Shown here: positions 1 to 64,000 of the stretch, piece by piece | Layout: the number at the start of each line of letters is the position of its first letter | How positions within the stretch are numbered: position 1 is the stretch's first letter | Position numbers and translations under genes: made by a program | DNA from: Deltaproteobacteria bacterium | GTDB lineage: Bacteria; Desulfobacterota; Deferrimicrobia; Deferrimicrobiales; Deferrimicrobiaceae | Assembly (NCBI GenBank): GCA_016218975.1 | Contig: JACRCO010000001.1 | Location: 1 to 64,000, forward strand | DNA length: 64,000 nucleotides | Reading direction: 5' to 3' | Notes under the pieces: model-generated | Told to the model about the DNA's origin: nothing | The model's input: the letters and a program-made list of their open reading frames with translations, nothing else | Database searches by the model: none

Positions 1-130
1 GCGTCGGTGATCGCAAGTAAATCTATCCGATCCTGGAACGAATGAAGAATCGGTGATGATCAGGGCAAGCGGCTCTTCCTCGCTATTCGCTCGGCGGCCC
101 CTTGGAGTTCGACTCCCTGACGGGCACCAG

Positions 131-169
131 AAAATAAAATAGGGAGCATCGGTGTTATCCGTGCTCCCT
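131..169 (-). terminator. Rho-independent terminator of the truncated tRNA-Leu copy
   Basis: A perfect 8-bp stem, AGGGAGCA (141-148) with TGCTCCCT (162-169), is followed on the minus strand by a T-rich tract (complement of 131-140). It lies just downstream of the 22-nt tRNA-Leu 3' remnant at 180-201, as the intact tRNA's terminator does, so it is probably a relic of a once complete tRNA transcription unit. Confidence 0.7.
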
Positions 170-338
170 GTGGCTTTTCTGGTGCCGAAGAGGGGAGTCG
201 ACCGGCTCGCGCTCGGCCATCCATGGCCTCCGTCCGCCGGCGGCCGCGGGGCCTGACGCCGCCATCCATGGCGGCTCTTCCTCGCTATTCGCTCGGCGGC
301 CCCTTGGAGTTCGACTCCCTGCAGGGCACCATGAAACG

Positions 339-371
339 AAAAAGGGAGCGCAGGCAAACGCCGACGCTCCC
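339..371 (-). terminator. Rho-independent terminator of tRNA-Leu
   Basis: A 7-bp stem, GGGAGCG (344-350) with CGCTCCC (365-371), is followed on the minus strand by five T residues (complement of 339-343). It begins about 11 nt after the CCA end of the tRNA-Leu, the expected place for the end of that short transcript. Confidence 0.8.
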
Positions 372-381
372 GGATGTTTCA

Positions 382-468
382 TGGTGCCGAAGAGGGGAGT
401 CGAACCCCTACACCCTTGCGGGCACTAGACCCTGAATCTAGCGCGTCTGCCAGTTCCGCCACTTCGGC
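382..468 (-). tRNA. tRNA-Leu (anticodon CAG)
   Basis: An 87-nt class II tRNA with encoded CCA (plus-strand TGG at 382-384). The acceptor stem GCCGAAG pairs with CTTCGGC. The anticodon stem CTAGA/TCTAG encloses the seven-base loop TTCAGGG, giving anticodon CAG, which reads CUG leucine codons. A long variable arm (TGCCCGCAAGGGTGT) marks a leucine-type class II tRNA, and the T-arm has the GGTTCGACTCC form. A canonical promoter lies upstream (494-521) and a terminator just downstream. It is transcribed away from rnr. Structure was read by eye; a covariance-model scan would confirm it. Confidence 0.95.
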
Positions 469-493
469 ACTTCACCGGATACGAGGAAATAGG

Positions 494-521
494 ATTATAG
501 CAAAGCGCGCGCGGCAGGCAA
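494..521 (-). promoter_or_regulatory. Sigma-70 promoter of tRNA-Leu
   Basis: On the minus strand an extended -10 TGCTATAAT (TATAAT = complement of 494-499) lies 16 bp from a -35-like TTGCCT (complement of 516-521). Transcription would start near 487, about 19 nt before the mature tRNA 5' end at 468, a normal leader for a tRNA. Confidence 0.7.
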
Positions 522-582
522 CACGGAAAGTGGTGGCGGAAATTGGCGGCGAAAAGGGTAGGATGAGTTCGAGGAGGACAGT

Positions 583-2823
583 GTGAGAGGCAGGGAATAC
601 TGGGAGGAATGGCTCCGCCGGAACGCCGACGCATTCCGCTCGAAGGCGGAAAGCATCCGGGACTGGTACCGGCTTGCGGGCGTATCGAAGGGTGAGCGGC
701 GGATGTTCCGTGCCGCGATGAAGAGCGTGGGCGAAGCGGGAGGCAGGCGCGGAAAGGGAAGGCACGGGCCCCGAAGGCCGGGGGGCGAAGCCGCGCACCC
801 GGAAACGCCGTACGCAGGCGCTGACAGACACCGCAGAGAAGAAAACGCCGGGCCGGTGCGGGAAGGACGGCTGCGGTTTACGCGGGAAGGGAGGCCGCTC
901 GTCATTCCGGATTCCCGGGATGAGCCTGCAATCCGCATTCCCGGCCATGCGCTCTCCGGCGCCTGGCCGAAGGACCGCGTCCGCGTCCGGCTGGAACGGC
1001 GCAGGGGAGGCATGCCCCCGTCCGGACGCATCGTCCAGGTCGTGGAACGCGGGATCCGTCTCTTCGTGGGCCGTTATTCCCCGATCGGAGCGCGCGATTT
1101 CGTGAGGTTCCGCGACCGGGAGGCGGACCTGCACCTGCCGGTGACGGTCCCGGAAGACCTGGAACCACAGGCGAACGACCTCGTGCTGGCGGAAGTCGAC
1201 CGGTATCCGCGCGGCGGGGAAGAGGGACACGCTCAGATCATCAGGGTTCTCGGCAAGGATTACGACATGGGTACGATCTTCCTCGCGGTCGTCTGCGCCA
1301 GGGACGTACCCGTCGAATTTTCCGATGGAGCGATAAATGAAGCAAAGGATATCCCTCATGTCGTACGTTTCCCCATTGCGCGGTTGAGGGATAGCGATGC
1401 GCACGAAACGGTTGAGCGTGTCGACCTTCGCGATTATCCTTTCGTGACCATCGACGGCGACGATGCGCGCGATTTCGACGACGCCGTCTGCCTGGTGCAG
1501 GAACACGGCCGTGCAAGGATCCTCGTGGCGATCGCCGACGTATCACGCTACGTTGCCTTGGGGTCCCGGCTCGACCGGGATGCCTTTGAGCGTGGCACCA
1601 GCGTATACTTTCCGGACCGTGCCGTACCGATGCTTCCCCCGGCCCTTTCGGAGGGCGTGTGCAGTCTGAAGCCGGGCGTGAACCGGCTGACGATGACGGT
1701 GGATATCCCGCTCGACGCGTACGGCCGCCCCGGACGCGCATCATTCTATCCCTCGGTGATTCGAAGCCGCGCACGTCTGACCTATGGAGAGGTGCATGCG
1801 TTCCTGACCGGCGGAGGAGCGGGCGCCGTCAAGGGAGCGATCCCGCCGGAAATCGGGAAAATGCTGAGGTCGATGGAGGCGGCGGCCGGACGCCTTACGC
1901 TTGCGCGCTCGGACCGCGGGGCGCTCGACTTCGACCTTCCCGAGGCGAAGATCGTCGTGGAGAACGATTTCCCGGCGAGGGTCGAGGCGTATCCACGATG
2001 GGAGGCGCACAGGCTCATCGAGGAGTTCATGCTGCTGGCGAACACGGCGGTTGCGGAATTCCTCTCCGAAAAGGGTTTCACGTTCCTGTCCCGCATTCAC
2101 GAACCGCCGGCGGAGGACCGGATGGAAGAATTCGAGGACGCCGCGGCGAGGCTCCTGCGGCGCGCGAAGGTCACCGAGCGCAGGGACGTTTCATCCCGCC
2201 TCCAGGCGTGGACCGAGGCTGCCCGCGGCGGTAAATACGAAAGATACATCAACGTGCTTATGTTGCGCAGCCTCATGCTGGCCCGTTACGGGCCCGAGCA
2301 GGCGGGGCATTTCGGGCTTGCGCTCTCCCAATATACTCACTTCACATCGCCGATCAGGCGTTATCCGGACCTTGTCGTCCACCGCGTCCTCAAGGCGGCG
2401 CTTGGTGAAAAGAGTCTCTCGGCCTACGCGTCCGGTCTAAAGGAGAGCGCGGGCGAGATCGGACGGCACTTGAGCGCGCGCGAAAGGGCCGCGATGGACG
2501 CCGAGCGCGACGTCGAGCAGCGGGCCAAGGCGCTGCATCTTTCGAAAAGGACGGGAGAGACGTTCACCGGCGTCATCTCTTCTATCGTCGGTTACGGATT
2601 CTTCGTGGAACTTGCCGAATGCTTTGCGGAGGGGTTCGTCCACATATCGAGCCTGCGAGACGACGATTACCGCTATTCGGCGGAACGGGGTGAGTGGTTC
2701 GGGACCCTTCGGAAGACGCGATTCTCGCTGGGCGACCGCCTGCGCGTGCGGTTGCGCCGCGCCGACGTGGAACGTGGCGAAATCGATCTCGTTTACGTTG
2801 AAAAGCTGCCGGATACCGCCTAA
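583..2823 (+). CDS. rnr: Ribonuclease R (RNB-family 3'-5' exoribonuclease)
   Basis: 746 aa. RNase R degrades structured RNA processively from the 3' end and takes part in rRNA and mRNA quality control. The central RNB nuclease domain carries the metal-binding motif DGDDARDFDDAV near residues 290-302, followed by VAIADVSRYV and the typical SEGVCSLKPG region. A C-terminal S1 RNA-binding domain starts near residue 659 (GVISSIVGYGFFVEL). The start is GTG at 583 with a strong GAGGAGG site 5 nt upstream. The N-terminal 100 residues are basic and poorly conserved. There is no lysine-rich C-terminal tail of the E. coli type. It is the first gene of a co-directional group with the response regulator and valS (23- and 16-base gaps). 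Confidence 0.95.
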   Translation: MRGREYWEEWLRRNADAFRSKAESIRDWYRLAGVSKGERRMFRAAMKSVGEAGGRRGKGRHGPRRPGGEAAHPETPYAGADRHRREENAGPVREGRLRFTREGRPLVIPDSRDEPAIRIPGHALSGAWPKDRVRVRLERRRGGMPPSGRIVQVVERGIRLFVGRYSPIGARDFVRFRDREADLHLPVTVPEDLEPQANDLVLAEVDRYPRGGEEGHAQIIRVLGKDYDMGTIFLAVVCARDVPVEFSDGAINEAKDIPHVVRFPIARLRDSDAHETVERVDLRDYPFVTIDGDDARDFDDAVCLVQEHGRARILVAIADVSRYVALGSRLDRDAFERGTSVYFPDRAVPMLPPALSEGVCSLKPGVNRLTMTVDIPLDAYGRPGRASFYPSVIRSRARLTYGEVHAFLTGGGAGAVKGAIPPEIGKMLRSMEAAAGRLTLARSDRGALDFDLPEAKIVVENDFPARVEAYPRWEAHRLIEEFMLLANTAVAEFLSEKGFTFLSRIHEPPAEDRMEEFEDAAARLLRRAKVTERRDVSSRLQAWTEAARGGKYERYINVLMLRSLMLARYGPEQAGHFGLALSQYTHFTSPIRRYPDLVVHRVLKAALGEKSLSAYASGLKESAGEIGRHLSARERAAMDAERDVEQRAKALHLSKRTGETFTGVISSIVGYGFFVELAECFAEGFVHISSLRDDDYRYSAERGEWFGTLRKTRFSLGDRLRVRLRRADVERGEIDLVYVEKLPDTA

Positions 2824-2846
2824 AATGGAGCGGTTCGGGAGGGTCC

Positions 2847-3866
2847 ATGGGAAAGAAAATACTTCTCGCCGAAGACAGCTCGACGATCCGTAAGGTATTC
2901 GAGCTGGCTTTTGCCCGGTCGGACATTTCCCTGACGATGGTCGAAAACGGGAACGACGCGGTGCGGCTTGCCCGCGAAACGGCCCCCGATCTCGTCGTGG
3001 CCGATGTGACGCTCCCGGATCGGGACGGCTTCCAGGTGGCCGAAGAACTCGGCGCGTCCGGTAAAGGATGCCGGTGCCCCGTGCTGATCCTTTCCGGTAC
3101 GCTCTTTCCTTTCGATGAGGAAAAATTCAGGAAATGCGGCGCCCGCGGCGTTCTCTTCAAGCCGTTCGAGTCCCGGGAACTTGCCGAGAAGGTGCTGGAG
3201 ATGCTGGAATTCGGTGAGGAAGAAGCCGCCGCCGCGAAGGAGAAGGCCGAGCCCCCTCCCGGCGAGCCGTGGGATTTCAGCGACGTCATGGAGGAAGTGG
3301 ACAAGGAAGGCGGGGCTCCGGCCGAGGTCCCACAACACGTGGAAGATTTCCTTCCGGGTTCGCCGCGCGGCACGCAGGTGCCCCAGGGAGGGCTTTCCCT
3401 CGGAGAGTTCGACGTTTCCATCGAAGATATCGAAAAATCGCCCTCGGGGGAGCCGGCGGCGGACATCGAAGGGAATCCCTTGGCGGATGCCCCGCCCGCG
3501 GTCACCGACATCGAGACCGCTCTCGAAGCGGCGGAGGAGCTCGAGGAATTGGAGAACCTCGAAGAGGTGGACCTGCTCGATAAGGAAGCCGCCAAACCCG
3601 CGCCGCCCGAACCCGGCCCCGGGGCGGAGAGCGGGCCGAGAGCGCAATTTTCCGGCCGTGCCCAGGAAATCTTCGAGAAGGTGGCGGCGGAAGCGGTGGA
3701 GAAGGTGATGTGGGAGTTCATGGAGCGTTTCTCCGCGGAGTTTTCCCAAAGGATCCGGGAGTCCGTCGAAGCGGTGGCATGGGAGGTCATCCCCCCGACG
3801 GCGGAAGCGCTGATTCGCGAGGAAATCGCACGGATCCGCGAGCGGACCGAAAAAAAATCCTCCTGA
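2847..3866 (+). CDS. Response regulator with long acidic linker and C-terminal helical region
   Basis: 339 aa. Residues 1-120 form a CheY-like receiver: acidic pair E9/D10, phosphoacceptor D53 in VADVTLP, S83 in LILSGT and K105 in LFKPF. About 130 residues of Pro/Glu/Ala-rich acidic linker follow (roughly 125-255). The last 80 residues (about 258-339, beginning AQEIFEKV) are predicted amphipathic helix rich in Glu, Arg and Val. No DNA-binding or enzymatic output domain is recognisable, and no histidine kinase is nearby. It sits between rnr and valS with very short gaps, so it is probably co-transcribed. The C-terminal helix may be a protein-docking or oligomerisation segment, as in some deltaproteobacterial motility regulators; that role is inferred. 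Confidence 0.8.
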   Translation: MGKKILLAEDSSTIRKVFELAFARSDISLTMVENGNDAVRLARETAPDLVVADVTLPDRDGFQVAEELGASGKGCRCPVLILSGTLFPFDEEKFRKCGARGVLFKPFESRELAEKVLEMLEFGEEEAAAAKEKAEPPPGEPWDFSDVMEEVDKEGGAPAEVPQHVEDFLPGSPRGTQVPQGGLSLGEFDVSIEDIEKSPSGEPAADIEGNPLADAPPAVTDIETALEAAEELEELENLEEVDLLDKEAAKPAPPEPGPGAESGPRAQFSGRAQEIFEKVAAEAVEKVMWEFMERFSAEFSQRIRESVEAVAWEVIPPTAEALIREEIARIRERTEKKSS

Positions 3867-3882
3867 AAGTCCTCTAAAGGAA

Positions 3883-6531
3883 ATGGCAGGCAAGGAAACG
3901 GACAAGGCCTACGACCCGAAAGGGATCGAGGAAAAATGGTACGCCTTCTGGGTCGGGAAGGGGTTGTTTCACGCCGATCCCTCCCGGCCAGGGGATGCCT
4001 ATACGATCGTCATCCCTCCTCCCAACGTAACCGGCTCCCTCCACATGGGGCATGCGCTGAACGTGACGCTACAGGACGTCCTGATACGCTACCGGATCAT
4101 GACGGGATGCAACGCCCTGTGGCTGCCGGGGACCGACCATGCGGGGATCGCCACGCAGAACGTCGTGGAGCGGCTTCTCGCGAAAGAGGGGATCGGCAGG
4201 CAGGATCTCGGCAGGGAGGCGTTCGTCGAGCGGGTTTGGAAATGGAAGGAGGAGAGCGGCGGCGTCATCCTCCGGCAACTGAAGCGGCTGGGCGCCTCCT
4301 GCGACTGGGAGCGGGAGCGGTTCACGATGGACGAAGGCCTGTCGCGCGCCGTCCGCGAGGCCTTCACCCGCCTTTACAGGAAGGGGCTGATCTACCGGGG
4401 GCGCTACATCATCAACTGGTGCCCGCGCTGCCGCACGGCCCTTTCCGACCTCGAGGTTACCTACGAGGAAACGAAGGGGGCCCTTTACTACATAAGGTAT
4501 CCGGAGATGTCCGGCCGCCGCAGCGTGGTGGTGGCGACGACACGCCCCGAGACGATGCTCGGCGACACGGCTGTCGCCGTGAACCCGAAGGATGAACGGT
4601 TCGAAGGGCGCGTCGGATCGACGCTCCGGCTTCCGCTCATGGGCCGCCCCATCCCGCTGATCGCCGACGAGATGGTGGACAGGGAGTTCGGGACGGGCGC
4701 GGTGAAAATCACTCCATCGCATGATCCCAACGACTTCGAGGTGGCGAAACGCCATGAGCTTCCTTCGGTGCGCGTCATCGACGAATCGGGGAAAATGACC
4801 CCGGAAGCGGGGGCCTTCGCGGGGATGGACCGGTTCGCCTGCCGCCAGGCGGTCGTGGACAAGCTTGGCGAGGAAGGGCTCCTGGAAAAGGTCGAGCCGT
4901 ACCTCCACAATGTGGGACATTGCTACCGATGCCGCACGATCGTGGAGCCCGCCGAGAGCATCCAGTGGTTCGTCAGAACCAAGCCGTTGGCGGAACCGGC
5001 GATCCGCGCCGTGAAAACGGGGGAGACTCGAATCGTTCCGTCCCAGTGGGAGAAGACCTATTTCGAATGGATGGAAAACATCCGCGACTGGTGCATATCC
5101 CGCCAGATCTGGTGGGGACACCGGATCCCCGCCTGGCATTGCGCCGGCTGCGGACAGACGACCGTCGCGGCCGACGCTCCGGACAGATGCTCCTTCTGCG
5201 GGTCCGCGAGCCTCCGGCAGGAGGACGACGTGCTGGACACGTGGTTCTCCTCCGCGCTGTGGCCGTTTTCGACGCTTGGATGGCCGGACGAAACCGAAGA
5301 CATGGCCCGCTACTACCCGACGTCCGCGCTCGTCACCGGGTTCGACATCCTCTTCTTCTGGGTCGCCCGGATGATGATGATGGGGATCGCGTTCACGGGG
5401 AAGGCGCCTTTCCGCGACGTCGTGATCCACGCCCTTGTGAGGGACGTCAAGGGCGAAAAGATGAGCAAGACGCGCGGAAACGTAATCGACCCGCTCGAGG
5501 TGATGGACCGCTACGGGACGGACGCCTTCCGTTTCACGCTGGTGGCGCTGGCCGCGCAGGGCCGCGACATCCGGATGTCCGACGACCGCGTGGAAGGGTA
5601 CCGCAACTTCATGAACAAGATCTTCCAGGCGGCGAGGTTCGTGGGGATGCACGTCGACGGGGAGACGCCGCGGGAACTTCCGGCGGAGCTTTCCGTCGTG
5701 GACCGCTGGATCCTGTCGCGCCTCCAGCGCGCCGCCGACGGGATTCGCCGGGGGATCGAGGAGTACCGCTTCAACGACGCGGGCTCGGCGTTCTACCAGT
5801 TCACGTGGCACGAGTTCTGCGACTGGTACGTGGAGATGATCAAGCCGTCGCTGTCCCCGGATGCCGACCCGGCGGTGCGCCGCGACCAGCGCGCTGTCCT
5901 TCTCAGGGCGTTCGAAACGATCCTCGCCCTCGGGCACCCGTTCATCCCCTTCCTGACGGAGGAACTCTGGCACGCCCTGCCCGGGGAGCGGGACAGCATC
6001 CTGCGGCGGGGATACCCGGCGGCCGACACGTCGAGGATAGACGTCGACGTCGAAGAGGACATGGGAAAGCTGATGGAAGTCATCCGGGCCGTGCGCAACA
6101 TCCGCAGCGAGCTTAACGTTCCTCCGGCCAGGAAAGTGGAAGTCCGGCTGAAGGGCCAGGTTGAGGAGCAGGCTTTCCTGCGAGAGCACGAGGAGATACT
6201 GCGGCGGCTCGCCCGCGCGGAGAAGATCGTCTACAAGGATCCCGAGTACATACCGGTGCAGGACGCGACCGCTGTCGTCAACGACATCGAAGTTTGCCTC
6301 CCGCTTGCGGGCCTTATCGACTTCGATCAGGAAGCTAAACGGCTCCGGAAGGAGATCGACAAGGCCGAGGCCGAGCGCGTCCTTGTGACGAAGAAGCTCG
6401 CGAACGAAAAGTTCACGGCGAGCGCACCGCAGGACATCGTCGAAGCCCACCGCGTCCGCAAGACAGATCTCGAGGAGAAGCTTTCCAAGCTGTCCAGGAA
6501 CCTGGACCTGGTCACCCGCTACCTGTCATGA
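3883..6531 (+). CDS. valS: Valyl-tRNA synthetase
   Basis: 882 aa, normal for the family. It charges tRNA-Val with valine and edits mischarged threonine. Class I signatures are clear: HMGH at residues 54-57 (HIGH motif, after PPNVTGSL) and KMSKT at 526-530. The CP1 editing domain lies between them. The anticodon-binding domain follows, and the last 70 residues are a charged coiled-coil arm (EAKRLRKEIDKAEAE). Cysteine pairs in the connective region (CPRC, CYRC, CAGC, CSFC) are typical zinc-like sites of bacterial class I synthetases. The start ATG is 16 bases after the upstream stop, and the 3' end overlaps nadC by 4 bases. Confidence 0.97.
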   Translation: MAGKETDKAYDPKGIEEKWYAFWVGKGLFHADPSRPGDAYTIVIPPPNVTGSLHMGHALNVTLQDVLIRYRIMTGCNALWLPGTDHAGIATQNVVERLLAKEGIGRQDLGREAFVERVWKWKEESGGVILRQLKRLGASCDWERERFTMDEGLSRAVREAFTRLYRKGLIYRGRYIINWCPRCRTALSDLEVTYEETKGALYYIRYPEMSGRRSVVVATTRPETMLGDTAVAVNPKDERFEGRVGSTLRLPLMGRPIPLIADEMVDREFGTGAVKITPSHDPNDFEVAKRHELPSVRVIDESGKMTPEAGAFAGMDRFACRQAVVDKLGEEGLLEKVEPYLHNVGHCYRCRTIVEPAESIQWFVRTKPLAEPAIRAVKTGETRIVPSQWEKTYFEWMENIRDWCISRQIWWGHRIPAWHCAGCGQTTVAADAPDRCSFCGSASLRQEDDVLDTWFSSALWPFSTLGWPDETEDMARYYPTSALVTGFDILFFWVARMMMMGIAFTGKAPFRDVVIHALVRDVKGEKMSKTRGNVIDPLEVMDRYGTDAFRFTLVALAAQGRDIRMSDDRVEGYRNFMNKIFQAARFVGMHVDGETPRELPAELSVVDRWILSRLQRAADGIRRGIEEYRFNDAGSAFYQFTWHEFCDWYVEMIKPSLSPDADPAVRRDQRAVLLRAFETILALGHPFIPFLTEELWHALPGERDSILRRGYPAADTSRIDVDVEEDMGKLMEVIRAVRNIRSELNVPPARKVEVRLKGQVEEQAFLREHEEILRRLARAEKIVYKDPEYIPVQDATAVVNDIEVCLPLAGLIDFDQEAKRLRKEIDKAEAERVLVTKKLANEKFTASAPQDIVEAHRVRKTDLEEKLSKLSRNLDLVTRYLS

Positions 6532-7352
6532 TTCACCCGCTGGAGTACGAGGAGCTGGTCCGCATGGCGCTGCGGGAAGATGCGCCGTTCGGCGATCCTT
6601 TCGGCGAATCCCTGAAAGGCGAGGCGGCCGGAAACTTCATTGCGGGGGGAGTCGGCGTGTTCTGCGGAGGGCCGGTGGCCGTCGAGGTCTTCCGGCAAGT
6701 CGACCCTTCCGTGTCGGCGGCTTTCGTCGAGGAGGGGAAGCGCCTGCAGCCGGGCGAACGGGTCGGCGAGGCGCGCGGGCCTGCGGGGTCGCTGCTGCGC
6801 GGGGAACGCGTGGCGCTGAATTTTCTCCAGAAGCTCTCGGGCGTGGCGACCTGTACGGCCCGGTACGTTGAGAGGGCCGCCGCCTATGGCACTCGCATCC
6901 TCGACACACGCAAAACCACGCCCCTTTTTCGGGCGCTGGAAAAGTACGCAGTCCGCACCGGAGGGGGCGCAAACCACCGGTTTTCCCTTTCCGACGGAAT
7001 CCTGATCAAGGAGAACGGGATCCGGGCGGCGGGAGGGATCGCCGAAGCGGTCGAGGCCGCACGCCGGGCCGTTCCGCACCTTGCCCGCGTGGAAGTGGAA
7101 GTGGAAACGCTGGAGGACGCGGAAACCGCGATCGCCGCCGGGGCGGACGCGATTCTCCTGGACAACATGCCGCCCGAGAAGGTTGGAGAAGCGGTTCGCC
7201 GTTTCGGCGGAAGCGTCTTCCTGGAAGCCTCCGGCGGAATCCGTCTGGAGAACGTGGAACTGTACGCGCGGACCGGTGTCGACGCCGTCTCCATAGGCGC
7301 GCTTACCCATTCCGCTCCTGCGCTCGACATATCCTTCGAGTTGCTTCCGTGA
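6528..7352 (+). CDS. nadC: Quinolinate phosphoribosyltransferase (decarboxylating)
   Basis: 274 aa. It converts quinolinate and PRPP to nicotinate mononucleotide in de novo NAD synthesis. Family motifs: LNFLQKLSGVAT, DTRKTTPLFRALEKYAV and GGGANHRFSLSDGILIKENG in the first two thirds, EVEVETLEDA with LLDNM in the barrel, and the C-terminal ASGGIRLENV. The ATG overlaps the valS stop (ATGA), so translation is probably coupled. nadA and nadB are not in the window. Confidence 0.95.
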   Translation: MIHPLEYEELVRMALREDAPFGDPFGESLKGEAAGNFIAGGVGVFCGGPVAVEVFRQVDPSVSAAFVEEGKRLQPGERVGEARGPAGSLLRGERVALNFLQKLSGVATCTARYVERAAAYGTRILDTRKTTPLFRALEKYAVRTGGGANHRFSLSDGILIKENGIRAAGGIAEAVEAARRAVPHLARVEVEVETLEDAETAIAAGADAILLDNMPPEKVGEAVRRFGGSVFLEASGGIRLENVELYARTGVDAVSIGALTHSAPALDISFELLP

Positions 7353-7978
7353 GAAGAACGCTCCTCTTCGCCGCGGTCTTCCTTGCGATCGCGGAGACCT
7401 GCATCGCGGCCCCTCCCGGTTACCGGCTGATCGAAGCGGCGGCCGCCTCCGTAAACGGCGAGGTTATCTTCCTGTCGGATGTCGAGAGAGAGGCCTGTTT
7501 CAGCCGGTGCGGCGCGGTCCCCGGCCAGCCGGCCGTGGAGCTCGCGTTTGCCGACGCCCGCCAACGGCTCGTCTCAGACACCCTGGTGCTGCAGGAGCAG
7601 AAAAAACTGGGCCTGGGGGGAGTGGACAACGCCGCGATCGCAGCTGCCGCCTCGGAAATCGAAGCAAGGATGAAACGATGCGCCTCCCCTTGCGCGGCGT
7701 CGGTTTCGGAAAAGGATGCCCGTGAGCTCGCGTCGCGAAGGCTTATGGTGCGTGACTTCCTGGAAAGGAGCGTCGCCGTCTTCATCGATGTGAACGAGGA
7801 AGAGGTGCAGCGGGAAATCGAAAGGAGGTCCCGCGCCGGCGCGCAACCCGGAGATCTTGCGCCGGAAAAGGTGCGCAAATCGCTCTATGAGGCGAAGGCC
7901 GCCGACGAGATCCGAAACTGGTTCGGCCGGGCCGCATCGAAATCCAGGATCGTATTATCCCCCCAGGTGGAGCGATGA
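7349..7978 (+). CDS. SurA-N-like periplasmic protein without a recognisable PPIase domain
   Basis: 209 aa. An N-terminal signal peptide (RRTLLFAAVFLAIAETCIA, cleavage about residue 20) is followed by AAASVNGEVIFLSDVERE, the opening of SurA/parvulin-type chaperones, and then a mostly helical region. SurA-type proteins fold outer-membrane proteins in the periplasm. No parvulin PPIase domain follows: the protein ends soon after a helix rich in Glu and Arg (NEEEVQREIERRS). The GTG start overlaps the nadC stop and the 3' end overlaps queD by 4 bases. The family assignment rests on the N-terminus, so a chaperone role is an inference. Confidence 0.65.
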   Translation: MRRTLLFAAVFLAIAETCIAAPPGYRLIEAAAASVNGEVIFLSDVEREACFSRCGAVPGQPAVELAFADARQRLVSDTLVLQEQKKLGLGGVDNAAIAAAASEIEARMKRCASPCAASVSEKDARELASRRLMVRDFLERSVAVFIDVNEEEVQREIERRSRAGAQPGDLAPEKVRKSLYEAKAADEIRNWFGRAASKSRIVLSPQVER

Positions 7979-8358
7979 AAAAGGAGCTGTACACACTTGC
8001 CGTCCGCTCATCGTTCGCGGCGGCACATCGGTTGCGGGACTACGAAGGGAACTGCGAACGCCTGCACGGCCACAACTGGCAGGTCGAGGCGCTCGTGGAG
8101 TCGGAGGAGCTGGACGCCAGGGGAATGGCGCTCGATTTCCGCGAGATGAAAGGCGCGCTGAACGACATCATTTCGCGGCTGGATCACAAGTATCTGAACG
8201 AAATCCCGCCGTTCGACGCGCAGAACCCGTCGTCCGAATCAATCGCCAAATACATATTCGATGAAATGGAACGGAAGATCCCCGGACCGGCCCGGCTCGC
8301 CCGCGTCATCGTGTGGGAATCCGACGACGCCCGCGCGGAGTTCTCCCGCCGGTCTTGA
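7975..8358 (+). CDS. queD: 6-carboxy-tetrahydropterin synthase / 6-pyruvoyl-tetrahydropterin synthase homologue
   Basis: 127 aa. QueD makes 6-carboxy-5,6,7,8-tetrahydropterin from dihydroneopterin triphosphate, an early step to preQ0 and queuosine. Visible motifs: FAAAHRL (first zinc histidine), CERLHGHNW (catalytic Cys and the HGH zinc ligands), LDFREMK, LDHKYLNE and PSSESIAKYIF. This is the short bacterial QueD type. It is the last gene of the rnr-valS group and overlaps the upstream gene by ATGA. queA and tgt, which act later in queuosine synthesis, lie at 37490-39839. Confidence 0.9.
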   Translation: MKKELYTLAVRSSFAAAHRLRDYEGNCERLHGHNWQVEALVESEELDARGMALDFREMKGALNDIISRLDHKYLNEIPPFDAQNPSSESIAKYIFDEMERKIPGPARLARVIVWESDDARAEFSRRS

Positions 8359-8368
8359 GGGCTTTTCC

Positions 8369-8569
8369 CTAAGCTTTTTCCTTCAGCGCGTCGTTCAAGC
8401 CCCTCAACAGCATTTCCAGGTTGATGCCGTGGACCTTGGCTCCGTGTTCGAGGTTCTCGAATTCGGAGAGCTGGCAGCCGGCGCAGTCTATCCCGAAACG
8501 CTCGAAGACGGGAATCGTCTGCGGGAATTTCCGCAGGACGTCCTCGATTTTCATGTCCTTGTGGATCAT
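8369..8569 (-). CDS. DUF1858-domain small protein
   Basis: 66 aa, matching the DUF1858 pattern: MKIEDVLRKFPQTIPVF, then FGIDCAGCQLSEFENLEHGA with a CxxC pair, then a C-terminal helix. The function of the family is unknown; it often accompanies or is fused to redox or iron-sulfur proteins. I place the start at the ATG at 8569, which has GGGAGGA 6 nt upstream. A longer frame from a GTG at 8605 would read through that ribosome-binding site and an AT-rich, promoter-like stretch. It converges with queD, only 10 bases away. Confidence 0.75.
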   Translation of the reverse strand: MIHKDMKIEDVLRKFPQTIPVFERFGIDCAGCQLSEFENLEHGAKVHGINLEMLLRGLNDALKEKA

Positions 8570-8614
8570 CGCGGTCCTCCCGGCGGGAATAGAATATTTT
8601 ATCACGGCCGGATG

Positions 8615-9448
8615 TCAGGCCAATTCGAGGAATCGCAAGGGGGGGACGGAAGGTATCCTGCCGAATTTCTTCGCGAGCCGGTAGAACCGAAGGAGACCCT
8701 CCGCCTCCTCGTCCAGGTCGTAGGAAAGGTTCCGCCAGTATGCGGTGCGCAGTTCCTTCGGCATCCAGTCCGGGCCTATGCGGAGATGCTCGGGCCGGGT
8801 AAGGGACTCCCTCGCGATCCGCTTTGCGCTGAGCAGCGTCCGGGCGAAATTGCGCAAGGGCTCCATGCGGAGGGGAAGCGATTCCCTGGAAACGATCCAG
8901 AGCGCGAAGACGAACGGCAGGCCCGTTTCCCGGCGCCACCATTCCCCGAGGTCCGTCATGTGTTTCGCGGTGCCGTCGAGGCTTGCTCGGATCGCCTCGT
9001 CGCCGATGGCGAGATAAGCCGGGTATCGGCGCAAGGCCTCCCTCGGCGTGGAATGGGAGCGGACGAGGCGGTTCCGCTTGCCCAGGGACTCCCGCAGCAG
9101 GATCTCAAGTAGTGCGACGGAGGTGTCGGAGGCGCCCGAGACGGCGATAGGATCGTCGGGGAGTCTCTTCAACGGCCCGTTGGAGAGCAGCAGGATGCTC
9201 ATCACCTTCGCGCGGGAAGAGATGGAGATGCCCGGGCACAGGAGATACCGCGCCGGGTGCTTCCCGTATTCGATCGAGGAGCAAGGGGAGATGTCGAGTC
9301 GCCCCGCCCGAAGCTTCCGGTTGAGCTCCGAGGGGGTTCCGGACACGAACCGCACCCCATCCAGCGAAAAGTGGGTGGTGAGGGCGTGGAAGATCGGGAG
9401 CAGGTTCGCGTAGGGGATGCGCCCCACGCGTAGCGTGCGATTCGTCAT
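8615..9448 (-). CDS. mqnA: Chorismate dehydratase, futalosine-pathway menaquinone biosynthesis
   Basis: 277 aa. MqnA dehydrates chorismate to 3-enolpyruvylbenzoate, the first step of the futalosine route to menaquinone. The N-terminus (RVGRIPYANLLPIFHAL) and the blocks GTPSELNRKLRAGRLDISP, SSIEYG, YLLCPGISIS and LAIGDEAI are characteristic of the MqnA/MqnD fold. The ATG at 9446-9448 overlaps the stop of the upstream ABC permease, so it appears to be the last or next-to-last gene of the minus-strand transport operon. mqnB, mqnC and mqnE are not in the window. Confidence 0.9.
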   Translation of the reverse strand: MTNRTLRVGRIPYANLLPIFHALTTHFSLDGVRFVSGTPSELNRKLRAGRLDISPCSSIEYGKHPARYLLCPGISISSRAKVMSILLLSNGPLKRLPDDPIAVSGASDTSVALLEILLRESLGKRNRLVRSHSTPREALRRYPAYLAIGDEAIRASLDGTAKHMTDLGEWWRRETGLPFVFALWIVSRESLPLRMEPLRNFARTLLSAKRIARESLTRPEHLRIGPDWMPKELRTAYWRNLSYDLDEEAEGLLRFYRLAKKFGRIPSVPPLRFLELA

Positions 9449-10650
9449 TCGTACCTCAAGGCTTCTATCGGGTGCAGCGCGGCAGCTTTCCGCGCGGGAT
9501 AGACTCCGAAGAAGATACCGACGAACACGGAAAAGGTAAAGGCGAGAACGATCGACCAGGGGGGGATCGCCACCGGGAGCTTCGGCACCGCGATCCGGAT
9601 AAGCCCCGCCCCCAGCGTTCCCGCGAGCACCCCGCCGATTCCGCCTGCCGCGGAGAGCGCGGTCGACTCGAGAAGGAACTGGAGGAGTATGTCCCGGTCC
9701 TTCGCGCCCACGGCCTTGCGGATCCCGATTTCGTTCGTCCGCTCCTTGACGGTCACCAGCATGATGTTCATGATGCCGATCCCGCCGACCAGCAGCGAGA
9801 TGGCCGCGATCCCGCCGAGCACGTAGGTGAGCGTGTCGAGGATCGTGAACAGGGAGGAAAGCATCGCCGCCTGGTTGGTGATCGTGAAGTCCTCGTGCCG
9901 GTTGTGGTTCTTGAAGAGGAGCGAACGGGCGAGCTCCTTTCCGCTGTCGATGTCGTTCTTGTTCCTGACGGAGATGAGGATTTCCAGCAGCGCATCCGTG
10001 TCGAAGATGTCCATGGCGGTGCGGACCGGGATGAACACGATGTCGTCGATGTCGAATCCCAGGCTCACGCCTTTCCGCTCCATGATGCCCATAACCCGGA
10101 AGCGCGCGCCCGATATCTTTACGACTTGCCCGAGCGCATTGGCGTTGCCGAACAACTCCCGCTTCACCGTCCTGCCCAGCATGCATACGCGGCGCTTCGC
10201 CTCCACGTCGGAATCGGTGACGAAGTTGCCGACCTCCACGTGGATGTTCCTGACGTCGGAGAATTCCTTCGTCACCCCGAGGACGGTGACGTTGCGCGAC
10301 CTCGACCCGTAACGGACCTCCGCGGCGCCGAAGACCACCGGGGCGACGCCTCCGAAGAGATATCCCTTCTTCTCAAGCACGTTCGAGTCGTCCAGCGTCA
10401 GCTTGTGCTTCGCCGCTCCGATCAGCGGCGGTCCTCCCTTCGTCTCGACCTTGCCCGGGGTGACGATCAGGATGTTCGCTCCAAGCCCGGCGAACTGCTC
10501 CTCCACGTAGTTTTTCGTCCCTTCACCGAGCGACACCAGGAGTATGACCGCCGCCACGCCGATGATCACCCCCAGCATCGTCAGGGCGGAACGAAGCCGG
10601 TTCGTCTTCAGGGCGTCGAACGCCACTGCGGCGAATTCGAGGTAGCTCAT
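9445..10650 (-). CDS. MacB-type ABC transporter permease (FtsX domain)
   Basis: 401 aa with the MacB/FtsX layout: a first membrane helix near residues 22-42 (TMLGVIIGVAAVILLVSLGEG), a large periplasmic MacB_PCD domain (about 45-270), then three helices at the C-terminus (YVLGGIAAISLLVGGIGIMNIMLV and following). The conserved loop TNEIGIRKAVGAKDRDIL and the terminal PARKAAALHPIEALRYE are typical. MacB proteins do not pump across the membrane; they couple cytoplasmic ATP hydrolysis to extrusion of periplasmic substrates through TolC. Here the ATPase is a separate gene (10647-11354), not fused as in E. coli MacB. It overlaps both neighbours by 4 bases. Confidence 0.92.
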   Translation of the reverse strand: MSYLEFAAVAFDALKTNRLRSALTMLGVIIGVAAVILLVSLGEGTKNYVEEQFAGLGANILIVTPGKVETKGGPPLIGAAKHKLTLDDSNVLEKKGYLFGGVAPVVFGAAEVRYGSRSRNVTVLGVTKEFSDVRNIHVEVGNFVTDSDVEAKRRVCMLGRTVKRELFGNANALGQVVKISGARFRVMGIMERKGVSLGFDIDDIVFIPVRTAMDIFDTDALLEILISVRNKNDIDSGKELARSLLFKNHNRHEDFTITNQAAMLSSLFTILDTLTYVLGGIAAISLLVGGIGIMNIMLVTVKERTNEIGIRKAVGAKDRDILLQFLLESTALSAAGGIGGVLAGTLGAGLIRIAVPKLPVAIPPWSIVLAFTFSVFVGIFFGVYPARKAAALHPIEALRYE

Positions 10651-11354
10651 CCCCGGATCTCCCGGTATTCCTCGGAGGTCACCAGCCGCCCGTCGATGAT
10701 GTAGACGATCTTTTTCGCGCTTCTCGCGATGGCGAGGTCGTGCGTGACGAGGACGATCGTCGAGCCTTCCCCGTTCAGGCGCGTCAGTATGGCAAGCAGT
10801 TCCTCGCCCGATTTGGAGTCCAGATTTCCGGTCGGCTCGTCGGCCAGAAGCAGCGAGGGGCGGTTCACGAGAGCCCTGGCGATCGCCACCTTCTGTTTCT
10901 GTCCGCCGGAAAGCTGATTCGAAAGATGCCCCTTCCGGTCCTCGATCCCGACGGACTTGAGCGCCTCCAGCGCCCGGGCCGCCCGCTCCTCGCGACCGAC
11001 CCCCGCATAAAGGAGCGGAAGCTCCACGTTCCTCTGTGCAGTGTACCGGGGAAGCAGGTGGAACACCTGGAAGATGAAACCGATCTCGCGGTTGCGCAAG
11101 TCCGCAAGGGCTTCCGGCGAAAGGCTCGACACCGGCATTCCCTTGATCTCGTACACGCCCGTGGTCGGAACGTCCAGGCAGCCCAGGATGTTCATGAGGG
11201 TGGATTTCCCCGACCCGGACGGCCCCATTACGGCAAGGAAATCGCCGTGAAAGATATCCAGGTCGACGCCGTCGAGGCCCACGACCGGCTGCGCGCCGGC
11301 CTCGTAGATCTTGCCTACCTTACGGAGACGGAGAAGCGGCTCACCAGCCCGCAT
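10647..11354 (-). CDS. ABC transporter ATP-binding protein (MacB/LolD class)
   Basis: 235 aa. Walker [10 protein letters not shown] at residues 44-52, Q-loop [10 protein letters not shown], signature [15 protein letters not shown], Walker [13 protein letters not shown] and switch histidine LVTHD are all intact. It energises the adjacent permease. The only plausible start, ATG at 11352-11354, lies inside the terminal inverted repeat of the mobile-type element at 11346-11525; the preceding GGTGAG about 4 nt upstream, which may act as ribosome-binding site, also comes from that element. The native start may therefore have been replaced when the element inserted. Confidence 0.93.
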
Positions 11355-11525
11355 TTCTCACCACGCTTCTGCTGCGGCAGCGGATACGGCCACGTCTACT
11401 GCGTTGCGCTCGGTCGGCCTCCTCGACGTAGCGTAAACTACGCCTGCGTCGCCCTCCGTCGCGACGCCTTGTAGCCATGCCCGTCTCCACTGCCTCGCGA
11501 CGAACCGTGGTAAGAAATGCGGGCT
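11346..11525. repeat. Palindromic element, copy 1, with 20-bp terminal inverted repeats
   Basis: A 180-bp sequence whose ends are inverted repeats: 11346-11365 matches the reverse complement of 11506-11525 at 19 of 20 positions. The inner arms are also related in inverted orientation, down to a central CGTAG-CGTAAA-CTACG hairpin, so the whole unit is an imperfect palindrome. A second copy in the opposite orientation lies at 24912-25091, with about 15 differences by eye. The right end borders TA, as does copy 2 at both ends, compatible with a TA target duplication of IS630/mariner-type MITEs. It codes for no protein. Its ends provide the ATG of the ABC ATPase and two bases of the adaptor gene's TAG stop. 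Confidence 0.85.
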
Positions 11526-12753
11526 AGCGGCTGCGGATTCCAACACGGCTCCCGGGGGCCAGGTTCTTGATCTCGAGGGAAGTGATGACTGTATCCCCCG
11601 GAGAGATTCCGCCGAGAATCTCCGTCCATTCCCAGTTGGAGATCCCCGTCGTCACGTTCTTCCGTGCGACCTTCCCGTTTTCCGCGACGTAGACGAATTT
11701 CTGCCCTTCCCGCTCCATCACGGCGGAGGAGGGGGCGAGCAGCACGTTGTCCTTCCCGCCGGTCAGCACCTCCACATCGACGGACATCCCCAGGCGGAGC
11801 GGCTTGGGAGGGGACGGCGCGATCAGGCGGATCGTATTGGCGCGGGAAACTTCCTTCGAAACCTCGACGGTAGGCTTTATCTCCGAAACCTGCCCGGGGA
11901 ACGACTCTCCGAGATAGGCGTCCGGATAGAGCCTCGCTTTTTGACCGACCTTGATCTTGGCCGATTCCGATTCGTCGATCGGCGCTTCGATGAAGATGTC
12001 TCCCGGATCGGCCAGGACGAAGAGGGGAGAGCCCGGGGTTTTGGTTTCTCCCACCTCGACGGTCTTTTTCGTCACTATTCCCGCATAGGGCGCCGATATG
12101 CGCAGCTTCGCCTTCCGGTCCGCAAGCGAGAGCGCTTTCGCCCTGGCGGATTCCACGCGGGCTTTCAGGGACCCGATTTCCCGCTCGATCGCCCGTACCG
12201 TCGCTTCGCCCGCCGCGGCGAACCTGGCCTCCTCTTCCGCGTTCGCGAGCAGCGTGTCGGCCTGTTCCATGTCCGATTTCGATAGAAACCCTCGCTTGAA
12301 CAACGCGGAGGCGCGGACGTGGTCCTCCTTCGACTTGCGAAGGTTGTTGGCGGCGCGCCCCGTTTCCGCGCGGAACTTTCTTTCCGCCTCGTCCCGCTTC
12401 GCCTCCGCCTGCCGCAGCCCCTCCTGCGCGGAGAGGATGTCCGCCTGCGCGGAATCGACCTGCCGGTCCAGCTCCGGGTCCGACAGCAGGGCCAGCAGGT
12501 CGCCCTTGCGTGCCTGCGTCCCTTCGACTACCGGCACGCTCACCGCACGACCCCCGACTTCGGCGGAAAGGACCGATTCATGCCGCGATTTGACCGTGCC
12601 CGCGGAGACGGCGGTCACGTACTCCTCGATCGGTCCTTTCCTGGCTGCGAAGACGTCGACTTCGACCGGCGAAGAGAAACCGAAATAACCTGCGAAGATT
12701 GCCGCGACCAGCAGCGCGCTTCCGCCGATCAGCCACTTTTGACGGGTCTTCAT
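11524..12753 (-). CDS. Periplasmic adaptor (membrane fusion protein) of the MacAB-TolC type
   Basis: 409 aa from the ATG at 12751-12753, which overlaps the tolC-like stop (ATGA). An N-terminal membrane anchor (WLIGGSALLVAAIFAGYFGF, about residues 7-26) precedes a lipoyl/barrel-sandwich half (VLSAEVGGRAVSVPVVEGTQARKGD), a long coiled-coil hairpin (about 90-200), the returning barrel half (RISAPYAGIVTKKTVEVGE), a beta-barrel domain and a membrane-proximal domain. The adaptor bridges the inner-membrane permease and TolC across the periplasm. A longer in-frame start at 12822 lies inside the tolC coding region and is not used here. Its TAG stop is completed by the first bases of the palindromic element. 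Confidence 0.9.
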   Translation of the reverse strand: MKTRQKWLIGGSALLVAAIFAGYFGFSSPVEVDVFAARKGPIEEYVTAVSAGTVKSRHESVLSAEVGGRAVSVPVVEGTQARKGDLLALLSDPELDRQVDSAQADILSAQEGLRQAEAKRDEAERKFRAETGRAANNLRKSKEDHVRASALFKRGFLSKSDMEQADTLLANAEEEARFAAAGEATVRAIEREIGSLKARVESARAKALSLADRKAKLRISAPYAGIVTKKTVEVGETKTPGSPLFVLADPGDIFIEAPIDESESAKIKVGQKARLYPDAYLGESFPGQVSEIKPTVEVSKEVSRANTIRLIAPSPPKPLRLGMSVDVEVLTGGKDNVLLAPSSAVMEREGQKFVYVAENGKVARKNVTTGISNWEWTEILGGISPGDTVITSLEIKNLAPGSRVGIRSR

Positions 12754-14285
12754 CGAAGGGTTATCCCCTCCCGTTCCAGTATCGTCCCGACCGCCCGCCA
12801 CAGGCGGGTTTGCGCAAGCCATGCGTCCGTCCGCGCGCGTGCTTCCGATAGAAGGGCTTCCGACCTGTCCTGCTGGAACCGCAGGACTTCGACTGTGGTC
12901 GACCTGCCGAGGGAAAGCTTCTCTTCTTCCGCCTCAAGCTTCTTCGATGCCGCCGTAACGGACGACCTGGCGGCGGCAATCCGCTCAAGCGCCGACTCGA
13001 GGTCCCGCCTCGCTTTCCGCACTTCCGACCGGATCTTCAGGATAAGCCCTTCCTCAAGAAGGCGCTGCTCGTCGAGCGTCGACCTTGCGCGAGCCCATTC
13101 CGCCTTTTCCCTGTCGAAACGCCAGGGAAGTTCCGACTTCAGGCCCACGAACCAGCTGTAGTATCTACCCGAGAACATCTGGTCGACGCTGTCCCCGTAG
13201 TTCCCGGTGAATGCGGCAGCCGAGGTGGGGAACAACGGGTTAGGGGTCGGTGTTCCGGAGAGGCCGGAAAGCCCGCCGGATACGGTCAGGTCGAGCGAGG
13301 GGAGGGTACGGTTCCGCGAGACGGCCTCCTGTAGTTCCGCCTGTTTCTTCCGCCCGGATTGCGCCGCGGCCTCGGGACGCCGCCGCATAGCCGCTTCCGC
13401 CGTTTCGCCGGCGGCCGGAGGAGCGACGTCTCCCTGCAGCGGCGCTGGAACAAGCTGCTCATCCCATTCATTCACCGAACGCATCCCGAGGACGGTTTTC
13501 AGTTCGTCGGCCGAGCCCTGCGCCGCGGCTTCCGCACGGATCAGCTCTTCCTTGCGGGCCGCGACCGCAGCTTCCGCAGGGAGCCGGTCGATGGGGGCCG
13601 CCGCACCGGATTCTATCCTCGCATCCGTTTGGAGCAAAAGCCGCTCCGCCAGCGCAAGGGCGGATCTGCGGACTTCCACCTCCCGGACGGCGGACGCGAA
13701 AGAAAGGAAAGCCGATCGGGCGGCCGCAACGATGTCCATCACCTTCGCCTTCCAGTCCTCCGTTTTCGCCGACGCCCCGGCGCGCGCGATCAGGAGAGGA
13801 GCTTCCGTCACCTGTCTTCCCCGGTTTTTAAGAAGCGGCTGCGTCGCCGAAAGGGTGAGCGCGGTGTTGTATTGCGGCGAGAGCAATGCGATCGATGTGC
13901 TGGATTCCTGCCGCTGGTTTTCGAACGCAAGAGAGAGCGCCGTGCCTGTGCGGAGCAGGTCCTTCACGCCCAGGTCGAACTTGTAGGCCCGCTGGTCGAG
14001 GGCGAGGCTGCCGTCGAGCGCGGAACCGGTGGGCGCAATCGACCGGGAGGCCGACAGGTCCCCGGTGAATTTCGGCAGGAATGCCGCCTCTTCGACCGGC
14101 ACCCCGGCTTCTCCGATCTCCTTTTCCGCCCGCGCCACGGCGATGTCTATGTTGTTCTTAAGTGCGATCTCCACGCACTCGCGGATGGAAATGTACCTTG
14201 CAGCAGCACCTTCATGCCCGATAGACGCGGAAAAGGAAAATGCGATCACGATAAAAAGGACGGCGAAGAACACGAGTGGCTTCAT
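12750..14285 (-). CDS. TolC-family outer-membrane efflux protein
   Basis: 511 aa from the ATG at 14285. A signal peptide (PLVFFAVLFIVIAFSFSASIG) is followed by two TolC (OEP) repeats rich in Ala, Glu and Arg helices: ISIRECVEIALKNNIDIAVARAEKEI at the start of the first, and the second around EKAEWARARSTLDEQ. TolC trimers form the outer-membrane channel and periplasmic tunnel of tripartite pumps. A TTG ten codons upstream (14315) is an alternative start but would put charged residues ahead of the signal peptide. It is the first gene of the four-gene export operon (TolC, adaptor, ATPase, permease). Confidence 0.9.
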   Translation of the reverse strand: MKPLVFFAVLFIVIAFSFSASIGHEGAAARYISIRECVEIALKNNIDIAVARAEKEIGEAGVPVEEAAFLPKFTGDLSASRSIAPTGSALDGSLALDQRAYKFDLGVKDLLRTGTALSLAFENQRQESSTSIALLSPQYNTALTLSATQPLLKNRGRQVTEAPLLIARAGASAKTEDWKAKVMDIVAAARSAFLSFASAVREVEVRRSALALAERLLLQTDARIESGAAAPIDRLPAEAAVAARKEELIRAEAAAQGSADELKTVLGMRSVNEWDEQLVPAPLQGDVAPPAAGETAEAAMRRRPEAAAQSGRKKQAELQEAVSRNRTLPSLDLTVSGGLSGLSGTPTPNPLFPTSAAAFTGNYGDSVDQMFSGRYYSWFVGLKSELPWRFDREKAEWARARSTLDEQRLLEEGLILKIRSEVRKARRDLESALERIAAARSSVTAASKKLEAEEEKLSLGRSTTVEVLRFQQDRSEALLSEARARTDAWLAQTRLWRAVGTILEREGITLR

Positions 14286-14393
14286 CCCGATATATTGTTT
14301 CCGGACCGGATTCAAAACAAGGAGAAAATACGTAATTAAATATATAAAATTGCAGCATACGGGGATGGAAGTTACAACGTTCGAGGAGAGGCC
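14286..14393. promoter_or_regulatory. AT-rich divergent promoter region between tolC and alpha-2-macroglobulin genes
   Basis: A 108-bp intergenic stretch, much more AT-rich than its surroundings between 14310 and 14352. On the plus strand TATAAA (14343-14348) could be the -10 for the macroglobulin gene. On the minus strand TATATT (complement of 14338-14343) could serve the tolC operon. No convincing -35 is visible for either. AGGAG at about 14382-14386 is the ribosome-binding site for the macroglobulin ATG. Confidence 0.45.
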
Positions 14394-17300
14394 ATGAAAC
14401 GGGTATGCCTTTTTTCAGCGGTGATCGGTGTCGTGATGCTCACATCACTTTCTATGGCCTGTTCACCCACGCATGCGCAGGCCGGCCCGCCCCCCACGGT
14501 GGAGAGGTTTTCTCCCGAGGGATACGCGGCGAAAGTCCGGCAGGCTACAGTCCGCTTCACCGAGCAGATGGTGCCGTTCGGCGATCCCAGGATATCCGAT
14601 CCATTCGAAGTTTCATGCGCCGGAGGGATCGCGGGGCGGGGGCGCTGGGCCGACGATAAAAATTGGGCTTACGATTTCGATGAAGACCTTCCGGCCGGTG
14701 TAGTCTGCAACTTCACGCTTAAACCCGAATTGAAATCCCTTACGGGGAAATACGTGGCCGGGCAAAGAAACTTTTCATTCACAACGGGCGGACCGAAGAT
14801 CGTTCAATCGCATCCGCGGGAAGGGAGCAACAGGATCGACGAGAACCAGGCGTTTATCCTCCTTCTGAGCGGAGAGGCGGCGGAGGAATCGATACTCCGG
14901 AACGTTTCATTCTCCGTTGAAGGAGTGAACGAAGCCGTAGGAGTGAGTATCGTCAAGGGAGACGATCGTAAGCGACTCATCGAATCCGGCCCCGCCAGGG
15001 GATTCATACATATCCTTCGTCCCAAGGCCGGCCGATCGACGGTGCTCGAATTCAACAGGAAGAAGGATATCGCCGAAGATCCGCGAATTGTCGTCCTGGC
15101 GGCGCGCCGGACGTTTCCTCCGGAGTCGAAAGTATTTCTACGTTGGGGAAGGGGCGTTCGGTCCGTCAGCGGCGTAGCCACGGAGGAAACGCAATCGCTC
15201 CCGTTCCAGGTACGTCCTCCATTTACCATCAAATTCAGTTGCGACCGTGAGAACAGGGATGCCGGTTGCATCCCGCTGATTCCGATGACGATCAGGTTCT
15301 CGGCTCCGGTCGCGAAGAAAACGGCGGAAAAGATCGTCATGCACGGAGGGAACGGCGTCGTTTACAAGCCGTATTTCCGGACTGATGCGGGAGACGAGGA
15401 ATCCTTCGTGCATAACGTAACGTTTCGGGGGCCGTTTCCGGAGAAATCGAAATTCCTGATCGAGATTCCTTCCGATCTCGTGGATGACGCCGGGAGAATT
15501 CCTGAAAACCGGGCAAGATTTCCCCTGCAGGTGGAGACGAACGCATATCCGCCGCTCGCCAAGTTTCCGGGCGCATTCGGCATTGTCGAACTTAACGCCG
15601 ACTCGGCGTTCCCCTTGACCCTGCGCAACATCGAAGCCGGGGCGAAATCGAGGATCCTCGGAGTCGAGGAGGGCAAGCCCGACCGGATCGACGGCCTTGA
15701 AGAAAAAACGCTCCGGAAGGTCATCGAATACGGCGAATGGATCAATACCTTCGTTCCCGAATCGCTGAAAAAGTCCGGAGAAAAAGATATCGGACTTATG
15801 AAAGGGAAAATGTTCAGGCTTCGAATGGGGCTCGAAGGACAGATCCTCCATTGGCTCCAGGCGACCGGCGGGGAGAATTGGGAACCCTGGATGAAAATGA
15901 AACATTCGGACCAGGATTTCAGGGGCGTCTCCATACTCGCCGGGCAGAAGGACGTGCAGGAATTCATCGTGCCTAAGCCCGGCGGAGAGAAGGCCTTCGA
16001 GGTGGTGGGAATTCCGTTTCGCAAGCCGGGTTTCTATGTAATCGAGATCGAAAGCGCCAACCTCGGAAGATCGCTCGTGGGGCTGGATGAAAAAATGTAC
16101 GTTTCCGCTGCCGTTCTCGTTACGAACATGGCCGCGCACTTCAAGAAAGGGCGGGAGTCGTCCCTGGTCTGGGTTACAACCCTCGACAAGGGGGAGCCTG
16201 TCGCGGATGCCGAGGTGGCGGTGCATGACGTCGCATCGGGCAAGACCGTCTGGCAGGGAAAAACGGACACGCAGGGCACCGTCCTTATTCGGCAAACCCT
16301 TCCAAGATCAGGCCCTCGATCCGGTTTTCGGAATCGCCCGGAGTTTATCGTGACGGCCCGTAAGGGAGGCGACTATACTTTCGTGCTTTCGAACTGGGAC
16401 AGGGGCATCGAACCGTTCCGTTTCGGTTTCCATTCCATGTATGCATACGACCCCTCGATCGCCCATACCGTATTCGATCGAAAGCTTTTCAGGGCAGGCG
16501 AGACGGTCCACATGAAACACTTCATGCGGCGCCATTCGCTGGATGGTCTGTTCAACATAGAGGAGAAGGGGCTGCCTAAAGCGGTCCTGATCCGTCACGC
16601 GGGAAGCCAACAGCGGTACGAGTTTCCTGTTTCATGGGCCCGGGACGGATCGGCCGAAACCGAATGGAACATCCCGAAGGAGGCGAAGCTCGGAGAATAT
16701 TCCATTTCGCTTCTGCAGAGGGAACCGGGGAAGAAAGGGACGCGGACAGAAGTGGGAGGATACCGGGAGGGGGACGAGGATTATGCCTACCTGGGGCGGA
16801 AAGAGCGTAATACCGGTTCCTTCCGCGTCGAGGAATTCCACGTGCCCCTGATGAAAGGAACGGTGCATGCTCCCGGAGGCCCTGAAATCAACGCCCGCGA
16901 AATCGATCTGGACCTGTTCGTTTCGTACCTTTCCGGGGGAGGCGCGGGCGGCGCGCCCGTAAAGCTTAGAACGGTCGTTCAGCCCAAGAACGTCTCGTTC
17001 CCCGATTACGGCGATTTCATTTTCGCCAACGGCAAGGTTGTTGAAGGAATATCCAGGGACGTCCCGCGTTATTTTTACGGTGAAGCCGAGTATTGGGAAG
17101 ATGAGGATGAAGCAGGCGCGGAAAAAGAGATTCCTCCCGACCGAAAGCCGCGGGTCCGTACGCAGGAATTGGTTCTCGATGCTTTCGGGGCGCTTCGGAC
17201 GAAGGTTTCCGGCCTGCATAGGCACCCGGCGCCGAGGAACCTGATCGCCGAGCTCGAATACAGCGATCCGAACGGGGAGATCCAGGCCGTTTCCGCGCGC

Positions 17301-20300
17301 ATTCCCTTATGGTCATCTCGCATCCTTCTGGGCATCAAGCCCGATTCATGGGCGGCGTCGAAAGACAGCTTCAAATTTCACGTGGCGGCGCTCGGCCTGT
17401 CGGGAAAGCCGTTGAAAGGCACAAGGGTTTCCGTCGACATGTACCAGCGCAAATCGTATTCGCATCGAAAGCGGCTGCTCGGGGGGATGTATGCTTACGA
17501 TCACATCCGGGAAGTTCGCAGGATAGGGAATATTTGCGAGGGGATCACCGACGGAAAGGGATTGCTCATTTGCGAAACGAAGTCGCCAGTTTCAGGGAAC
17601 GTGATTCTCCAGGCATCAGCATCGGATTCGGACAATAACGTGTCCTTCGCGATCCGCGACGTATGGGTGGCGGGCAAGGAAGAGTGGTGGTTCGACGTTT
17701 CCAACAGCGACAAGATGGATGTAATCCCTGAAAGGAAGCGATATGAGCCGGGCGAGACGGCGGTTTTCCAGGTCCGGATGCCGTTCCGCGAAGCAACGGC
17801 CTTGGTAACCGTGGAGCGCGAGGGAATCGCCGAAGTGTTCCTGAAGAAATTGTCGGGGAAAAGCCCTGTCATCGAAGTTCCCATAAAGCAATACCATGCC
17901 CCGAACGTTTACGTTTCCGTGCTTTGCGTGCGGGGACGGGTGGCGGGGGCGGCGCCGACGGCGACCGTAGACCTCGGAAAACCTGCCTTCAAGCTCGGCA
18001 TGTCCGAAATCAATGTCGGCTGGAGGGCTCACGAGGTAAAGGTCGATGTGTCGACCGATCGGGAGGCATACCGTACCCGGGATAAAGCGAAGGTATCGAT
18101 CCGGGCGAAAAGGGTTGCCGGAGGAGCATTGCCGAAAGGAACGGAAATCATCGTTGCGGCCGTGGATGAAGGATTGCTCGAGCTGTCAGATAACGGAAGC
18201 TGGAAACTTCTCGATGCGATGATGGGACGAAGGCCATACGAGCTGTCCACGTCGACGGCGCAGATGCAGATTGTCGGCAAGCGTCACTATGGCCTTAAAG
18301 CGCTTCCCCATGGCGGGGGAGGCGGAAGACAGGCCGCGCGGGAGTTTTTCGATACGCTTCTATACTGGAAGGCGCGCGTTCCGCTCGACGAGAATGGGGA
18401 GGCGCAGGTTGAGATCCCGCTTAACGATTCGATAACTTCATTCCGGATCGTAGCCGTGGCCAGCGGCGGGGCAGAATTTTTCGGCACCGGAGAAGCAACC
18501 ATACGCACCACCAGGGAATTGGCGATCTTTTCGGGACTTCCCCCCTTGGTGCGCGAGGACGACCGGTTCCGCGCCGGGTTCACCGTGCGGAATTCGACTG
18601 AAAAGAAACTGGAAATACGGGCGGAAGCGAAATTATCTTCCGGCAAGGGATCCGAATCGCTGGCTCCCGTCATGTTGTCGCTGGGGCCCGGCCAGGCCCG
18701 AGAGGCGACATGGGAGGTTCGCGTTCCGATCGATGCCGGAACGCTTCGATGGGAAGTGTCGGCCTCCGCGGGCGAAGGGATAGGGGATTCGATCCGCGTG
18801 ACGCAACGCGTTTTTTCCGCCGTCCCCGTACGGGCCTTCCAGGCGACGCTGATGCAGCTTGCCGCGCCGCTCGGGATGAAGGTCCGTTTGCCGGCCGATG
18901 CGATCCCCGGACGGGGTGGAATCGATGTGGCGCTGCGGTCCCGCCTTTCCGAAGGGATGGGCGGGGTGATCCGCTTTATGAGGGAATATTTTTATACGTG
19001 CCTCGAACAGAAAGTTTCCAGGGCGGTGGCGCTTCGGGATAGCGGCTTATGGAAGTCGGTCATGGCCGATTTGCCTTCCTACCTGGACCAGGATGGACTT
19101 GCGAAATATTTCCCCCTCATGCCCGAGGGAAGCGATGCGTTGACCGCCTATATTCTGTCGGTTGCGAGCGAGGCCGGGGGGGAGGTGCCCGAAGGATCGA
19201 AGAGGCGGATGATCGAGGGGCTGAAGGGTTTCATCGAAGGCCGCGTCATACGCTACGGCTCCCTGCCGACGGCCGACCTGTCGATCCGGAAGATGGCCGC
19301 CCTCGATGCGATTTCCCGATATGAAGAGGGAGAACCGTCACACCTCGATTCCATCACCGTCGCTCCCAACTTGTGGCCGACCTCCGGCGTCATCGACTGG
19401 CTGAACGTCCTGCACAATATCGAAGAAATCCCCGACCGCGAGAAGCGCCTTGCCGAGGCGGAACGGATCCTGCGGGCGCGTCTGAATTTCCAGGGGACGA
19501 CGATGGGGTTCTCCACGGAGCGGAGCGATTATCTCTGGTGGCTCATGGTTTCGGGAGATGTCAACGCCGTGCGCGCGGTCCTTGCGCTCATGGAGAGCCC
19601 GGGGTGGAGCGAGGATATCCCGCGTATGGTCCGCGGCGCCTTGGGGCGTCAGCATATCGGCGCCTGGAGCACGACCGTCGCCAATGCCTGGGGAGTGCTT
19701 GCGATGGAGAAGTTCTCGAAGAAATACGAAGCGGAAGCCGTCGCGGGGGAGACCAGGGCGGAGCTTGAGCGAGTGACGCGCTCTTTGGATTGGGAGAAAA
19801 CTCCCAAGGGGGCGAGCATGCTCCTGCCGTGGCCAAAGGGGGAGGGGACGCTTCAATTAAGCCACCGTGGGAAGGGGCGTCCATGGGCGACCGTCCAGAG
19901 CATGGCGTCCGTACCATTGAAGGAACCGTTCTCCAGCGGCTACACGGTGAAAAAGACTTTGGCGCCCGTTCAGCAGGCAGCGGCCGGCCGTTGGAGCCGG
20001 GGCGACGTCGTCCGGGTGACGCTCGAAATCGATGCGCAAGCCGATATGACCTGGGTCGTCGTGAACGATCCGATCCCCGCGGGCGGAACGATCCTCGGAT
20101 CCGGCCTGGGACGCGACTCGCGCCTCTTGATACGAAAGGAGAAAAGGGAAGGGCTTGCATGGCCCGCATTCACCGAACGGGCTTTCGATGCCTTCCGCTC
20201 CTATTATGAGTTCGTGCCGAAAGGAAAATGGACCGTGGAGTACACGTTCCGCCTCAATAACGGGGGGACGTTTCTCCTTCCCCCAACCAGGGTGGAGGCG

Positions 20301-20360
20301 CTATACGCGCCGGAGATGTTCGGTGAAATCCCCAACCGGCCGTTCGCGGTGGCGCCTTGA
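14394..20360 (+). CDS. Bacterial alpha-2-macroglobulin (YfhM-type) with thioester
   Basis: 1988 aa, larger than the roughly 1650 aa of E. coli YfhM. Bacterial alpha-2-macroglobulins are periplasmic protease traps that protect the envelope. The N-terminus has a signal sequence (RVCLFSAVIGVVMLTSLSMAC); cleavage could be after AQA near residue 30, or at a weak lipobox before Cys23. Many beta-sandwich MG domains follow. The reactive thioester motif CLEQ is at residues 1536-1539, inside the helical thioester domain (REYFYTCLEQKVSRAVAL). The C-terminal region (LNNGGTFLLPPTRVEALYAPE) matches the end of the family. ATG at 14394 has AGGAG about 8 nt upstream. pbpC follows directly, as in E. coli, suggesting wall repair coupled to protease defence. 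Confidence 0.92.
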   Translation: MKRVCLFSAVIGVVMLTSLSMACSPTHAQAGPPPTVERFSPEGYAAKVRQATVRFTEQMVPFGDPRISDPFEVSCAGGIAGRGRWADDKNWAYDFDEDLPAGVVCNFTLKPELKSLTGKYVAGQRNFSFTTGGPKIVQSHPREGSNRIDENQAFILLLSGEAAEESILRNVSFSVEGVNEAVGVSIVKGDDRKRLIESGPARGFIHILRPKAGRSTVLEFNRKKDIAEDPRIVVLAARRTFPPESKVFLRWGRGVRSVSGVATEETQSLPFQVRPPFTIKFSCDRENRDAGCIPLIPMTIRFSAPVAKKTAEKIVMHGGNGVVYKPYFRTDAGDEESFVHNVTFRGPFPEKSKFLIEIPSDLVDDAGRIPENRARFPLQVETNAYPPLAKFPGAFGIVELNADSAFPLTLRNIEAGAKSRILGVEEGKPDRIDGLEEKTLRKVIEYGEWINTFVPESLKKSGEKDIGLMKGKMFRLRMGLEGQILHWLQATGGENWEPWMKMKHSDQDFRGVSILAGQKDVQEFIVPKPGGEKAFEVVGIPFRKPGFYVIEIESANLGRSLVGLDEKMYVSAAVLVTNMAAHFKKGRESSLVWVTTLDKGEPVADAEVAVHDVASGKTVWQGKTDTQGTVLIRQTLPRSGPRSGFRNRPEFIVTARKGGDYTFVLSNWDRGIEPFRFGFHSMYAYDPSIAHTVFDRKLFRAGETVHMKHFMRRHSLDGLFNIEEKGLPKAVLIRHAGSQQRYEFPVSWARDGSAETEWNIPKEAKLGEYSISLLQREPGKKGTRTEVGGYREGDEDYAYLGRKERNTGSFRVEEFHVPLMKGTVHAPGGPEINAREIDLDLFVSYLSGGGAGGAPVKLRTVVQPKNVSFPDYGDFIFANGKVVEGISRDVPRYFYGEAEYWEDEDEAGAEKEIPPDRKPRVRTQELVLDAFGALRTKVSGLHRHPAPRNLIAELEYSDPNGEIQAVSARIPLWSSRILLGIKPDSWAASKDSFKFHVAALGLSGKPLKGTRVSVDMYQRKSYSHRKRLLGGMYAYDHIREVRRIGNICEGITDGKGLLICETKSPVSGNVILQASASDSDNNVSFAIRDVWVAGKEEWWFDVSNSDKMDVIPERKRYEPGETAVFQVRMPFREATALVTVEREGIAEVFLKKLSGKSPVIEVPIKQYHAPNVYVSVLCVRGRVAGAAPTATVDLGKPAFKLGMSEINVGWRAHEVKVDVSTDREAYRTRDKAKVSIRAKRVAGGALPKGTEIIVAAVDEGLLELSDNGSWKLLDAMMGRRPYELSTSTAQMQIVGKRHYGLKALPHGGGGGRQAAREFFDTLLYWKARVPLDENGEAQVEIPLNDSITSFRIVAVASGGAEFFGTGEATIRTTRELAIFSGLPPLVREDDRFRAGFTVRNSTEKKLEIRAEAKLSSGKGSESLAPVMLSLGPGQAREATWEVRVPIDAGTLRWEVSASAGEGIGDSIRVTQRVFSAVPVRAFQATLMQLAAPLGMKVRLPADAIPGRGGIDVALRSRLSEGMGGVIRFMREYFYTCLEQKVSRAVALRDSGLWKSVMADLPSYLDQDGLAKYFPLMPEGSDALTAYILSVASEAGGEVPEGSKRRMIEGLKGFIEGRVIRYGSLPTADLSIRKMAALDAISRYEEGEPSHLDSITVAPNLWPTSGVIDWLNVLHNIEEIPDREKRLAEAERILRARLNFQGTTMGFSTERSDYLWWLMVSGDVNAVRAVLALMESPGWSEDIPRMVRGALGRQHIGAWSTTVANAWGVLAMEKFSKKYEAEAVAGETRAELERVTRSLDWEKTPKGASMLLPWPKGEGTLQLSHRGKGRPWATVQSMASVPLKEPFSSGYTVKKTLAPVQQAAAGRWSRGDVVRVTLEIDAQADMTWVVVNDPIPAGGTILGSGLGRDSRLLIRKEKREGLAWPAFTERAFDAFRSYYEFVPKGKWTVEYTFRLNNGGTFLLPPTRVEALYAPEMFGEIPNRPFAVAP

Positions 20361-20398
20361 GGGGAAGGGATCGCTGCGCTGGAAAGGGAAAGGATCCC

Positions 20399-22594
20399 AT
20401 GAGCGAACAGGTGGGATATAATCGCCTCGCGAAAGCGGCTGTCTTGCTTGCGCTCGGCGTTTTTCTCTCGGGGCTTGCCGCTCAATCCTTCAAGTCGCTC
20501 CTTCCGGTGTCCGGCGCCTTGCCGTCGTTCCGCACGGTTCGGGAGTCCCATCGCCCGTCCGAGGGCGTTCTGCTCGACCGTCACGGCGTTCCGCTCCAGG
20601 AAGTGCGTTCGGATTTCCAACGCCGTATTCTTCCGTGGGTTTCCTTTTCGGATGTCTCACCTTCGTTGATCGCGGCGGTCCTTCGATCCGAGGACAAGCG
20701 GTTTTACGGGCACCCCGGCGTCGACGGTCTCGCGGTCGTTTCGGCGGCTGCCGGGAACCTGCTCCACGGTGGGAGACGGGGAGCGTCGACGATCACCATG
20801 CAACTTGTATCCCTTCTGGACGGAAGCGGAAAAAAACGAAAGGGGGCGGGCAGGATCCTTGCGAAAGTGCTCCAGGCGAGGTTGGCGCTCCGCCTCGAAC
20901 GGGAGTGGACGAAAGACGAGATCCTCGAAGCGTACCTCAACCGGGTGACGTTCCGCGGAGAGCTTCAGGGGATCGCGGCCGCAACGCGCGGCATGTTCGA
21001 CAAGGATCCGAGCGGCCTGGACGCGGCGGAATCGGCCGTCCTCGCTTCCCTGATCCGCTCGCCCAATGCTTCGCCGTTCTCCGTGGGCCGGAGAGCGGCG
21101 CTTCTCTGCTCCGCGCTCGGATGGACTGTGTCTGACGGTACCCTGGAATCCATCGCCCGGGAACGGCTTCATGCCCCTTTTTCGGTGAATTCCCGTCATG
21201 TCTTTGCCTTTCATGCGGCGCGAATCCTCGTTCCGGGCGCGGGAGAGAGGATCGTTTCCACGCTCGACCTCGAACTCCAAAGGAAGGCGGCGGTTGCGCT
21301 GTCCCAACAGGTCGGCATGCTATCCGCGCAGAACGTTCATGACGGGGCTGTGCTGGTGGCGGAGAACTCCACAGGCGATATCCTCGCGTATGTGGGCGGC
21401 ACGGGCTCCTTCTCGCAAAGTCCCTTCGTGGACGGCGTACGGGCCAGACGGCAAGCTGGTTCTACGCTTAAGCCGTTCCTGTACGGGCTGGCCATCGAAC
21501 AGCGGATATTGACAGCGGCGTCTCTCATGGACGATTCCCCCCTGGACGTTCCGACAGAGCGCGGGCTATATGTGCCCAGAAACTACGACCGGGAATTTCG
21601 GGGAACCGTCACCTTGCGGACAAGCCTTGCTTCCTCGCTGAACGTACCCGCCGTGCGGTCCATCCTCCTGCTGGGACCGGACGCCGTTGCACGCAGGCTT
21701 GCCGCGTTCGGGTTCGACCTGACGGGGGGAGGTGAAGATTACGGCGCCTCGCTGGCGCTGGGAAGCGCCGACGTGACTCTCTTCGAGCTTGTCAACTCGT
21801 ACAGGGCGCTTGCCAACGGTGGTCGTTGGAGTCCGATGACACTGCGCCTTGAGGAAAAGCGCAGGAATTCAAGGAAGGCAATGAGCCCGGAGGCGGCATT
21901 CATTGTTTCCGACATCCTTTCCGATCGTGGAGCCCGCGGCGCGGCATTCGGGCTTGCCAGCCCTTTGTCGACTTCCTTCCGGGCGGCGGTAAAAACCGGA
22001 ACCAGCAAGGACATGCGGGACAACTGGTGCGTCGGGTTCTCGGACCGTTACACGGTGGGGGTATGGGTTGGAAATTTCGGCGGCGCGCCGATGTGGGACG
22101 TCTCGGGTCTTTCTGGAGCCGCTCCAGTCTGGCGCGAGGTGATGGCCTTCCTCCACGAGGGGATTCCGGCGCGCCCGGCGGCGCCTCCTTCCGGGATAGT
22201 CTCACGGCGAGTAGAGTTCCCTGGAGGGATAGAGTCTGCCAGGGATGAGTGGTTCATCGCCGGGACCGAGCCGGTGCGCGATGTAAAATCTGCGATGGCT
22301 CTTCTTCCACCCCGGATCACTTACCCTTCAGAGGGGACGGTGGTCGCTCTGGATCCTGATATCCCCGTCGAACTGCAAAGGATCTTTTTCGATGCCCGGG
22401 GCGCAGATCGGGAAATGTCCTGGAGGCTGGACGGGCAAACCTTGGGCAAAGCCGGAGATCCGATTTCCTGGCGGCCCCAACAGGGGACGCATACACTGGA
22501 GATAATTTCTTCCGACGGGCACACGGCGGACAGTGTCCGCTTTCACATCCGTGGCCGCCTGCCGGAATCCGCCCGGAATACATCCATGAATTGA
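20399..22594 (+). CDS. pbpC: Penicillin-binding protein 1C
   Basis: 731 aa. Bifunctional class A PBP of the 1C type. After a membrane anchor (AAVLLALGVFLSGLAAQ), the glycosyltransferase 51 domain carries EDKRFYGHPGVD (near residue 97) and GASTITMQL. The transpeptidase domain has the SxxK motif STLK (near 354), SLN (SxN) and KTGTS (near 530). The last 90 residues are the C-terminal PBP1C beta domain. I chose ATG 20399, which has GGAAAGGA about 6 nt upstream. A longer frame from TTG 20357 overlaps the macroglobulin stop and adds 14 residues with no RBS. Pairing with the macroglobulin gene is a known arrangement. Confidence 0.92.
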   Translation: MSEQVGYNRLAKAAVLLALGVFLSGLAAQSFKSLLPVSGALPSFRTVRESHRPSEGVLLDRHGVPLQEVRSDFQRRILPWVSFSDVSPSLIAAVLRSEDKRFYGHPGVDGLAVVSAAAGNLLHGGRRGASTITMQLVSLLDGSGKKRKGAGRILAKVLQARLALRLEREWTKDEILEAYLNRVTFRGELQGIAAATRGMFDKDPSGLDAAESAVLASLIRSPNASPFSVGRRAALLCSALGWTVSDGTLESIARERLHAPFSVNSRHVFAFHAARILVPGAGERIVSTLDLELQRKAAVALSQQVGMLSAQNVHDGAVLVAENSTGDILAYVGGTGSFSQSPFVDGVRARRQAGSTLKPFLYGLAIEQRILTAASLMDDSPLDVPTERGLYVPRNYDREFRGTVTLRTSLASSLNVPAVRSILLLGPDAVARRLAAFGFDLTGGGEDYGASLALGSADVTLFELVNSYRALANGGRWSPMTLRLEEKRRNSRKAMSPEAAFIVSDILSDRGARGAAFGLASPLSTSFRAAVKTGTSKDMRDNWCVGFSDRYTVGVWVGNFGGAPMWDVSGLSGAAPVWREVMAFLHEGIPARPAAPPSGIVSRRVEFPGGIESARDEWFIAGTEPVRDVKSAMALLPPRITYPSEGTVVALDPDIPVELQRIFFDARGADREMSWRLDGQTLGKAGDPISWRPQQGTHTLEIISSDGHTADSVRFHIRGRLPESARNTSMN

Positions 22595-22656
22595 CATATG
22601 CGATACGTTCAGGCAGCACGGATTACCGACACACTTTTGATTTGCCCTGATCCGCC

Positions 22657-22685
22657 TTGACGCGAGAGCCTGAAATTCCAATAAT
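22657..22685 (+). promoter_or_regulatory. Sigma-70 promoter ahead of the class II aldolase gene
   Basis: TTGACG at 22657-22662 and AATAAT at 22680-22685 are separated by 17 bp, each one mismatch from consensus. Transcription would begin near 22692 and give a short leader containing GGAGG before the ATG at 22716. This starts a new transcription unit after pbpC; I see no terminator hairpin between the two. Confidence 0.65.
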
Positions 22686-22715
22686 GATGGAGCTATTACC
22701 AATGGAGGTCGCTAA

Positions 22716-23798
22716 ATGGATTTTACGGCGCTGAAAAAGTTCGTGCCGGCGAACGCAGCGGAGAGGATTCCCGCGGGCAACCCCGCCTGCCCCGTGAACG
22801 GCCGGGATGTCTTCAAGGCGCTTTCGCCGCACAAGGTCATCATGATGGCATGCAACATTCGGATTCCCCTGGTGATTCCGGGGATCATGAAGGCGGCGCA
22901 GGAGCTGGGAGCCGTGGTGGCGTTCGAGTTGGCTAAGACGGAAGGCAACATCGACGGCGGCTACACGGGGATGAACCCGGAAATATTCGTCGACACGATC
23001 CTTGCTTATGCAAAGAAGGTCGACTTCACCGTACCCTTCGTCATCCATGGGGACCACATAACGGTGAAGAATACGTCCGACAAGGAGATCGGGGACGCCC
23101 GGGCGCTGATCGCTGCGGAGCTTGCCGCCGGATACACGTCGTTCGCGATCGACGCCTCGTTCAACCAGATACCGGATAACGCGCGGATCACCGCGGAGCT
23201 GTCCGTTCCCATCTGCAAGCGGGGGCTGGGGCTGGAAGTGGAGGTGGGGGAGATAAAGTCCGCCGGCAGCCAGTCGAACCTCTCCACCGTGGCCGAGGCC
23301 GTGGAGTTGATGGATAGGCTCTCCGCCGCGGGAGTGTCGGCGGACCTGCTCGCGATCAACAACGGCTCCAAGCACGGCAACTACCTCGAGGGCGAGAAGA
23401 TATTCATCGACCTCGAACGCACCGGGGAGATCCATGCCGCGGTGCACGGCCGGTTCGGAGTCGACATCGCGCAGCACGGGATCACCGGCACGCCGCTGCA
23501 CCTGATCGGGAAGTTCGCCGACTATGGCATCCGCAAAGGGAACGTGGGGACGCAGTGGCAGAATGTCGCCCATGAGAACCTGCCTCCCGAATTGATGCTG
23601 AAGATGCGCGAATGGGCGAAGGCGGCCGGGAAGGACATCAAGTTCGCCACGAAGCAGTTCAAGAAGGAGATCGACGGCGTCCCGTCCCCGTTCGCCGGGA
23701 AGATCGAGCAGGCGGCCTTCCGGGAAGCCAGGGAGCTTTTCCTGGCGTTCCGCGCAGAGGGTACGGCAAAGATCGTCGCAGACAGCCTCGCGGGCTGA
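22716..23798 (+). CDS. Class II fructose-bisphosphate aldolase family protein
   Basis: 360 aa. Zinc-dependent class II aldolases cleave fructose-1,6-bisphosphate, or related ketose phosphates, in a TIM barrel. Visible signatures: IHGDHITV with the zinc/catalytic HxDH, SFAIDASF, ELSVPICKRGLGLEVEVGEI, AINNGSKHGNY, and AAVHGRFGVDIAQHGITGTP near the phosphate site. Sequence alone cannot separate fructose-bisphosphate from tagatose-bisphosphate or a divergent aldol substrate. GGAGG lies 7 nt before the ATG. With the promoter at 22657 it heads a unit that includes rsmD and coaD. Confidence 0.85.
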   Translation: MDFTALKKFVPANAAERIPAGNPACPVNGRDVFKALSPHKVIMMACNIRIPLVIPGIMKAAQELGAVVAFELAKTEGNIDGGYTGMNPEIFVDTILAYAKKVDFTVPFVIHGDHITVKNTSDKEIGDARALIAAELAAGYTSFAIDASFNQIPDNARITAELSVPICKRGLGLEVEVGEIKSAGSQSNLSTVAEAVELMDRLSAAGVSADLLAINNGSKHGNYLEGEKIFIDLERTGEIHAAVHGRFGVDIAQHGITGTPLHLIGKFADYGIRKGNVGTQWQNVAHENLPPELMLKMREWAKAAGKDIKFATKQFKKEIDGVPSPFAGKIEQAAFREARELFLAFRAEGTAKIVADSLAG

Positions 23799-23820
23799 CC
23801 GCCGCATCGCAGCGGTCGTC

Positions 23821-24372
23821 TTGCGGATCATCGCGGGTATATGGAGGGGCAGGCCCCTTCGGGCGCCCAGGGGGCTTGCCGTCCGCCCCACTTCCGACAG
23901 GGTGCGCGAGGCGATATTCGACCTTCTCGGGAATGATGTTTCCGGCGCGGCGGTGCTGGATCTGTTCGCGGGCAGCGGCGCCCTTGGGATCGAAGCGCTG
24001 TCCCGCGGCGCGTCGAGGGCCGTTTTCGTCGAGTCGGATCCCGCGGCGTTCGCGGTGCTGGAAAGGAACCTCGAAACACTCGGGGCGGCTGATGCGGAGA
24101 CGCTCCGCATGGACTACCGGCAGGCGATTCGCCGCCTCCGGGCCCGGGCGATGAGGTTCCGCCTCGCGTTCCTCGATCCTCCTTACGGGAAGGGGCTGGC
24201 GGCCGAATCCGCGGCGGGGATCGGCCGGGCGGGGCTGGTGGAAGACGGAGGGACCGTCGTTGTCGAAGAGGCCTGCCGGGCGCCCGACGCCGTATTCCCT
24301 GCGGGATGGACTATCGAGACGGACCGGAAGTACGGAGACACGCGGGTGATGGTGTTCCGCGTCTCCGCCTGA
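23821..24372 (+). CDS. rsmD: 16S rRNA (guanine966-N2)-methyltransferase
   Basis: 183 aa, normal length. N-terminal MRIIAGIWRGRPLRAP, then RPTSDRVREAIFDLL, the SAM-binding LDLFAGSGALGIEALSRGA, the acidic VFVESDP, and the catalytic DPPY in LAFLDPPYGKG, all typical of RsmD. It methylates 16S rRNA during 30S assembly. The start is TTG at 23821, the only codon giving the conserved first residues. It sits 22 bases after the aldolase gene and 40 bases before coaD, its usual partner in many bacteria. Confidence 0.93.
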   Translation: MRIIAGIWRGRPLRAPRGLAVRPTSDRVREAIFDLLGNDVSGAAVLDLFAGSGALGIEALSRGASRAVFVESDPAAFAVLERNLETLGAADAETLRMDYRQAIRRLRARAMRFRLAFLDPPYGKGLAAESAAGIGRAGLVEDGGTVVVEEACRAPDAVFPAGWTIETDRKYGDTRVMVFRVSA

Positions 24373-24412
24373 CGGCATTGCAGCGCTTGCAGCGAACGCG
24401 AAAGGAGATACA

Positions 24413-24904
24413 ATGAGGACGATCGCGGTATACCCGGGCTCGTTCGATCCCCCGACCGTCGGCCACCTCGACATCATCGACCGGTCGTCGCGGGTCTTTT
24501 CGCGGGTGATCGTCGCCGTCGCAACGAACATACGGAAGAACGTCTGGTTCACCCCGGCGGAACGAATGGCCATGCTGCGCAAGCTCACGCGGGGCCATTC
24601 CAACGTGGAGATCGATTCCTTCGGGGGGCTGCTCGTGGACTACGCGAGGGAAAAGGGCGCGCACGTCGTGATGAGGGGCCTGCGGGCCATCTCCGACTTC
24701 GAATACGAGTTCCAGATGGCGCACATGAACAAGAAGCTGGCGTCCGAGGTGGACACCGTCTTCATGATGACGGGCGAGCGATATTCCTACATAAGCTCCA
24801 ACATCGTCAAGGAGATCGCGAGCTTCGGCGGGAAAATCGACGACCTGGTCCATCCGCTGGTGAAGCGGGAGGTCCTGAAGAAAATCGAGAAACGCAGGAA
24901 ATGA
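24413..24904 (+). CDS. coaD: Phosphopantetheine adenylyltransferase
   Basis: 163 aa. It transfers AMP to 4'-phosphopantetheine in the next-to-last step of coenzyme A synthesis. Nucleotidyltransferase motifs: YPGSFDPPTVGHLD (T/HxGH with H18), GLRAISDFEYEFQMAHMN, and the ISSNIVKEIA motif near the C-terminus. AAAGGAG lies about 7 nt before the ATG. CoaBC, which makes its precursor, is at 30919-32121. The palindromic element begins 7 bases after its TGA. Confidence 0.96.
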   Translation: MRTIAVYPGSFDPPTVGHLDIIDRSSRVFSRVIVAVATNIRKNVWFTPAERMAMLRKLTRGHSNVEIDSFGGLLVDYAREKGAHVVMRGLRAISDFEYEFQMAHMNKKLASEVDTVFMMTGERYSYISSNIVKEIASFGGKIDDLVHPLVKREVLKKIEKRRK

Positions 24905-24911
24905 AGAACTT

Positions 24912-25091
24912 AGCCCGCTTTTCTCACCACGGTTCGTCGCGAGGCGGTGGAGACGGGTATGGATACAAGGCGTCGCGACCGAGGGCACCGCAGGCGTAGT
25001 TTACACTACGTCGAGGAGCCCGACCGAGCGCAACGCAGTAGACATGCCCGTATCCGCCGCCGTAGCAGAAGCGTGGTGAGAAATGCGGGTT
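24912..25091. repeat. Palindromic element, copy 2, with terminal inverted repeats
   Basis: Same element as 11346-11525 but inverted. The terminal 20 bases are inverted repeats with two mismatches, and the centre holds a CGTAG-type hairpin (GTAGTTTACACTAC). Both ends border TA (TA-GCCCGC and GCGGGT-TA), as expected for a TA target-site duplication. It fills the gap between coaD and the aminotransferase gene. Its right end contains an in-frame ATG (25083) that extends the aminotransferase frame artificially by 15 codons. Confidence 0.85.
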
Positions 25092-25127
25092 AGTGCCGGA
25101 CACCGCAACCGTGGAAAGGAGCGAATC

Positions 25128-26327
25128 ATGATGAAACTGGCAGGCAGAGTGAAGAAGATCAAGCCCTCCCCGACGCTGGCGATCACGAGCAAGGCGAAGG
25201 CGATGAAGGCGCAGGGGATCGACGTGGTCGGCTTCGGCGCGGGCGAGCCGGATTTCGACACCCCGGTTCACATCAAGGAAGTCGCGAAGCAGGCGCTGGA
25301 CGCGGGATACACGAAATACACCCCCGTTCCCGGCTCGCCGGAGCTGAAGGACGCGATCATCGCGAAATTGAAGCGCGACAACGGGCTCGAATACAAGCGC
25401 GAGAACATCATCGTGTCCCTGGGAGCCAAGCATTCCATCTACAACGTGGCGCAGGCCTTCTTCGACAAGGGCGACGAAATCATCGTCCCCGCCCCGTACT
25501 GGGTCTCATACCCGGACATCGCGCTCCTGGCGGGCGCCACGCCGGTGATCGTCGAGACGGCGCAGAAAAACGGCTTCCGGATGACCGCCGCGCAGCTCGA
25601 CAAGGCCATAACGCCGAAGACCAAGTGCGTGGTCCTCAACAGCCCCTCCAACCCTACGGGATCGGCCTATTCGAAGGAGGACCTGGCGAAGCTTGCGAAA
25701 GTGATCGTCAAGCGGAACGTGACCGTCCTTTCCGACGAGATCTACGAAAAGCTCGTCTACGACGGGTTCGAATTCGCGAGCATCGCCTCGCTGGGCGAGG
25801 AAATCAAGAAGCGCACGATCGTCGTCAACGGCCTGTCGAAGGCGTTTTCGATGACGGGATGGCGGATCGGCTACGTCGCGGCGGACAAGGACCTGGTCGC
25901 GGCAATGAACAACATACAGAGCCAGAGCACGTCGAATCCCGTCTCCTTCTGCGACAAGGCTGCGATCACCGCGCTCAACGGCCCGCAGGACTTCATGAAG
26001 GAGTGGGTGGCCGAGTTCGACAAGCGGCGCCGCTACATCGTGGACAGGCTGAACAACATCCCCGGCGTCTCCTGCCTGCTTCCGCAGGGCGCATTTTACG
26101 TCTTCCCGAACTTCTCCAAGGTATACGGGAAGAAGACGCCGTCGGGGAAGAAGATCGAAAACTCGTCCGACCTGGCCGCGTACCTGCTGGAAGAGCACAA
26201 GGTCGCGTCGGTCCCGGGCGTTGCGTTCGGCGAGGACGCCTGCCAGCGCCTCTCTTATGCGACCTCGATGGCCAACATCGTAAAGGGCATCGACCGCATC
26301 GAGTCCGCCGTCAAGGCCCTCAAATAA
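25128..26327 (+). CDS. Class I pyridoxal-phosphate aminotransferase (aspartate aminotransferase type)
   Basis: 399 aa. Subgroup I-gamma aspartate or aspartate/prephenate aminotransferase. Key elements: FGAGEPDFDTPVHIKEVA at the N-terminus, YTPVPGSPELKDAI, the cofactor-contacting NSPSNPTGSAYSKED, LSDEIYEKLVYDG, and the Schiff-base lysine in NGLSKAFSMTGWRIGYVA. It interconverts aspartate and oxaloacetate with glutamate/2-oxoglutarate; prephenate use cannot be judged. The chosen ATG at 25128 has GGAAAGGAG about 6 nt upstream. The upstream ATG at 25083 lies inside the palindromic element and is rejected. Confidence 0.93.
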   Translation: MMKLAGRVKKIKPSPTLAITSKAKAMKAQGIDVVGFGAGEPDFDTPVHIKEVAKQALDAGYTKYTPVPGSPELKDAIIAKLKRDNGLEYKRENIIVSLGAKHSIYNVAQAFFDKGDEIIVPAPYWVSYPDIALLAGATPVIVETAQKNGFRMTAAQLDKAITPKTKCVVLNSPSNPTGSAYSKEDLAKLAKVIVKRNVTVLSDEIYEKLVYDGFEFASIASLGEEIKKRTIVVNGLSKAFSMTGWRIGYVAADKDLVAAMNNIQSQSTSNPVSFCDKAAITALNGPQDFMKEWVAEFDKRRRYIVDRLNNIPGVSCLLPQGAFYVFPNFSKVYGKKTPSGKKIENSSDLAAYLLEEHKVASVPGVAFGEDACQRLSYATSMANIVKGIDRIESAVKALK

Positions 26328-26395
26328 CCCGAGGGAAGAAAAAAAACGGGCAGGAATGTGGCCGGATGCCCTGTAGGCGAGCCGCCGAGACGGGG

Positions 26396-26506
26396 TGCCC
26401 CTGCGGGGGCGTCGAGCGACGAAGTGGGAGCCATGGATGGCGGAGCGAGGAGCTCGCGAGCCGCAGCCCGGCCATGGACGGCCGGGCAAGGCGTCCCCCG
26501 CGAGGG
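26396..26506. repeat. GC-rich hairpin cluster with CCATGGA loops
   Basis: The 251-bp gap between the aminotransferase and Nudix genes has no gene but many hairpins: GCCCC/GGGGC (26398-26410), GCCATGGATGGC (26430-26441), CCCGGCC-ATGGAC-GGCCGGG (26467-26486, 7-bp stem) and CCCC-GCGA-GGGG (about 26493-26505). The CCATGGA(T/C) cores match those at 215-275 and 49910-50014, so this is one family of REP-like extragenic elements. It sits between a plus-strand and a minus-strand gene that converge, where it could act as a bidirectional RNA 3' end. Confidence 0.65.
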
Positions 26507-26578
26507 GTACCCCGTGAGGCGCACGAGCCAGCGGTGAGGTATCCGACTACGGCGGGGCCAATACCTTGACTTGTGAGG

Positions 26579-27001
26579 TTACAGCGGCCGCTCCCCGGTC
26601 TTCCTGAACCTGAAATAATCCGCCAGTATCTGCGCGTGGTCGAAGGCAATGGGTGAGGGCAGGTCGCGCTCCCCGAACAGGCGGGCCTCCGCGGCGTCGT
26701 CGCCTCCTAAAGGCAATCCTTCCGCTTTGGCGATGTAAACGGTCGATATCGTGTGCTTTCTTTTGTCGCGAGCGGGGTCCGAATAAACTCCCAGCAATGC
26801 GGTCAGCTTCACATGGAGCCCCGTCTCTTCCATCGCTTCCCGGACTGCTGCCTGAGGTGCCGTTTCTCCGGCGTCGATGAACCCTCCCGGGAGCGCCCAT
26901 CCCGCCGGGGGATATTTTCGCCGAACCAGGATGATGCGGCCTCCTACTTCGATGATGACGTCTACTGTCGGAACGGGTGGGGATGGCGTCACGGGAATCA
27001 C
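26579..27001 (-). CDS. Nudix hydrolase (MutT-like)
   Basis: 140 aa. The Nudix box is complete: [23 protein letters not shown] matches GX5EX7REUXEEXGU. Nudix enzymes hydrolyse nucleoside diphosphates linked to other moieties. The N-terminal [28 protein letters not shown] resembles ADP-ribose or 8-oxo-dGTP-type hydrolases, but the substrate cannot be told from sequence. It is a single minus-strand gene, divergent from the LysE-family gene 68 bases away. Confidence 0.88.
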
Positions 27002-27053
27002 CTCGAATCGGGCAGCAAATGCTGCGATAGTGAACGGACGAACGCCGGATTTG

Positions 27054-27062
27054 TGCTATAAA
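27054..27062 (+). promoter_or_regulatory. Extended -10 promoter immediately before the LysE-family gene
   Basis: TGCTATAAA at 27054-27062 is an extended -10 element. Its expected start point, 6-8 nt downstream, falls on or just before the ATG at 27070, and no Shine-Dalgarno sequence precedes that ATG. The message may therefore be leaderless. The -35 region is weak. Confidence 0.45.
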
Positions 27063-27069
27063 ATTTTAT

Positions 27070-27744
27070 ATGAATTTCGCCGATCCCGCCGCTATCTTCG
27101 TCTCCTCGTTCATCATCGGCCTCTCCGGCGCTATGATGCCCGGGCCGCTGCTCGTATGCACGGTACGTGACACCACCCGCCGCGGCTTCGTTGCCGCGCC
27201 GTTGCTGGTGCTTGGGCACGGCATCCTGGAACTGGCGCTCGTTGCGCTTCTGCTGTTGGGGATCGCGGAGTGGCTGAAAGGGGATATCGCAACCATCGTA
27301 ATAGCCCTGGCAGGATGCGCGGCGCTGTTCCGGATGGCTTACGGGATGGCGCGGGAAGTCCGCACCCTGCGGTTCGATATCTCCGGCGGCACGGAGACGG
27401 AACCGGCTTACGGCGGGGCTCAGGCGTGGTGGCGTCCGGTCGCCGACGGAATCCTGGCCTCCATCAGCAATCCCTATTGGTCCCTGTGGTGGGTGACGAT
27501 CGGCCTCGGCTATCTCGCCGTTTCCAGCGTGCATGGGATCTCCGGCGTCGTGTTCTTCTTCACCGGTCACATCCTCTCCGACGCCGCCTGGTTCATGTTC
27601 GTCGGATCCGCGGTCTCCGTGGGGCGAGGCAGGTTCACCGACCGTATCTACCGCGGTATCGTGGGCGTCTGCGCCGGTTTTCTCTTCTTCTTCGCCGTCT
27701 CGTTCGGGTACTTCGGAATGTCGAAGCTTCTCCGCATGTTGTGA
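27070..27744 (+). CDS. LysE/RhtB-family transporter
   Basis: 224 aa, very hydrophobic, with about six membrane segments. It opens with the family signature FIIGLSGAMMPGPLLVCTVRDTTRRGF (the GxxPGP motif of LysE exporters). Later helices include LLVLGHGILELALVALLLLGI and a conserved SISNPYWSLWWVTIGLGY. The family exports amino acids or related small molecules across the inner membrane; the substrate is unknown. The ATG has no ribosome-binding site and follows a -10 element by 7 bases. It is followed after 29 bases by the sugar-nucleotidyltransferase fusion. Confidence 0.85.
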   Translation: MNFADPAAIFVSSFIIGLSGAMMPGPLLVCTVRDTTRRGFVAAPLLVLGHGILELALVALLLLGIAEWLKGDIATIVIALAGCAALFRMAYGMAREVRTLRFDISGGTETEPAYGGAQAWWRPVADGILASISNPYWSLWWVTIGLGYLAVSSVHGISGVVFFFTGHILSDAAWFMFVGSAVSVGRGRFTDRIYRGIVGVCAGFLFFFAVSFGYFGMSKLLRML

Positions 27745-27773
27745 GCCGGATTCCGTCGGAAGGAGGCCAGACC

Positions 27774-30272
27774 ATGAAAGCTGTCGTGATGGCCGGTGGG
27801 TTCGGAACGAGGCTGCGCCCGCTCACGGAAAAGCTGCCCAAACCCATGGCTTACGTGGCGAACCGCCCGATGATGGAGCACGTGGTGCGGCTCCTCGGGA
27901 AAGAAGGGATCCACGACCTCGAGGTTCTGCTCTACTTCTACCCGGAAAAGATTATGGATCATTTCGGGGACGGCTCGAATTGGGGGATGAGGATCAATTA
28001 CATCGGGGCGGAGGCCGACTACGGGACCGCGGGAGCGGTGAAACTGACCGAGGAGCGGATGGACGGCACGTTCCTTGTGATCAGCGCCGACATCATCACC
28101 GATTTCGACCTTTCGAAGGCTTTCGATTTCCACCGGGAGAACCGCGCCGCCGCGACGATGGTCCTCACGCGGGTGCCCAACCCCCTCCAGTACGGGATCG
28201 TCCTCACCGAGACGGACGGCAGGATCGTCCGGTTCCTCGAAAAGCCCTCCTGGGGGGAAGTGTTCTCGGACACGATCAACACGGGCATCTACATCCTCGA
28301 GCCCGAGGTGCTTTCGCTCATTCCCGCGAAGAAGAACTTCGATTTCAGCAAGAACCTGTTTCCCGCGATGCTTTCGCGCGGAGACCGCCTGTTCGGGTAC
28401 ATAGCCGAAGGGTACTGGAAGGACGTGGGGAACCTTTCCGAGTACCTGAACGTGCACCTGGACATCCTGGCGGGGAAGGCGGCGATCGAACTGGACGGCA
28501 AGAAAGTGGGGGCGGGAAACGTCTGGATCGGTGCTAACACCCACGTCGATTACACCGCCGAGCTGAAAAACGTCCTGCTCGGGGAAGGGTGCACGGTCGG
28601 GGGCGGAGTCGTGGCGGAAAACTCGATGCTGGGGGACGGGTGCATCGTGGAGGACGGCGCCGTCATCCAGTCGTCGGTCGTTTGGCCGCGGACGGTTATC
28701 CACAAGGGAGTGCGCCTGCTCGAGAACATCGTCGGCGCCGATTGCGAGATACGCGGCGGCGCGTTCCTCGCCGAGCGGGCGGTCGTGAGCGACCACTGCC
28801 GGATCGGGACCGGGGCTGTCGTGAAGGCGAACGTGAAGGTTTGGCCGCACAAGGTGGTGGAGGACGGCGCGGTCCTGTCTTCTTCGCTGATCTGGGGAGA
28901 GAAGTGGGCCCGATCCCTGTTCGGCGCATACGGCATCTACGGATTGGCCAACCTGGAGATCTCGCCGGAGTTCGCGGCCAAGCTGGGCGCCGCCTACGCC
29001 GCAACATTCGGCAGGAAGGTGGTCCTCTCCACCAGCCGGGACAGCCACAAGGCTTCGCGGATGATCAACCGGGCAATAATGACGGGGATGCTTTCCGTAG
29101 GCGTCGACGTCCACGACTACGGCGTGACGCCGCTTCCCGTGGTGCGGTTCCTCGCGCGCAGCCACCGGGACGAGCGAGGGGGCGTGCACACCCGGAAGAG
29201 CCCGTTCAACCCGAAGTTCATCGACCTCAAATTCTTCGACGACACGGGGCTGGACCTTTCGATGGGGATCGAGAAGAACATCGAATCCCTTTTCTTCCGG
29301 GAAGACTTCGTGCGCGCGGAAATCGAGGAGACCGGCCAGATCTCTTTCCCCGTGGGCGGGTTCGATACCTACGTCGACGGATTCGTGAAGTCCGTCGAAG
29401 CGAAGGCGATCCGGAGCCGTGGTTTCAACGTCGTCATCGACTATTCCTACGGCGGATCCGCGCTGATCTTCCCGCGCATCCTGGGGCAGTTGGGCGTGGA
29501 GACGGTGGCCCTGAACGCCATGCTGGACCCGAACAAGATCACCAGGACGCAGGAGGAGTTCGAAAAGGGCCTCCATCACCTGTCGGCCATCGCACGTTCG
29601 CTCTCCGCCGACTTCGGGGTTATGCTCGACACGGGAGGGGAGAAGATCTTCCTGATCGACGAGAAAGGCGCCGTCCTGCCGGACTGGGTGGCGATCCAGG
29701 TCTTCACCCTGCTTGTCTGCCGCCAGAGCCGAAAGGGGCTTGTGGGGGTTCCCGTGACCGCATCCCGGAACGTCGAAAAGATCGCGGGGAAGTTTGGTAT
29801 GGACGTGGTTCGCACCAGGACCCTCCCGCGCTCCCAGATGGAAACGGCCGCGCGTGAAGGAGTGGTGTTCGTGGGAGACGGCAGCGGGGGATGCGTGTTC
29901 CCGAGGTTCCAGCCCGCTTTCGACGGGATGTTCGGGATCGTAAAGCTCATGGAACTGCTTGCCGGCGAGGACCGCGCTCTGTCCGACGTCCTCCGCGAGA
30001 TCCCCCCCACGGCGTTCGTCCAGAAGAAGATCCCCTGCGCCTGGGAGAACAAGGGCGCACTGATGCGTTTCCTGGCGACCCATGCCAAGGGGAAGCCGAG
30101 CCAGTTCGTCGACGGTGTGAAGATTTTCCACGGGGAAGACTGGGTGCTCATCTACCCGAGCCAGGACGAGGCCTACTTCCACCTGTGCGTCGAAGCGGAA
30201 GCGCGGAAGACCGCCGAGGAGCTCGCCGCACATTACACCGAACTGTTCAACACCTGGAGCGCGAAACTGTGA
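27774..30272 (+). CDS. Fusion of sugar-1-phosphate nucleotidyltransferase and degenerate phosphomannomutase-like domain
   Basis: 832 aa. Residues 1-230 are a nucleotidyltransferase: MAGGFGTRLRPLTEKLPKPM at the N-terminus, ISADIITDFDL, and FLEKPSWGEVFSDTINTGIY. Residues 250-370 are left-handed beta-helix repeats. From about 385 a phosphohexomutase-like region follows. Its usual motifs are altered: the phosphoserine loop reads GGVHTRKSPFNP (normally TASHNP), and the metal loop reads LDTGGEK (normally DGDGDR). It probably makes a nucleoside-diphosphate sugar for envelope polysaccharide; the mutase half may be regulatory. The start ATG 27774 has AAGGAGG about 7 nt upstream; a longer open frame reaches back into the LysE-family gene and is not used. 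Confidence 0.85.
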   Translation: MKAVVMAGGFGTRLRPLTEKLPKPMAYVANRPMMEHVVRLLGKEGIHDLEVLLYFYPEKIMDHFGDGSNWGMRINYIGAEADYGTAGAVKLTEERMDGTFLVISADIITDFDLSKAFDFHRENRAAATMVLTRVPNPLQYGIVLTETDGRIVRFLEKPSWGEVFSDTINTGIYILEPEVLSLIPAKKNFDFSKNLFPAMLSRGDRLFGYIAEGYWKDVGNLSEYLNVHLDILAGKAAIELDGKKVGAGNVWIGANTHVDYTAELKNVLLGEGCTVGGGVVAENSMLGDGCIVEDGAVIQSSVVWPRTVIHKGVRLLENIVGADCEIRGGAFLAERAVVSDHCRIGTGAVVKANVKVWPHKVVEDGAVLSSSLIWGEKWARSLFGAYGIYGLANLEISPEFAAKLGAAYAATFGRKVVLSTSRDSHKASRMINRAIMTGMLSVGVDVHDYGVTPLPVVRFLARSHRDERGGVHTRKSPFNPKFIDLKFFDDTGLDLSMGIEKNIESLFFREDFVRAEIEETGQISFPVGGFDTYVDGFVKSVEAKAIRSRGFNVVIDYSYGGSALIFPRILGQLGVETVALNAMLDPNKITRTQEEFEKGLHHLSAIARSLSADFGVMLDTGGEKIFLIDEKGAVLPDWVAIQVFTLLVCRQSRKGLVGVPVTASRNVEKIAGKFGMDVVRTRTLPRSQMETAAREGVVFVGDGSGGCVFPRFQPAFDGMFGIVKLMELLAGEDRALSDVLREIPPTAFVQKKIPCAWENKGALMRFLATHAKGKPSQFVDGVKIFHGEDWVLIYPSQDEAYFHLCVEAEARKTAEELAAHYTELFNTWSAKL

Positions 30273-30916
30273 AAGGAAGCGATCCGTTCCGGGTGCACGT
30301 ATTGGAGGTCGGGCCGCTCGCCGTCAACTGCTACCTTCTCGAACACGTGCCGTCGCGGAAGGCGGCGGTGATCGACCCGGGCGACGACGGGCCTTCGATC
30401 CTCTCGCGGATCGGGGAGCTCGGGCTTGCGGTGGACAAGATCCTGCTGACGCACGGCCATTTCGACCACGTGGGCGCGGTGGCGATCCTGAAGGAAAAAA
30501 CCGGAGCGGGGGTATATCTTCACGAGGCGGACGTTGCGAGGATGAAGTCCGCGAGGCGGCAGGGGCTCATGTTCGGACTGTGGGTGACGGACCCGCCTCC
30601 GCCCGACGTGCTCGTGGCCGACGGCGGCAGGGTCCCTTTCGCCGATGGGGAGCTAAGGGTGGCGCACACGCCTGGGCACACACCCGGTTGCGTATCCTAC
30701 ATAATGAAAAACATGGCATTCGTCGGAGACCTTATTTTCGCGGGGTCTATCGGCAGGACCGACCTGCCCGGGGGAGACTACGACACGTTGATCGCAGCGG
30801 TGAGAGAGAAGATCTTCGTTCTCCCCGACGACACGGTGCTGTTCCCGGGCCACGGGCCGGCGACGACCGTGGGCGAGGAGAAGCGGTCCAATCCATTTTT
30901 CACGGGGGGCTGGTAG
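30269..30916 (+). CDS. Metallo-beta-lactamase-fold hydrolase (glyoxalase II-like)
   Basis: 215 aa from a GTG that overlaps the upstream stop (GTGA). The metal-binding THGHFDHVG (HxHxDH) is followed by HTPGHTPGC, then VGDLIFAGSIGRTDLPGGD and PGHGPATTVGEE, giving the full set of zinc ligands. The short form resembles YcbL-type single-domain glyoxalase II enzymes and other thioester hydrolases; the substrate is unproven. It sits between the sugar-nucleotidyltransferase fusion and coaBC in a tight run. Confidence 0.88.
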   Translation: MKGSDPFRVHVLEVGPLAVNCYLLEHVPSRKAAVIDPGDDGPSILSRIGELGLAVDKILLTHGHFDHVGAVAILKEKTGAGVYLHEADVARMKSARRQGLMFGLWVTDPPPPDVLVADGGRVPFADGELRVAHTPGHTPGCVSYIMKNMAFVGDLIFAGSIGRTDLPGGDYDTLIAAVREKIFVLPDDTVLFPGHGPATTVGEEKRSNPFFTGGW

Positions 30917-30918
30917 CG

Positions 30919-32121
30919 ATGGGCATTTTCTCCGGCAAGGAGATCGTCCTTGGAGTTACCGGCGGGATCGCCGCCTACAAGGCCTGCGAGATCGTCCGGG
31001 AGCTCCGCAAGGACTCGGCGAACGTGCATGTAATCCTCACGCAGTCGGGGGCGCAGTTCATAACCCCGCTGACGCTCCAGACGTTGTCGAAGAATCCGGT
31101 CGTCATGGACATGTTCAACCTGATCTCGGAGTCGGAGATCGGGCATATTTCGCTTGCGCAGAGGGCTCACCTGCTGATGATCGCTCCGGCCACGGCGAAC
31201 ATCATCGGAAAGGTACGCGGCGGAATCGCGGACGACATGCTGTCGACGGTGGTCATGGCGGCCACGGCTCCGGTGCTGTTCGCCCCGGCCATGAACACGC
31301 AGATGTACGCCTCCGCGGCGGTGCGGGAGAACATAGGGACGCTCAAGGACAGGGGATTCCACTTCGTGGAGCCGGACGAAGGAGAGCTCGCCTGCGGCAC
31401 GGTGGGACCCGGACGGCTTGCCGATGTGGGAAAGATCCTGGAGATGGCGCGCATCGTCCTTACGGAAAAGCCCCTGGGGGGAAAGAGGGTGGTCGTCAGC
31501 GCCGGGCCGACGGCGGAATCCCTCGACCCGGTCCGCTTCGTCTCGAACCGCTCTTCGGGGAAGATGGGTTTCGCCATGGCGCGAGCCGCCTGCCGCATGG
31601 GCGCGCAGGTCACGCTGGTCTCGGGGCCGACGGCCCTGCCCGATCCTCCCTTTATTTCGACGGTACGGGTTCGCACGGCGGAGGAGATGTTCAAGGCCGT
31701 CTCCCGCGTTTCCGAAAACGCCGACGTCGTGGTGATGTGCGCGGCTGTCGCCGATTTCAAGGCGAAAAAGGCCGCCGGCGCGAAAATAAAAAAGGAGGAT
31801 TTCGACTACAAGGTCGAGCTTTCCCCCACGGTGGACATCCTGGAGACGCTCGGAAAGAACAAGGGAAAGAAGATACTGGTCGGGTTCGCGGCGGAGACGG
31901 ACGATCTCGCCCGCAACGCGCGGGAAAAGATGCGGCGAAAGAACCTGGACGCCATCGTCGCCAACGACGTTTCCCGGGCCGACATCGGGTTCGAATCGGA
32001 CGACAACGAGGTGCGCATATTCTTCCCCGACGGAGAGATCCGCGAGCTGCCGCTGGCCACGAAGGACGGCATCGCGGCGGGAGTCTGGCTGGCTCTCAAC
32101 GGGAAGATGTTCCGCAAATGA
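30919..32121 (+). CDS. coaBC: Bifunctional phosphopantothenoylcysteine decarboxylase / phosphopantothenate-cysteine ligase
   Basis: 400 aa. The N-terminal flavin-dependent decarboxylase half (CoaC) has VTGGIAAYKACEIVREL, the active-site histidine in IGHISLAQRAHLL, PATANIIGKVRGGIADDMLS, the FAPAMNTQMY motif and a cysteine in GELACGTVGPGRLAD. The C-terminal synthetase half (CoaB) has VVVSAGPTAESLDPVRFVSNRSSGKMG and FAAETDDLARNAREKM. Together they make 4'-phosphopantetheine for CoA. It starts 2 bases after the MBL gene and overlaps the uracil-DNA glycosylase gene by ATGA. Confidence 0.95.
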   Translation: MGIFSGKEIVLGVTGGIAAYKACEIVRELRKDSANVHVILTQSGAQFITPLTLQTLSKNPVVMDMFNLISESEIGHISLAQRAHLLMIAPATANIIGKVRGGIADDMLSTVVMAATAPVLFAPAMNTQMYASAAVRENIGTLKDRGFHFVEPDEGELACGTVGPGRLADVGKILEMARIVLTEKPLGGKRVVVSAGPTAESLDPVRFVSNRSSGKMGFAMARAACRMGAQVTLVSGPTALPDPPFISTVRVRTAEEMFKAVSRVSENADVVVMCAAVADFKAKKAAGAKIKKEDFDYKVELSPTVDILETLGKNKGKKILVGFAAETDDLARNAREKMRRKNLDAIVANDVSRADIGFESDDNEVRIFFPDGEIRELPLATKDGIAAGVWLALNGKMFRK

Positions 32122-32828
32122 GCGGGAAAATTTCAGCGAAAATGGTTGCCGCGTACCTGAAGGAGATCGGCGTCGACTTCATCCCGAAACCTGTGAGGTT
32201 GGCTGCACCGGCAACGCACCCGGATGTGCTGCCTTCGGAATCGGCCGGCGCCCACGTGTCGAAAACCTCCCCGACGGGGGAGGCGCTGGATGACATCAGG
32301 AGGGAACTGCTGGAGTGCGGCAGGTGTCCGTTGTGCGACGGGCGCCGCAACCTGGTCTTCGGCGTGGGCGATCCGCACGCGCGGCTCATGTTCGTGGGCG
32401 AAGGGCCGGGCCAGGAAGAAGACAGGCAGGGGGAGCCTTTCGTCGGAGCCGCCGGCAGGAGGCTCAACCAGTGGATCGCCCGCCTGGGGCTCGCGCGCAA
32501 GGACGTGTATATCGCGAACATCGTCAAGTGCCGTCCGCCCGACAACCGCGCCCCGCTGCCGGCGGAAGCCGCCGCCTGCATCCCTTTCCTGAAGCGCCAG
32601 ATCCGCGCGATCCGCCCTGATGTCCTTTGCGCGCTCGGCTCCGTCGCGATGCAGTACCTGCTCGACACGAACGAGAAGATCACGAGGGTTAGGGGGAAAT
32701 GGAGGCAGTTCGAGGGTATTCCCGTGCTCCCCACGTACCACCCGGCTTACATACTGCGCAACCAGACGCGTGAGTCGGAGGTTTTCGCCGATTTCGACCT
32801 TCTCGCGGAACGCCTCGTCCTGAAGTGA
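32118..32828 (+). CDS. Family 4 uracil-DNA glycosylase (iron-sulfur)
   Basis: 236 aa. Removes uracil from DNA. Motif A GEGPGQEEDRQGEPFVGAAG, the LxYIANIVKCRPPDNRAP block and the C-terminal PTYHPAYILRN match type 4 UDG. Cysteines for the 4Fe-4S cluster are visible in CGRCPLC and VKCRPP, with the fourth in this reading less certain. The first 55 residues before the catalytic domain are variable. It overlaps coaBC and is followed after 1 base by the methyltransferase gene. Confidence 0.9.
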   Translation: MSGKISAKMVAAYLKEIGVDFIPKPVRLAAPATHPDVLPSESAGAHVSKTSPTGEALDDIRRELLECGRCPLCDGRRNLVFGVGDPHARLMFVGEGPGQEEDRQGEPFVGAAGRRLNQWIARLGLARKDVYIANIVKCRPPDNRAPLPAEAAACIPFLKRQIRAIRPDVLCALGSVAMQYLLDTNEKITRVRGKWRQFEGIPVLPTYHPAYILRNQTRESEVFADFDLLAERLVLK

Positions 32829-32829
32829 A

Positions 32830-34023
32830 ATGAGCACGGGTCTTTCCGAAGTCCGGCTGAGCAGGAAGGGAGAGGAGCGCCTCCGCGGGGGCCATCTCTG
32901 GATCTTCGGCGACGACCTTCGCGATCTTCCCGCGGGGCTGCCTGCCGGCGCGTGGGTGCGGGTCTTATCAAGGGCGGGGGAACCGTTGGGGACGGGAACG
33001 CTGAACCTTGCCAGCCGCATCGCGCTTCGGCTGGTTTCGCGGGGAGAGGCGGCTCCGGACAAGGCATTCTTCCGCGGGCGCTTTTCCGAAGCGTGGCGCA
33101 GGCGGGTCGAGGCGGGCATGGGAGGGGAAACGGCGCTCCGGCTGGTCTACTCGGAAGGGGATTTCCTGCCGGGGCTGATAGTCGACCGCTACGGCTCGCT
33201 TCTCAGCGTACAGATCCTCACGGCGGGTATGGAGTCCGCCCGCGCGGAAATCGTCGAAACGCTCGTGGAGTCGTTTCCCTGCCGGCTCGTCTACGAACGG
33301 TCCGAAGGAGGCGGCAGGAAGCGCGAGGGGCTTCCTGCGCGAAAAGGACCGATTTACGGGGGAGGCGATCCCCGCGAGGAAACCACGATGGACGGGCTGC
33401 GGTTCCTCGTGGATGCCGAGGGCGGGCCGAAAACAGGCTTCTTCCTCGACCAGCGGGAGAACCGGCGGATCGTGCGGGGGATGGCGGCGGGGAGGCGGGT
33501 ACTGGACGGATTCTGCTCCACGGGCGGCTTCGGGATCTATGCGCTCGCGGGCGGCGCGAAGAGCGTCCTCGCGGTCGACGCCTCGGTTACCGCGGTGTCC
33601 GCCGCATGGGAGAACGCCAGGAGGAACGGATTGTCGGAGAGGTGGGAGGGAAAAGCGGCCGACCTGTTCGCGGAGCTGCGTGAGCTGGCATCCTCTTCGA
33701 TGCGGTTCGACATGGTCGTGCTCGATCCTCCGTCGTTCGCAAGGTCGCGAGAGGAGAGGGAAGGGGCGGTCAGGGGATACAAGGACATCAACCGGCTGGG
33801 GATCTCGCTTCTTGCGCCCGGCGGGCTCCTCGCGACGGCTTCTTGCACCCAGCTTGTCGATATGGCGAAATGGAAGGAGGCGCTAAGGGCGGCCGCCGCG
33901 GATGCGGGTGCGGACCTGGAACTCGCGGCTTCGGGCGGACAGCCCGCCGACCACCCGATCCTGCTCGGCGTGCCGGAAACCGAATACCTTAAGTTCGCCG
34001 TGTACCGGAAGAGGTCCTCGTGA
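32830..34023 (+). CDS. RlmI-type 23S rRNA (cytosine-5) methyltransferase family
   Basis: 397 aa. An N-terminal PUA-like domain ([23 protein letters not shown]) is followed by the Rossmann methyltransferase with the block [13 protein letters not shown], the SAM site [19 protein letters not shown], and the catalytic-site motif [12 protein letters not shown] with ASCTQLVDM near the end. Family members methylate 23S rRNA cytosines (RlmI) or act as RlmK-type enzymes; the exact target base is not determinable here. It overlaps the NfeD gene by 4 bases (GTGA). Confidence 0.85.
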
Positions 34024-35339
34024 GGATTCGAAAAGACAGGCTGCTGTTCTTCGCCGCGCTCATCTTCCTTGCCGTCCTCGCGTCCGCGCGAATCGACGCC
34101 GGGACCGGTGCGCCGCGCGAGGCGGTAGTTGCGACGATCGCCGCATCCATCAATCCGGTCACCGCCGATTTCCTTTCCGCCGCCATCGAGAAGGCCGAGG
34201 AGACGAACGCCGCGATCCTCGTCGTCGAGCTCGACACTCCGGGCGGGCTCGACAGCGCGATGCGGCAGATGGTCCAGGAGATCATCAAGACGAAAATCCC
34301 GGTGGCCGTCTACGTATCTCCTTCCGGCGCGCGCGCCGCCTCCGCCGGCGTCCTCATCACCCTTGCGGCGGACGTCGCCGCCATGGCCCCCGGGACGAAC
34401 ATCGGCGCGGCCCATCCCGTGAGCGTGGGCGGCGGCGGGATGGACAACACGATGGCGAAGAAGGTCGAAAACGACGCAGCGGCCTACGCCCGCTCCCTGG
34501 CCGAGAAGAAGGGCCGCAACGCCGCCTGGGCCGAAAGCGCCGTCCGGGAGAGCACGTCCCTTACGGAGAGGGACGCCCTCGAAAAGAACGTCATCGACCT
34601 CGTCTCCCCTTCCTTATCCGACCTGCTGGCCCGGATCGACGGCAAGGAGATACTCAAGGGAGACGGGAAAATCGTCCTGCGCACGAAAGGGATCGCCGTT
34701 GCGCGTTTCCCCATGGGGCTACGGCACCGGATCCTTTCCTCGCTGGCCGATCCCAACATCGCATATATCCTGATGATGATCGGGATCTACGGGATCTTCT
34801 TCGAGCTCTCCAATCCCGGCGCGGTCTTTCCCGGAGTCGTTGGAGGGATATCACTGATCCTCGGCTTCTACTCCCTGCAGACCCTTTCGGCCGATTACGC
34901 CGGGTTCCTGCTCATCGCCCTGGCGATGCTCCTCTTCATACTGGAGATCAAGGTCCATTCATACGGCGCGCTGACCATCGGGGGGATCGTCGCATTGCTC
35001 CTGGGGAGCCTGATGCTGTTCCGCGCCTCCGCGGATCCCTGGCTTCGCATTTCCTGGGGCGTTCTCGCGGTCATGATCGGCGCTTCGATAGCCTTCTTCA
35101 CTACGGTAGTCACCCTGGCGGTGCGGAGCCAGCTCCGCAAGCCCGTCACCGGGGCGGAAGGGCTGATCGGGGAAACGGGCGAGGCGCGCGCGGACTTCGC
35201 CGGGGAGGGGAAGGTGTTCGTCTCAGGGGAGTGGTGGAACGCCCGGTGCGGTGTTCCCCTGAAGAAGGGGGACAGGGTGACGGTCGTAGGACGGGAAGGA
35301 ATGACCCTCCTCGTCGAACCGAAGGAGAAGGCGTCCTGA
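34020..35339 (+). CDS. NfeD long form: ClpP-like membrane serine protease with C-terminal NfeD domain
   Basis: 439 aa. A signal/anchor sequence ([16 protein letters not shown]) precedes a ClpP-class protease domain: [20 protein letters not shown], the nucleophile serine region [19 protein letters not shown], and the lysine of the Ser-Lys dyad further on. Four membrane helices follow from about residue 240, and an OB-like NfeD domain ([20 protein letters not shown]) closes the protein. NfeD proteases cleave stomatin-like partners. The GTG start overlaps the upstream stop. The slipin gene that follows is its expected partner. Confidence 0.9.
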
Positions 35340-35404
35340 CTTCCCTGGTCAAGGGTTTCGGATTGCTTGTATTCCACTTTTTTCGCAGGGAAGGAGAGTC
35401 CGGC

Positions 35405-36205
35405 ATGGTTCCCTATATTGCGCTTCTCGTAATCGCGATCCTGTTCCTGTACAGCGCCATCAAGATCCTCAACGAGTACGAGCGAGGCGTGATCTTCCGC
35501 CTGGGCCGTGTCATCGGAGCGAAGGGCCCGGGGCTCATACTCCTGATTCCCGTCATCGACAAGATGGTCCGCGTGGACCTGCGCGTCGTGGCGATGGACG
35601 TCCCGGCGCAGGACGTCATCACAAGGGACAACGTCTCGATCAAGGTGAGCGCCGTTCTCTATTTCCGGGTTCTGGACCCGAACCGCGCGATCGTCAGCGT
35701 CGAGAACTACCTCTACGCCACCTCGCAGCTCGCCCAGACGACCTTGAGGTCCGTGTGCGGGCAGGCGGAGCTGGACGACCTCCTTTCCGAGCGGGAGAAA
35801 ATCAATACGCACATCCAGGAGATCCTCGACAAGGACACGGAGCCATGGGGCATCAAGGTCGCCAAGGTGGAGATCAAGCACATCGACCTGCCGCAGGAGA
35901 TGCAGCGGGCGATGGCGAAGCAGGCGGAGGCGGAGCGGGAGCGCCGCGCGAAAATCATCGGCGCGGAAGGGGAGTACCAGGCCGCCCAGAAACTGGCGGA
36001 CGCGGCGCAGATCATCAGCATGCAGCCGCAGGCGCTGCAGTTGCGCTACCTGCAGACGCTGCGGGAGATCGCGGCGGAGAACAATTCGACGACGATCTTT
36101 CCCATACCGATAGACCTGTTTACCCCCTTCATGGAGGTTGCGAAGGCGATGAAGGGATCCGTCGCGCCGCCGTCCGGGGGGAGCAAACCGGAGGGAGGAG
36201 CTTGA
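35405..36205 (+). CDS. Slipin (stomatin/SPFH band 7 protein)
   Basis: 266 aa. A single N-terminal membrane segment ([21 protein letters not shown]) is followed by [46 protein letters not shown] and a C-terminal helical region ([26 protein letters not shown]). Bacterial slipins form rings in the inner membrane and act with NfeD proteases. The ATG at 35405 has GGAGAG about 8 nt upstream, 65 bases after the NfeD gene. A long open frame reaches far upstream in another reading of the NfeD gene and is not used. It is followed 16 bases later by the SpoIID-like gene. Confidence 0.92.
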
Positions 36206-36221
36206 GATAGCGCGAATCGAA

Positions 36222-37493
36222 ATGGGGGAAACCGCACGTTCTTCGGGGAGCGCGGTTTGCGCAATCGCGCTCCTCCTTGTTTTCGCCGCCGTCGCGGCCC
36301 TGCTCGGCGGATGCGCGGCCGCACCGTCGCGGAGAGAAGCGCCGCCGCCCCCGCCTCCCGCCGCCGGGAGGGAGCATGTTCCGACGGCTCCGCCGCCCGC
36401 CGTGTCCCGACCCGTTCTTCCGCAACTGCGGGTCCCGGCGATAGCTGCCGGACGGCCGGTCCGGGTCCTCCTGGGAGAAGCGCGGATGGACATTGCGCTT
36501 GGTGGGGAATCCTTGCGCGCCTGGAACGCCGCCGGCGCTCCCGTTGCAGCAGCCGCGGGGAAGGTATCGCTTTCGGCCATAGGCGAGAAAATCCGGTGGG
36601 GGACGGAAAAGCTGCTCGACTCGCCGATCGACGTCGCGTCTCCTTCCGGCCTCCGGGTGGGAGGGAAGCAGCTCGTGTCGAGGATACGGGTGACGGCCCG
36701 CAAGGGGAACCTGTACGCCGTCGCGGTCGTGCCGCTGGAGGATTACGTGGCTGCGGTGTGCGGCAGGGAAGCCCCCCGGTCCTTCCATTCCGAAGCGCTT
36801 TCGGCCCTGGCGGTTTCGGTCCGCACATACGCGCTGCTGGCGATGGAGAAGCCGAGGGAACCCACACATGACGTGGTGGCCGGAGTGGAGGACCAGGTCT
36901 TCGACGGCATGGACGAAGTCGCACAGCCCTTCCGGGATGCGGCGGCGTCGACCCGCGGAGAAGTCCTCTCCTACGGAGGGGCGCTTGCACGCGCGGTGTT
37001 CCATTCCACCTGCGGCGGAAGGACCGAACATGCGAAGGATGCCTGGGGGTCGGACATTGCCTATCTCCGCTCCGTCGCCTGCGACGATTGCCTGGACAGC
37101 CCCGCGCGGAAATGGGACTACCGGATGACGGAGAAGGAGGGGAAAAGGATCGCACAGGCCCTCGGCGTGCGCGCCTGGAGCGAACTGAAGCTCGGGATCT
37201 CCGATCGGTCCTCCACCGGAAGGGCGAGCCGGATCCGTATCTCGTCCGGCGGAGTCTCCCGGGAAATTTCGGCGGCCGTGTTCCGCAGGACGGCGGGATA
37301 TTCGCGGGTGAAAAGCCTCAAAATGGAGATCGTGCCGGTCGGAAGCGGCTGGGTGGTATCGGGCGAAGGTTACGGGCACGGCGTGGGGATGTGCCAGTGG
37401 GGCGCTGACGGCATGGCGAAGCGGGGGAAGACATACCGGGAAATCCTTGCGCGCTATTACCCCGGTACTCATCTTGCCGGAGGAGTTCCCTGA
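36222..37493 (+). CDS. SpoIID/LytB-domain lipoprotein
   Basis: 423 aa. An N-terminal signal ends with LLGGC, a good lipobox, followed by a Pro-rich linker. The SpoIID domain has VVPLEDYVAAVCGREAPRSF with the likely catalytic Glu, SALAVSVRTYAL, the GGRTEHAKDAWGSD block, and a C-terminal GYGHGVGMCQWGADGMAKRG. SpoIID enzymes are lytic transglycosylases acting on peptidoglycan; in non-sporulating Gram-negative bacteria such proteins remodel septal or envelope peptidoglycan. It is 16 bases after the slipin gene and overlaps the apparent queA start by 4 bases. Confidence 0.88.
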   Translation: MGETARSSGSAVCAIALLLVFAAVAALLGGCAAAPSRREAPPPPPPAAGREHVPTAPPPAVSRPVLPQLRVPAIAAGRPVRVLLGEARMDIALGGESLRAWNAAGAPVAAAAGKVSLSAIGEKIRWGTEKLLDSPIDVASPSGLRVGGKQLVSRIRVTARKGNLYAVAVVPLEDYVAAVCGREAPRSFHSEALSALAVSVRTYALLAMEKPREPTHDVVAGVEDQVFDGMDEVAQPFRDAAASTRGEVLSYGGALARAVFHSTCGGRTEHAKDAWGSDIAYLRSVACDDCLDSPARKWDYRMTEKEGKRIAQALGVRAWSELKLGISDRSSTGRASRIRISSGGVSREISAAVFRRTAGYSRVKSLKMEIVPVGSGWVVSGEGYGHGVGMCQWGADGMAKRGKTYREILARYYPGTHLAGGVP

Positions 37494-38542
37494 AAACGGA
37501 AGTCCTCGATTACTCCCTGCCTTCGGAGTTGATCGCCCAGGTCCCGCCCCCGCGCCGCCGCGACGCTCGCCTGATGGCGGTGAATCGCCGTACGGGAGAG
37601 ATCGCGCATCTTCGGTTTCCGGATTTCCCGGGTTGCCTCCGGAACGGAGATCTGCTGGTCCTGAACGATACGAAAGTGATACGGGGAAGGCTTCGGGCGC
37701 GCAAGGAGACGGGGGCGGCGGTAGAGATATTCCTTCTTTCCCGTCTCGCGGCGCGAAACGCGAAAGAGGAGACATGGGATGCGCTGGCGCGGCCGTCCAA
37801 ACGCCTTCGCGAAGGGATGGAATTCCGCGTTAGCGAGGAGCTTTCGGCGACGCTGCTGCGAAAATCGGGTGCGGGCCGGTGGGAAGTGAAGCTTTACGCC
37901 GATGGGCCGGTTACGGAAGCCGTGGACCGCGCGGGAGAGATCCCGCTGCCTCCATATATCCGGAGGAAGGCGGGGGATCCTCGTTCCGTTCAGGATGCGG
38001 AACGTTATCAGACCGTGTACGCGGCGCACCGGGGCTCCGTAGCGGCGCCCACGGCGGGGTTGCATTTCGACGGGGAGATGTTGTCCCGATGCGAAAGCGC
38101 CGGGGTTTCCACCGCCGCCGTCACGCTGTCGATAGGATACGGGACGTTCCAGGCGATCCGCACGGAAGAAGTGGAGGAACACGAGATCCATCCTGAAGGC
38201 TACCGGCTGCCGAAGGAAACGGCCGAGGCGGTTTCCGCGGCGCGGGAGAGGGGCGCCAGGATCGTCGCGGTGGGAACTACATCCGTGCGTGTCCTCGAGA
38301 CATGCGCCGGCCCGGACGGGCAGTTGGCGCCGGCGGAGGGGACGACCCGTTTGTTCATAGCGCCCGGGTACCGGTTTCGCGCAGTTGACGCAATGCTTAC
38401 GAACTTCCATCTTCCGCGTTCCAGCCTGCTGGCGCTCGTCATGGCGTTCGGAGGCGTGGACCTGATCCGGGAGGCCTACCGGAGGGCGGTGGCGGATCGG
38501 TACCGGTTTTTCAGCTACGGCGACGCGATGTTCCTCTGTTAG
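37490..38542 (+). CDS. queA: S-adenosylmethionine:tRNA ribosyltransferase-isomerase (apparent CTG start)
   Basis: 350 aa if started at CTG 37490. QueA transfers and isomerises the ribosyl moiety of SAM onto preQ1 in tRNA to form epoxyqueuosine. Motifs: LPSELIAQVPPPRRRDARLM, LLVLNDTKVIRGRL, GSVAAPTAGLHFD, TLSIGYGTFQ and TNFHLPRSSLLALVMAFGG. The frame has no ATG, GTG or TTG before the TTG at 37529, which would remove the conserved KTEVLDYSLPSE. CTG 37490 restores it and has GGAGG 5 nt upstream (37480-37484), so I favour CTG. The CTGA overlaps the SpoIID gene stop. tgt follows. Confidence 0.85.
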   Translation: MKTEVLDYSLPSELIAQVPPPRRRDARLMAVNRRTGEIAHLRFPDFPGCLRNGDLLVLNDTKVIRGRLRARKETGAAVEIFLLSRLAARNAKEETWDALARPSKRLREGMEFRVSEELSATLLRKSGAGRWEVKLYADGPVTEAVDRAGEIPLPPYIRRKAGDPRSVQDAERYQTVYAAHRGSVAAPTAGLHFDGEMLSRCESAGVSTAAVTLSIGYGTFQAIRTEEVEEHEIHPEGYRLPKETAEAVSAARERGARIVAVGTTSVRVLETCAGPDGQLAPAEGTTRLFIAPGYRFRAVDAMLTNFHLPRSSLLALVMAFGGVDLIREAYRRAVADRYRFFSYGDAMFLC

Positions 38543-38712
38543 GGACGGTCATGAGCGATAACTGCGAAATCGGCTGCGCCGCCTCGGAGGGGGACTCCGT
38601 TCGTGGCTCGCCGGGTGGTCGTTCCCAATTCACCCGTCTGCGCTTTACCTCACTGCGCCCCCCTCCTGCGGCGGCTTCGCCGTCCCAAGCAGGGAACAAT
38701 AAGACCGTCCCT
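38541..38712. repeat. 172-bp element with 10-bp terminal inverted repeats between queA and tgt
   Basis: AGGGACGGTC at 38541-38550 is exactly inverted as GACCGTCCCT at 38703-38712. An internal GGGTG/CACCC stem surrounds 38613-38634. It begins inside the queA TAG stop and ends 17 bases before the tgt ATG. A 62-codon open frame crosses it (38551-38739) but looks non-coding. The layout suggests a small non-autonomous mobile element or a structured RNA between two queuosine genes; no direct target duplication is visible. Confidence 0.6.
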
Positions 38713-38729
38713 GGTTTACCGAGGCACGC

Positions 38730-39839
38730 ATGCCGATAGCTTTCGACATCGTAGCGCGCGATCACGGGACAGCAGCACGGGCCGGAACAGTGGCGACCGA
38801 ACACGGGAGTTTTCAGACCCCGGCATTCATGCCGGTGGGCACGGCTGCGACTGTAAAGGGAGTGTGGCCGGACCAGCTCAGGGAGATGGGTTACGCGTGC
38901 ATCCTTTCCAACACGTATCACCTGTACCTCCGCCCGGGGCACGAACGGATCCGGAAACTCGGCGGAGTCCACCGCTTCATGGGTTGGGACAGGACGCTGC
39001 TTACGGACAGCGGAGGCTACCAGGTGTTTTCGCTGAGCTCGCTCCGCAAGGTCGAGGACGAGGCGGTTACCTTCCGGTCCCATATCGACGGATCCCTGCA
39101 TGCGCTGTCGCCGGAGAAGGCCGTCGAGGTGCAGGAAGCGCTCGGCTCGGATATCCGAATGGTCCTTGACGAGTGCGTGGAATATCCCTGCGGCCGCCGT
39201 GAGGTGGAGGACGCCGTTCGCCGCACAACCGTATGGGCGGAGCGCAGCCTTGCCGCGAGCCGCCGGGAAGATGGGGGGGTGTTCGGCATCGTGCAGGGGG
39301 GGATGTTCGGCGACCTTCGGAAACGGAGCGCGCAGGAAGTGTGCGCCCTGGAATTTCCCGGGTACGCCATCGGCGGGGTGAGCGTCGGCGAAGGGAAGGA
39401 GCTCCAGCGGGAGATGGTGGATTTCACCGCGCCGCTCCTGCCGGCGGAAAAGCCGCGGTACCTCATGGGCGTCGGGACGCCCGGCGATATCCTGTTCGCG
39501 GTCTCCCGCGGGATCGACATGTTCGACTGCGTGCTGCCGACCCGCAACGCCCGGAACGGGATGCTGTTCACATCGGCAGGGCCTGTCTCCATAAAGCAGG
39601 CGCGTTACGCCGAAGACCCCCTCCCGGCGGATGAAAATTGCCGCTGCCCGACCTGCCGCACCTTTTCCCGCGCCTATCTGCGGCACCTTTATCTGCAGAA
39701 GGAAATGCTCTCTTCCATGCTTCTCACGGTCCACAACCTGCACTTCTACTCCATGTGGATGGACAAGATACGAGAGGCAATTAGGGTTGGAAATTTCGGG
39801 GAATTTATGAAAGAATCACTCGGTTCAGGGGTTGAATAG
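38730..39839 (+). CDS. tgt: tRNA-guanine transglycosylase
   Basis: 369 aa. Exchanges guanine-34 for preQ1 in tRNAs with GUN anticodons. Signatures: FMPVGTAATVKGVWPDQL, LSNTYHLYLRPG, the DSGGYQVFSL loop with an active-site Asp, FGIVQGG, GGVSVGEGKE, the nucleophile Asp region DCVLPTRNARNGMLF, and the zinc site CRCPTC with a histidine after RTFSRAYLRH. GAGG lies 5 nt before the ATG. It forms with queA the late queuosine pathway and leads into yajC-secDF. Confidence 0.97.
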   Translation: MPIAFDIVARDHGTAARAGTVATEHGSFQTPAFMPVGTAATVKGVWPDQLREMGYACILSNTYHLYLRPGHERIRKLGGVHRFMGWDRTLLTDSGGYQVFSLSSLRKVEDEAVTFRSHIDGSLHALSPEKAVEVQEALGSDIRMVLDECVEYPCGRREVEDAVRRTTVWAERSLAASRREDGGVFGIVQGGMFGDLRKRSAQEVCALEFPGYAIGGVSVGEGKELQREMVDFTAPLLPAEKPRYLMGVGTPGDILFAVSRGIDMFDCVLPTRNARNGMLFTSAGPVSIKQARYAEDPLPADENCRCPTCRTFSRAYLRHLYLQKEMLSSMLLTVHNLHFYSMWMDKIREAIRVGNFGEFMKESLGSGVE

Positions 39840-39857
39840 ACACCCTCGGAGGTAACG

Positions 39858-40202
39858 ATGGCATTGTTTTCGGGAATTGCATACGCGATGGGTTCCAAGG
39901 GGGCCGGGGGCGCCGGAGGGGGCATGGAAGTCCTCGTCCTCCCCTTGCTGTTCTTCGGAATATTCTATCTTCTCGTGTTCCGTCCCCAGCAGAAGCAGGC
40001 GAAGAAACAGCGTGAGTTCCTCCAGAATCTCAAGGCGGGGGACCGTGTGGTGACGAGCGGCGGACTGCACGGCGAGGTCAAGGGGCTCACGGACACAACG
40101 GTCACCCTCGAAATCGCAGACAAGGTTAGAGTAAAGGTGACCCGCGCCGCGGTGACGGGGAAGAGCCAGGAAGCGGCGGCCCCGGAGGCCAAGACGAGTT
40201 AA
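39858..40202 (+). CDS. yajC: Preprotein translocase subunit YajC
   Basis: 114 aa. A single membrane helix (VLVLPLLFFGIFYLLVFRPQ) is followed by the conserved QKQAKKQREFLQNLKAGDRVVTSGGLHGEV and a C-terminal basic tail. YajC joins SecD and SecF in the Sec holotranslocase accessory complex. GGAGG lies 6 nt before the ATG. The tgt-yajC-secD-secF order is the classic one. Confidence 0.95.
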   Translation: MALFSGIAYAMGSKGAGGAGGGMEVLVLPLLFFGIFYLLVFRPQQKQAKKQREFLQNLKAGDRVVTSGGLHGEVKGLTDTTVTLEIADKVRVKVTRAAVTGKSQEAAAPEAKTS

Positions 40203-40264
40203 GGCGATAGCAGGAGATCGGAACGGCGATATCCGCGTGAGCGGAAAGGAGCGACGGTTCGGAC

Positions 40265-41860
40265 ATGTGGAAGAGCATCCGGTGGAGAACGACACTTATC
40301 GCCGTGCTTACGGCGTTATCGATCGCGGTTGTGCTGCCGAGTCTGACTGACAACCTTCCCGAGACCTGGCGCAAGAAAACTCCGAAGATCCACCTGGGGC
40401 TCGACCTCCAGGGAGGGGTCTTCCTCCGCCTTGCGGTGGAGATCGACAAGGCGATCGAGAACGCCACGCTGCGGTACGCGGACGAGGCGCGCGCGATCTG
40501 CAGGGAAAAAGGGATCCCCGTGCTGGGGTCGCAGAAGGATGGGGCGGACGGCTTCGCGCTCAAGCTACCTCCCGGGGATTTCGCAGGGAGAGCGATCGCC
40601 TTGTTGAAGGAAGAGATGGGGTCGCTCGATTTCTCGCTCGGCGAAGTGCGGCCCGACGGCGCTTCCGTCACCGGGCGTATGAAGCCGGCCGAGGTGCAGA
40701 GCATTCGCGCGAACGCCGTTACGCAGGGTGTCGATACCATCCGGAACCGTATCGATCCGGAGGGAGTTCGCGAGGCCCAGGTGATTCCCGAGGGCGAGGA
40801 CCGCATCGTCATCCAGCTTCCCGGCTTCAAGGAGCAGCAGCGGGCGATCGCCCTCGTAAGCCAGGTGGCCCTGCTGGAGTTCAAACTGGTGGATGACGGC
40901 GCCAGCGTCGACGAGGCGATGAAAGGGAACCTTCCCGAAGACGATCAGCTTCTATATCAAATTACCACCGACCGCCAGACCGGCAAGATTTCCAAGTCTC
41001 CCATGGTCGTCAAGAAGCGCGCGCTTCTCACGGGAGACAAGATCAAGGCGGCGAAGGTGCAGTTCGAATCCCGGCAGGGGGGCGCGGCCGTATCCGTGTC
41101 GTTCGACGCCCAGGGAACGAAGGACTTCGACCGGATCACCGCGGAGAACGTGAAACGCCGCCTGGCGATCATCCTGGACGGGACCATCAAGTCCGCCCCG
41201 GTCATCAATGAACGGATCTCGGGCGGAGAGGCGCAGATCACGGGGAACTTCACCGCCGAGGAGGCTTCCGACCTTGCAACCGTCCTGCGCTCCGGCAGCC
41301 TGAGGGCCCCGGTCAAGGTGATCCAGAACGTCACCGTCGGACCGTCGCTGGGCCAGGACTCCATCCAGAAGGGGATCCGTGCGGGCGTCATCGGAGCGCT
41401 CCTCGTCGTCCTGTTCATGGTCTTCTACTACCGGTTCGCGGGGCTGGTGGCCGATTTCGCGCTTGTCTTCAACATCCTTTTCCTGCTGGCGGGGATGGCG
41501 CTGCTCGAGGCGACCCTCACCCTTCCGGGGATCGCCGGCGTCATCCTGGCGATCGGGATGGCCGTGGATTCCAACGTGCTGATCTTCGAGCGCATCCGCG
41601 AGGAATTACGGACGAAGAAGCCGGTGCGCGCCTCGATCGACGCGGGGTACGACAAGGCGTTCTGGACGGTGGTCGATTCCCACGTGACCACGCTGATCAC
41701 CGCGATGATCCTGTTCCAGTTCGGGACCGGCCCGATCAAGGGTTTCGCCGTGACGCTCTCCATGGGCGTGGCGATCAACCTCTTCACGGCGCTCGTCTGC
41801 ACCAAGGTGGTTTTCGACTACCTGAACGCGAAGCGGCCGATGCAGGCGCTGAGCATCTGA
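40265..41860 (+). CDS. secD: Protein-export membrane protein SecD
   Basis: 531 aa. An N-terminal membrane segment (TTLIAVLTALSIAVVLPSL) precedes the LGLDLQGGVFLRLAVEID block, then the large periplasmic region with VNTIRNRID-like QGVDTIRNRIDPEGV. Five C-terminal helices follow from about residue 370 (IRAGVIGALLVVLFMVFYY, LIFERIREELRTKK, and VTTLITAMILFQFGTGPIKGFAVTL). SecD with SecF uses the proton-motive force to pull exported proteins across the membrane. It is followed 27 bases later by secF. Confidence 0.97.
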   Translation: MWKSIRWRTTLIAVLTALSIAVVLPSLTDNLPETWRKKTPKIHLGLDLQGGVFLRLAVEIDKAIENATLRYADEARAICREKGIPVLGSQKDGADGFALKLPPGDFAGRAIALLKEEMGSLDFSLGEVRPDGASVTGRMKPAEVQSIRANAVTQGVDTIRNRIDPEGVREAQVIPEGEDRIVIQLPGFKEQQRAIALVSQVALLEFKLVDDGASVDEAMKGNLPEDDQLLYQITTDRQTGKISKSPMVVKKRALLTGDKIKAAKVQFESRQGGAAVSVSFDAQGTKDFDRITAENVKRRLAIILDGTIKSAPVINERISGGEAQITGNFTAEEASDLATVLRSGSLRAPVKVIQNVTVGPSLGQDSIQKGIRAGVIGALLVVLFMVFYYRFAGLVADFALVFNILFLLAGMALLEATLTLPGIAGVILAIGMAVDSNVLIFERIREELRTKKPVRASIDAGYDKAFWTVVDSHVTTLITAMILFQFGTGPIKGFAVTLSMGVAINLFTALVCTKVVFDYLNAKRPMQALSI

Positions 41861-41887
41861 CAGGAAGGAAAAGGAACGCAATCGGCC

Positions 41888-42802
41888 ATGAGGGAACTGA
41901 TCAAGAACACCAACATCGATTTCATGGGGATCAAGAAATACGCCTTCATATTTTCGGGCGCGCTGGTGCTGCTGGGGCTGATAGGAACCGTGCAGATCTA
42001 CAGGGGGCATGCGAACCTGGGGATCGACCTTGCGGGCGGAACTTCCATCCAGATGAGGTTCCAGAAGCCGATCGAGATGGACAAGGTGCGGGCCCTGCTG
42101 ACGGGGATGGGGCACGGCGAAGCGAACCTCCAGGGAGTGCCGGGAGAGAACATACTGATCATAAAGGTGGGAGCGAAAGGCAAGGAGGAGAAGATGGTCT
42201 CCGAGCAGGTCATCGCCCTCCTGAAGGAGAAGCTCCCGGACAACCCGGTCACCGTGGAAAGCATCGCCGAGATCGGGCCGGCCATCGGAAAGAAACTTCG
42301 CTCGGACGCGATACTCGCGCTGGCCGTGTCCGCCATCGCCATTATCGTTTACCTCGCGTGGCGGTTCGAATTCAAGTTCGGCGTGGCGGCGGCCGTCGCC
42401 ACGTTCCACGACGTGGCGGCGCTTACGGGGATCTTTTTCCTGCTCGGGAAGGAGATGGACCTTCTTTTCATCACCGCGTTGCTGACGATCGGCGGGTATT
42501 CGCTTACCGACACCGTCGTCGTCTTCGACCGGATCCGCGAGAACATACGCCTGCGAAAGAAACCTACCTTTTCGGAAACCATCAACCTGAGCGTGAACGA
42601 AGTGCTGAGCCGCACCGTGGTCACCTCCCTGACGGTGTTCCTCACCTGCGTCGCCCTTCTTTTCCTCGGCGGCATCGTCCTTCGCGAATTCGCGCTTGCC
42701 CTGACGATCGGCGTGGTCGTGGGGACCTATTCCTCCATCTTCGTCGCCAGCCCCATCGTGGCGATCTGGCGCGGCGAGAAGATGGTCGAGGTCAAAAGGT
42801 AA
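41888..42802 (+). CDS. secF: Protein-export membrane protein SecF
   Basis: 304 aa, with six membrane helices. N-terminal IDFMGIKKYAFIFSGALVLLGLIG, then LGIDLAGGTSIQMRF, and the conserved TIGGYSLTDTVVVFDRIRENI. Stop TAA at 42800-42802 is followed 3 bases later by recJ. It completes the tgt-yajC-secD-secF cassette. Confidence 0.97.
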   Translation: MRELIKNTNIDFMGIKKYAFIFSGALVLLGLIGTVQIYRGHANLGIDLAGGTSIQMRFQKPIEMDKVRALLTGMGHGEANLQGVPGENILIIKVGAKGKEEKMVSEQVIALLKEKLPDNPVTVESIAEIGPAIGKKLRSDAILALAVSAIAIIVYLAWRFEFKFGVAAAVATFHDVAALTGIFFLLGKEMDLLFITALLTIGGYSLTDTVVVFDRIRENIRLRKKPTFSETINLSVNEVLSRTVVTSLTVFLTCVALLFLGGIVLREFALALTIGVVVGTYSSIFVASPIVAIWRGEKMVEVKR

Positions 42803-42805
42803 GGG

Positions 42806-44560
42806 GTGGAGGAACAACGCCCCCGTGAGTGGGCGCTCAGGGCCCCTGCCCCATCGCTCGTAAGGGAACTCTCCGGCCGGACGGGGTTGTCTCCGACTCT
42901 GGCCGCCATCATGGCCAACCGGGGAATCTCGTCCGACGGAGAAGCAGAACGCTTTCTTTCCGGCACGATTCAAGACCTTTCCGACCCATTCTTGATGGAA
43001 GACCTGAAGAAAGCGGCTTCGCGCCTTGTCGACGCCGGGACACGAAACGAGCCTGTCCTTATCTACGCCGATTACGACGCCGACGGCGCCACCGGCGCCA
43101 CCTGCCTGTACCTTTTCCTGAAGGAGGCCTTTCCTTCCCTTCCCGTCCGGATCCACCAGAACCACAGGGTCCAGGAAGGGTACGGACTGCGTCCGGAACA
43201 ACTCGCTGCGGCGGCGGCGGGAGGGACGCGGATCGTAGTGACTGTGGATTGCGGCATCTCCGATGTCGAGGCGATCCGGGCAGCCGAGGACATGGGGATA
43301 GACGTGATCGTCACCGACCATCATCTGCCCGGCTCCGAACTCCCCGCAGCATTCGCCGTTCTCAACCCGAAACGCCGCGACTGCCGCTTTCCCGAAAAAG
43401 AGCTCGCCGGGGTGGGGGTGGTGTTCACGCTGGTCCGCGGCATCCAGCGGATTCTTTCCTGCTGCGTCCCGTCCGGCGGCGAGGGGGATTCGCGCACACG
43501 GCCTTACCTGGATCTTGTCGCGGTGGGAACGGTAGCCGACATGGTGCCGATGCGAGGGGACAACCGCATCCTCGTGAAGGCCGGTCTCGAGGAGATACGA
43601 ACGCGGCCGCGGCTTGGCGTGTCCGCCCTTCTCAAGGTGGCCGGCATCGAGCCGTGGACGGTGAACGAGTCCGACCTGGGGTTCAGGATCGGGCCGCGCC
43701 TGAACGCGGCGGGAAGGGTGGGGGAATCGCGGCGAAGCTCGGACCTTCTCGCCACTTCCGAGCCGGACCTGGCGCACCGCCTTGCCGCGGAGCTGAACGC
43801 CGACAATTCCCGGCGGCAGCGCGAAGAGGAGCGGATATTGCGGTCTGCTGAAGAAGCGCTCCGCTCGGGGCAGGGGGCTTCGACGCCGGGCGCCATCGTC
43901 CTTGCGGATCCCGAGTGGCATCTCGGCGTGCTCGGAATCGTTGCTTCCAAGCTTGCGGAGCGGCACTTCCTTCCAACCGTGCTGTTGCGTGTCGAGGGAG
44001 AGGATGCCAGGGGATCCTGCCGGAGCATCGAAGGGTTCCACCTGGTGGAGGCGCTTGCGGAGCTTTCGCACCTGCTTACCCGTTTCGGCGGGCACAGCCA
44101 GGCGGCGGGGCTGGCCCTTCCCGTCGCGAACCTGCCCTTGTTCCGCGAGGGCTTGAGCCGGATCGCCCACCGTGATGCGCGTTACTCGCCGCGCATCACG
44201 GTTGATGCGGAGGTGCGGCTGCGGGACATCTCCACTTCATTCATGGAAGAGCTCGACCGGATCCGTCCGTTCGGGGTTGGAAACGAAGAGCCGGTGCTTC
44301 TCTCACGGGGGGTCCGCGTCCTGCGCCGGAACCTGTTCGGCGCGGGAGGGCAGCATCTCAAGTTCGAGGTGTCGGGAGACGGCCGAAGATTCGAGGTTGT
44401 GGCGTTTCGCATGGCCGGGCTTTCCGTCGAGCAGGGAGACTGCCTTGACATACTGTTCTCGCCGCAGAGAGTCTACTTCCGGGGAAACAGGTCGGTCCGC
44501 CTCCTCCTCCGCGATGTCCGCCCCCATCGGCGCGACGCCGGGGAAGATTCCCCGAAATAG
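42806..44560 (+). CDS. recJ: Single-stranded-DNA-specific exonuclease RecJ
   Basis: 584 aa. A 5'-3' ssDNA exonuclease in recombination and mismatch repair. DHH-family motifs are complete: LIYADYDADGATG, VTVDCGIS, the DHH in VTDHHLPGSELP, and the DHHA1 motif TRFGGHSQAAGLAL. An OB fold with LSRGVRVLRRNLFG is at the C-terminus. The GTG at 42806 is used; upstream sequence runs into secF. The ribosome-binding site is only weakly AAGG-like, so translation may rely on coupling to secF. Confidence 0.94.
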   Translation: MEEQRPREWALRAPAPSLVRELSGRTGLSPTLAAIMANRGISSDGEAERFLSGTIQDLSDPFLMEDLKKAASRLVDAGTRNEPVLIYADYDADGATGATCLYLFLKEAFPSLPVRIHQNHRVQEGYGLRPEQLAAAAAGGTRIVVTVDCGISDVEAIRAAEDMGIDVIVTDHHLPGSELPAAFAVLNPKRRDCRFPEKELAGVGVVFTLVRGIQRILSCCVPSGGEGDSRTRPYLDLVAVGTVADMVPMRGDNRILVKAGLEEIRTRPRLGVSALLKVAGIEPWTVNESDLGFRIGPRLNAAGRVGESRRSSDLLATSEPDLAHRLAAELNADNSRRQREEERILRSAEEALRSGQGASTPGAIVLADPEWHLGVLGIVASKLAERHFLPTVLLRVEGEDARGSCRSIEGFHLVEALAELSHLLTRFGGHSQAAGLALPVANLPLFREGLSRIAHRDARYSPRITVDAEVRLRDISTSFMEELDRIRPFGVGNEEPVLLSRGVRVLRRNLFGAGGQHLKFEVSGDGRRFEVVAFRMAGLSVEQGDCLDILFSPQRVYFRGNRSVRLLLRDVRPHRRDAGEDSPK

Positions 44561-44581
44561 GACGGGCCGGAGATAGCTTAG

Positions 44582-45058
44582 TTGCCTGCCTGGAGGAAAA
44601 TCCGGGAGAAGCTGCACGAAGCCCTTGCCGGCGAGACGGATGCGAAGGCGCTGGCGGCAGGTTTCGCGGTCGGGGTGTTCTTCAGCTTCACCCCGCTGGT
44701 ATCCCTCCACACCGTCCTGGCGCTGATGGTGGCCTTCCTCTTCCGGCTCAGCAAGATCGCCGCGGCCGCGGGCGTGTGGGTGAACAACCCGTACACGATG
44801 CCTTTCGTTTTCTACGGCAGCTTCCGGCTTGGGGAATGGTTGCTCGGGAGGAAAGTCCCGCTGGCCTTCGACCGCTGGACGCTGGACGCCGTCCTCAAGG
44901 TGGCCGGACCCTGCATCGCGCCGCTGATGCTTGGAACCGCCATCGTCGGCCTTGCGGCGTCCGTCGCCGCCTATTTTATTGTCTACGGCATCGCCGTCAG
45001 GGTAAAATCTGCGCGGCACGAGCAGGAAGCGCAGCAGCGGAAGGAGGTTCAGTCGTGA
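44582..45058 (+). CDS. DUF2062 membrane protein
   Basis: 158 aa from a TTG at 44582. Two or three hydrophobic segments (AAGFAVGVFFSFTPLVSLHTVLALMVAFLF; PLMLGTAIVGLAASVAAYFIVYGI) and the VNNPYTMPFVFY pattern are typical of DUF2062, an inner-membrane family of unknown function. It sits between recJ (22 bases upstream) and speB (4-base overlap with GTG 45055). The TTG start has no strong RBS. Confidence 0.75.
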   Translation: MPAWRKIREKLHEALAGETDAKALAAGFAVGVFFSFTPLVSLHTVLALMVAFLFRLSKIAAAAGVWVNNPYTMPFVFYGSFRLGEWLLGRKVPLAFDRWTLDAVLKVAGPCIAPLMLGTAIVGLAASVAAYFIVYGIAVRVKSARHEQEAQQRKEVQS

Positions 45059-45945
45059 AGCCATACTCTGTAAGTTTCGGGGGGATCCCCGACAAGTACT
45101 CCTCCTGGAAGAATTCGGCTTTCGCCGTCATACCGTTTCCGATCGACACCACGACCACATACGTCTCGGGCGCCCGGAACGGTCCCAGGGCGATCCTGGA
45201 CGCCGCCTGCCACATGGAGCTCTTCGACGAGGAGAACAAGATCGAGCCGTACAGGGCCGGGATATTCACTGTCCCGGAAGTTCCGCTCGTGACCACCGGG
45301 CCGCTCCCCATGCTCAAGGACGTGGAGCGAAAGGTCAGGTCGGTCGTCAAGGCAGGGAAGTTTCCCGTTCTTCTCGGCGGGGAACACACGGGGACGGGAG
45401 CGGCGGTGGCGGCGCTGCGGAAGAAATACGGGGAGCTGACGGTCCTCCAGTTCGACGCCCACGCGGACCTGCGGGACCGCTACCTGGGGACCCAGTGGAA
45501 CCACGCATGCGTCGGGAGGCGCATACTCGACGCCGGCGCGAAGCTCGTCCAGGTGGGGATCCGCAGCATGTCCGAGGAGGAAGACCGGTTCCTGAAGAAA
45601 TCGGAAAACGTGAAGACCTTCTTCGCTTCCGAGGTGAAGTCCAACCTGGGCGACGTAACGAAGGGGATCGTCGGCGATCTCTCCGGGAACGTGTACGTCA
45701 CGGTCGACCTGGACGTTTTCGACACCGGCATCATGCCGGCCGTGGGGACGCCGGAGCCCGGCGGACTGAACTGGTACGAGGCTATCGACATCCTCAGGGA
45801 CGTCGTCCTGTCCGACTGCAACATCGTGGGATTCGACATCATGGAGCTGGCGCCGATACCCGGCATGGTGGCGCCGGATTTCCTGGCGGCCAAGCTGTGC
45901 TACCGCATGATGGGCTGGCTGTGCGCGAAGCGCGAAGAGCGCTGA
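45055..45945 (+). CDS. speB: Agmatinase / ureohydrolase
   Basis: 296 aa. The metal ligands of the arginase/agmatinase family are present: GGEHTGTGAAV, the DAHADLRD motif and the DLDVFD motif, with a C-terminal GFDIMELAPIPG. The pdaD neighbour suggests agmatine to putrescine rather than arginase activity. The GTG start at 45055 has AAGGAGG 7 nt upstream and overlaps the DUF2062 stop. Confidence 0.9.
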   Translation: MKPYSVSFGGIPDKYSSWKNSAFAVIPFPIDTTTTYVSGARNGPRAILDAACHMELFDEENKIEPYRAGIFTVPEVPLVTTGPLPMLKDVERKVRSVVKAGKFPVLLGGEHTGTGAAVAALRKKYGELTVLQFDAHADLRDRYLGTQWNHACVGRRILDAGAKLVQVGIRSMSEEEDRFLKKSENVKTFFASEVKSNLGDVTKGIVGDLSGNVYVTVDLDVFDTGIMPAVGTPEPGGLNWYEAIDILRDVVLSDCNIVGFDIMELAPIPGMVAPDFLAAKLCYRMMGWLCAKREER

Positions 45946-45975
45946 AAGAACCGACCCCGAAAAGGAGAACCGTAG

Positions 45976-46515
45976 ATGTTCGTACCCTCCAAGGTCTTTT
46001 TCACCAAGGGCGTCGGCCGGCACAGGGAACAGCTGACATCGTTCGAGCTCGCCCTGCGGGACGCCGGCATCGAGAAGTTCAATCTCGTGCAGGTGTCCAG
46101 CATATTCCCGCCGAAGTGCAAGATCGTCCGGAAAGAGGAAGGGCTGAAGCTCCTCTCCCCGGGCGAGATCGTATTCGTAGTCATGAGCCGGTGCCAGAGC
46201 GACGAACCCAGAAGGCTTATCGCCGCCTCGGTCGGCTGTGCGCTTCCCTCGGACCGCTCCGTGTACGGCTACCTTAGCGAGCACCATGCCTACGGTCAGA
46301 CCGAGAAGGTGGCCGGCGACTACTCGGAAGACCTCGCGGCGGCCATGCTCGCCTCCACGCTGGGCATCGAGTTCGACGAGGAGAAAAGCTGGGACGAGAA
46401 GAAGGAGGTCTGGAAGATCAGCGGTAAAATATACAAGTCCTTCAACATCACGCAGTCGGCGATCGTGAAGGACGAATATACCACTGTCATCGCCGCCGCA
46501 GTCCTCGTCATCTGA
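45976..46515 (+). CDS. pdaD: Pyruvoyl-dependent arginine decarboxylase
   Basis: 179 aa. This small pyruvoyl enzyme self-cleaves between two serines (here in [14 protein letters not shown], near residues 41-42) to form the pyruvoyl cofactor. It also has the acidic [17 protein letters not shown] motif and [17 protein letters not shown]. It decarboxylates arginine to agmatine, which the adjacent agmatinase would turn into putrescine. It lies 30 bases after speB and 14 bases before fabH. The enzyme is best known from archaea, chlamydiae and some deltaproteobacteria. Confidence 0.93.
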
Positions 46516-46529
46516 ATAAAGGGGGGGAC

Positions 46530-47522
46530 ATGAGAGGAGCGAGGATTCTCGGCACCGGGCGGGCGCTGCCTCCCCGCGTGGTAACGAACGCGGACCTGAC
46601 GAAGCTCATGGACACCACGGACGAGTGGATCGTCCAGCGAACCGGGATCCGCGAACGGCGGTATGTCGACGAGGGGACCGGATCGGCGGCGCTGGGTACC
46701 GCCGCCGCCAGGGCGGCCATCGACGCGGCGGGACTCTCGCCTGCCGATATCGAATTCATCGTATTCGCGACCTTGACGCCCGACTATTTCTTCCCCGGGT
46801 CGGGGGTGTTCGTCCAGGAGCAACTGGGAATTCCCACGGTCGGCGCACTGGACGTGCGCACGCAATGCACCGGGTTCCTCTATGGACTTTCTGTGGCGGA
46901 GGCCTACGTCAAGGGCGGGTTTCACGACCATGTCCTGGTCATAGGCTCCGAGGTCCACAGCACGGGGCTGGACTTCAGCACCGCAGGCAGGGACGTGACG
47001 GTCATCTTCGGCGACGGCGCCGGTGCGGCGGTCGTCGGGCCGGCCGAACACGGGGATGGGATCCTTTCATCCCATTTGCATTCCGAAGGCAAATACGCCA
47101 GGGAACTGATGCTTGAAGCCCCTGCGTCCGTAGAGAACCCCCGCATCTCCCACGAGATGCTGGACGCCGGCCGGCATTATCCGAAGATGAACGGGCGGTA
47201 CGTTTTCACGCACGCGGTGAGAAGATTTCCGGAAGTGATCCGGGAAGCGCTCGCGGCGAACGGCAGGTCAATCGGGGACTTGTCCATCGTGATCCCACAC
47301 CAGGCAAATCTGCGGATCACCCAGGCGGTTGCGGGTGCGCTCGGAGTCCCGGTGGAAAAGGTGTTTTCCAACATCGAGAAGTACGGAAACACCACTGCGG
47401 CATCGATACCGATCGCCCTCGACGAGTGCGTCGGACAGGGAAAGATCCGGAAAGGGGACCTGGTCTGCCTTGCGGCCTTCGGGTCGGGGTTCACCTGGGC
47501 GTCGACGCTGATCCGCTGGTAG
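46530..47522 (+). CDS. fabH: Beta-ketoacyl-ACP synthase III
   Basis: 330 aa. Starts fatty-acid elongation by condensing acetyl-CoA with malonyl-ACP. The catalytic triad is visible: Cys113 in RTQCTGFLYGL, His in IPHQANLRI, and Asn in KYGNTTAASIP. DEWIVQRTGIRERR, FGDGAGAAVVGP and AFGSGFTWASTLIRW at the end complete the family pattern. Closeness to pdaD (14 bases) suggests co-transcription but no functional link is evident. Confidence 0.95.
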   Translation: MRGARILGTGRALPPRVVTNADLTKLMDTTDEWIVQRTGIRERRYVDEGTGSAALGTAAARAAIDAAGLSPADIEFIVFATLTPDYFFPGSGVFVQEQLGIPTVGALDVRTQCTGFLYGLSVAEAYVKGGFHDHVLVIGSEVHSTGLDFSTAGRDVTVIFGDGAGAAVVGPAEHGDGILSSHLHSEGKYARELMLEAPASVENPRISHEMLDAGRHYPKMNGRYVFTHAVRRFPEVIREALAANGRSIGDLSIVIPHQANLRITQAVAGALGVPVEKVFSNIEKYGNTTAASIPIALDECVGQGKIRKGDLVCLAAFGSGFTWASTLIRW

Positions 47523-47551
47523 CACGCGGGCCGAAAGAGGTTTATCGCGTA

Positions 47552-48010
47552 TTGGTCAGTATCCGGGAGATGGGGCAGTCGGACCTCGACGCCGTGATGG
47601 CCATCGAGGAGGTTTCTTTCCCCACGCCCTGGTCCCGGCAGTTGTTTATCGAGGAGATCGGCCGCTCGTTTTCGGATGCGCTCGTCGCCGTTTCCGCGGA
47701 GTGCGGGGAAGTTCTCGGTTATTCGGTCTGCTGGACCGTCGCGGAAGAATCCCACCTGTTGAACATCGCGGTCCGTCCCGATGCGCGCGGGCGGGGGGTG
47801 GGAAGATCTCTCCTGCGGGAAAACATCCGCAGGGGCGCAAAGGCGGGCGCCGTGCTGATACACCTGGAGGTCAGGGCGGGAAACCGCGCCGCCCTCCGTT
47901 TGTACGCGCGGGACGGATTCTCCTTCCGGGGGATCAGGAGAGGGTACTACACGGACACGGGGGAGGACGCCATTCTGTTATCGAGAGCGTTGGGGGAATC
48001 GGATGCATAG
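47552..48010 (+). CDS. rimI: Ribosomal-protein-alanine N-acetyltransferase (GNAT)
   Basis: 152 aa from TTG 47552. The GNAT motif A is seen in LLNIAVRPDARGRGVGRSLLREN, with the N-terminal EVSFPTPWSRQLFIEEI and the C-terminal LEVRAGNRAALRLYARDGF / RRGYYTDTGEDA, typical of RimI. It acetylates the N-terminus of ribosomal protein S18. An ATG at 47570 is a possible alternative. A longer open frame overlaps the end of fabH and is not used. It overlaps pyrK by 8 bases. Confidence 0.88.
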   Translation: MVSIREMGQSDLDAVMAIEEVSFPTPWSRQLFIEEIGRSFSDALVAVSAECGEVLGYSVCWTVAEESHLLNIAVRPDARGRGVGRSLLRENIRRGAKAGAVLIHLEVRAGNRAALRLYARDGFSFRGIRRGYYTDTGEDAILLSRALGESDA

Positions 48011-48833
48011 CACTTATGGCGGGATGCAGTTCGTTGCAGGCAGCATCTTGCGGAACGAGGCCCACGGGGAGCTCTTCTACCGCCTGGAAGTTTCCATCCC
48101 GGGACCGGTGGAATTCACCCCCGGCCAGTTCGCCATGGTTTCCGGCTGGCCCGGGAACGATCCGCTTCTTCCGAGGCCGCTTGCGATCTTCCGGTCCGGC
48201 ATCGCGCCGAAAGGGAAATTCTCCGTCGACTTTGTTTACAAGGTCGTCGGCAGGGGGACCGCGCTGCTTTCAGGCATGCATCCAGGGGAAAGCCTCTCGC
48301 TCACGATCCCGTTGGGCAGGGGGTTCGACCTGAAGAAGGGTGGCCGCACTTACTGGCTCGTAGGCGGAGGCGTCGGCTTTTCTTCGGTCTTCCCGGCTGC
48401 GGTCGCGCTCGCGCGCAACAAGGCGGAATTCGAGATGTTCCTGGGCGGCCGCACGCGCCGGCAGCTCCCGCCGAGGGAGCTCACGCCCGCCGGGTCTTCG
48501 CCCGGACATATCCACCTGTGCACGGAAGACGGCACCGCCGGGTTTCATGGAAGAGTCACCGACGCCGTCCGTGAGCGGATGGCGTCCCTCTCCGGCGACG
48601 CGGCTTCACGGCTGACGATCCTTGCGTGCGGCCCGCGCGACATGCTCAAGGAGCTTGCGCGCGCGGCGGCCGAACGCGGCACGGAAATGCAGGCGGCGCT
48701 GGAAAACCACATGGCATGCGGGTTCGGCGTCTGCTGGGGCTGCGTCGTCGCGCTGCGCGAGGGGGAAGGCGTCGCCTACCGCCGGGTCTGCAAGGATGGG
48801 CCGGTGTTCGACTACCGGGAGGTCGTATGGTGA
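48003..48833 (+). CDS. pyrK: Dihydroorotate dehydrogenase B electron-transfer subunit
   Basis: 276 aa. Ferredoxin-reductase-like protein with an FAD domain (LLPRPLAIFRSG), an NAD-binding region (LVGGGVGFSSVFPAAVALA), and a C-terminal 2Fe-2S site. The cluster motif is CGFGVCWGCVVALREGE and a fourth Cys in RRVCKDGPVF. PyrK passes electrons from PyrD to NAD or another carrier. It overlaps rimI by 8 bases and pyrD by 7 bases, so the pair is translationally coupled. Confidence 0.92.
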   Translation: MHSTYGGMQFVAGSILRNEAHGELFYRLEVSIPGPVEFTPGQFAMVSGWPGNDPLLPRPLAIFRSGIAPKGKFSVDFVYKVVGRGTALLSGMHPGESLSLTIPLGRGFDLKKGGRTYWLVGGGVGFSSVFPAAVALARNKAEFEMFLGGRTRRQLPPRELTPAGSSPGHIHLCTEDGTAGFHGRVTDAVRERMASLSGDAASRLTILACGPRDMLKELARAAAERGTEMQAALENHMACGFGVCWGCVVALREGEGVAYRRVCKDGPVFDYREVVW

Positions 48834-49744
48834 AACCGGACCTGTCCGTATCCATTGGGTCGCTCAGGGTGAAAAATCCCGTGATGAGCGCGTCGGGCAC
48901 CTTCGGATACGGCCTCGAATACTCCCCTTTTTACGACATCTCGCGGCTCGGGGCTATCGTGGTGAAGGGCTTGTCCCTCGCGCCGACCGCCGGGAACCCG
49001 CCCGGCCGCATCGTCGAAACGTCCTCCGGCATGCTGAACGCCATCGGGCTCCAGAACATAGGCGTCGAGAGGTTCGTGAAGGACGTCGTTCCGCGGCTCG
49101 AAGACGCCGGGGCCACGTTCGTCGCGAACATCTACGGGAAGACGCCCGAGGAATACGAAGAAGTTTCCCGGCGTCTTTCGGAGGTATCCTCGCTTGCCGC
49201 AATCGAAGTCAACGCTTCCTGTCCCAACGTGAAGGAGGGAGGGATGGCGTTCGGTTCCACACCGGAGGGCATATCGCGCCTCACCGGGCGGGTTCGGGAG
49301 GCCACGGGGAAGCCGCTCTGGGTGAAGCTCAGCCCCAACGTGGCGGATATCGCCTCCATCGCGGCAGCGGCCGAGGCTTCCGGGGCGGACGCCGTCTCTC
49401 TCATAAATACGATCATCGGGATGGCGGTGGACCACAGGACCCGCAAGACCAAACTGGCGAACGTGACAGGCGGGCTGTCGGGGCCGGCGATAAAGCCCGT
49501 GGCGCTGCGGATGGTGTGGGAGACGTGCAAGAGAGTGAAGATCCCCGTTATAGGGATCGGGGGGATACAAACCGCCGCGGATGCGTTGGAATTCCTCCTG
49601 GTGGGTGCTTCGGCGGTCCAGGTCGGGACGGCGAACTTCCGGAACCCGAAAGCGTGCATGGAGATCCTGGAAGGGATCGAGACGTTCCTGCGCGAGGAGC
49701 GGCTGGCCGGTATCGGTGAGTACCGGGGGACGCTGGCCAGGTAG
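48827..49744 (+). CDS. pyrD: Dihydroorotate dehydrogenase B catalytic subunit
   Basis: 305 aa. FMN TIM-barrel enzyme of pyrimidine synthesis. N-terminal NPVMSASGTFGYGLEYS, the active-site cysteine in IEVNASCPNVKEGG (class 1B), SLINTIIGMAVDHRTRK, TGGLSGPAIKPVALRMVWE and GIGGIQTAADALEFLLVGASAVQVGTAN. ATG 48827 has GGGAGG upstream, 7 bases before the pyrK stop. It ends the pyrK-pyrD pair; an unrelated promoter follows at 49768. Confidence 0.96.
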   Translation: MVKPDLSVSIGSLRVKNPVMSASGTFGYGLEYSPFYDISRLGAIVVKGLSLAPTAGNPPGRIVETSSGMLNAIGLQNIGVERFVKDVVPRLEDAGATFVANIYGKTPEEYEEVSRRLSEVSSLAAIEVNASCPNVKEGGMAFGSTPEGISRLTGRVREATGKPLWVKLSPNVADIASIAAAAEASGADAVSLINTIIGMAVDHRTRKTKLANVTGGLSGPAIKPVALRMVWETCKRVKIPVIGIGGIQTAADALEFLLVGASAVQVGTANFRNPKACMEILEGIETFLREERLAGIGEYRGTLAR

Positions 49745-49767
49745 GGGAGCGGATCTTAAGAAATGAC

Positions 49768-49797
49768 TTGTCGGCGCTTTCCTAATCCTTGTATAAT
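49768..49797 (+). promoter_or_regulatory. Sigma-70 promoter ahead of rimP leader / small RNA
   Basis: TATAAT at 49792-49797 is a perfect -10, preceded by TTGTCG at 49768-49773 with 18 bp spacing. Transcription would begin near 49804, 60 bases after pyrD. Confidence 0.7.
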
Positions 49798-49803
49798 CAG
49801 GTT

Positions 49804-49908
49804 TCGGGCTGAAGCTGACGGTTTGCAGGGCGGAATGTATGGGCGCCCGCAGCTTGGCCAGAATGGTGTGATGTATTATTGAAAGTGGGCTTAGCCCACT
49901 TTTTTTTT
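49804..49908 (+). ncRNA. Predicted small RNA or attenuated leader ahead of rimP
   Basis: The span from the predicted start near 49804 to the terminator at 49908 is about 105 nt and has no good open frame. It can fold: GCTG and CAGC enclose GGGCG/CGCCC around 49812-49853. Then an unpaired stretch leads to the 9-bp terminator. Because rimP starts only 121 bases beyond, this could be a free small RNA or a leader that attenuates the rimP-nusA-infB operon. It does not match the tRNA, SRP or 6S forms I can recognise. Confidence 0.5.
49882..49908 (+). terminator. Rho-independent terminator upstream of rimP
   Basis: AAAGTGGGC (49882-49890) and GCCCACTTT (49894-49902) form a 9-bp stem with a TTA loop, followed by a run of T to 49908. 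The stem and tail are oriented for plus-strand transcription. It sits between the promoter at 49768 and the rimP coding region, so full-length transcripts of rimP-nusA need read-through, an anti-terminator, or another promoter in the repeats. Confidence 0.85.
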
Positions 49909-49909
49909 C

Positions 49910-50014
49910 GCAGCCATGGAGGGCTGCGTGCCGCGGAGGCCATGGAGGGCCGGGAGCGGCCTGCAGCCATGGAGGGCTGCGTGCCTCGGAGGCCATGGAG
50001 GGCCGGGAGAGGCC
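49910..50014. repeat. Two tandem 53-bp hairpin repeats upstream of rimP
   Basis: Two near-identical tandem units (49910-49962 and 49963-50014), each with two hairpins: GCAGCC-ATGGAG-GGCTGC (49910-49927; 49963-49980) and GGCC-ATGGAG-GGCC (49938-49951; 49991-50004). Each loop is ATGGAG, matching the CCATGGA(T/C) hairpins at 215-275 and 26430-26486. The block lies between the terminator and the rimP GTG, where it would be transcribed in the 5' untranslated region. Confidence 0.75.
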
Positions 50015-50028
50015 GATGTGAGTCCTTC

Positions 50029-50517
50029 GTGAAAACGGACATCGAAAAGATAGAGGCCCTGGTCGCCGAGGTGGCCGGGGAAGAATTGGTGGAAGTCTTC
50101 GACCTCAACGTCATGAGGGAAGGCCCGCGGACGGTGATCCGCGTCTTTCTCGACCGCGAGGGAGGGATCCGGATGGGCGACTGCGAATCGTTCAGCCGCA
50201 AGATGAGCGCGGTGCTCGACGTGAACGACCCGATGCCGGGTCCATACGTCCTCGAGGTTTCATCGCCGGGTCTCGACAGGAAGCTGGTCAAGCCGGCACA
50301 TTTCGCCGCGGCGGAAGGAAAGCGCCTGCGCGTGGCGCTGACGGAGCCGATCGAAGGCAGCAGGAACTACACGGGGACGCTCGTGAGGGCGAACGAGGAC
50401 GGATTCGAACTCGAGCGGGAAGGAAAGACCTTCCTGTTTCCTTACACCGCCGTGCGCAAGGCGAACCTGGACATTTCCCAGGAGGAACTTTTCGGGAAGG
50501 GAAAGAAAAAGAGATGA
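50029..50517 (+). CDS. rimP: Ribosome maturation factor RimP
   Basis: 162 aa from the GTG at 50029. RimP is needed for 30S subunit maturation. Visible blocks: KIEALVAEVAGEELVEVFDLNV, EGPRTVIRVFLDREGGI, the conserved YVLEVSSPGLDRKLVKPAHF, and the C-terminal AVRKANLD. A longer frame from TTG 49879 would translate the hairpin repeats and the terminator, so it is rejected. It overlaps nusA by 4 bases. Confidence 0.93.
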   Translation: MKTDIEKIEALVAEVAGEELVEVFDLNVMREGPRTVIRVFLDREGGIRMGDCESFSRKMSAVLDVNDPMPGPYVLEVSSPGLDRKLVKPAHFAAAEGKRLRVALTEPIEGSRNYTGTLVRANEDGFELEREGKTFLFPYTAVRKANLDISQEELFGKGKKKR

Positions 50518-51797
50518 TCCTGGATATCGGGCAGATCATTACGCAGCTGGGCAAGGAAAAGGGGATAGACAAGACCGTCATCGTCGACGCGATAAAGGAA
50601 GCGCTCGAGATCGCCGCCCGGAAGAAGTACGGCTTGAACAAGAAGCTGGAAGCCACCTACGACCCGGAGACAGGGGAATTCGAGATCCTCGAGTTCCGGA
50701 CCGTCGTGGAGAGCGTAAAGGACCCGGAAGCGGAAATTTCCCTCACAGACGCCCGCGAATACGACCCGGAAGCCGCCTACGACGACAACATCGGCTTCCG
50801 GATGAGCACGCGCGACCTCGGCCGAATAGCTGCGCAGACCGCCCGCCAGATCATCATGCAGAAGGTGAAGGACGCCGAGCGGGAGGTCATCTATAACGAG
50901 TTCATCGGCCGCAAAAGCGAGATCATAAACGGGATCGTGCAGCGCTACGAGAGGGACTGCCTGGTCATCGACCTCGGCAAGACCGAGGCTGTCATGCCGC
51001 TTTCGGAGCAGATACCGCGGGAGCGGTACCGCCAGGGCGACCGGATCCGGGCGTACATAAAAGACGTTTCCAAAACTCCAAGGGGACCGGAGATACTACT
51101 TTCGCGCTCCGACCCGCGGGTGATCCTCAAGCTGTTCGAACAGGAGGTCCCCGAGGTGTACGAAGGGGTCGTTTCCATCCTGAGCGTAGCGCGAGAGCCC
51201 GGATTCCGCACGAAGATCGCCGTCCGTTCCAAGGACCGCGACGTGGACCCGGTGGGGGCATGCGTGGGTATGAAGGGATCCCGCGTGCAGAGCGTGGTCC
51301 AGGAGCTGCGCGGCGAGCGGATCGACATCATCGCGTGGGACGAAGACCCCGCGAAGTTCGTCTGCAACGCGCTTCAGCCGGCGGAAATCATCCGTGTCCT
51401 TGTCAACGAGTCGGAAAAGAGCATGGAAGTGATCGTTCCGGAGGAGCAGCTCCTGCTGGCGATCGGAAAGAAGGGGCAGAACGTAAAACTGGCCTCGAAG
51501 CTGGTGGGGTGGCACATCGAGGTCCGGGCGGAAGGCCAGGTCGAGGACGCGCTGAAGCGGGCCGAGGGGCTCTTCGCGCCGAAGAAGGCCCCGGAAGGGG
51601 ACGCGCCGGCAGCCCCGCAGACAGAGGCTGGTACCGCGCCGGATTCGGGAGAGGGTGCCGGCGAAACCCCGCAAGCGGAAACGGCGCCTGCGGAAACGGC
51701 GCCTGCGGAGGCCGGACCGTCACCGGATCCGCCCGAAGCGGCGGCGTCTACCGCCGGGGAGGCCGAGGCGGAAAAGACGGGGGGCGATGCCTCCTGA
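50514..51797 (+). CDS. nusA: Transcription termination/antitermination protein NusA
   Basis: 427 aa. N-terminal domain (residues 1-130), S1 domain (NGIVQRYERDCLVIDLGKTEAVMPL), and two KH domains (VDPVGACVGMKGSRVQSVVQEL and LLLAIGKKGQNVKLASKL). The C-terminal 70 residues are Ala/Pro/Glu-rich (AETAPAETAPAEAGP repeats) and lack the acidic AR1/AR2 repeats of E. coli. NusA binds RNA polymerase and modulates pausing and termination. It overlaps rimP by 4 bases and ylxR by 11. Confidence 0.97.
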   Translation: MILDIGQIITQLGKEKGIDKTVIVDAIKEALEIAARKKYGLNKKLEATYDPETGEFEILEFRTVVESVKDPEAEISLTDAREYDPEAAYDDNIGFRMSTRDLGRIAAQTARQIIMQKVKDAEREVIYNEFIGRKSEIINGIVQRYERDCLVIDLGKTEAVMPLSEQIPRERYRQGDRIRAYIKDVSKTPRGPEILLSRSDPRVILKLFEQEVPEVYEGVVSILSVAREPGFRTKIAVRSKDRDVDPVGACVGMKGSRVQSVVQELRGERIDIIAWDEDPAKFVCNALQPAEIIRVLVNESEKSMEVIVPEEQLLLAIGKKGQNVKLASKLVGWHIEVRAEGQVEDALKRAEGLFAPKKAPEGDAPAAPQTEAGTAPDSGEGAGETPQAETAPAETAPAEAGPSPDPPEAAASTAGEAEAEKTGGDAS

Positions 51798-52089
51798 GGC
51801 GGTCGGTACCCCGCAACGGACGTGCGTCCAATGCGGGTGCGCGGGTGAGAAGCGGAACCTGTTGAGGATCGCTGGACGGCCGGGGGCGGCCTGGGACCCC
51901 GACCCGGAAGGAGTGAGGCCGGGACGGGGAATATACCTCTGCCGGAAAGCGGAGTGCATCGAAGGTTTCGCACGGCGGATCGGAACTCCCAAAGGGGCAG
52001 CGCGGTGGAAGATGGGAGCTTCCGGGACGGCATTGGGAGAGAAAATCACCGCCTGGTGGCGGGAGAAGCAAAAGGGCAGGGAGGGTTGA
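51787..52089 (+). CDS. YlxR/DUF448 family RNA-binding protein
   Basis: 100 aa from ATG 51787, which overlaps the end of nusA by 11 bases. [21 protein letters not shown] and [19 protein letters not shown] are typical of the YlxR family, which contains paired cysteines and a basic surface. Members bind RNA and are linked to the nusA-infB operon; one has been linked to RNase P in Gram-positive bacteria. The stop overlaps the infB ATG (TGATG). Confidence 0.85.
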
Positions 52090-54620
52090 TGGAGAAAGTC
52101 AGGGTCCGCGATCTGGCAAGGGACCTCGGTATGGAGACGAGTCGGGAAATTCTCCTGTTCCTCGAACGGATCGGGCACAAGGGGAAATCGGCATCCAGCA
52201 ACATCGAGGGCGACGTCATCGACCGGGTGAAGAATCACTTCCGGAAATCCGCACCCCCCCCTCCTCCGAAGCAAACGCTCGTAGTGACGCGGGCCGACGG
52301 GACGCTGGAGAGGCGCTCCAGCAAGGTGGTCCTGCGCCGCGGCGCACCCGTCGTCGAAAAGGCGCCCGTTCCCGAAGAACCTGCGGCGCCCGCAGCCGGT
52401 CTTCCCGCGCCGGCTCATCCTGCGTCGACCGCAGCACCCGCCCATCCGGCTGCGACCGTTGAACCGGCACCCGGAGAGGCAGCTGAAGCCGCCGGCACAC
52501 CGGCGACTGAAGTCGCCGCTCCCGTTGCGGAAGCGCCCGTTCCCGAAGCGGAAGCCGCTCCTGCGGCGGATGCGGCGGTCAGGGTCGTGGAGAAGACTCC
52601 CGCGGAGAAAGCCGCCGAGGAACGGAAGGAAAAGGAAAAGAAGTGGAAGAAGGCCAAGCCCCACGAGAAGAAGGTGCAGAAGGGGGTCCTCAAGAGGACG
52701 ATCATACAGGAGATCGTCGAGGAGCCCGAGCCCCCCAAGGCTGCGGAAAAGCCGGCCGCCGAAGCGGAACCCGTGGTTGTCCGCCAATTCCAGCCGACGC
52801 GGGCGCAGAAAAGGAGGGGAAAACCCGTCAGGGAGAAAAAAGCCCCCTCCACCCTCCCGCCGAAGGCAAGCAAGCGGGTGTTCAAGATCGAGGAAGTCAT
52901 CACCGTCGGGGATCTCGCCCACCGAATGGGGATCAAGGCCTCCGACGTCATCAAGAAGCTGATCGAAATGGGAATGCCGACGACGCTCAACCAGCTTCTC
53001 GACGCCGACACGGCCAAGCTCCTCGCACAGGAGTACGGATATGAAGTGGAGAACGTCGCTCCCGAGGTGGAAGGGTTGATCGACCAGGAGACGGACCGCG
53101 AGGAGGACCTCGTCGCACGCCCGCCGGTGGTCACCATCATGGGGCACGTGGACCACGGCAAGACCACGCTCCTGGACGCGATCCGCAGCAGCGACGTCAT
53201 CTCCACGGAAGCCGGCGGGATCACGCAGCACATCGGCGCGTACGAGGTGGAGCACGGGGCTCGGAAACTGGTCCTCCTGGACACTCCGGGGCACGAGGCG
53301 TTCACGTCGATGCGCGCACGGGGCGCGTCGGTCACCGATATCGTCGTGCTGGTCGTCGCCGCCGACGACGGGGTGATGCCGCAGACCGTCGAGGCGATCG
53401 ACCACGCCAAGGCCGCCGTGGTTCCCATTGTCGTCGCCGTGAACAAGATCGACAAGCCGGGGGCGCAGCCCGACCGCATCCGGCAGCAGCTCTCGGAGCA
53501 CGGGCTGGTGCCCGAGGAGTGGGGTGGCCAGACGCTGTACGCCAACATCTCCGCGAAACGGAAGACGGGCATCGAGGGCCTGCTCGAGTTGGTCCTCCTT
53601 CAGGCCGATATCCTCGAGCTCAAGGCCAATCCCGTGAAGATGGCGCGGGGGACGGTCATCGAGTCGCGCCTGGAAAAGGGGCGGGGACCGGTTGCCACCG
53701 TCCTTGTCCAGGAGGGGACCCTGCATGTCGGCGACGCCATCGTGACAGGGACCCATTTCGGGAGAGTCCGCGCGCTGTCCAACCACAAGGGGAAGCGGTT
53801 CCTGGAGGTCCCGCCCGGAACCCCGGCGGAGATCCAGGGGCTGGACGGCCTCCCCGGCGCGGGGCAGAAGTTCGCGGTGCTGAAGGACGAGCGGACGGCG
53901 CGCCAGATCGCGATGCACCGCCAGGAAAAAGACCGGGAGAAAACGGTGGCCCGGCCCCGGTTCAGCCTTGAAGATCTCCACCGCCAGATAGAGGCGGGAG
54001 ACCTCAAGGAGCTGAACATCGTCATCAAGGCGGACGTCCAGGGGTCGATGGAGGCGCTCCAGTTCTCTCTCGGTAAGCTTTCCGGCGAGAAGGTGAAGGT
54101 TGTCGTCATCCACTCCGGCGTAGGGGGGATCTCGGAATCCGACGTCATGCTCGCCTCGGCCTCCACCGCCGTTGTCATCGGTTTCAACGTCCGCCCGGAG
54201 TCCAAGGCGGCGGACCTCGCCGAGCGGGAGAGGGTGGACGTTCGTCTCTACACCGTCATCTACGACGTCGTGGAGGACATCAAGAAGGCCATGGAAGGAC
54301 TGCTTTCGCCGACCTTCCGCGAGGCATCCCAGGGCCGCGCCGAAGTCCGCAACACCTTCCACATTTCCAAGATCGGGACGATCGCCGGCTGCTACGTCCT
54401 GTCCGGCAAAATCACCCGGAACTCCAACATCCGCCTCCTGCGGGACAGCGTGGTGGTGTACGAAGGGAAGCTGTCGTCGCTCAAGCGTTTCAAGGACGAT
54501 GTGCGCGAGGTTCTCGAAGGGTACGAGTGCGGCGTCGGCATCGAGGGGTACAACGACATCCAGGTCGGCGACCAGATCGAGGCCTTCGTTATGGAGAAGG
54601 TCGCGGGAACGCTCGCGTAG
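52089..54620 (+). CDS. infB: Translation initiation factor IF-2
   Basis: 843 aa from ATG 52089. N-terminal IF2_N motif ([20 protein letters not shown]), a long Pro/Ala/Glu-rich linker (about 60-270), a second IF2_N-like domain, and the GTPase domain with GHVDHGKTT (near residue 352), [15 protein letters not shown] and NKIDKPGA. Domains II-IV follow, with SDVMLASAS and [13 protein letters not shown] near the end. IF-2 places initiator tRNA on the ribosome. It is 48 bases from the DUF503 gene. Confidence 0.98.
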
Positions 54621-54668
54621 AGGATATCCGGGTACGACGCCGTCTTCCGTTCGGAAGGGTAGGAAACC

Positions 54669-54965
54669 ATGCTCGTCGCGGTGCTGGTGGCGGATCTCCT
54701 CTTCCCGGACGCAGCCTCCCTCAAGGACAAGCGCCGTCGGCTTTCGGGGCTGACCGGCAAAATACGCGCGGGGTTTCCCGTCTCCGTCGCCGAGGTGGGT
54801 TTCCAGGACCTGTGGCAGCGCGGACGGATCGGGGTGGCGCTCGTCACAACCGACGCTCGACTCGCCCAATCGATGATGGACAGGATCTGCGGCCTCGTGG
54901 GGCAGGACGGCGAAGTGGAACTCGTTGCTCGAAGGATCGAGTTCCAGAAGATCGAGGAGGACTAA
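54669..54965 (+). CDS. YlxP/DUF503 small protein
   Basis: 98 aa. The family is recognised by the initial MLVAVLVADLLFPDAASLKDKRRRL, VAEVGFQDLWQRGRIGVALVTTDARLA and a C-terminal helix. It is conserved beside infB and rbfA in many bacteria and its function is not settled. rbfA begins 2 bases after the stop. Confidence 0.87.
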   Translation: MLVAVLVADLLFPDAASLKDKRRRLSGLTGKIRAGFPVSVAEVGFQDLWQRGRIGVALVTTDARLAQSMMDRICGLVGQDGEVELVARRIEFQKIEED

Positions 54966-54966
54966 T

Positions 54967-55332
54967 ATGAGGGGCCGCAGCGACCGACCCGCACGGGTGG
55001 CCGAACGCATCCGGGAAGAAGTCTCCTTGATCCTCCAGAACCGTGTGAAGGACCCCGGTATGGGGGTTGTGACGGTCACCGACGTGACGGTCACCCCCGA
55101 TCTCAAGTCCGCGCGCATCCACTATTCGGTCCTTGGAGGGGACGAGGAGCGCCTTGCCGTCCGCGACGCGCTTCGGCGGTCCAAGGGCTTCATCCGGAAG
55201 GAATTGGGATGTTCCCTGCAGTTGAGGTACTCTCCGGAAATTTTTTTCATTTACGACAACTCGTTCGAAAAGGGCGCAAAGATCGACCGTCTGCTCAGGG
55301 AGATCGGTACGGAGGGCCCCGGTGAGGAATGA
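54967..55332 (+). CDS. rbfA: Ribosome-binding factor A
   Basis: 121 aa from ATG 54967. KH-like fold protein for 16S rRNA maturation. Visible: RVAERIREEVSLILQNRVKDPGMGVVTVTDVTVTPDLKSARIHYSVLGG and a C-terminal YSPEIFFIYDNSFEKGAKIDRLLREI. It overlaps nrnA by 11 bases. Confidence 0.96.
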   Translation: MRGRSDRPARVAERIREEVSLILQNRVKDPGMGVVTVTDVTVTPDLKSARIHYSVLGGDEERLAVRDALRRSKGFIRKELGCSLQLRYSPEIFFIYDNSFEKGAKIDRLLREIGTEGPGEE

Positions 55333-56284
55333 CATCAGGGAAATATGCCGCGTCTTCCGCGAGAAGGACCGCTTCCTGATCGCGTGCCACGAGAACCCCG
55401 AGGGCGACGCGATCGGATCCGAGTTGGCGCTTGCGATGGCGCTCCGCAAAATGGGCAAAACCGCGACCGTGCTCAACGCCGATCCCGTGCCCGGCAACCT
55501 TCTCTTCCTTCCCGGGGCGGAAAGCGTCGTGCGGAACGAGGACGGTTCCAGTTACGACGTCGCGGTCGTCGTGGATTGCGGTTCCCCGGAGCGGACCGGG
55601 CGCGTACAGGACGAATTGCGCAAGCCCCCCCTCATGGTGAATATCGACCACCACAGGACGAATGGATGCAACGGAGATTATTGCCTGATCGATCCCGATG
55701 CGGCGGCGACCGGCATGCTGATCTTCCGCATCCTCGACTCCATGAGCGCCGAGATCGACTACGACGTCGCCGTGAACATCTACGTGGCCATCCTGACCGA
55801 TACCGGTTCCTTCCACTATTCCAACACCTCTCCCGAGGCGTTCCACATCGCGGGCGAAATGGTGCGCCGGGGGATCGACCCGTGGGATGTGGCGGAGAAA
55901 GTGTACGAGAGCCGGAGCGCGGACCTGTTGCGCCTGCTCGGGCGGGTTCTCGACTCCCTCGAGATACGGGCAGGCGGCAAAGTGGCCGCCATCACGACCA
56001 TGAAGAAGGACCTTGCCGATTTTTCCACGACCAAGGATGCGCTCGAGGGGTTCATCAACTATCCACGCTCGGTGATCGGGGCGGAAGTGGCCGTTTCGTT
56101 CCGCGAGGAAGGGGAAGCGGAGTTCAGGGTAAGCTTCCGGTCCAAGGGGCGTGTCGACGTTTCAGCGATCGCCCAGTCCTTCGGCGGCGGCGGACACAAG
56201 AACGCCGCGGGGTGCACCGTCCCGGGCACCCTCGCCGAGGTGAAGGGGAAAGTCTTCGGGTCATTGGAGGCGGTGCTCGGGTGA
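55322..56284 (+). CDS. nrnA: DHH-family oligoribonuclease / pAp phosphatase
   Basis: 320 aa from GTG 55322. DHH motifs: ACHENPEGDAIGSELAL, VVDCGSPERTG, NIDHHRTNG, LTDTGSFHYSNTSPEAF and the DHHA1 GGGGHKNAAG near the C-terminus. NrnA removes short RNA fragments (nanoRNAs) and 3'-phosphoadenosine-5'-phosphate. It overlaps rbfA at the 5' end and truB at the 3' end (GTGA). Confidence 0.93.
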   Translation: MRNDIREICRVFREKDRFLIACHENPEGDAIGSELALAMALRKMGKTATVLNADPVPGNLLFLPGAESVVRNEDGSSYDVAVVVDCGSPERTGRVQDELRKPPLMVNIDHHRTNGCNGDYCLIDPDAAATGMLIFRILDSMSAEIDYDVAVNIYVAILTDTGSFHYSNTSPEAFHIAGEMVRRGIDPWDVAEKVYESRSADLLRLLGRVLDSLEIRAGGKVAAITTMKKDLADFSTTKDALEGFINYPRSVIGAEVAVSFREEGEAEFRVSFRSKGRVDVSAIAQSFGGGGHKNAAGCTVPGTLAEVKGKVFGSLEAVLG

Positions 56285-57171
56285 CCGACGGCGTGATCGT
56301 CCTCGACAAGCCCGCAGGCATCACCTCCTTCCGCGCGGTGGAGAAGGTGGGCAGGGCGCTGCGGCAAAAGAAATGCGGGCATGCGGGCACGCTCGACCCG
56401 ATGGCGACCGGGGTGCTTGTCGTCTGCGCGGGCAGGGCCACGAAGATCGCGGGCTATATAGCCTCGCAGGACAAGGAATACGAAACCACGTTCCGGTTCG
56501 GCGCGGCCACCGACACCGGGGACGCCGCCGGAAAGGAAATCGAATCCCGGCCGGGAGCATTCGCGACGCGGGAATCGGTGGAGGCCGCCGTTTCCTCTCT
56601 CGTCGGGACGTGGGACCAGGTTCCGCCAGCCTTCTCAGCCGTCAAGGTATCCGGCACCAGGGCTTACGTGATGGCCCGCCAGGGGAAGGAAGTGACGCTT
56701 GCCCCGCGGCAGGTGACGGTCTCGGAGGCCAGGCTCCTTTCCTGGTCCCCGGAGGGCTTTACGATATTCCTGAAGTGCACGAAAGGTTTTTACGTGCGTG
56801 CGATTCCGAGGGACATGGGACCCGTCCTGGGCGTCCCGATGACCGTTTCTTATCTGCGCCGCCTGCGGTGCGGGCCGTTCCGGATCGAAGAGTCGGTAAC
56901 GCTCGCCGAACTCATCGAGGAAGGGAAGCGCGGAGAGGCCGCAGCCAGGCTGGTGCCTATCGGGAAGGCTCTCGCGGGTTTCCCGCAGTGGGAGATATCG
57001 GCGGAGGCCGTCGCGGCCGTCCGGCACGGCAGTTCGCCCGGGCCCTGGCTTGCGGGCCGGGACCCGGGGCCGGGAACGGGCGCGGTCCTGCTGACCCACG
57101 GGAATGAGGGCCCCGTCGCCCTCGTGGAGCGGCAGACGGGCGGGCAGTGGCGAATCCTGCGGGGCATATGA
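56281..57171 (+). CDS. truB: tRNA pseudouridine-55 synthase
   Basis: 296 aa from GTG 56281. Catalyses U55 to pseudouridine in the T-loop of tRNA. The catalytic motif GHAGTLDPMATGVLVV (active Asp) is present, with YETTFRFGAATDTGDAAG, VPPAFSAVKVSGTRAY and FYVRAIPRDMGPVLG. A short C-terminal extension (PUA-like) follows. It is the last gene before the rpsO promoter. Confidence 0.96.
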   Translation: MTDGVIVLDKPAGITSFRAVEKVGRALRQKKCGHAGTLDPMATGVLVVCAGRATKIAGYIASQDKEYETTFRFGAATDTGDAAGKEIESRPGAFATRESVEAAVSSLVGTWDQVPPAFSAVKVSGTRAYVMARQGKEVTLAPRQVTVSEARLLSWSPEGFTIFLKCTKGFYVRAIPRDMGPVLGVPMTVSYLRRLRCGPFRIEESVTLAELIEEGKRGEAAARLVPIGKALAGFPQWEISAEAVAAVRHGSSPGPWLAGRDPGPGTGAVLLTHGNEGPVALVERQTGGQWRILRGI

Positions 57172-57172
57172 A

Positions 57173-57201
57173 TTTACTTCCAATACGGGATATGGTATAA
57201 A
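57173..57201 (+). promoter_or_regulatory. Sigma-70 promoter of rpsO-pnp
   Basis: An extended -10 TGGTATAAA (TATAAA at 57196-57201) is 17 bp from TTTACT (57173-57178). The predicted start is near 57208, giving a leader of about 53 nt before the rpsO ATG. S15 often represses its own translation in this leader; whether this holds here is not visible. Confidence 0.7.
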
Positions 57202-57260
57202 AAAACGTACATAAATCATCATGATATTCTGATCCGGCGAAAGGGGAAGGGCGAAGCGAG

Positions 57261-57530
57261 ATGAGCCTGGAAACTGAAAAAAAGAAAGAGTTGATCGGCA
57301 AGTTCAAGGTGCACGAATCGGACACCGGCTCGCCGGAGGTCCAGATCGCCCTCCTCACGGAGCGGATCAACGAGATCACCGACCACCTGAAGACCCACAA
57401 CAAGGACTTCAACTCCCGGCGTGGGCTGTTGAAACTGGTCGGCCAGAGGCGTCGGCTCCTCGATTATCTGAAATCGAAGGAATCGCTGCGGTACAAAGCC
57501 GTGGTGGAAGCGCTGGGCCTGCGCAAGTAA
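57261..57530 (+). CDS. rpsO: 30S ribosomal protein S15
   Basis: 89 aa, normal length. Motifs: [52 protein letters not shown] and the end [12 protein letters not shown]. It binds 16S rRNA early in 30S assembly. AAGGGCGAAGCGAG precedes the ATG, with GGGGAAGG further upstream. pnp follows 68 bases later, the widely conserved rpsO-pnp order. Confidence 0.97.
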
Positions 57531-57598
57531 AACGGGAACGGCAAGACAACCCACCGAATATCTGCCGCACCGGCGGCACCAGAAGGGAAATAGATAAA

Positions 57599-59815
57599 TT
57601 GGGACACGTGTACGAAAAGGAAGTATCGGAAAGATTACTATCGATCGAAACGGGAGTCGTGGCAAAGCAGGCGGGCGGATCGGTGGTCGTAAGCTACGGA
57701 GACTCCGTGGTGCTGGTCACGGCCTGCGGCAACGAGACTCCGAGGCCCGGGATCGACTTCCTCCCCCTGGTCGTCGACTACGTTGAGAAGACGTTCGCCG
57801 TCGGGAAGATCCCCGGCGGCTTCTTCAAAAGGGAGGGCAGGCTGTCGGAACACGAGGTGCTGACGTCAAGGCTCATCGACCGTCCGATCCGTCCGCTCTT
57901 CCCGAAAGGCTACTACAACGAAACGCAGGTTATCGCCACCGTTCTTTCGGCGGACAAGGAAAACGATACCGGCATCCTGGCGATGATCGGAGCGTCCGCC
58001 GCGCTTTCCCTGTCCGACATCCCGTTTCAGGGGCCGATAGCCGGCGCCCGGGTGGGGCGGATCGACGGGAAGCTCGTCATCAATCCTCCCATCCCCGACC
58101 TCGACAAGAGCGACATGAACATATTCGTGGCCGGAAGCCGCGACGCCATACTTATGGTGGAAGGGGAAGTGTCCGAGGTCCCCGAAGAAGATGTGCTCGA
58201 CGCCATCCTGTACGCCCATGAGTCCCTCAAGCCGATCCTCGACATGCAGGAGGCGATGCAGGCCGAATTAGGCAAGCCGAAGCGTGGATTCGAGAAGAAG
58301 GACCTGCCCGCGGAAGACCTTGCCCGGATCGGGGAGATCGCTCGAAACGCCCTCCGGGAAGCGTACGACCTCCAGGTAAAACAGGAGAGACGCAAGCGGA
58401 TAGACGAGATCGCCGAGGCCGTGCGGAACTCCTTCCCCGAAGAGGAGCGGGCGGAAAAGGCCCCCCTCATCGCCGAAGCTTTCAAGAACCTGGAGAAGAA
58501 GATCGTCCGCGGAAAGATCCTCGCCGAAAAGAAGCGGATCGACGGACGGGGGCTCACCGACATCCGGAATATCGATTGCCGTGTGGGAGTGCTGCCGCGA
58601 ACCCACGGGTCCGCGATCTTCACGCGCGGCGAGACCCAGGTGCTCGTCACCGCAACGCTGGGGACCACGCAGGACGAGCAGCGGATCGACTCCCTTCTGG
58701 GCGATACCACCAAGGCGTTCATGCTCCACTACAACTTCCCGCCGTTCAGCGTCGGCGAGGTGAAAATGCTTCGGGCGCCGGCGCGCCGCGAGGTTGGGCA
58801 CGGAGCGCTCGCCGAGCGGGCTGTCACCAAGGTGCTCCCTCCCCAGATCGAATTTCCGTACACGGTCCGCATCGTGTCCGAGGTCCTCGAGTCGAACGGC
58901 TCCTCGTCGATGGCCACGGTCTGCGGCGCTTCCCTGGCGATGATGGACGCCGGGATCCCCACGACCGGCGCGGTGTCGGGCATCGCCATGGGGCTCATCA
59001 AGGAGGACGGGCAGGTCGCGGTGCTCTCGGACATCCTGGGAGACGAAGACCACCTGGGAGACATGGACTTCAAGGTGGCGGGCACCGCGAAAGGCGTAAC
59101 CGCCATCCAGATGGACATCAAGATCGGCGGCGTCAGCCGCGAGATCATGCTGACCGCCCTCCGCCAGGCGCGTGAGGGCCGCCTCTACATCCTCGGAAAG
59201 ATGAACTCCACGATGGACACGGCGCGTCCCGAGCTTTCGCCGTTCGCCCCGCGGATCTACGTGATGACCGTGAAGACCGAGAAGATCCGTGAGATCATCG
59301 GCCCGGGAGGAAAGGTCATCCGCGGGATCCAGGAACAGACCGGCGTGAAGATCGACATCGACGACGACGGGACGGTCAAGATCGCTGCCGTTGACGCCGA
59401 CTCGGCCAAGGCGGCCATCGCCATCATCGAAGGAATCGTCCAGGAACCGGAGGTTGGGAAGGTCTACGACGGGAAGGTGCGTCGCATCATGGACTTCGGC
59501 GCCTTCGTGGAAATCTTTCCCGGCACCGAGGGCCTTTTGCACATTTCCCAGATCTCCAAGCAGCGCGTCCGCGCCGTTTCCGACTGCTTCAAGGAAGGGG
59601 ACGAGGTCAAGGTACGCGTCCTCGAGGTCGACCGGGACGGGAAGATGCGTCTGTCACACAAGGAATTCGAGGTCGAGGGGAAGTTCCCGGTCGCCCCTCC
59701 GGGCGAGCCGGGCGAGGGCAGGGGAGAGCGTGAAGGAAGAGGCGATCGGGAAGGAAGGGGAGACCGCGGCCGGGACAGGGATCGCGACCGCGGCGGGCCC
59801 AGGGGCCGCAGGTAG
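57599..59815 (+). CDS. pnp: Polyribonucleotide nucleotidyltransferase (PNPase)
   Basis: 738 aa. A phosphorolytic 3'-5' exoribonuclease and degradosome component. Two RNase PH domains (N-terminal RLLSIETGVVAKQAGGSVVVSYGDSVVLVTAC; second from about 315 with RIDGRGLTDIRNI), a KH domain (IREIIGPGGKVI, near 560) and an S1 domain (GKVRRIMDFGAFVEI, near 618). After residue 700 the protein ends in a repeated Arg/Gly/Asp/Glu tail. I use the TTG at 57599, with AAGGGA about 10 nt upstream; a GTG at 57608 is a weaker alternative. Confidence 0.96.
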   Translation: MGHVYEKEVSERLLSIETGVVAKQAGGSVVVSYGDSVVLVTACGNETPRPGIDFLPLVVDYVEKTFAVGKIPGGFFKREGRLSEHEVLTSRLIDRPIRPLFPKGYYNETQVIATVLSADKENDTGILAMIGASAALSLSDIPFQGPIAGARVGRIDGKLVINPPIPDLDKSDMNIFVAGSRDAILMVEGEVSEVPEEDVLDAILYAHESLKPILDMQEAMQAELGKPKRGFEKKDLPAEDLARIGEIARNALREAYDLQVKQERRKRIDEIAEAVRNSFPEEERAEKAPLIAEAFKNLEKKIVRGKILAEKKRIDGRGLTDIRNIDCRVGVLPRTHGSAIFTRGETQVLVTATLGTTQDEQRIDSLLGDTTKAFMLHYNFPPFSVGEVKMLRAPARREVGHGALAERAVTKVLPPQIEFPYTVRIVSEVLESNGSSSMATVCGASLAMMDAGIPTTGAVSGIAMGLIKEDGQVAVLSDILGDEDHLGDMDFKVAGTAKGVTAIQMDIKIGGVSREIMLTALRQAREGRLYILGKMNSTMDTARPELSPFAPRIYVMTVKTEKIREIIGPGGKVIRGIQEQTGVKIDIDDDGTVKIAAVDADSAKAAIAIIEGIVQEPEVGKVYDGKVRRIMDFGAFVEIFPGTEGLLHISQISKQRVRAVSDCFKEGDEVKVRVLEVDRDGKMRLSHKEFEVEGKFPVAPPGEPGEGRGEREGRGDREGRGDRGRDRDRDRGGPRGRR

Positions 59816-59834
59816 ATTCGGGTTTACCTCGCCG

Positions 59835-61082
59835 ATGAGCGTCGGGAAAACCATCCTCGACAGCGGCGTCACCATCCTGAGCGAGCAGGTTCCCTACCTG
59901 CGCTCCGTCACCATCGGCGTCTGGGTTTCCGTGGGCTCCCGCTCGGAGTCCCCGGTCGACAACGGCATCGCCCATTTCATAGAGCATCTCCTCTTCAAGG
60001 GAACCGCCCGGCGGAAGGCCGTCGACATCGCCCGCGAGATCGAGTCCGTCGGAGGCTCGATGAACGCCTGCACCGACCGGGAATACACCTTCTTCTTCGC
60101 CAAGGCTCTCGAAAAGGATTTCCCCCTGGTCTCCGACCTTCTCACAGACATCTTTCTCAATTCCAGCTTCGACGGCGAGGAGCTGGAGCGCGAAAAGGGC
60201 GTCGTTCTACAGGAAATCCTCATGGTCGAGGACAACCCGGAGGATTACCTTCACGACTTCTTTCACGAATCGTACTGGGGAGGCCACCCGCTCGGATTTC
60301 CCGTCCAGGGCACGTCCGGAAACGTCTCCGCCTTCGACAGGGACCGGGTCCGCAAGTACTTCTCGGACCGGTTCCGCCGCCAGGGAACGATCGTCTCGGT
60401 TGTGGGGAACCTCCCGCACGAGGACGTCGTCGCCGGGTTCTCCGGGGCCCTGGGTTCCCTTGATCTCGGGCTGCGGCTTTCCCCCGAAGCGCCGCCTCCT
60501 CCACGGCATGGCGTGTTTCTCAAGAAGAAGCCGCTGGAGCAGCTCCACCTGCTTTTGGGAGCGCCGGGCGTGTCCCGCGGAAGCGAGCACAAATACGCAG
60601 CGCACGTCATGAACGTGGTCCTTGGAGGCGGCATGAGCAGCCGGCTCTTCCAGGAGGTACGTGAAAAGCGCGGCCTGGCCTATTCCATCTATTCCTCCCT
60701 TTCCGCCTATGCCGACTCGGGGATTCTGAAGATTTGCGCGGGGACATCCCGTGACAAGGCGGGCGAAGTCCTATCCGTGGTATCCGACGTGATCGGGGAG
60801 ATCCGGGAAGGTCGGATCGGGGACGAGGAGATATCCCTCGCCAAGGAGCTGATCAAGGGGGGCATGCAGCTGAACCTCGAGAGCTCCGAATACCGCATGT
60901 CCCGGCTGGCGATGAACGAGATGTTTCTCGGCCGCATGGAGTCCCCCGAAGAGGCGTTGCGACGGGTGGAAGACGTCACTCCGGATCGGGTCAGGAGCCT
61001 CGCCGCCTCGATGCTGCGCCGGGACCTGTTTTCCCTCGCCGCAGTCGGCGACCTGCCGCCGGACAGCGAACTGGTTTTTTGA
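59835..61082 (+). CDS. M16-family zinc peptidase (PqqL/MPP-like processing peptidase)
   Basis: 415 aa. N-terminal [32 protein letters not shown] and the inverted zinc motif HFIEH (HxxEH, in [18 protein letters not shown]) with the downstream Glu region [24 protein letters not shown]. The C-terminal half contains [24 protein letters not shown]. Such proteins are small M16B peptidases often encoded next to pnp and dut. The substrate is unknown. ATG 59835 lies 20 bases after pnp; a longer frame runs back into the pnp coding region. Confidence 0.9.
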
Positions 61083-61084
61083 AT

Positions 61085-61537
61085 ATGGGAGCCGACCGGC
61101 CGATTCCCGTGCGCTTCCTGAGGGAAGTGCGCGAGGACTTGCTGCCGGCCTACCAGACCGAGGGAGCGGCCGGGATGGACCTGCGCGCCGACGTGGACGG
61201 CGAGGTCGTGCTCCCTCCGCTTGGGCGTGCGCTGATCCCTACGGGGATAGCGGTGGCGCTGCCCCCGGGCGTCGAGGCGCAGGTGCGGCCGCGCAGCGGC
61301 CTTGCGGCCAGGCACGGGGTGACATGCCTCAATTCCCCCGGCACGATCGATTCGGACTACCGCGGAGAGATACTTGTGATCCTCGTGAATTTCGGCAGCG
61401 AGCCGTTCTCCGTACGGCGGGGCGACCGCATAGCCCAGATCGTCTTTTCGCCCGTCCTTCGGGCGGTTTTAAGGGTCGTCGACGATCTCGACGAGACCCG
61501 GAGGGGCGAAGGCGGGTTCGGCCACACCGGCATGTAA
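61085..61537 (+). CDS. dut: Deoxyuridine 5'-triphosphate nucleotidohydrolase
   Basis: 150 aa from ATG 61085; a TTG at 61079, which overlaps the M16 gene stop, is an alternative adding two residues. All five dUTPase motifs are visible: [43 protein letters not shown] and the C-terminal [12 protein letters not shown]. The trimeric enzyme hydrolyses dUTP to dUMP, limiting uracil in DNA, and complements the uracil-DNA glycosylase at 32118. Confidence 0.95.
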
Positions 61538-61572
61538 GCCGGGTACGCGGCGGGCAAAAAAGGAGGAACATC

Positions 61573-62883
61573 GTGATCGGAAGATATACCAGGCCCGGGA
61601 TGGCGAAGATCTGGGAACCGGAGAACCGGTTCCGGATCTGGCTGGACATCGAGCTGCTTGCGATGGAGGCGATGGCCGAGAAGGGGTGGATCCCCTCCGA
61701 CGCGCTTTCGCGGGTGCGCAAGCGCGCGAAGTTCGACGTCGCCCGGATCGACGAGATAGAAAAGAAGGTCAAGCATGACGTCATCGCCTTCCTTACCTCG
61801 GTGGCGGAGCACATCGGCGACGACTCGCGGTTCCTGCACGTCGGGATGACCAGCTCCGACGTGCTCGACACGTCGTTTGCGGTGCAGATGCGGCAGGCGC
61901 TGACCCTCCTCATCCGTGAAGCCGGGAAGGTGGTCGATACTCTCGGGCGGCGGGCCCTCGAGCACAAGGACACCGTGATGATCGGCCGCACCCACGGCAT
62001 CCACGCGGAACCGATCACCTTCGGCCTGAAGATGGCCCTGTGGGCGGACGAAATGCGGCGGAACGCCGCCAGGCTGCGCCGCGCAAGGGACGTTATATCC
62101 GTGGGAAAGCTCTCCGGCGCCGTCGGGACGTTCGCCAGCATCGACCCGTTCGTCGAGGAGTACGTTTGCCGGAAACTCGGGTTGAAGCCCGCACCGGTTT
62201 CGACACAGGTCGTCCAGAGGGACCGGCATGCGGAAGTTTTCTCTACGCTCGCCATAGTCGGATCTTCTCTGGACAAGTTCGCCGTCGAGATCCGGCACCT
62301 CCAGCGTACGGAAGTGCTGGAGGCGGAGGAATATTTCTCGGAGGGGCAGAAAGGATCCTCGGCGATGCCCCACAAGCGCAACCCCATCCTTTCCGAGAAC
62401 ATATCGGGGCTGTCGCGCCTCCTTCGCGGTTACGCTGTCACCGCCATGGAAAACGTGGCGCTATGGCACGAACGCGACATCAGCCACTCCTCCGCGGAGC
62501 GTGTGATAGCACCGGACGCGACCATCGTCCTCGACTTCGCGCTCGACCGTTTCAACGGCATTATGGACAAGCTGCTCGTTTATCCCGACCGCATGAAGAA
62601 GAACCTTGACCGCACGCGAGGCCTGCTCTTTTCCCAGCGGGTGCTCCTGGCGCTGGCCGCCAAGGGACTTTCACGGGAGCGGGCCTACGCGCTGGTCCAG
62701 AAATCCGCCATGGAGGCGTGGCGCGGTGAAAAGGACTTCGCTTCCCTGCTCTGGAAGGACCGGGAAATCCGCGCGCTTCTGCTGCGCAAGGAGTTTGACG
62801 AATTGTTCGACATCGGGTATTACCTGAAAAACGTCGATGCGATTTTCGACCGGGTATTCAGCGGCAAGACAGCCGCGGGATGA
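61573..62883 (+). CDS. purB: Adenylosuccinate lyase
   Basis: 436 aa from GTG 61573 with AGGAGG 6 nt upstream. Catalyses two fumarate-releasing steps in purine synthesis. Blocks: RYTRPGMAKIWEPENRF at the N-terminus, HVGMTSSDVLDTSFAVQM, IGRTHGIHAEPITFGLKM and the family signature GSSAMPHKRNP (near residue 262). It is followed 58 bases later by purF. Confidence 0.96.
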   Translation: MIGRYTRPGMAKIWEPENRFRIWLDIELLAMEAMAEKGWIPSDALSRVRKRAKFDVARIDEIEKKVKHDVIAFLTSVAEHIGDDSRFLHVGMTSSDVLDTSFAVQMRQALTLLIREAGKVVDTLGRRALEHKDTVMIGRTHGIHAEPITFGLKMALWADEMRRNAARLRRARDVISVGKLSGAVGTFASIDPFVEEYVCRKLGLKPAPVSTQVVQRDRHAEVFSTLAIVGSSLDKFAVEIRHLQRTEVLEAEEYFSEGQKGSSAMPHKRNPILSENISGLSRLLRGYAVTAMENVALWHERDISHSSAERVIAPDATIVLDFALDRFNGIMDKLLVYPDRMKKNLDRTRGLLFSQRVLLALAAKGLSRERAYALVQKSAMEAWRGEKDFASLLWKDREIRALLLRKEFDELFDIGYYLKNVDAIFDRVFSGKTAAG

Positions 62884-62941
62884 TAAGATGGAACTTGGGC
62901 GGCCCCGGCACGGGCGCCCAGGGTGGGGGATAAGTACCTAA

Positions 62942-64000
62942 ATGTGCGGCATATTCGGCGTAATCGGGAACCCTGAAGCGGCCAACCTTACCTACCTGGG
63001 GCTGTACGCGCTTCAGCACCGGGGACAGGAAAGCGCGGGGATCGCCTGTTCCGACGGCGATGTGATCACCTTTCACAAGGAGATGGGGCTCGTCGCGGAC
63101 ATCTTTTCGGAAGATGTCCTTTCGCGCCTTCCGGGCCACATGTCCATCGGGCACGTCCGTTACTCGACCACGGGCAGCTCGGAGCTGAAAAACGCCCAGC
63201 CGTTCGTCGTGGATTTCGAGAGCGGCTCGATCGCCGTCGCCCACAACGGGAACCTGGTGAACACACACCTCCTGAAGCAGGAACTCGAGGTCGGGGGTTC
63301 CATCTTCCAGTCCACGATGGACACCGAGGTCATCATCCACCTGATCGCGCGTTCCCGGCGGGCGAAGATCGAGGAGCGGATAGTCGATGCGCTGACCCAG
63401 GTGAGGGGTGCCTACTCCCTGCTGTTCCTGACGAGGGACAAGCTCATCGCGGTCCGCGATCCCCACGGCATACGGCCGATGGTGCTGGGGAAGATAAAGG
63501 GAGGGTTCGTCGTCTGTTCGGAGTCGTGCGCCCTGGACCTCATCGAGGGCGAACTCGTCCGGGAAGTGGACCCGGGGGAGATGCTCGTGATCGACGAAAA
63601 CGGCCTGCATTCCTCGCGTCCCTTTTTCCCCGCGCCTCCCCACTTCTGCATCTTCGAGTTCATCTATTTCGCCCGGCCGGACTCGATTTTCGGCGGGATC
63701 TCCGTCTACGAAATACGCAAGCGGCTGGGGCGGGAGCTTGCCCGCCTCCACCCGGTCGAAGCCGACATCGTCGTTCCCGTCCCCGACTCCGGGGTGCCGG
63801 CCGCAATCGGTTACTCGGAAGCATCCGGCATTCCGTTCGAGATGGGGTTCATAAGGAATCATTACGTCGGGCGGACGTTCATCGAGCCGCAGCAGTCGAT
63901 CCGGCACTTCGGCGTGAAGATCAAGCTCAACGCCGTGCGCGACGTTGTGAAGGGGAAGCGCGTCGTGGTGGTGGATGATTCGATCGTGCGCGGGACCACG
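62942..64000 (+). CDS. purF: Amidophosphoribosyltransferase (partial, cut by window end)
   Basis: 353 codons are present with no stop before the window edge; the family is about 450-480 aa, so the last quarter is missing. Ntn-type glutaminase start MCGIFGVIG with Cys2 as nucleophile and no leader peptide, [30 protein letters not shown], then [21 protein letters not shown] and the PRPP-binding [13 protein letters not shown] at the very end. It catalyses the first committed step of purine synthesis. Its ATG is preceded by a G-rich stretch 13 nt away, a weak RBS. Confidence 0.96.

Follow-up and report, generated by a model that had tools for sequence, protein, structure and literature searches.

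In the window, by which we mean the whole 64-kb stretch of DNA analysed, the rimP-nusA-infB genes are preceded by pyrD, and the interval between pyrD and rimP is occupied by a promoter, a hairpin resembling the attC sites of integrons, an intrinsic terminator, and a repeat array:

48830-49744, forward strand: pyrD (dihydroorotate dehydrogenase), the upstream neighbour (NCBIfam PRK07259 / pyrD_sub1)
49768-49797, forward strand: sigma-70-type promoter, -35 TTGTCG and -10 TATAAT, with a predicted start at ~49804
49802-49863, forward strand: attC-like hairpin at the predicted RNA 5' end, with an L''/L' stem and two extrahelical bases
49881-49908, forward strand: rimP-leader intrinsic terminator, stem GAAAGTGGGC/GCCCACTTTT, loop TTA, T9
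49910-50012, forward strand: four REP-like hairpins (GCCATGGAGGGC at 49913, 49939, 49966, and 49992), recognized by genome pattern count
50029-50517, forward strand: rimP (best E=3e-35 with the RimP models of NCBIfam, under the model cut-offs)
50514-51797, forward strand: nusA (NCBIfam TIGR01953, over the cut-off)
52086-54620, forward strand: infB (IF-2; NCBIfam TIGR00487, over the cut-off)

The original prediction, of a TATAAT with a plausible -35, followed ~105 bases later by a strong terminator with a T run, with no open frame between the two and with rimP downstream, agrees with these features, whereas the attC-like hairpin and the REP-like array formed no part of it. The -10 (49792-49797) is separated by a spacer of 18 from the TTGTCG at 49768, the two together showing 10/12 consensus matches, and both the -10 and a CTTGT-type -35 recur in relatives, as judged from the leader comparison. 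The terminator consists of GAAAGTGGGC-TTA-GCCCACTTTT (49881-49903) and T9 (49900-49908), with a pairing probability of 0.99-1.0 in the leader fold, and the start codon of rimP is the GTG at 50029. The one reading frame found in between, an ATG frame of 15 codons (49835-49882), is not conserved; it was considered as a leader peptide and rejected, being absent from a congener (G002).

Within one genome, both motifs occur at chance frequency, as an 11-kb scan returned one promoter versus 1.1 expected from shuffled sequence and seven terminators versus 9.8, and as the fold of the 106-nt leader has a z of -1.6, so single-genome evidence alone is not above chance, and the case rests on comparison between genomes. 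No antiterminator, in the sense of a stable competitor to the terminator, was seen in the leader fold. Searches of Rfam, at gathering cut-offs and at E<=10, returned no leader family and weak chance matches only, which weighs little, since the published rimP-leader motif is short and an Rfam match is not defining for it.

The terminator upstream of rimP in related genomes

The set compared comprised 22 genomes in all, represented by NusA-anchored loci of the GTDB family and, for G002, by a contig from a DNA search. The genomes are mostly metagenome assemblies; besides the window's own genome (G000) and G002, the same genus is represented by G001 and G003. In all the family genomes covering the region upstream of rimP (22/22), GTGGGC and GCCCAC enclose a loop that is short and variable, and precisely nine T follow; the conservation of the terminator in relatives, set beforehand as one of the points on which the prediction could fall, thus held. 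The length of homopolymers is usually variable; here, the T run remains at nine in all 22 genomes, while the loop between the stem arms varies. Between G000 and G002, the terminator stem and the T9 are identical in the alignment of the rimP leaders. As to the distance from the promoter, 13-23 nt separate the end of the -10 from the terminator block in the 15 other family genomes with a placeable -10, and 81 nt separate them in G000 and G002 only; the promoter-to-terminator stretch is common to these two, and the 105-nt spacing is specific to the window's genus. In a broader species collection, the GGGC...GCCC-T motif is present at 40 of the 71 NusA loci searched, a few of which belong to the family already compared.

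The terminator could instead merely end the pyrD transcript, the promoter being separate or a chance match, with no attenuation involved. Such a reading would agree with the position of pyrD directly upstream in the window's family and with the chance-level frequency of both motifs noted above; we nevertheless consider it quite improbable. The promoter is located between pyrD and the terminator, at a close spacing conserved in the family, and in the species collection pyrD is found upstream of the motif at only 7 of the 40 loci. At the other 33, the motif stays with rimP-nusA without pyrD, and thus the terminator belongs to rimP, its assignment to pyrD being rejected by synteny. Likewise, the rimP-leader has been described in most bacterial groups (PMC2965389).

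This published rimP-leader possesses a conserved GGGc...gCCC stem, and NusA has been proposed as its regulator (Naville and Gautheret, 2010; PMC2965389). The unit in the window is positioned directly upstream of rimP-nusA-infB and possesses the conserved terminator stem GGGC...GCCC and the U run. Judging from these sequence features, identification of the 5' control stretch of rimP-nusA-infB as the known rimP-leader attenuator is well supported and, of the two possibilities originally put forward, a free RNA or control by read-through, it is the latter that finds good support, the terminator being that of a widespread leader (PMC2965389).

In relatives, TTTTTTTTTCGATG is found directly before rimP, and the REP-like array has apparently been inserted between the terminator and the start region of rimP. 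The REP-like pattern is represented by ~100 genome copies with at most one mismatch, versus 29 for the reversed pattern. These hairpins (GCC ATGGA[GCT] GGC) are dispersed as pairs or arrays, in the window at 49913-50003 and also at 216, 261, 26430, and 26471, and they are common in genus g9. Their ATGGA loops resemble, in sequence, CsrA/RsmA sites, and a weak match to Rfam RsmW was noted. In G002 and G003, the same gap contains other repeat arrays (GAGCGGCAGGCGTTGAGCATGGCAAAATGCCGC...), suggesting that it collects repeats in this genus.

The attC-like hairpin in the rimP leader

The attC-like hairpin represents a genus-specific extra ~65 nt between the predicted transcription start and the terminator, an insertion seen in two genomes only (G000 and G002); in G001 and G003, the assembly is interrupted at this place by contig ends. 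When the leader core (query 46-99) was used in a DNA search, it matched sites in other genomes, outside rimP leaders, that possess the R''-L''-L'-R' architecture and are found beside small cassette-like genes. The training set of a covariance model, R1, comprised 14 attC sites of the array type, all from relatives and including one from G003:C103 with intact core boxes; it contained no g1 rimP, phoU, or other 5'-leader copy. The only significant match to R1 in the 64-kb window is at 49796-49873 (41.7 bits, E=2.4e-9); model R2, whose training set includes the window copy, matches 49802-49863. The hairpin (-22.7 kcal/mol) possesses the inverted L''/L' arms and the extrahelical bases of an attC site. 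Its core boxes, R'' (RYYYAAC) at 4/7 and R' (GTTRRRY) at 5/7, are at chance level, its neighbours are pyrD and rimP, and no cassette or array is found next to it. A comparison of leaders for covarying stems had been suggested along with the original prediction, and between the rimP leaders of G000 and G002 one double change, from C-G to U-A, was found, and the changes in the outer stem keep or improve pairing, with the exception of one G-C to G-U.

Integrons are not foreign to this family. Integron integrases scored over the cut-off in 10 of the 24 genomes, the window's own genome included, and a pattern search recognized sites of attC-like architecture in 7 of the 24, with none for the reversed pattern. 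Within the family, R1 detected many solo sites, a kind known as SALIN (PMC12690207), as well as arrays (G021:C8, G000:C69). The window's own genome apparently possesses an integron, with the attC array (G000:C69:1974-7975) and the integrase (G000:C80:304-1242) on different contigs. A literature search on attC in untranslated regions or on integrons of Deferrimicrobium found nothing directly relevant.

With this in mind, two readings of the locus must be considered. One is a functional, trans-acting small RNA of ~105 nt made at the leader, as would agree with a promoter-to-terminator unit with stable folds, from which read-through may be low. However, the 105-nt RNA is conserved as a unit in G000 and G002 only, other genera would yield an RNA of ~35-45 nt without the hairpin, and the extra ~65 nt that they lack is an inserted attC-like hairpin, a member of a family of leader hairpins, with no small RNA conserved at the site. 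The free RNA of the original prediction is thus unsupported, and its chances are the slimmest. The other reading is that of a live attC site, with the integrase still recombining at the hairpin or with pyrD acting as a cassette, for which the strong attC-model score and the integrase gene and array elsewhere in the same genome could be cited. Its core boxes are, however, degenerate by comparison with those of array sites (5-7/7, mostly 6-7), no cassette gene adjoins it, and the order of pyrD, promoter, and hairpin is the same in G002, making live recombination at this site very improbable.

A family of hairpins in 5' leaders

The rimP copy is one of many. Solo attC-like hairpins form a multi-copy family in the 5' leaders of housekeeping genes, all sense-oriented and mostly found directly after a -10. 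The genes downstream include rimP, phoU, tatA, xseB, hemC, cysE, phhB, and genes for a metal-dependent hydrolase, a rubrerythrin-like protein, a ferredoxin, and a 2-hydroxyacid dehydrogenase, among others. Of 18 independent elements, 11 carry a hexamer that matches TATAAT in at least five of six positions and terminates 2-10 nt ahead of the hairpin, versus a mean of 1.07 and a maximum of 5 when upstream sequence was shuffled (2000 trials); at array sites, no -10 of this quality was found within 26 nt (0/14). The phoU copy is an exception: it is flanked by pstB on one side and phoU on the other, no clear promoter accompanies it, and thus placement at the transcription start is not universal. 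In a structure-guided alignment of the 18 leader elements, the stems were found to covary strongly (43 double changes versus 14.5 shuffled, 0/500), with both extrahelical positions kept across the copies, while the R'' and R' boxes have been lost, being near chance level in leader copies, that of the window included. The sequence likeness to local cassette attC sites takes in the flanks of the loop as well as the two L arms. Outside the family, no leader-type element was found in 118 genomes of the phylum, and the matches found in three of these are all cassette-like. Apparent tandem pairs of attC-like hairpins are present in the leaders of phhB, cysE, the rubrerythrin-like gene, and tatA of G013.

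Multiple examples of gain and loss are now apparent. One example is tatA, whose leader contains the element in G003 and G013 but not in G000 or the other genomes compared, with flanks (G000 versus G003) fitting insertion right after the -10. Another example is phoU, with the element in G001, G002, and G003, absent in G000 and others, while of the hemC, cysE, and phhB orthologues compared, only those of G000 have it intact. Remnants are also present: the mbl element is full in G002 and half deleted in G001, and the xseB element is full in G002 and decayed in G003 and G012. Such empty and decayed orthologous sites show insertion and loss of the hairpins, lineage by lineage. The 2-hydroxyacid dehydrogenase element is common to two genera (G002; G012 and G017), and in a third (G006) a similar hairpin with its flanks is found, with the dehydrogenase gene not directly next to it; either this element predates the others, or its site has been targeted repeatedly. 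In G003, a ~170-nt palindromic repeat (ends GCCCGCATTTATnACCATGG) is found within the phoU leader hairpin (G003:C37 near 1600-1790), and apparently the same repeat, in the opposite orientation, at the remnant of the hemC leader hairpin (G003:C6:1-110), recalling mobile elements that target attC sites.

What these hairpins represent may be read in more than one way. The main rival to a function is neutral persistence, i.e., attC-like hairpins being functionless debris tolerated in leaders. The half-deleted remnants at mbl and xseB and the rapid turnover would be expected from this, while the stem pairing retained across copies, the exclusively sense orientation, and the constrained place relative to the -10 would not, and we hold neutral debris to be unlikely, if not strongly so. 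Less likely still is a family of RNA regulators of independent origin (one-protein regulon), resembling attC through reverse ancestry or convergence. The strong covariation, the conserved bulges, the uniform orientation, and the fixed place near the start site of many unrelated genes are all compatible with such a family, but a sequence likeness to local cassette attC sites that includes the loop flanks and each L arm, the restriction of leader-type matches to this family in a search of 118 phylum genomes, and the scattered distribution of copies, with empty sites in congeners, argue against it.

A probable lengthened attenuator and known systems

In the reading that we prefer, the locus is probably a NusA-type rimP attenuator lengthened by a solo attC-derived hairpin that is either domesticated or decaying. 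Transcription would start near 49804 and meet the conserved terminator ending at 49908, with read-through setting the expression of rimP-nusA-infB. By analogy, negative feedback appears most likely, because NusA, judging from other bacteria, would stimulate termination at the leader terminator. NusA attenuation of its own gene has been documented in Bacillus subtilis (PMC12288461), for Streptococcus agalactiae NusA feedback has been proposed, termination in its rimP operon having been mapped to 31 nt past the start (PMC4448216), and NusA feedback in Escherichia coli is long known, according to the work cited in PMC2965389. The hairpin would shift the terminator from ~+35-45 to ~+105 and place a stable structure at the 5' end of the RNA, likely stabilizing this end of the mRNA and likely allowing NusA longer to engage ahead of the terminator, and thus it may affect either mRNA stability or the attenuator. 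An effect on expression is plausible, as attC stems in mRNA have been reported to hinder ribosomes in cassette arrays. The hairpin may have arisen from attC through off-target action of an integrase, even if descent could run from attC to leader or in reverse.

The recombination sites of integrons are regarded as handles on the DNA by which gene cassettes are moved. We tentatively suggest, as a possibility somewhat short of an even chance, that in this family attC-derived hairpins have become mobile, domesticated elements of 5' leaders, entering housekeeping genes in the sense orientation just after a promoter, losing their recombination boxes, and persisting as structures in the RNA that govern the stability of the mRNA or, at rimP-nusA-infB, the working of the NusA attenuator. 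If so, parts of integrons would have been turned into gene-expression elements at the transcription starts of core genes. The locus also presents a natural experiment on NusA autoregulation, with the same terminator at ~+40 in sister genera and at ~+105 here.

Compared with known systems, the unit is like the rimP-leader (PMC2965389) in its place upstream of rimP-nusA-infB, its GGGc...gCCC stem with a U run, and its fold without an antiterminator, and unlike it in possessing an attC-like hairpin before the terminator and a REP-like array after, the leader being ~105 nt long versus ~35-45 nt in sister genera. With the NusA attenuators of B. subtilis (PMC12288461) and S. agalactiae (PMC4448216) it shares the operon and a terminator in the 5' leader, and the 31-nt termination in the latter resembles the short leaders of sister genera; it differs from both in the extra hairpin, the role of NusA here being proposed by analogy. 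The leader hairpins are like integron attC sites and SALIN (PMC12690207) in the L''/L' stem, the two extrahelical bases, the high covariance-model score, and the presence of both arrays and an integrase within their family, and unlike them in their degenerate R''/R', their lack of a cassette gene, and their recurrence in 5' leaders in the sense orientation only. Off-target insertions by integrases at attG sites (Loot, 2024, as cited in PMC12444791; PMC10127599) offer a possible route of attC sequences out of the integron; as related in these sources, such cases concern whole cassettes at many loci, while here only hairpins of ~60 nt are found, at gene starts.
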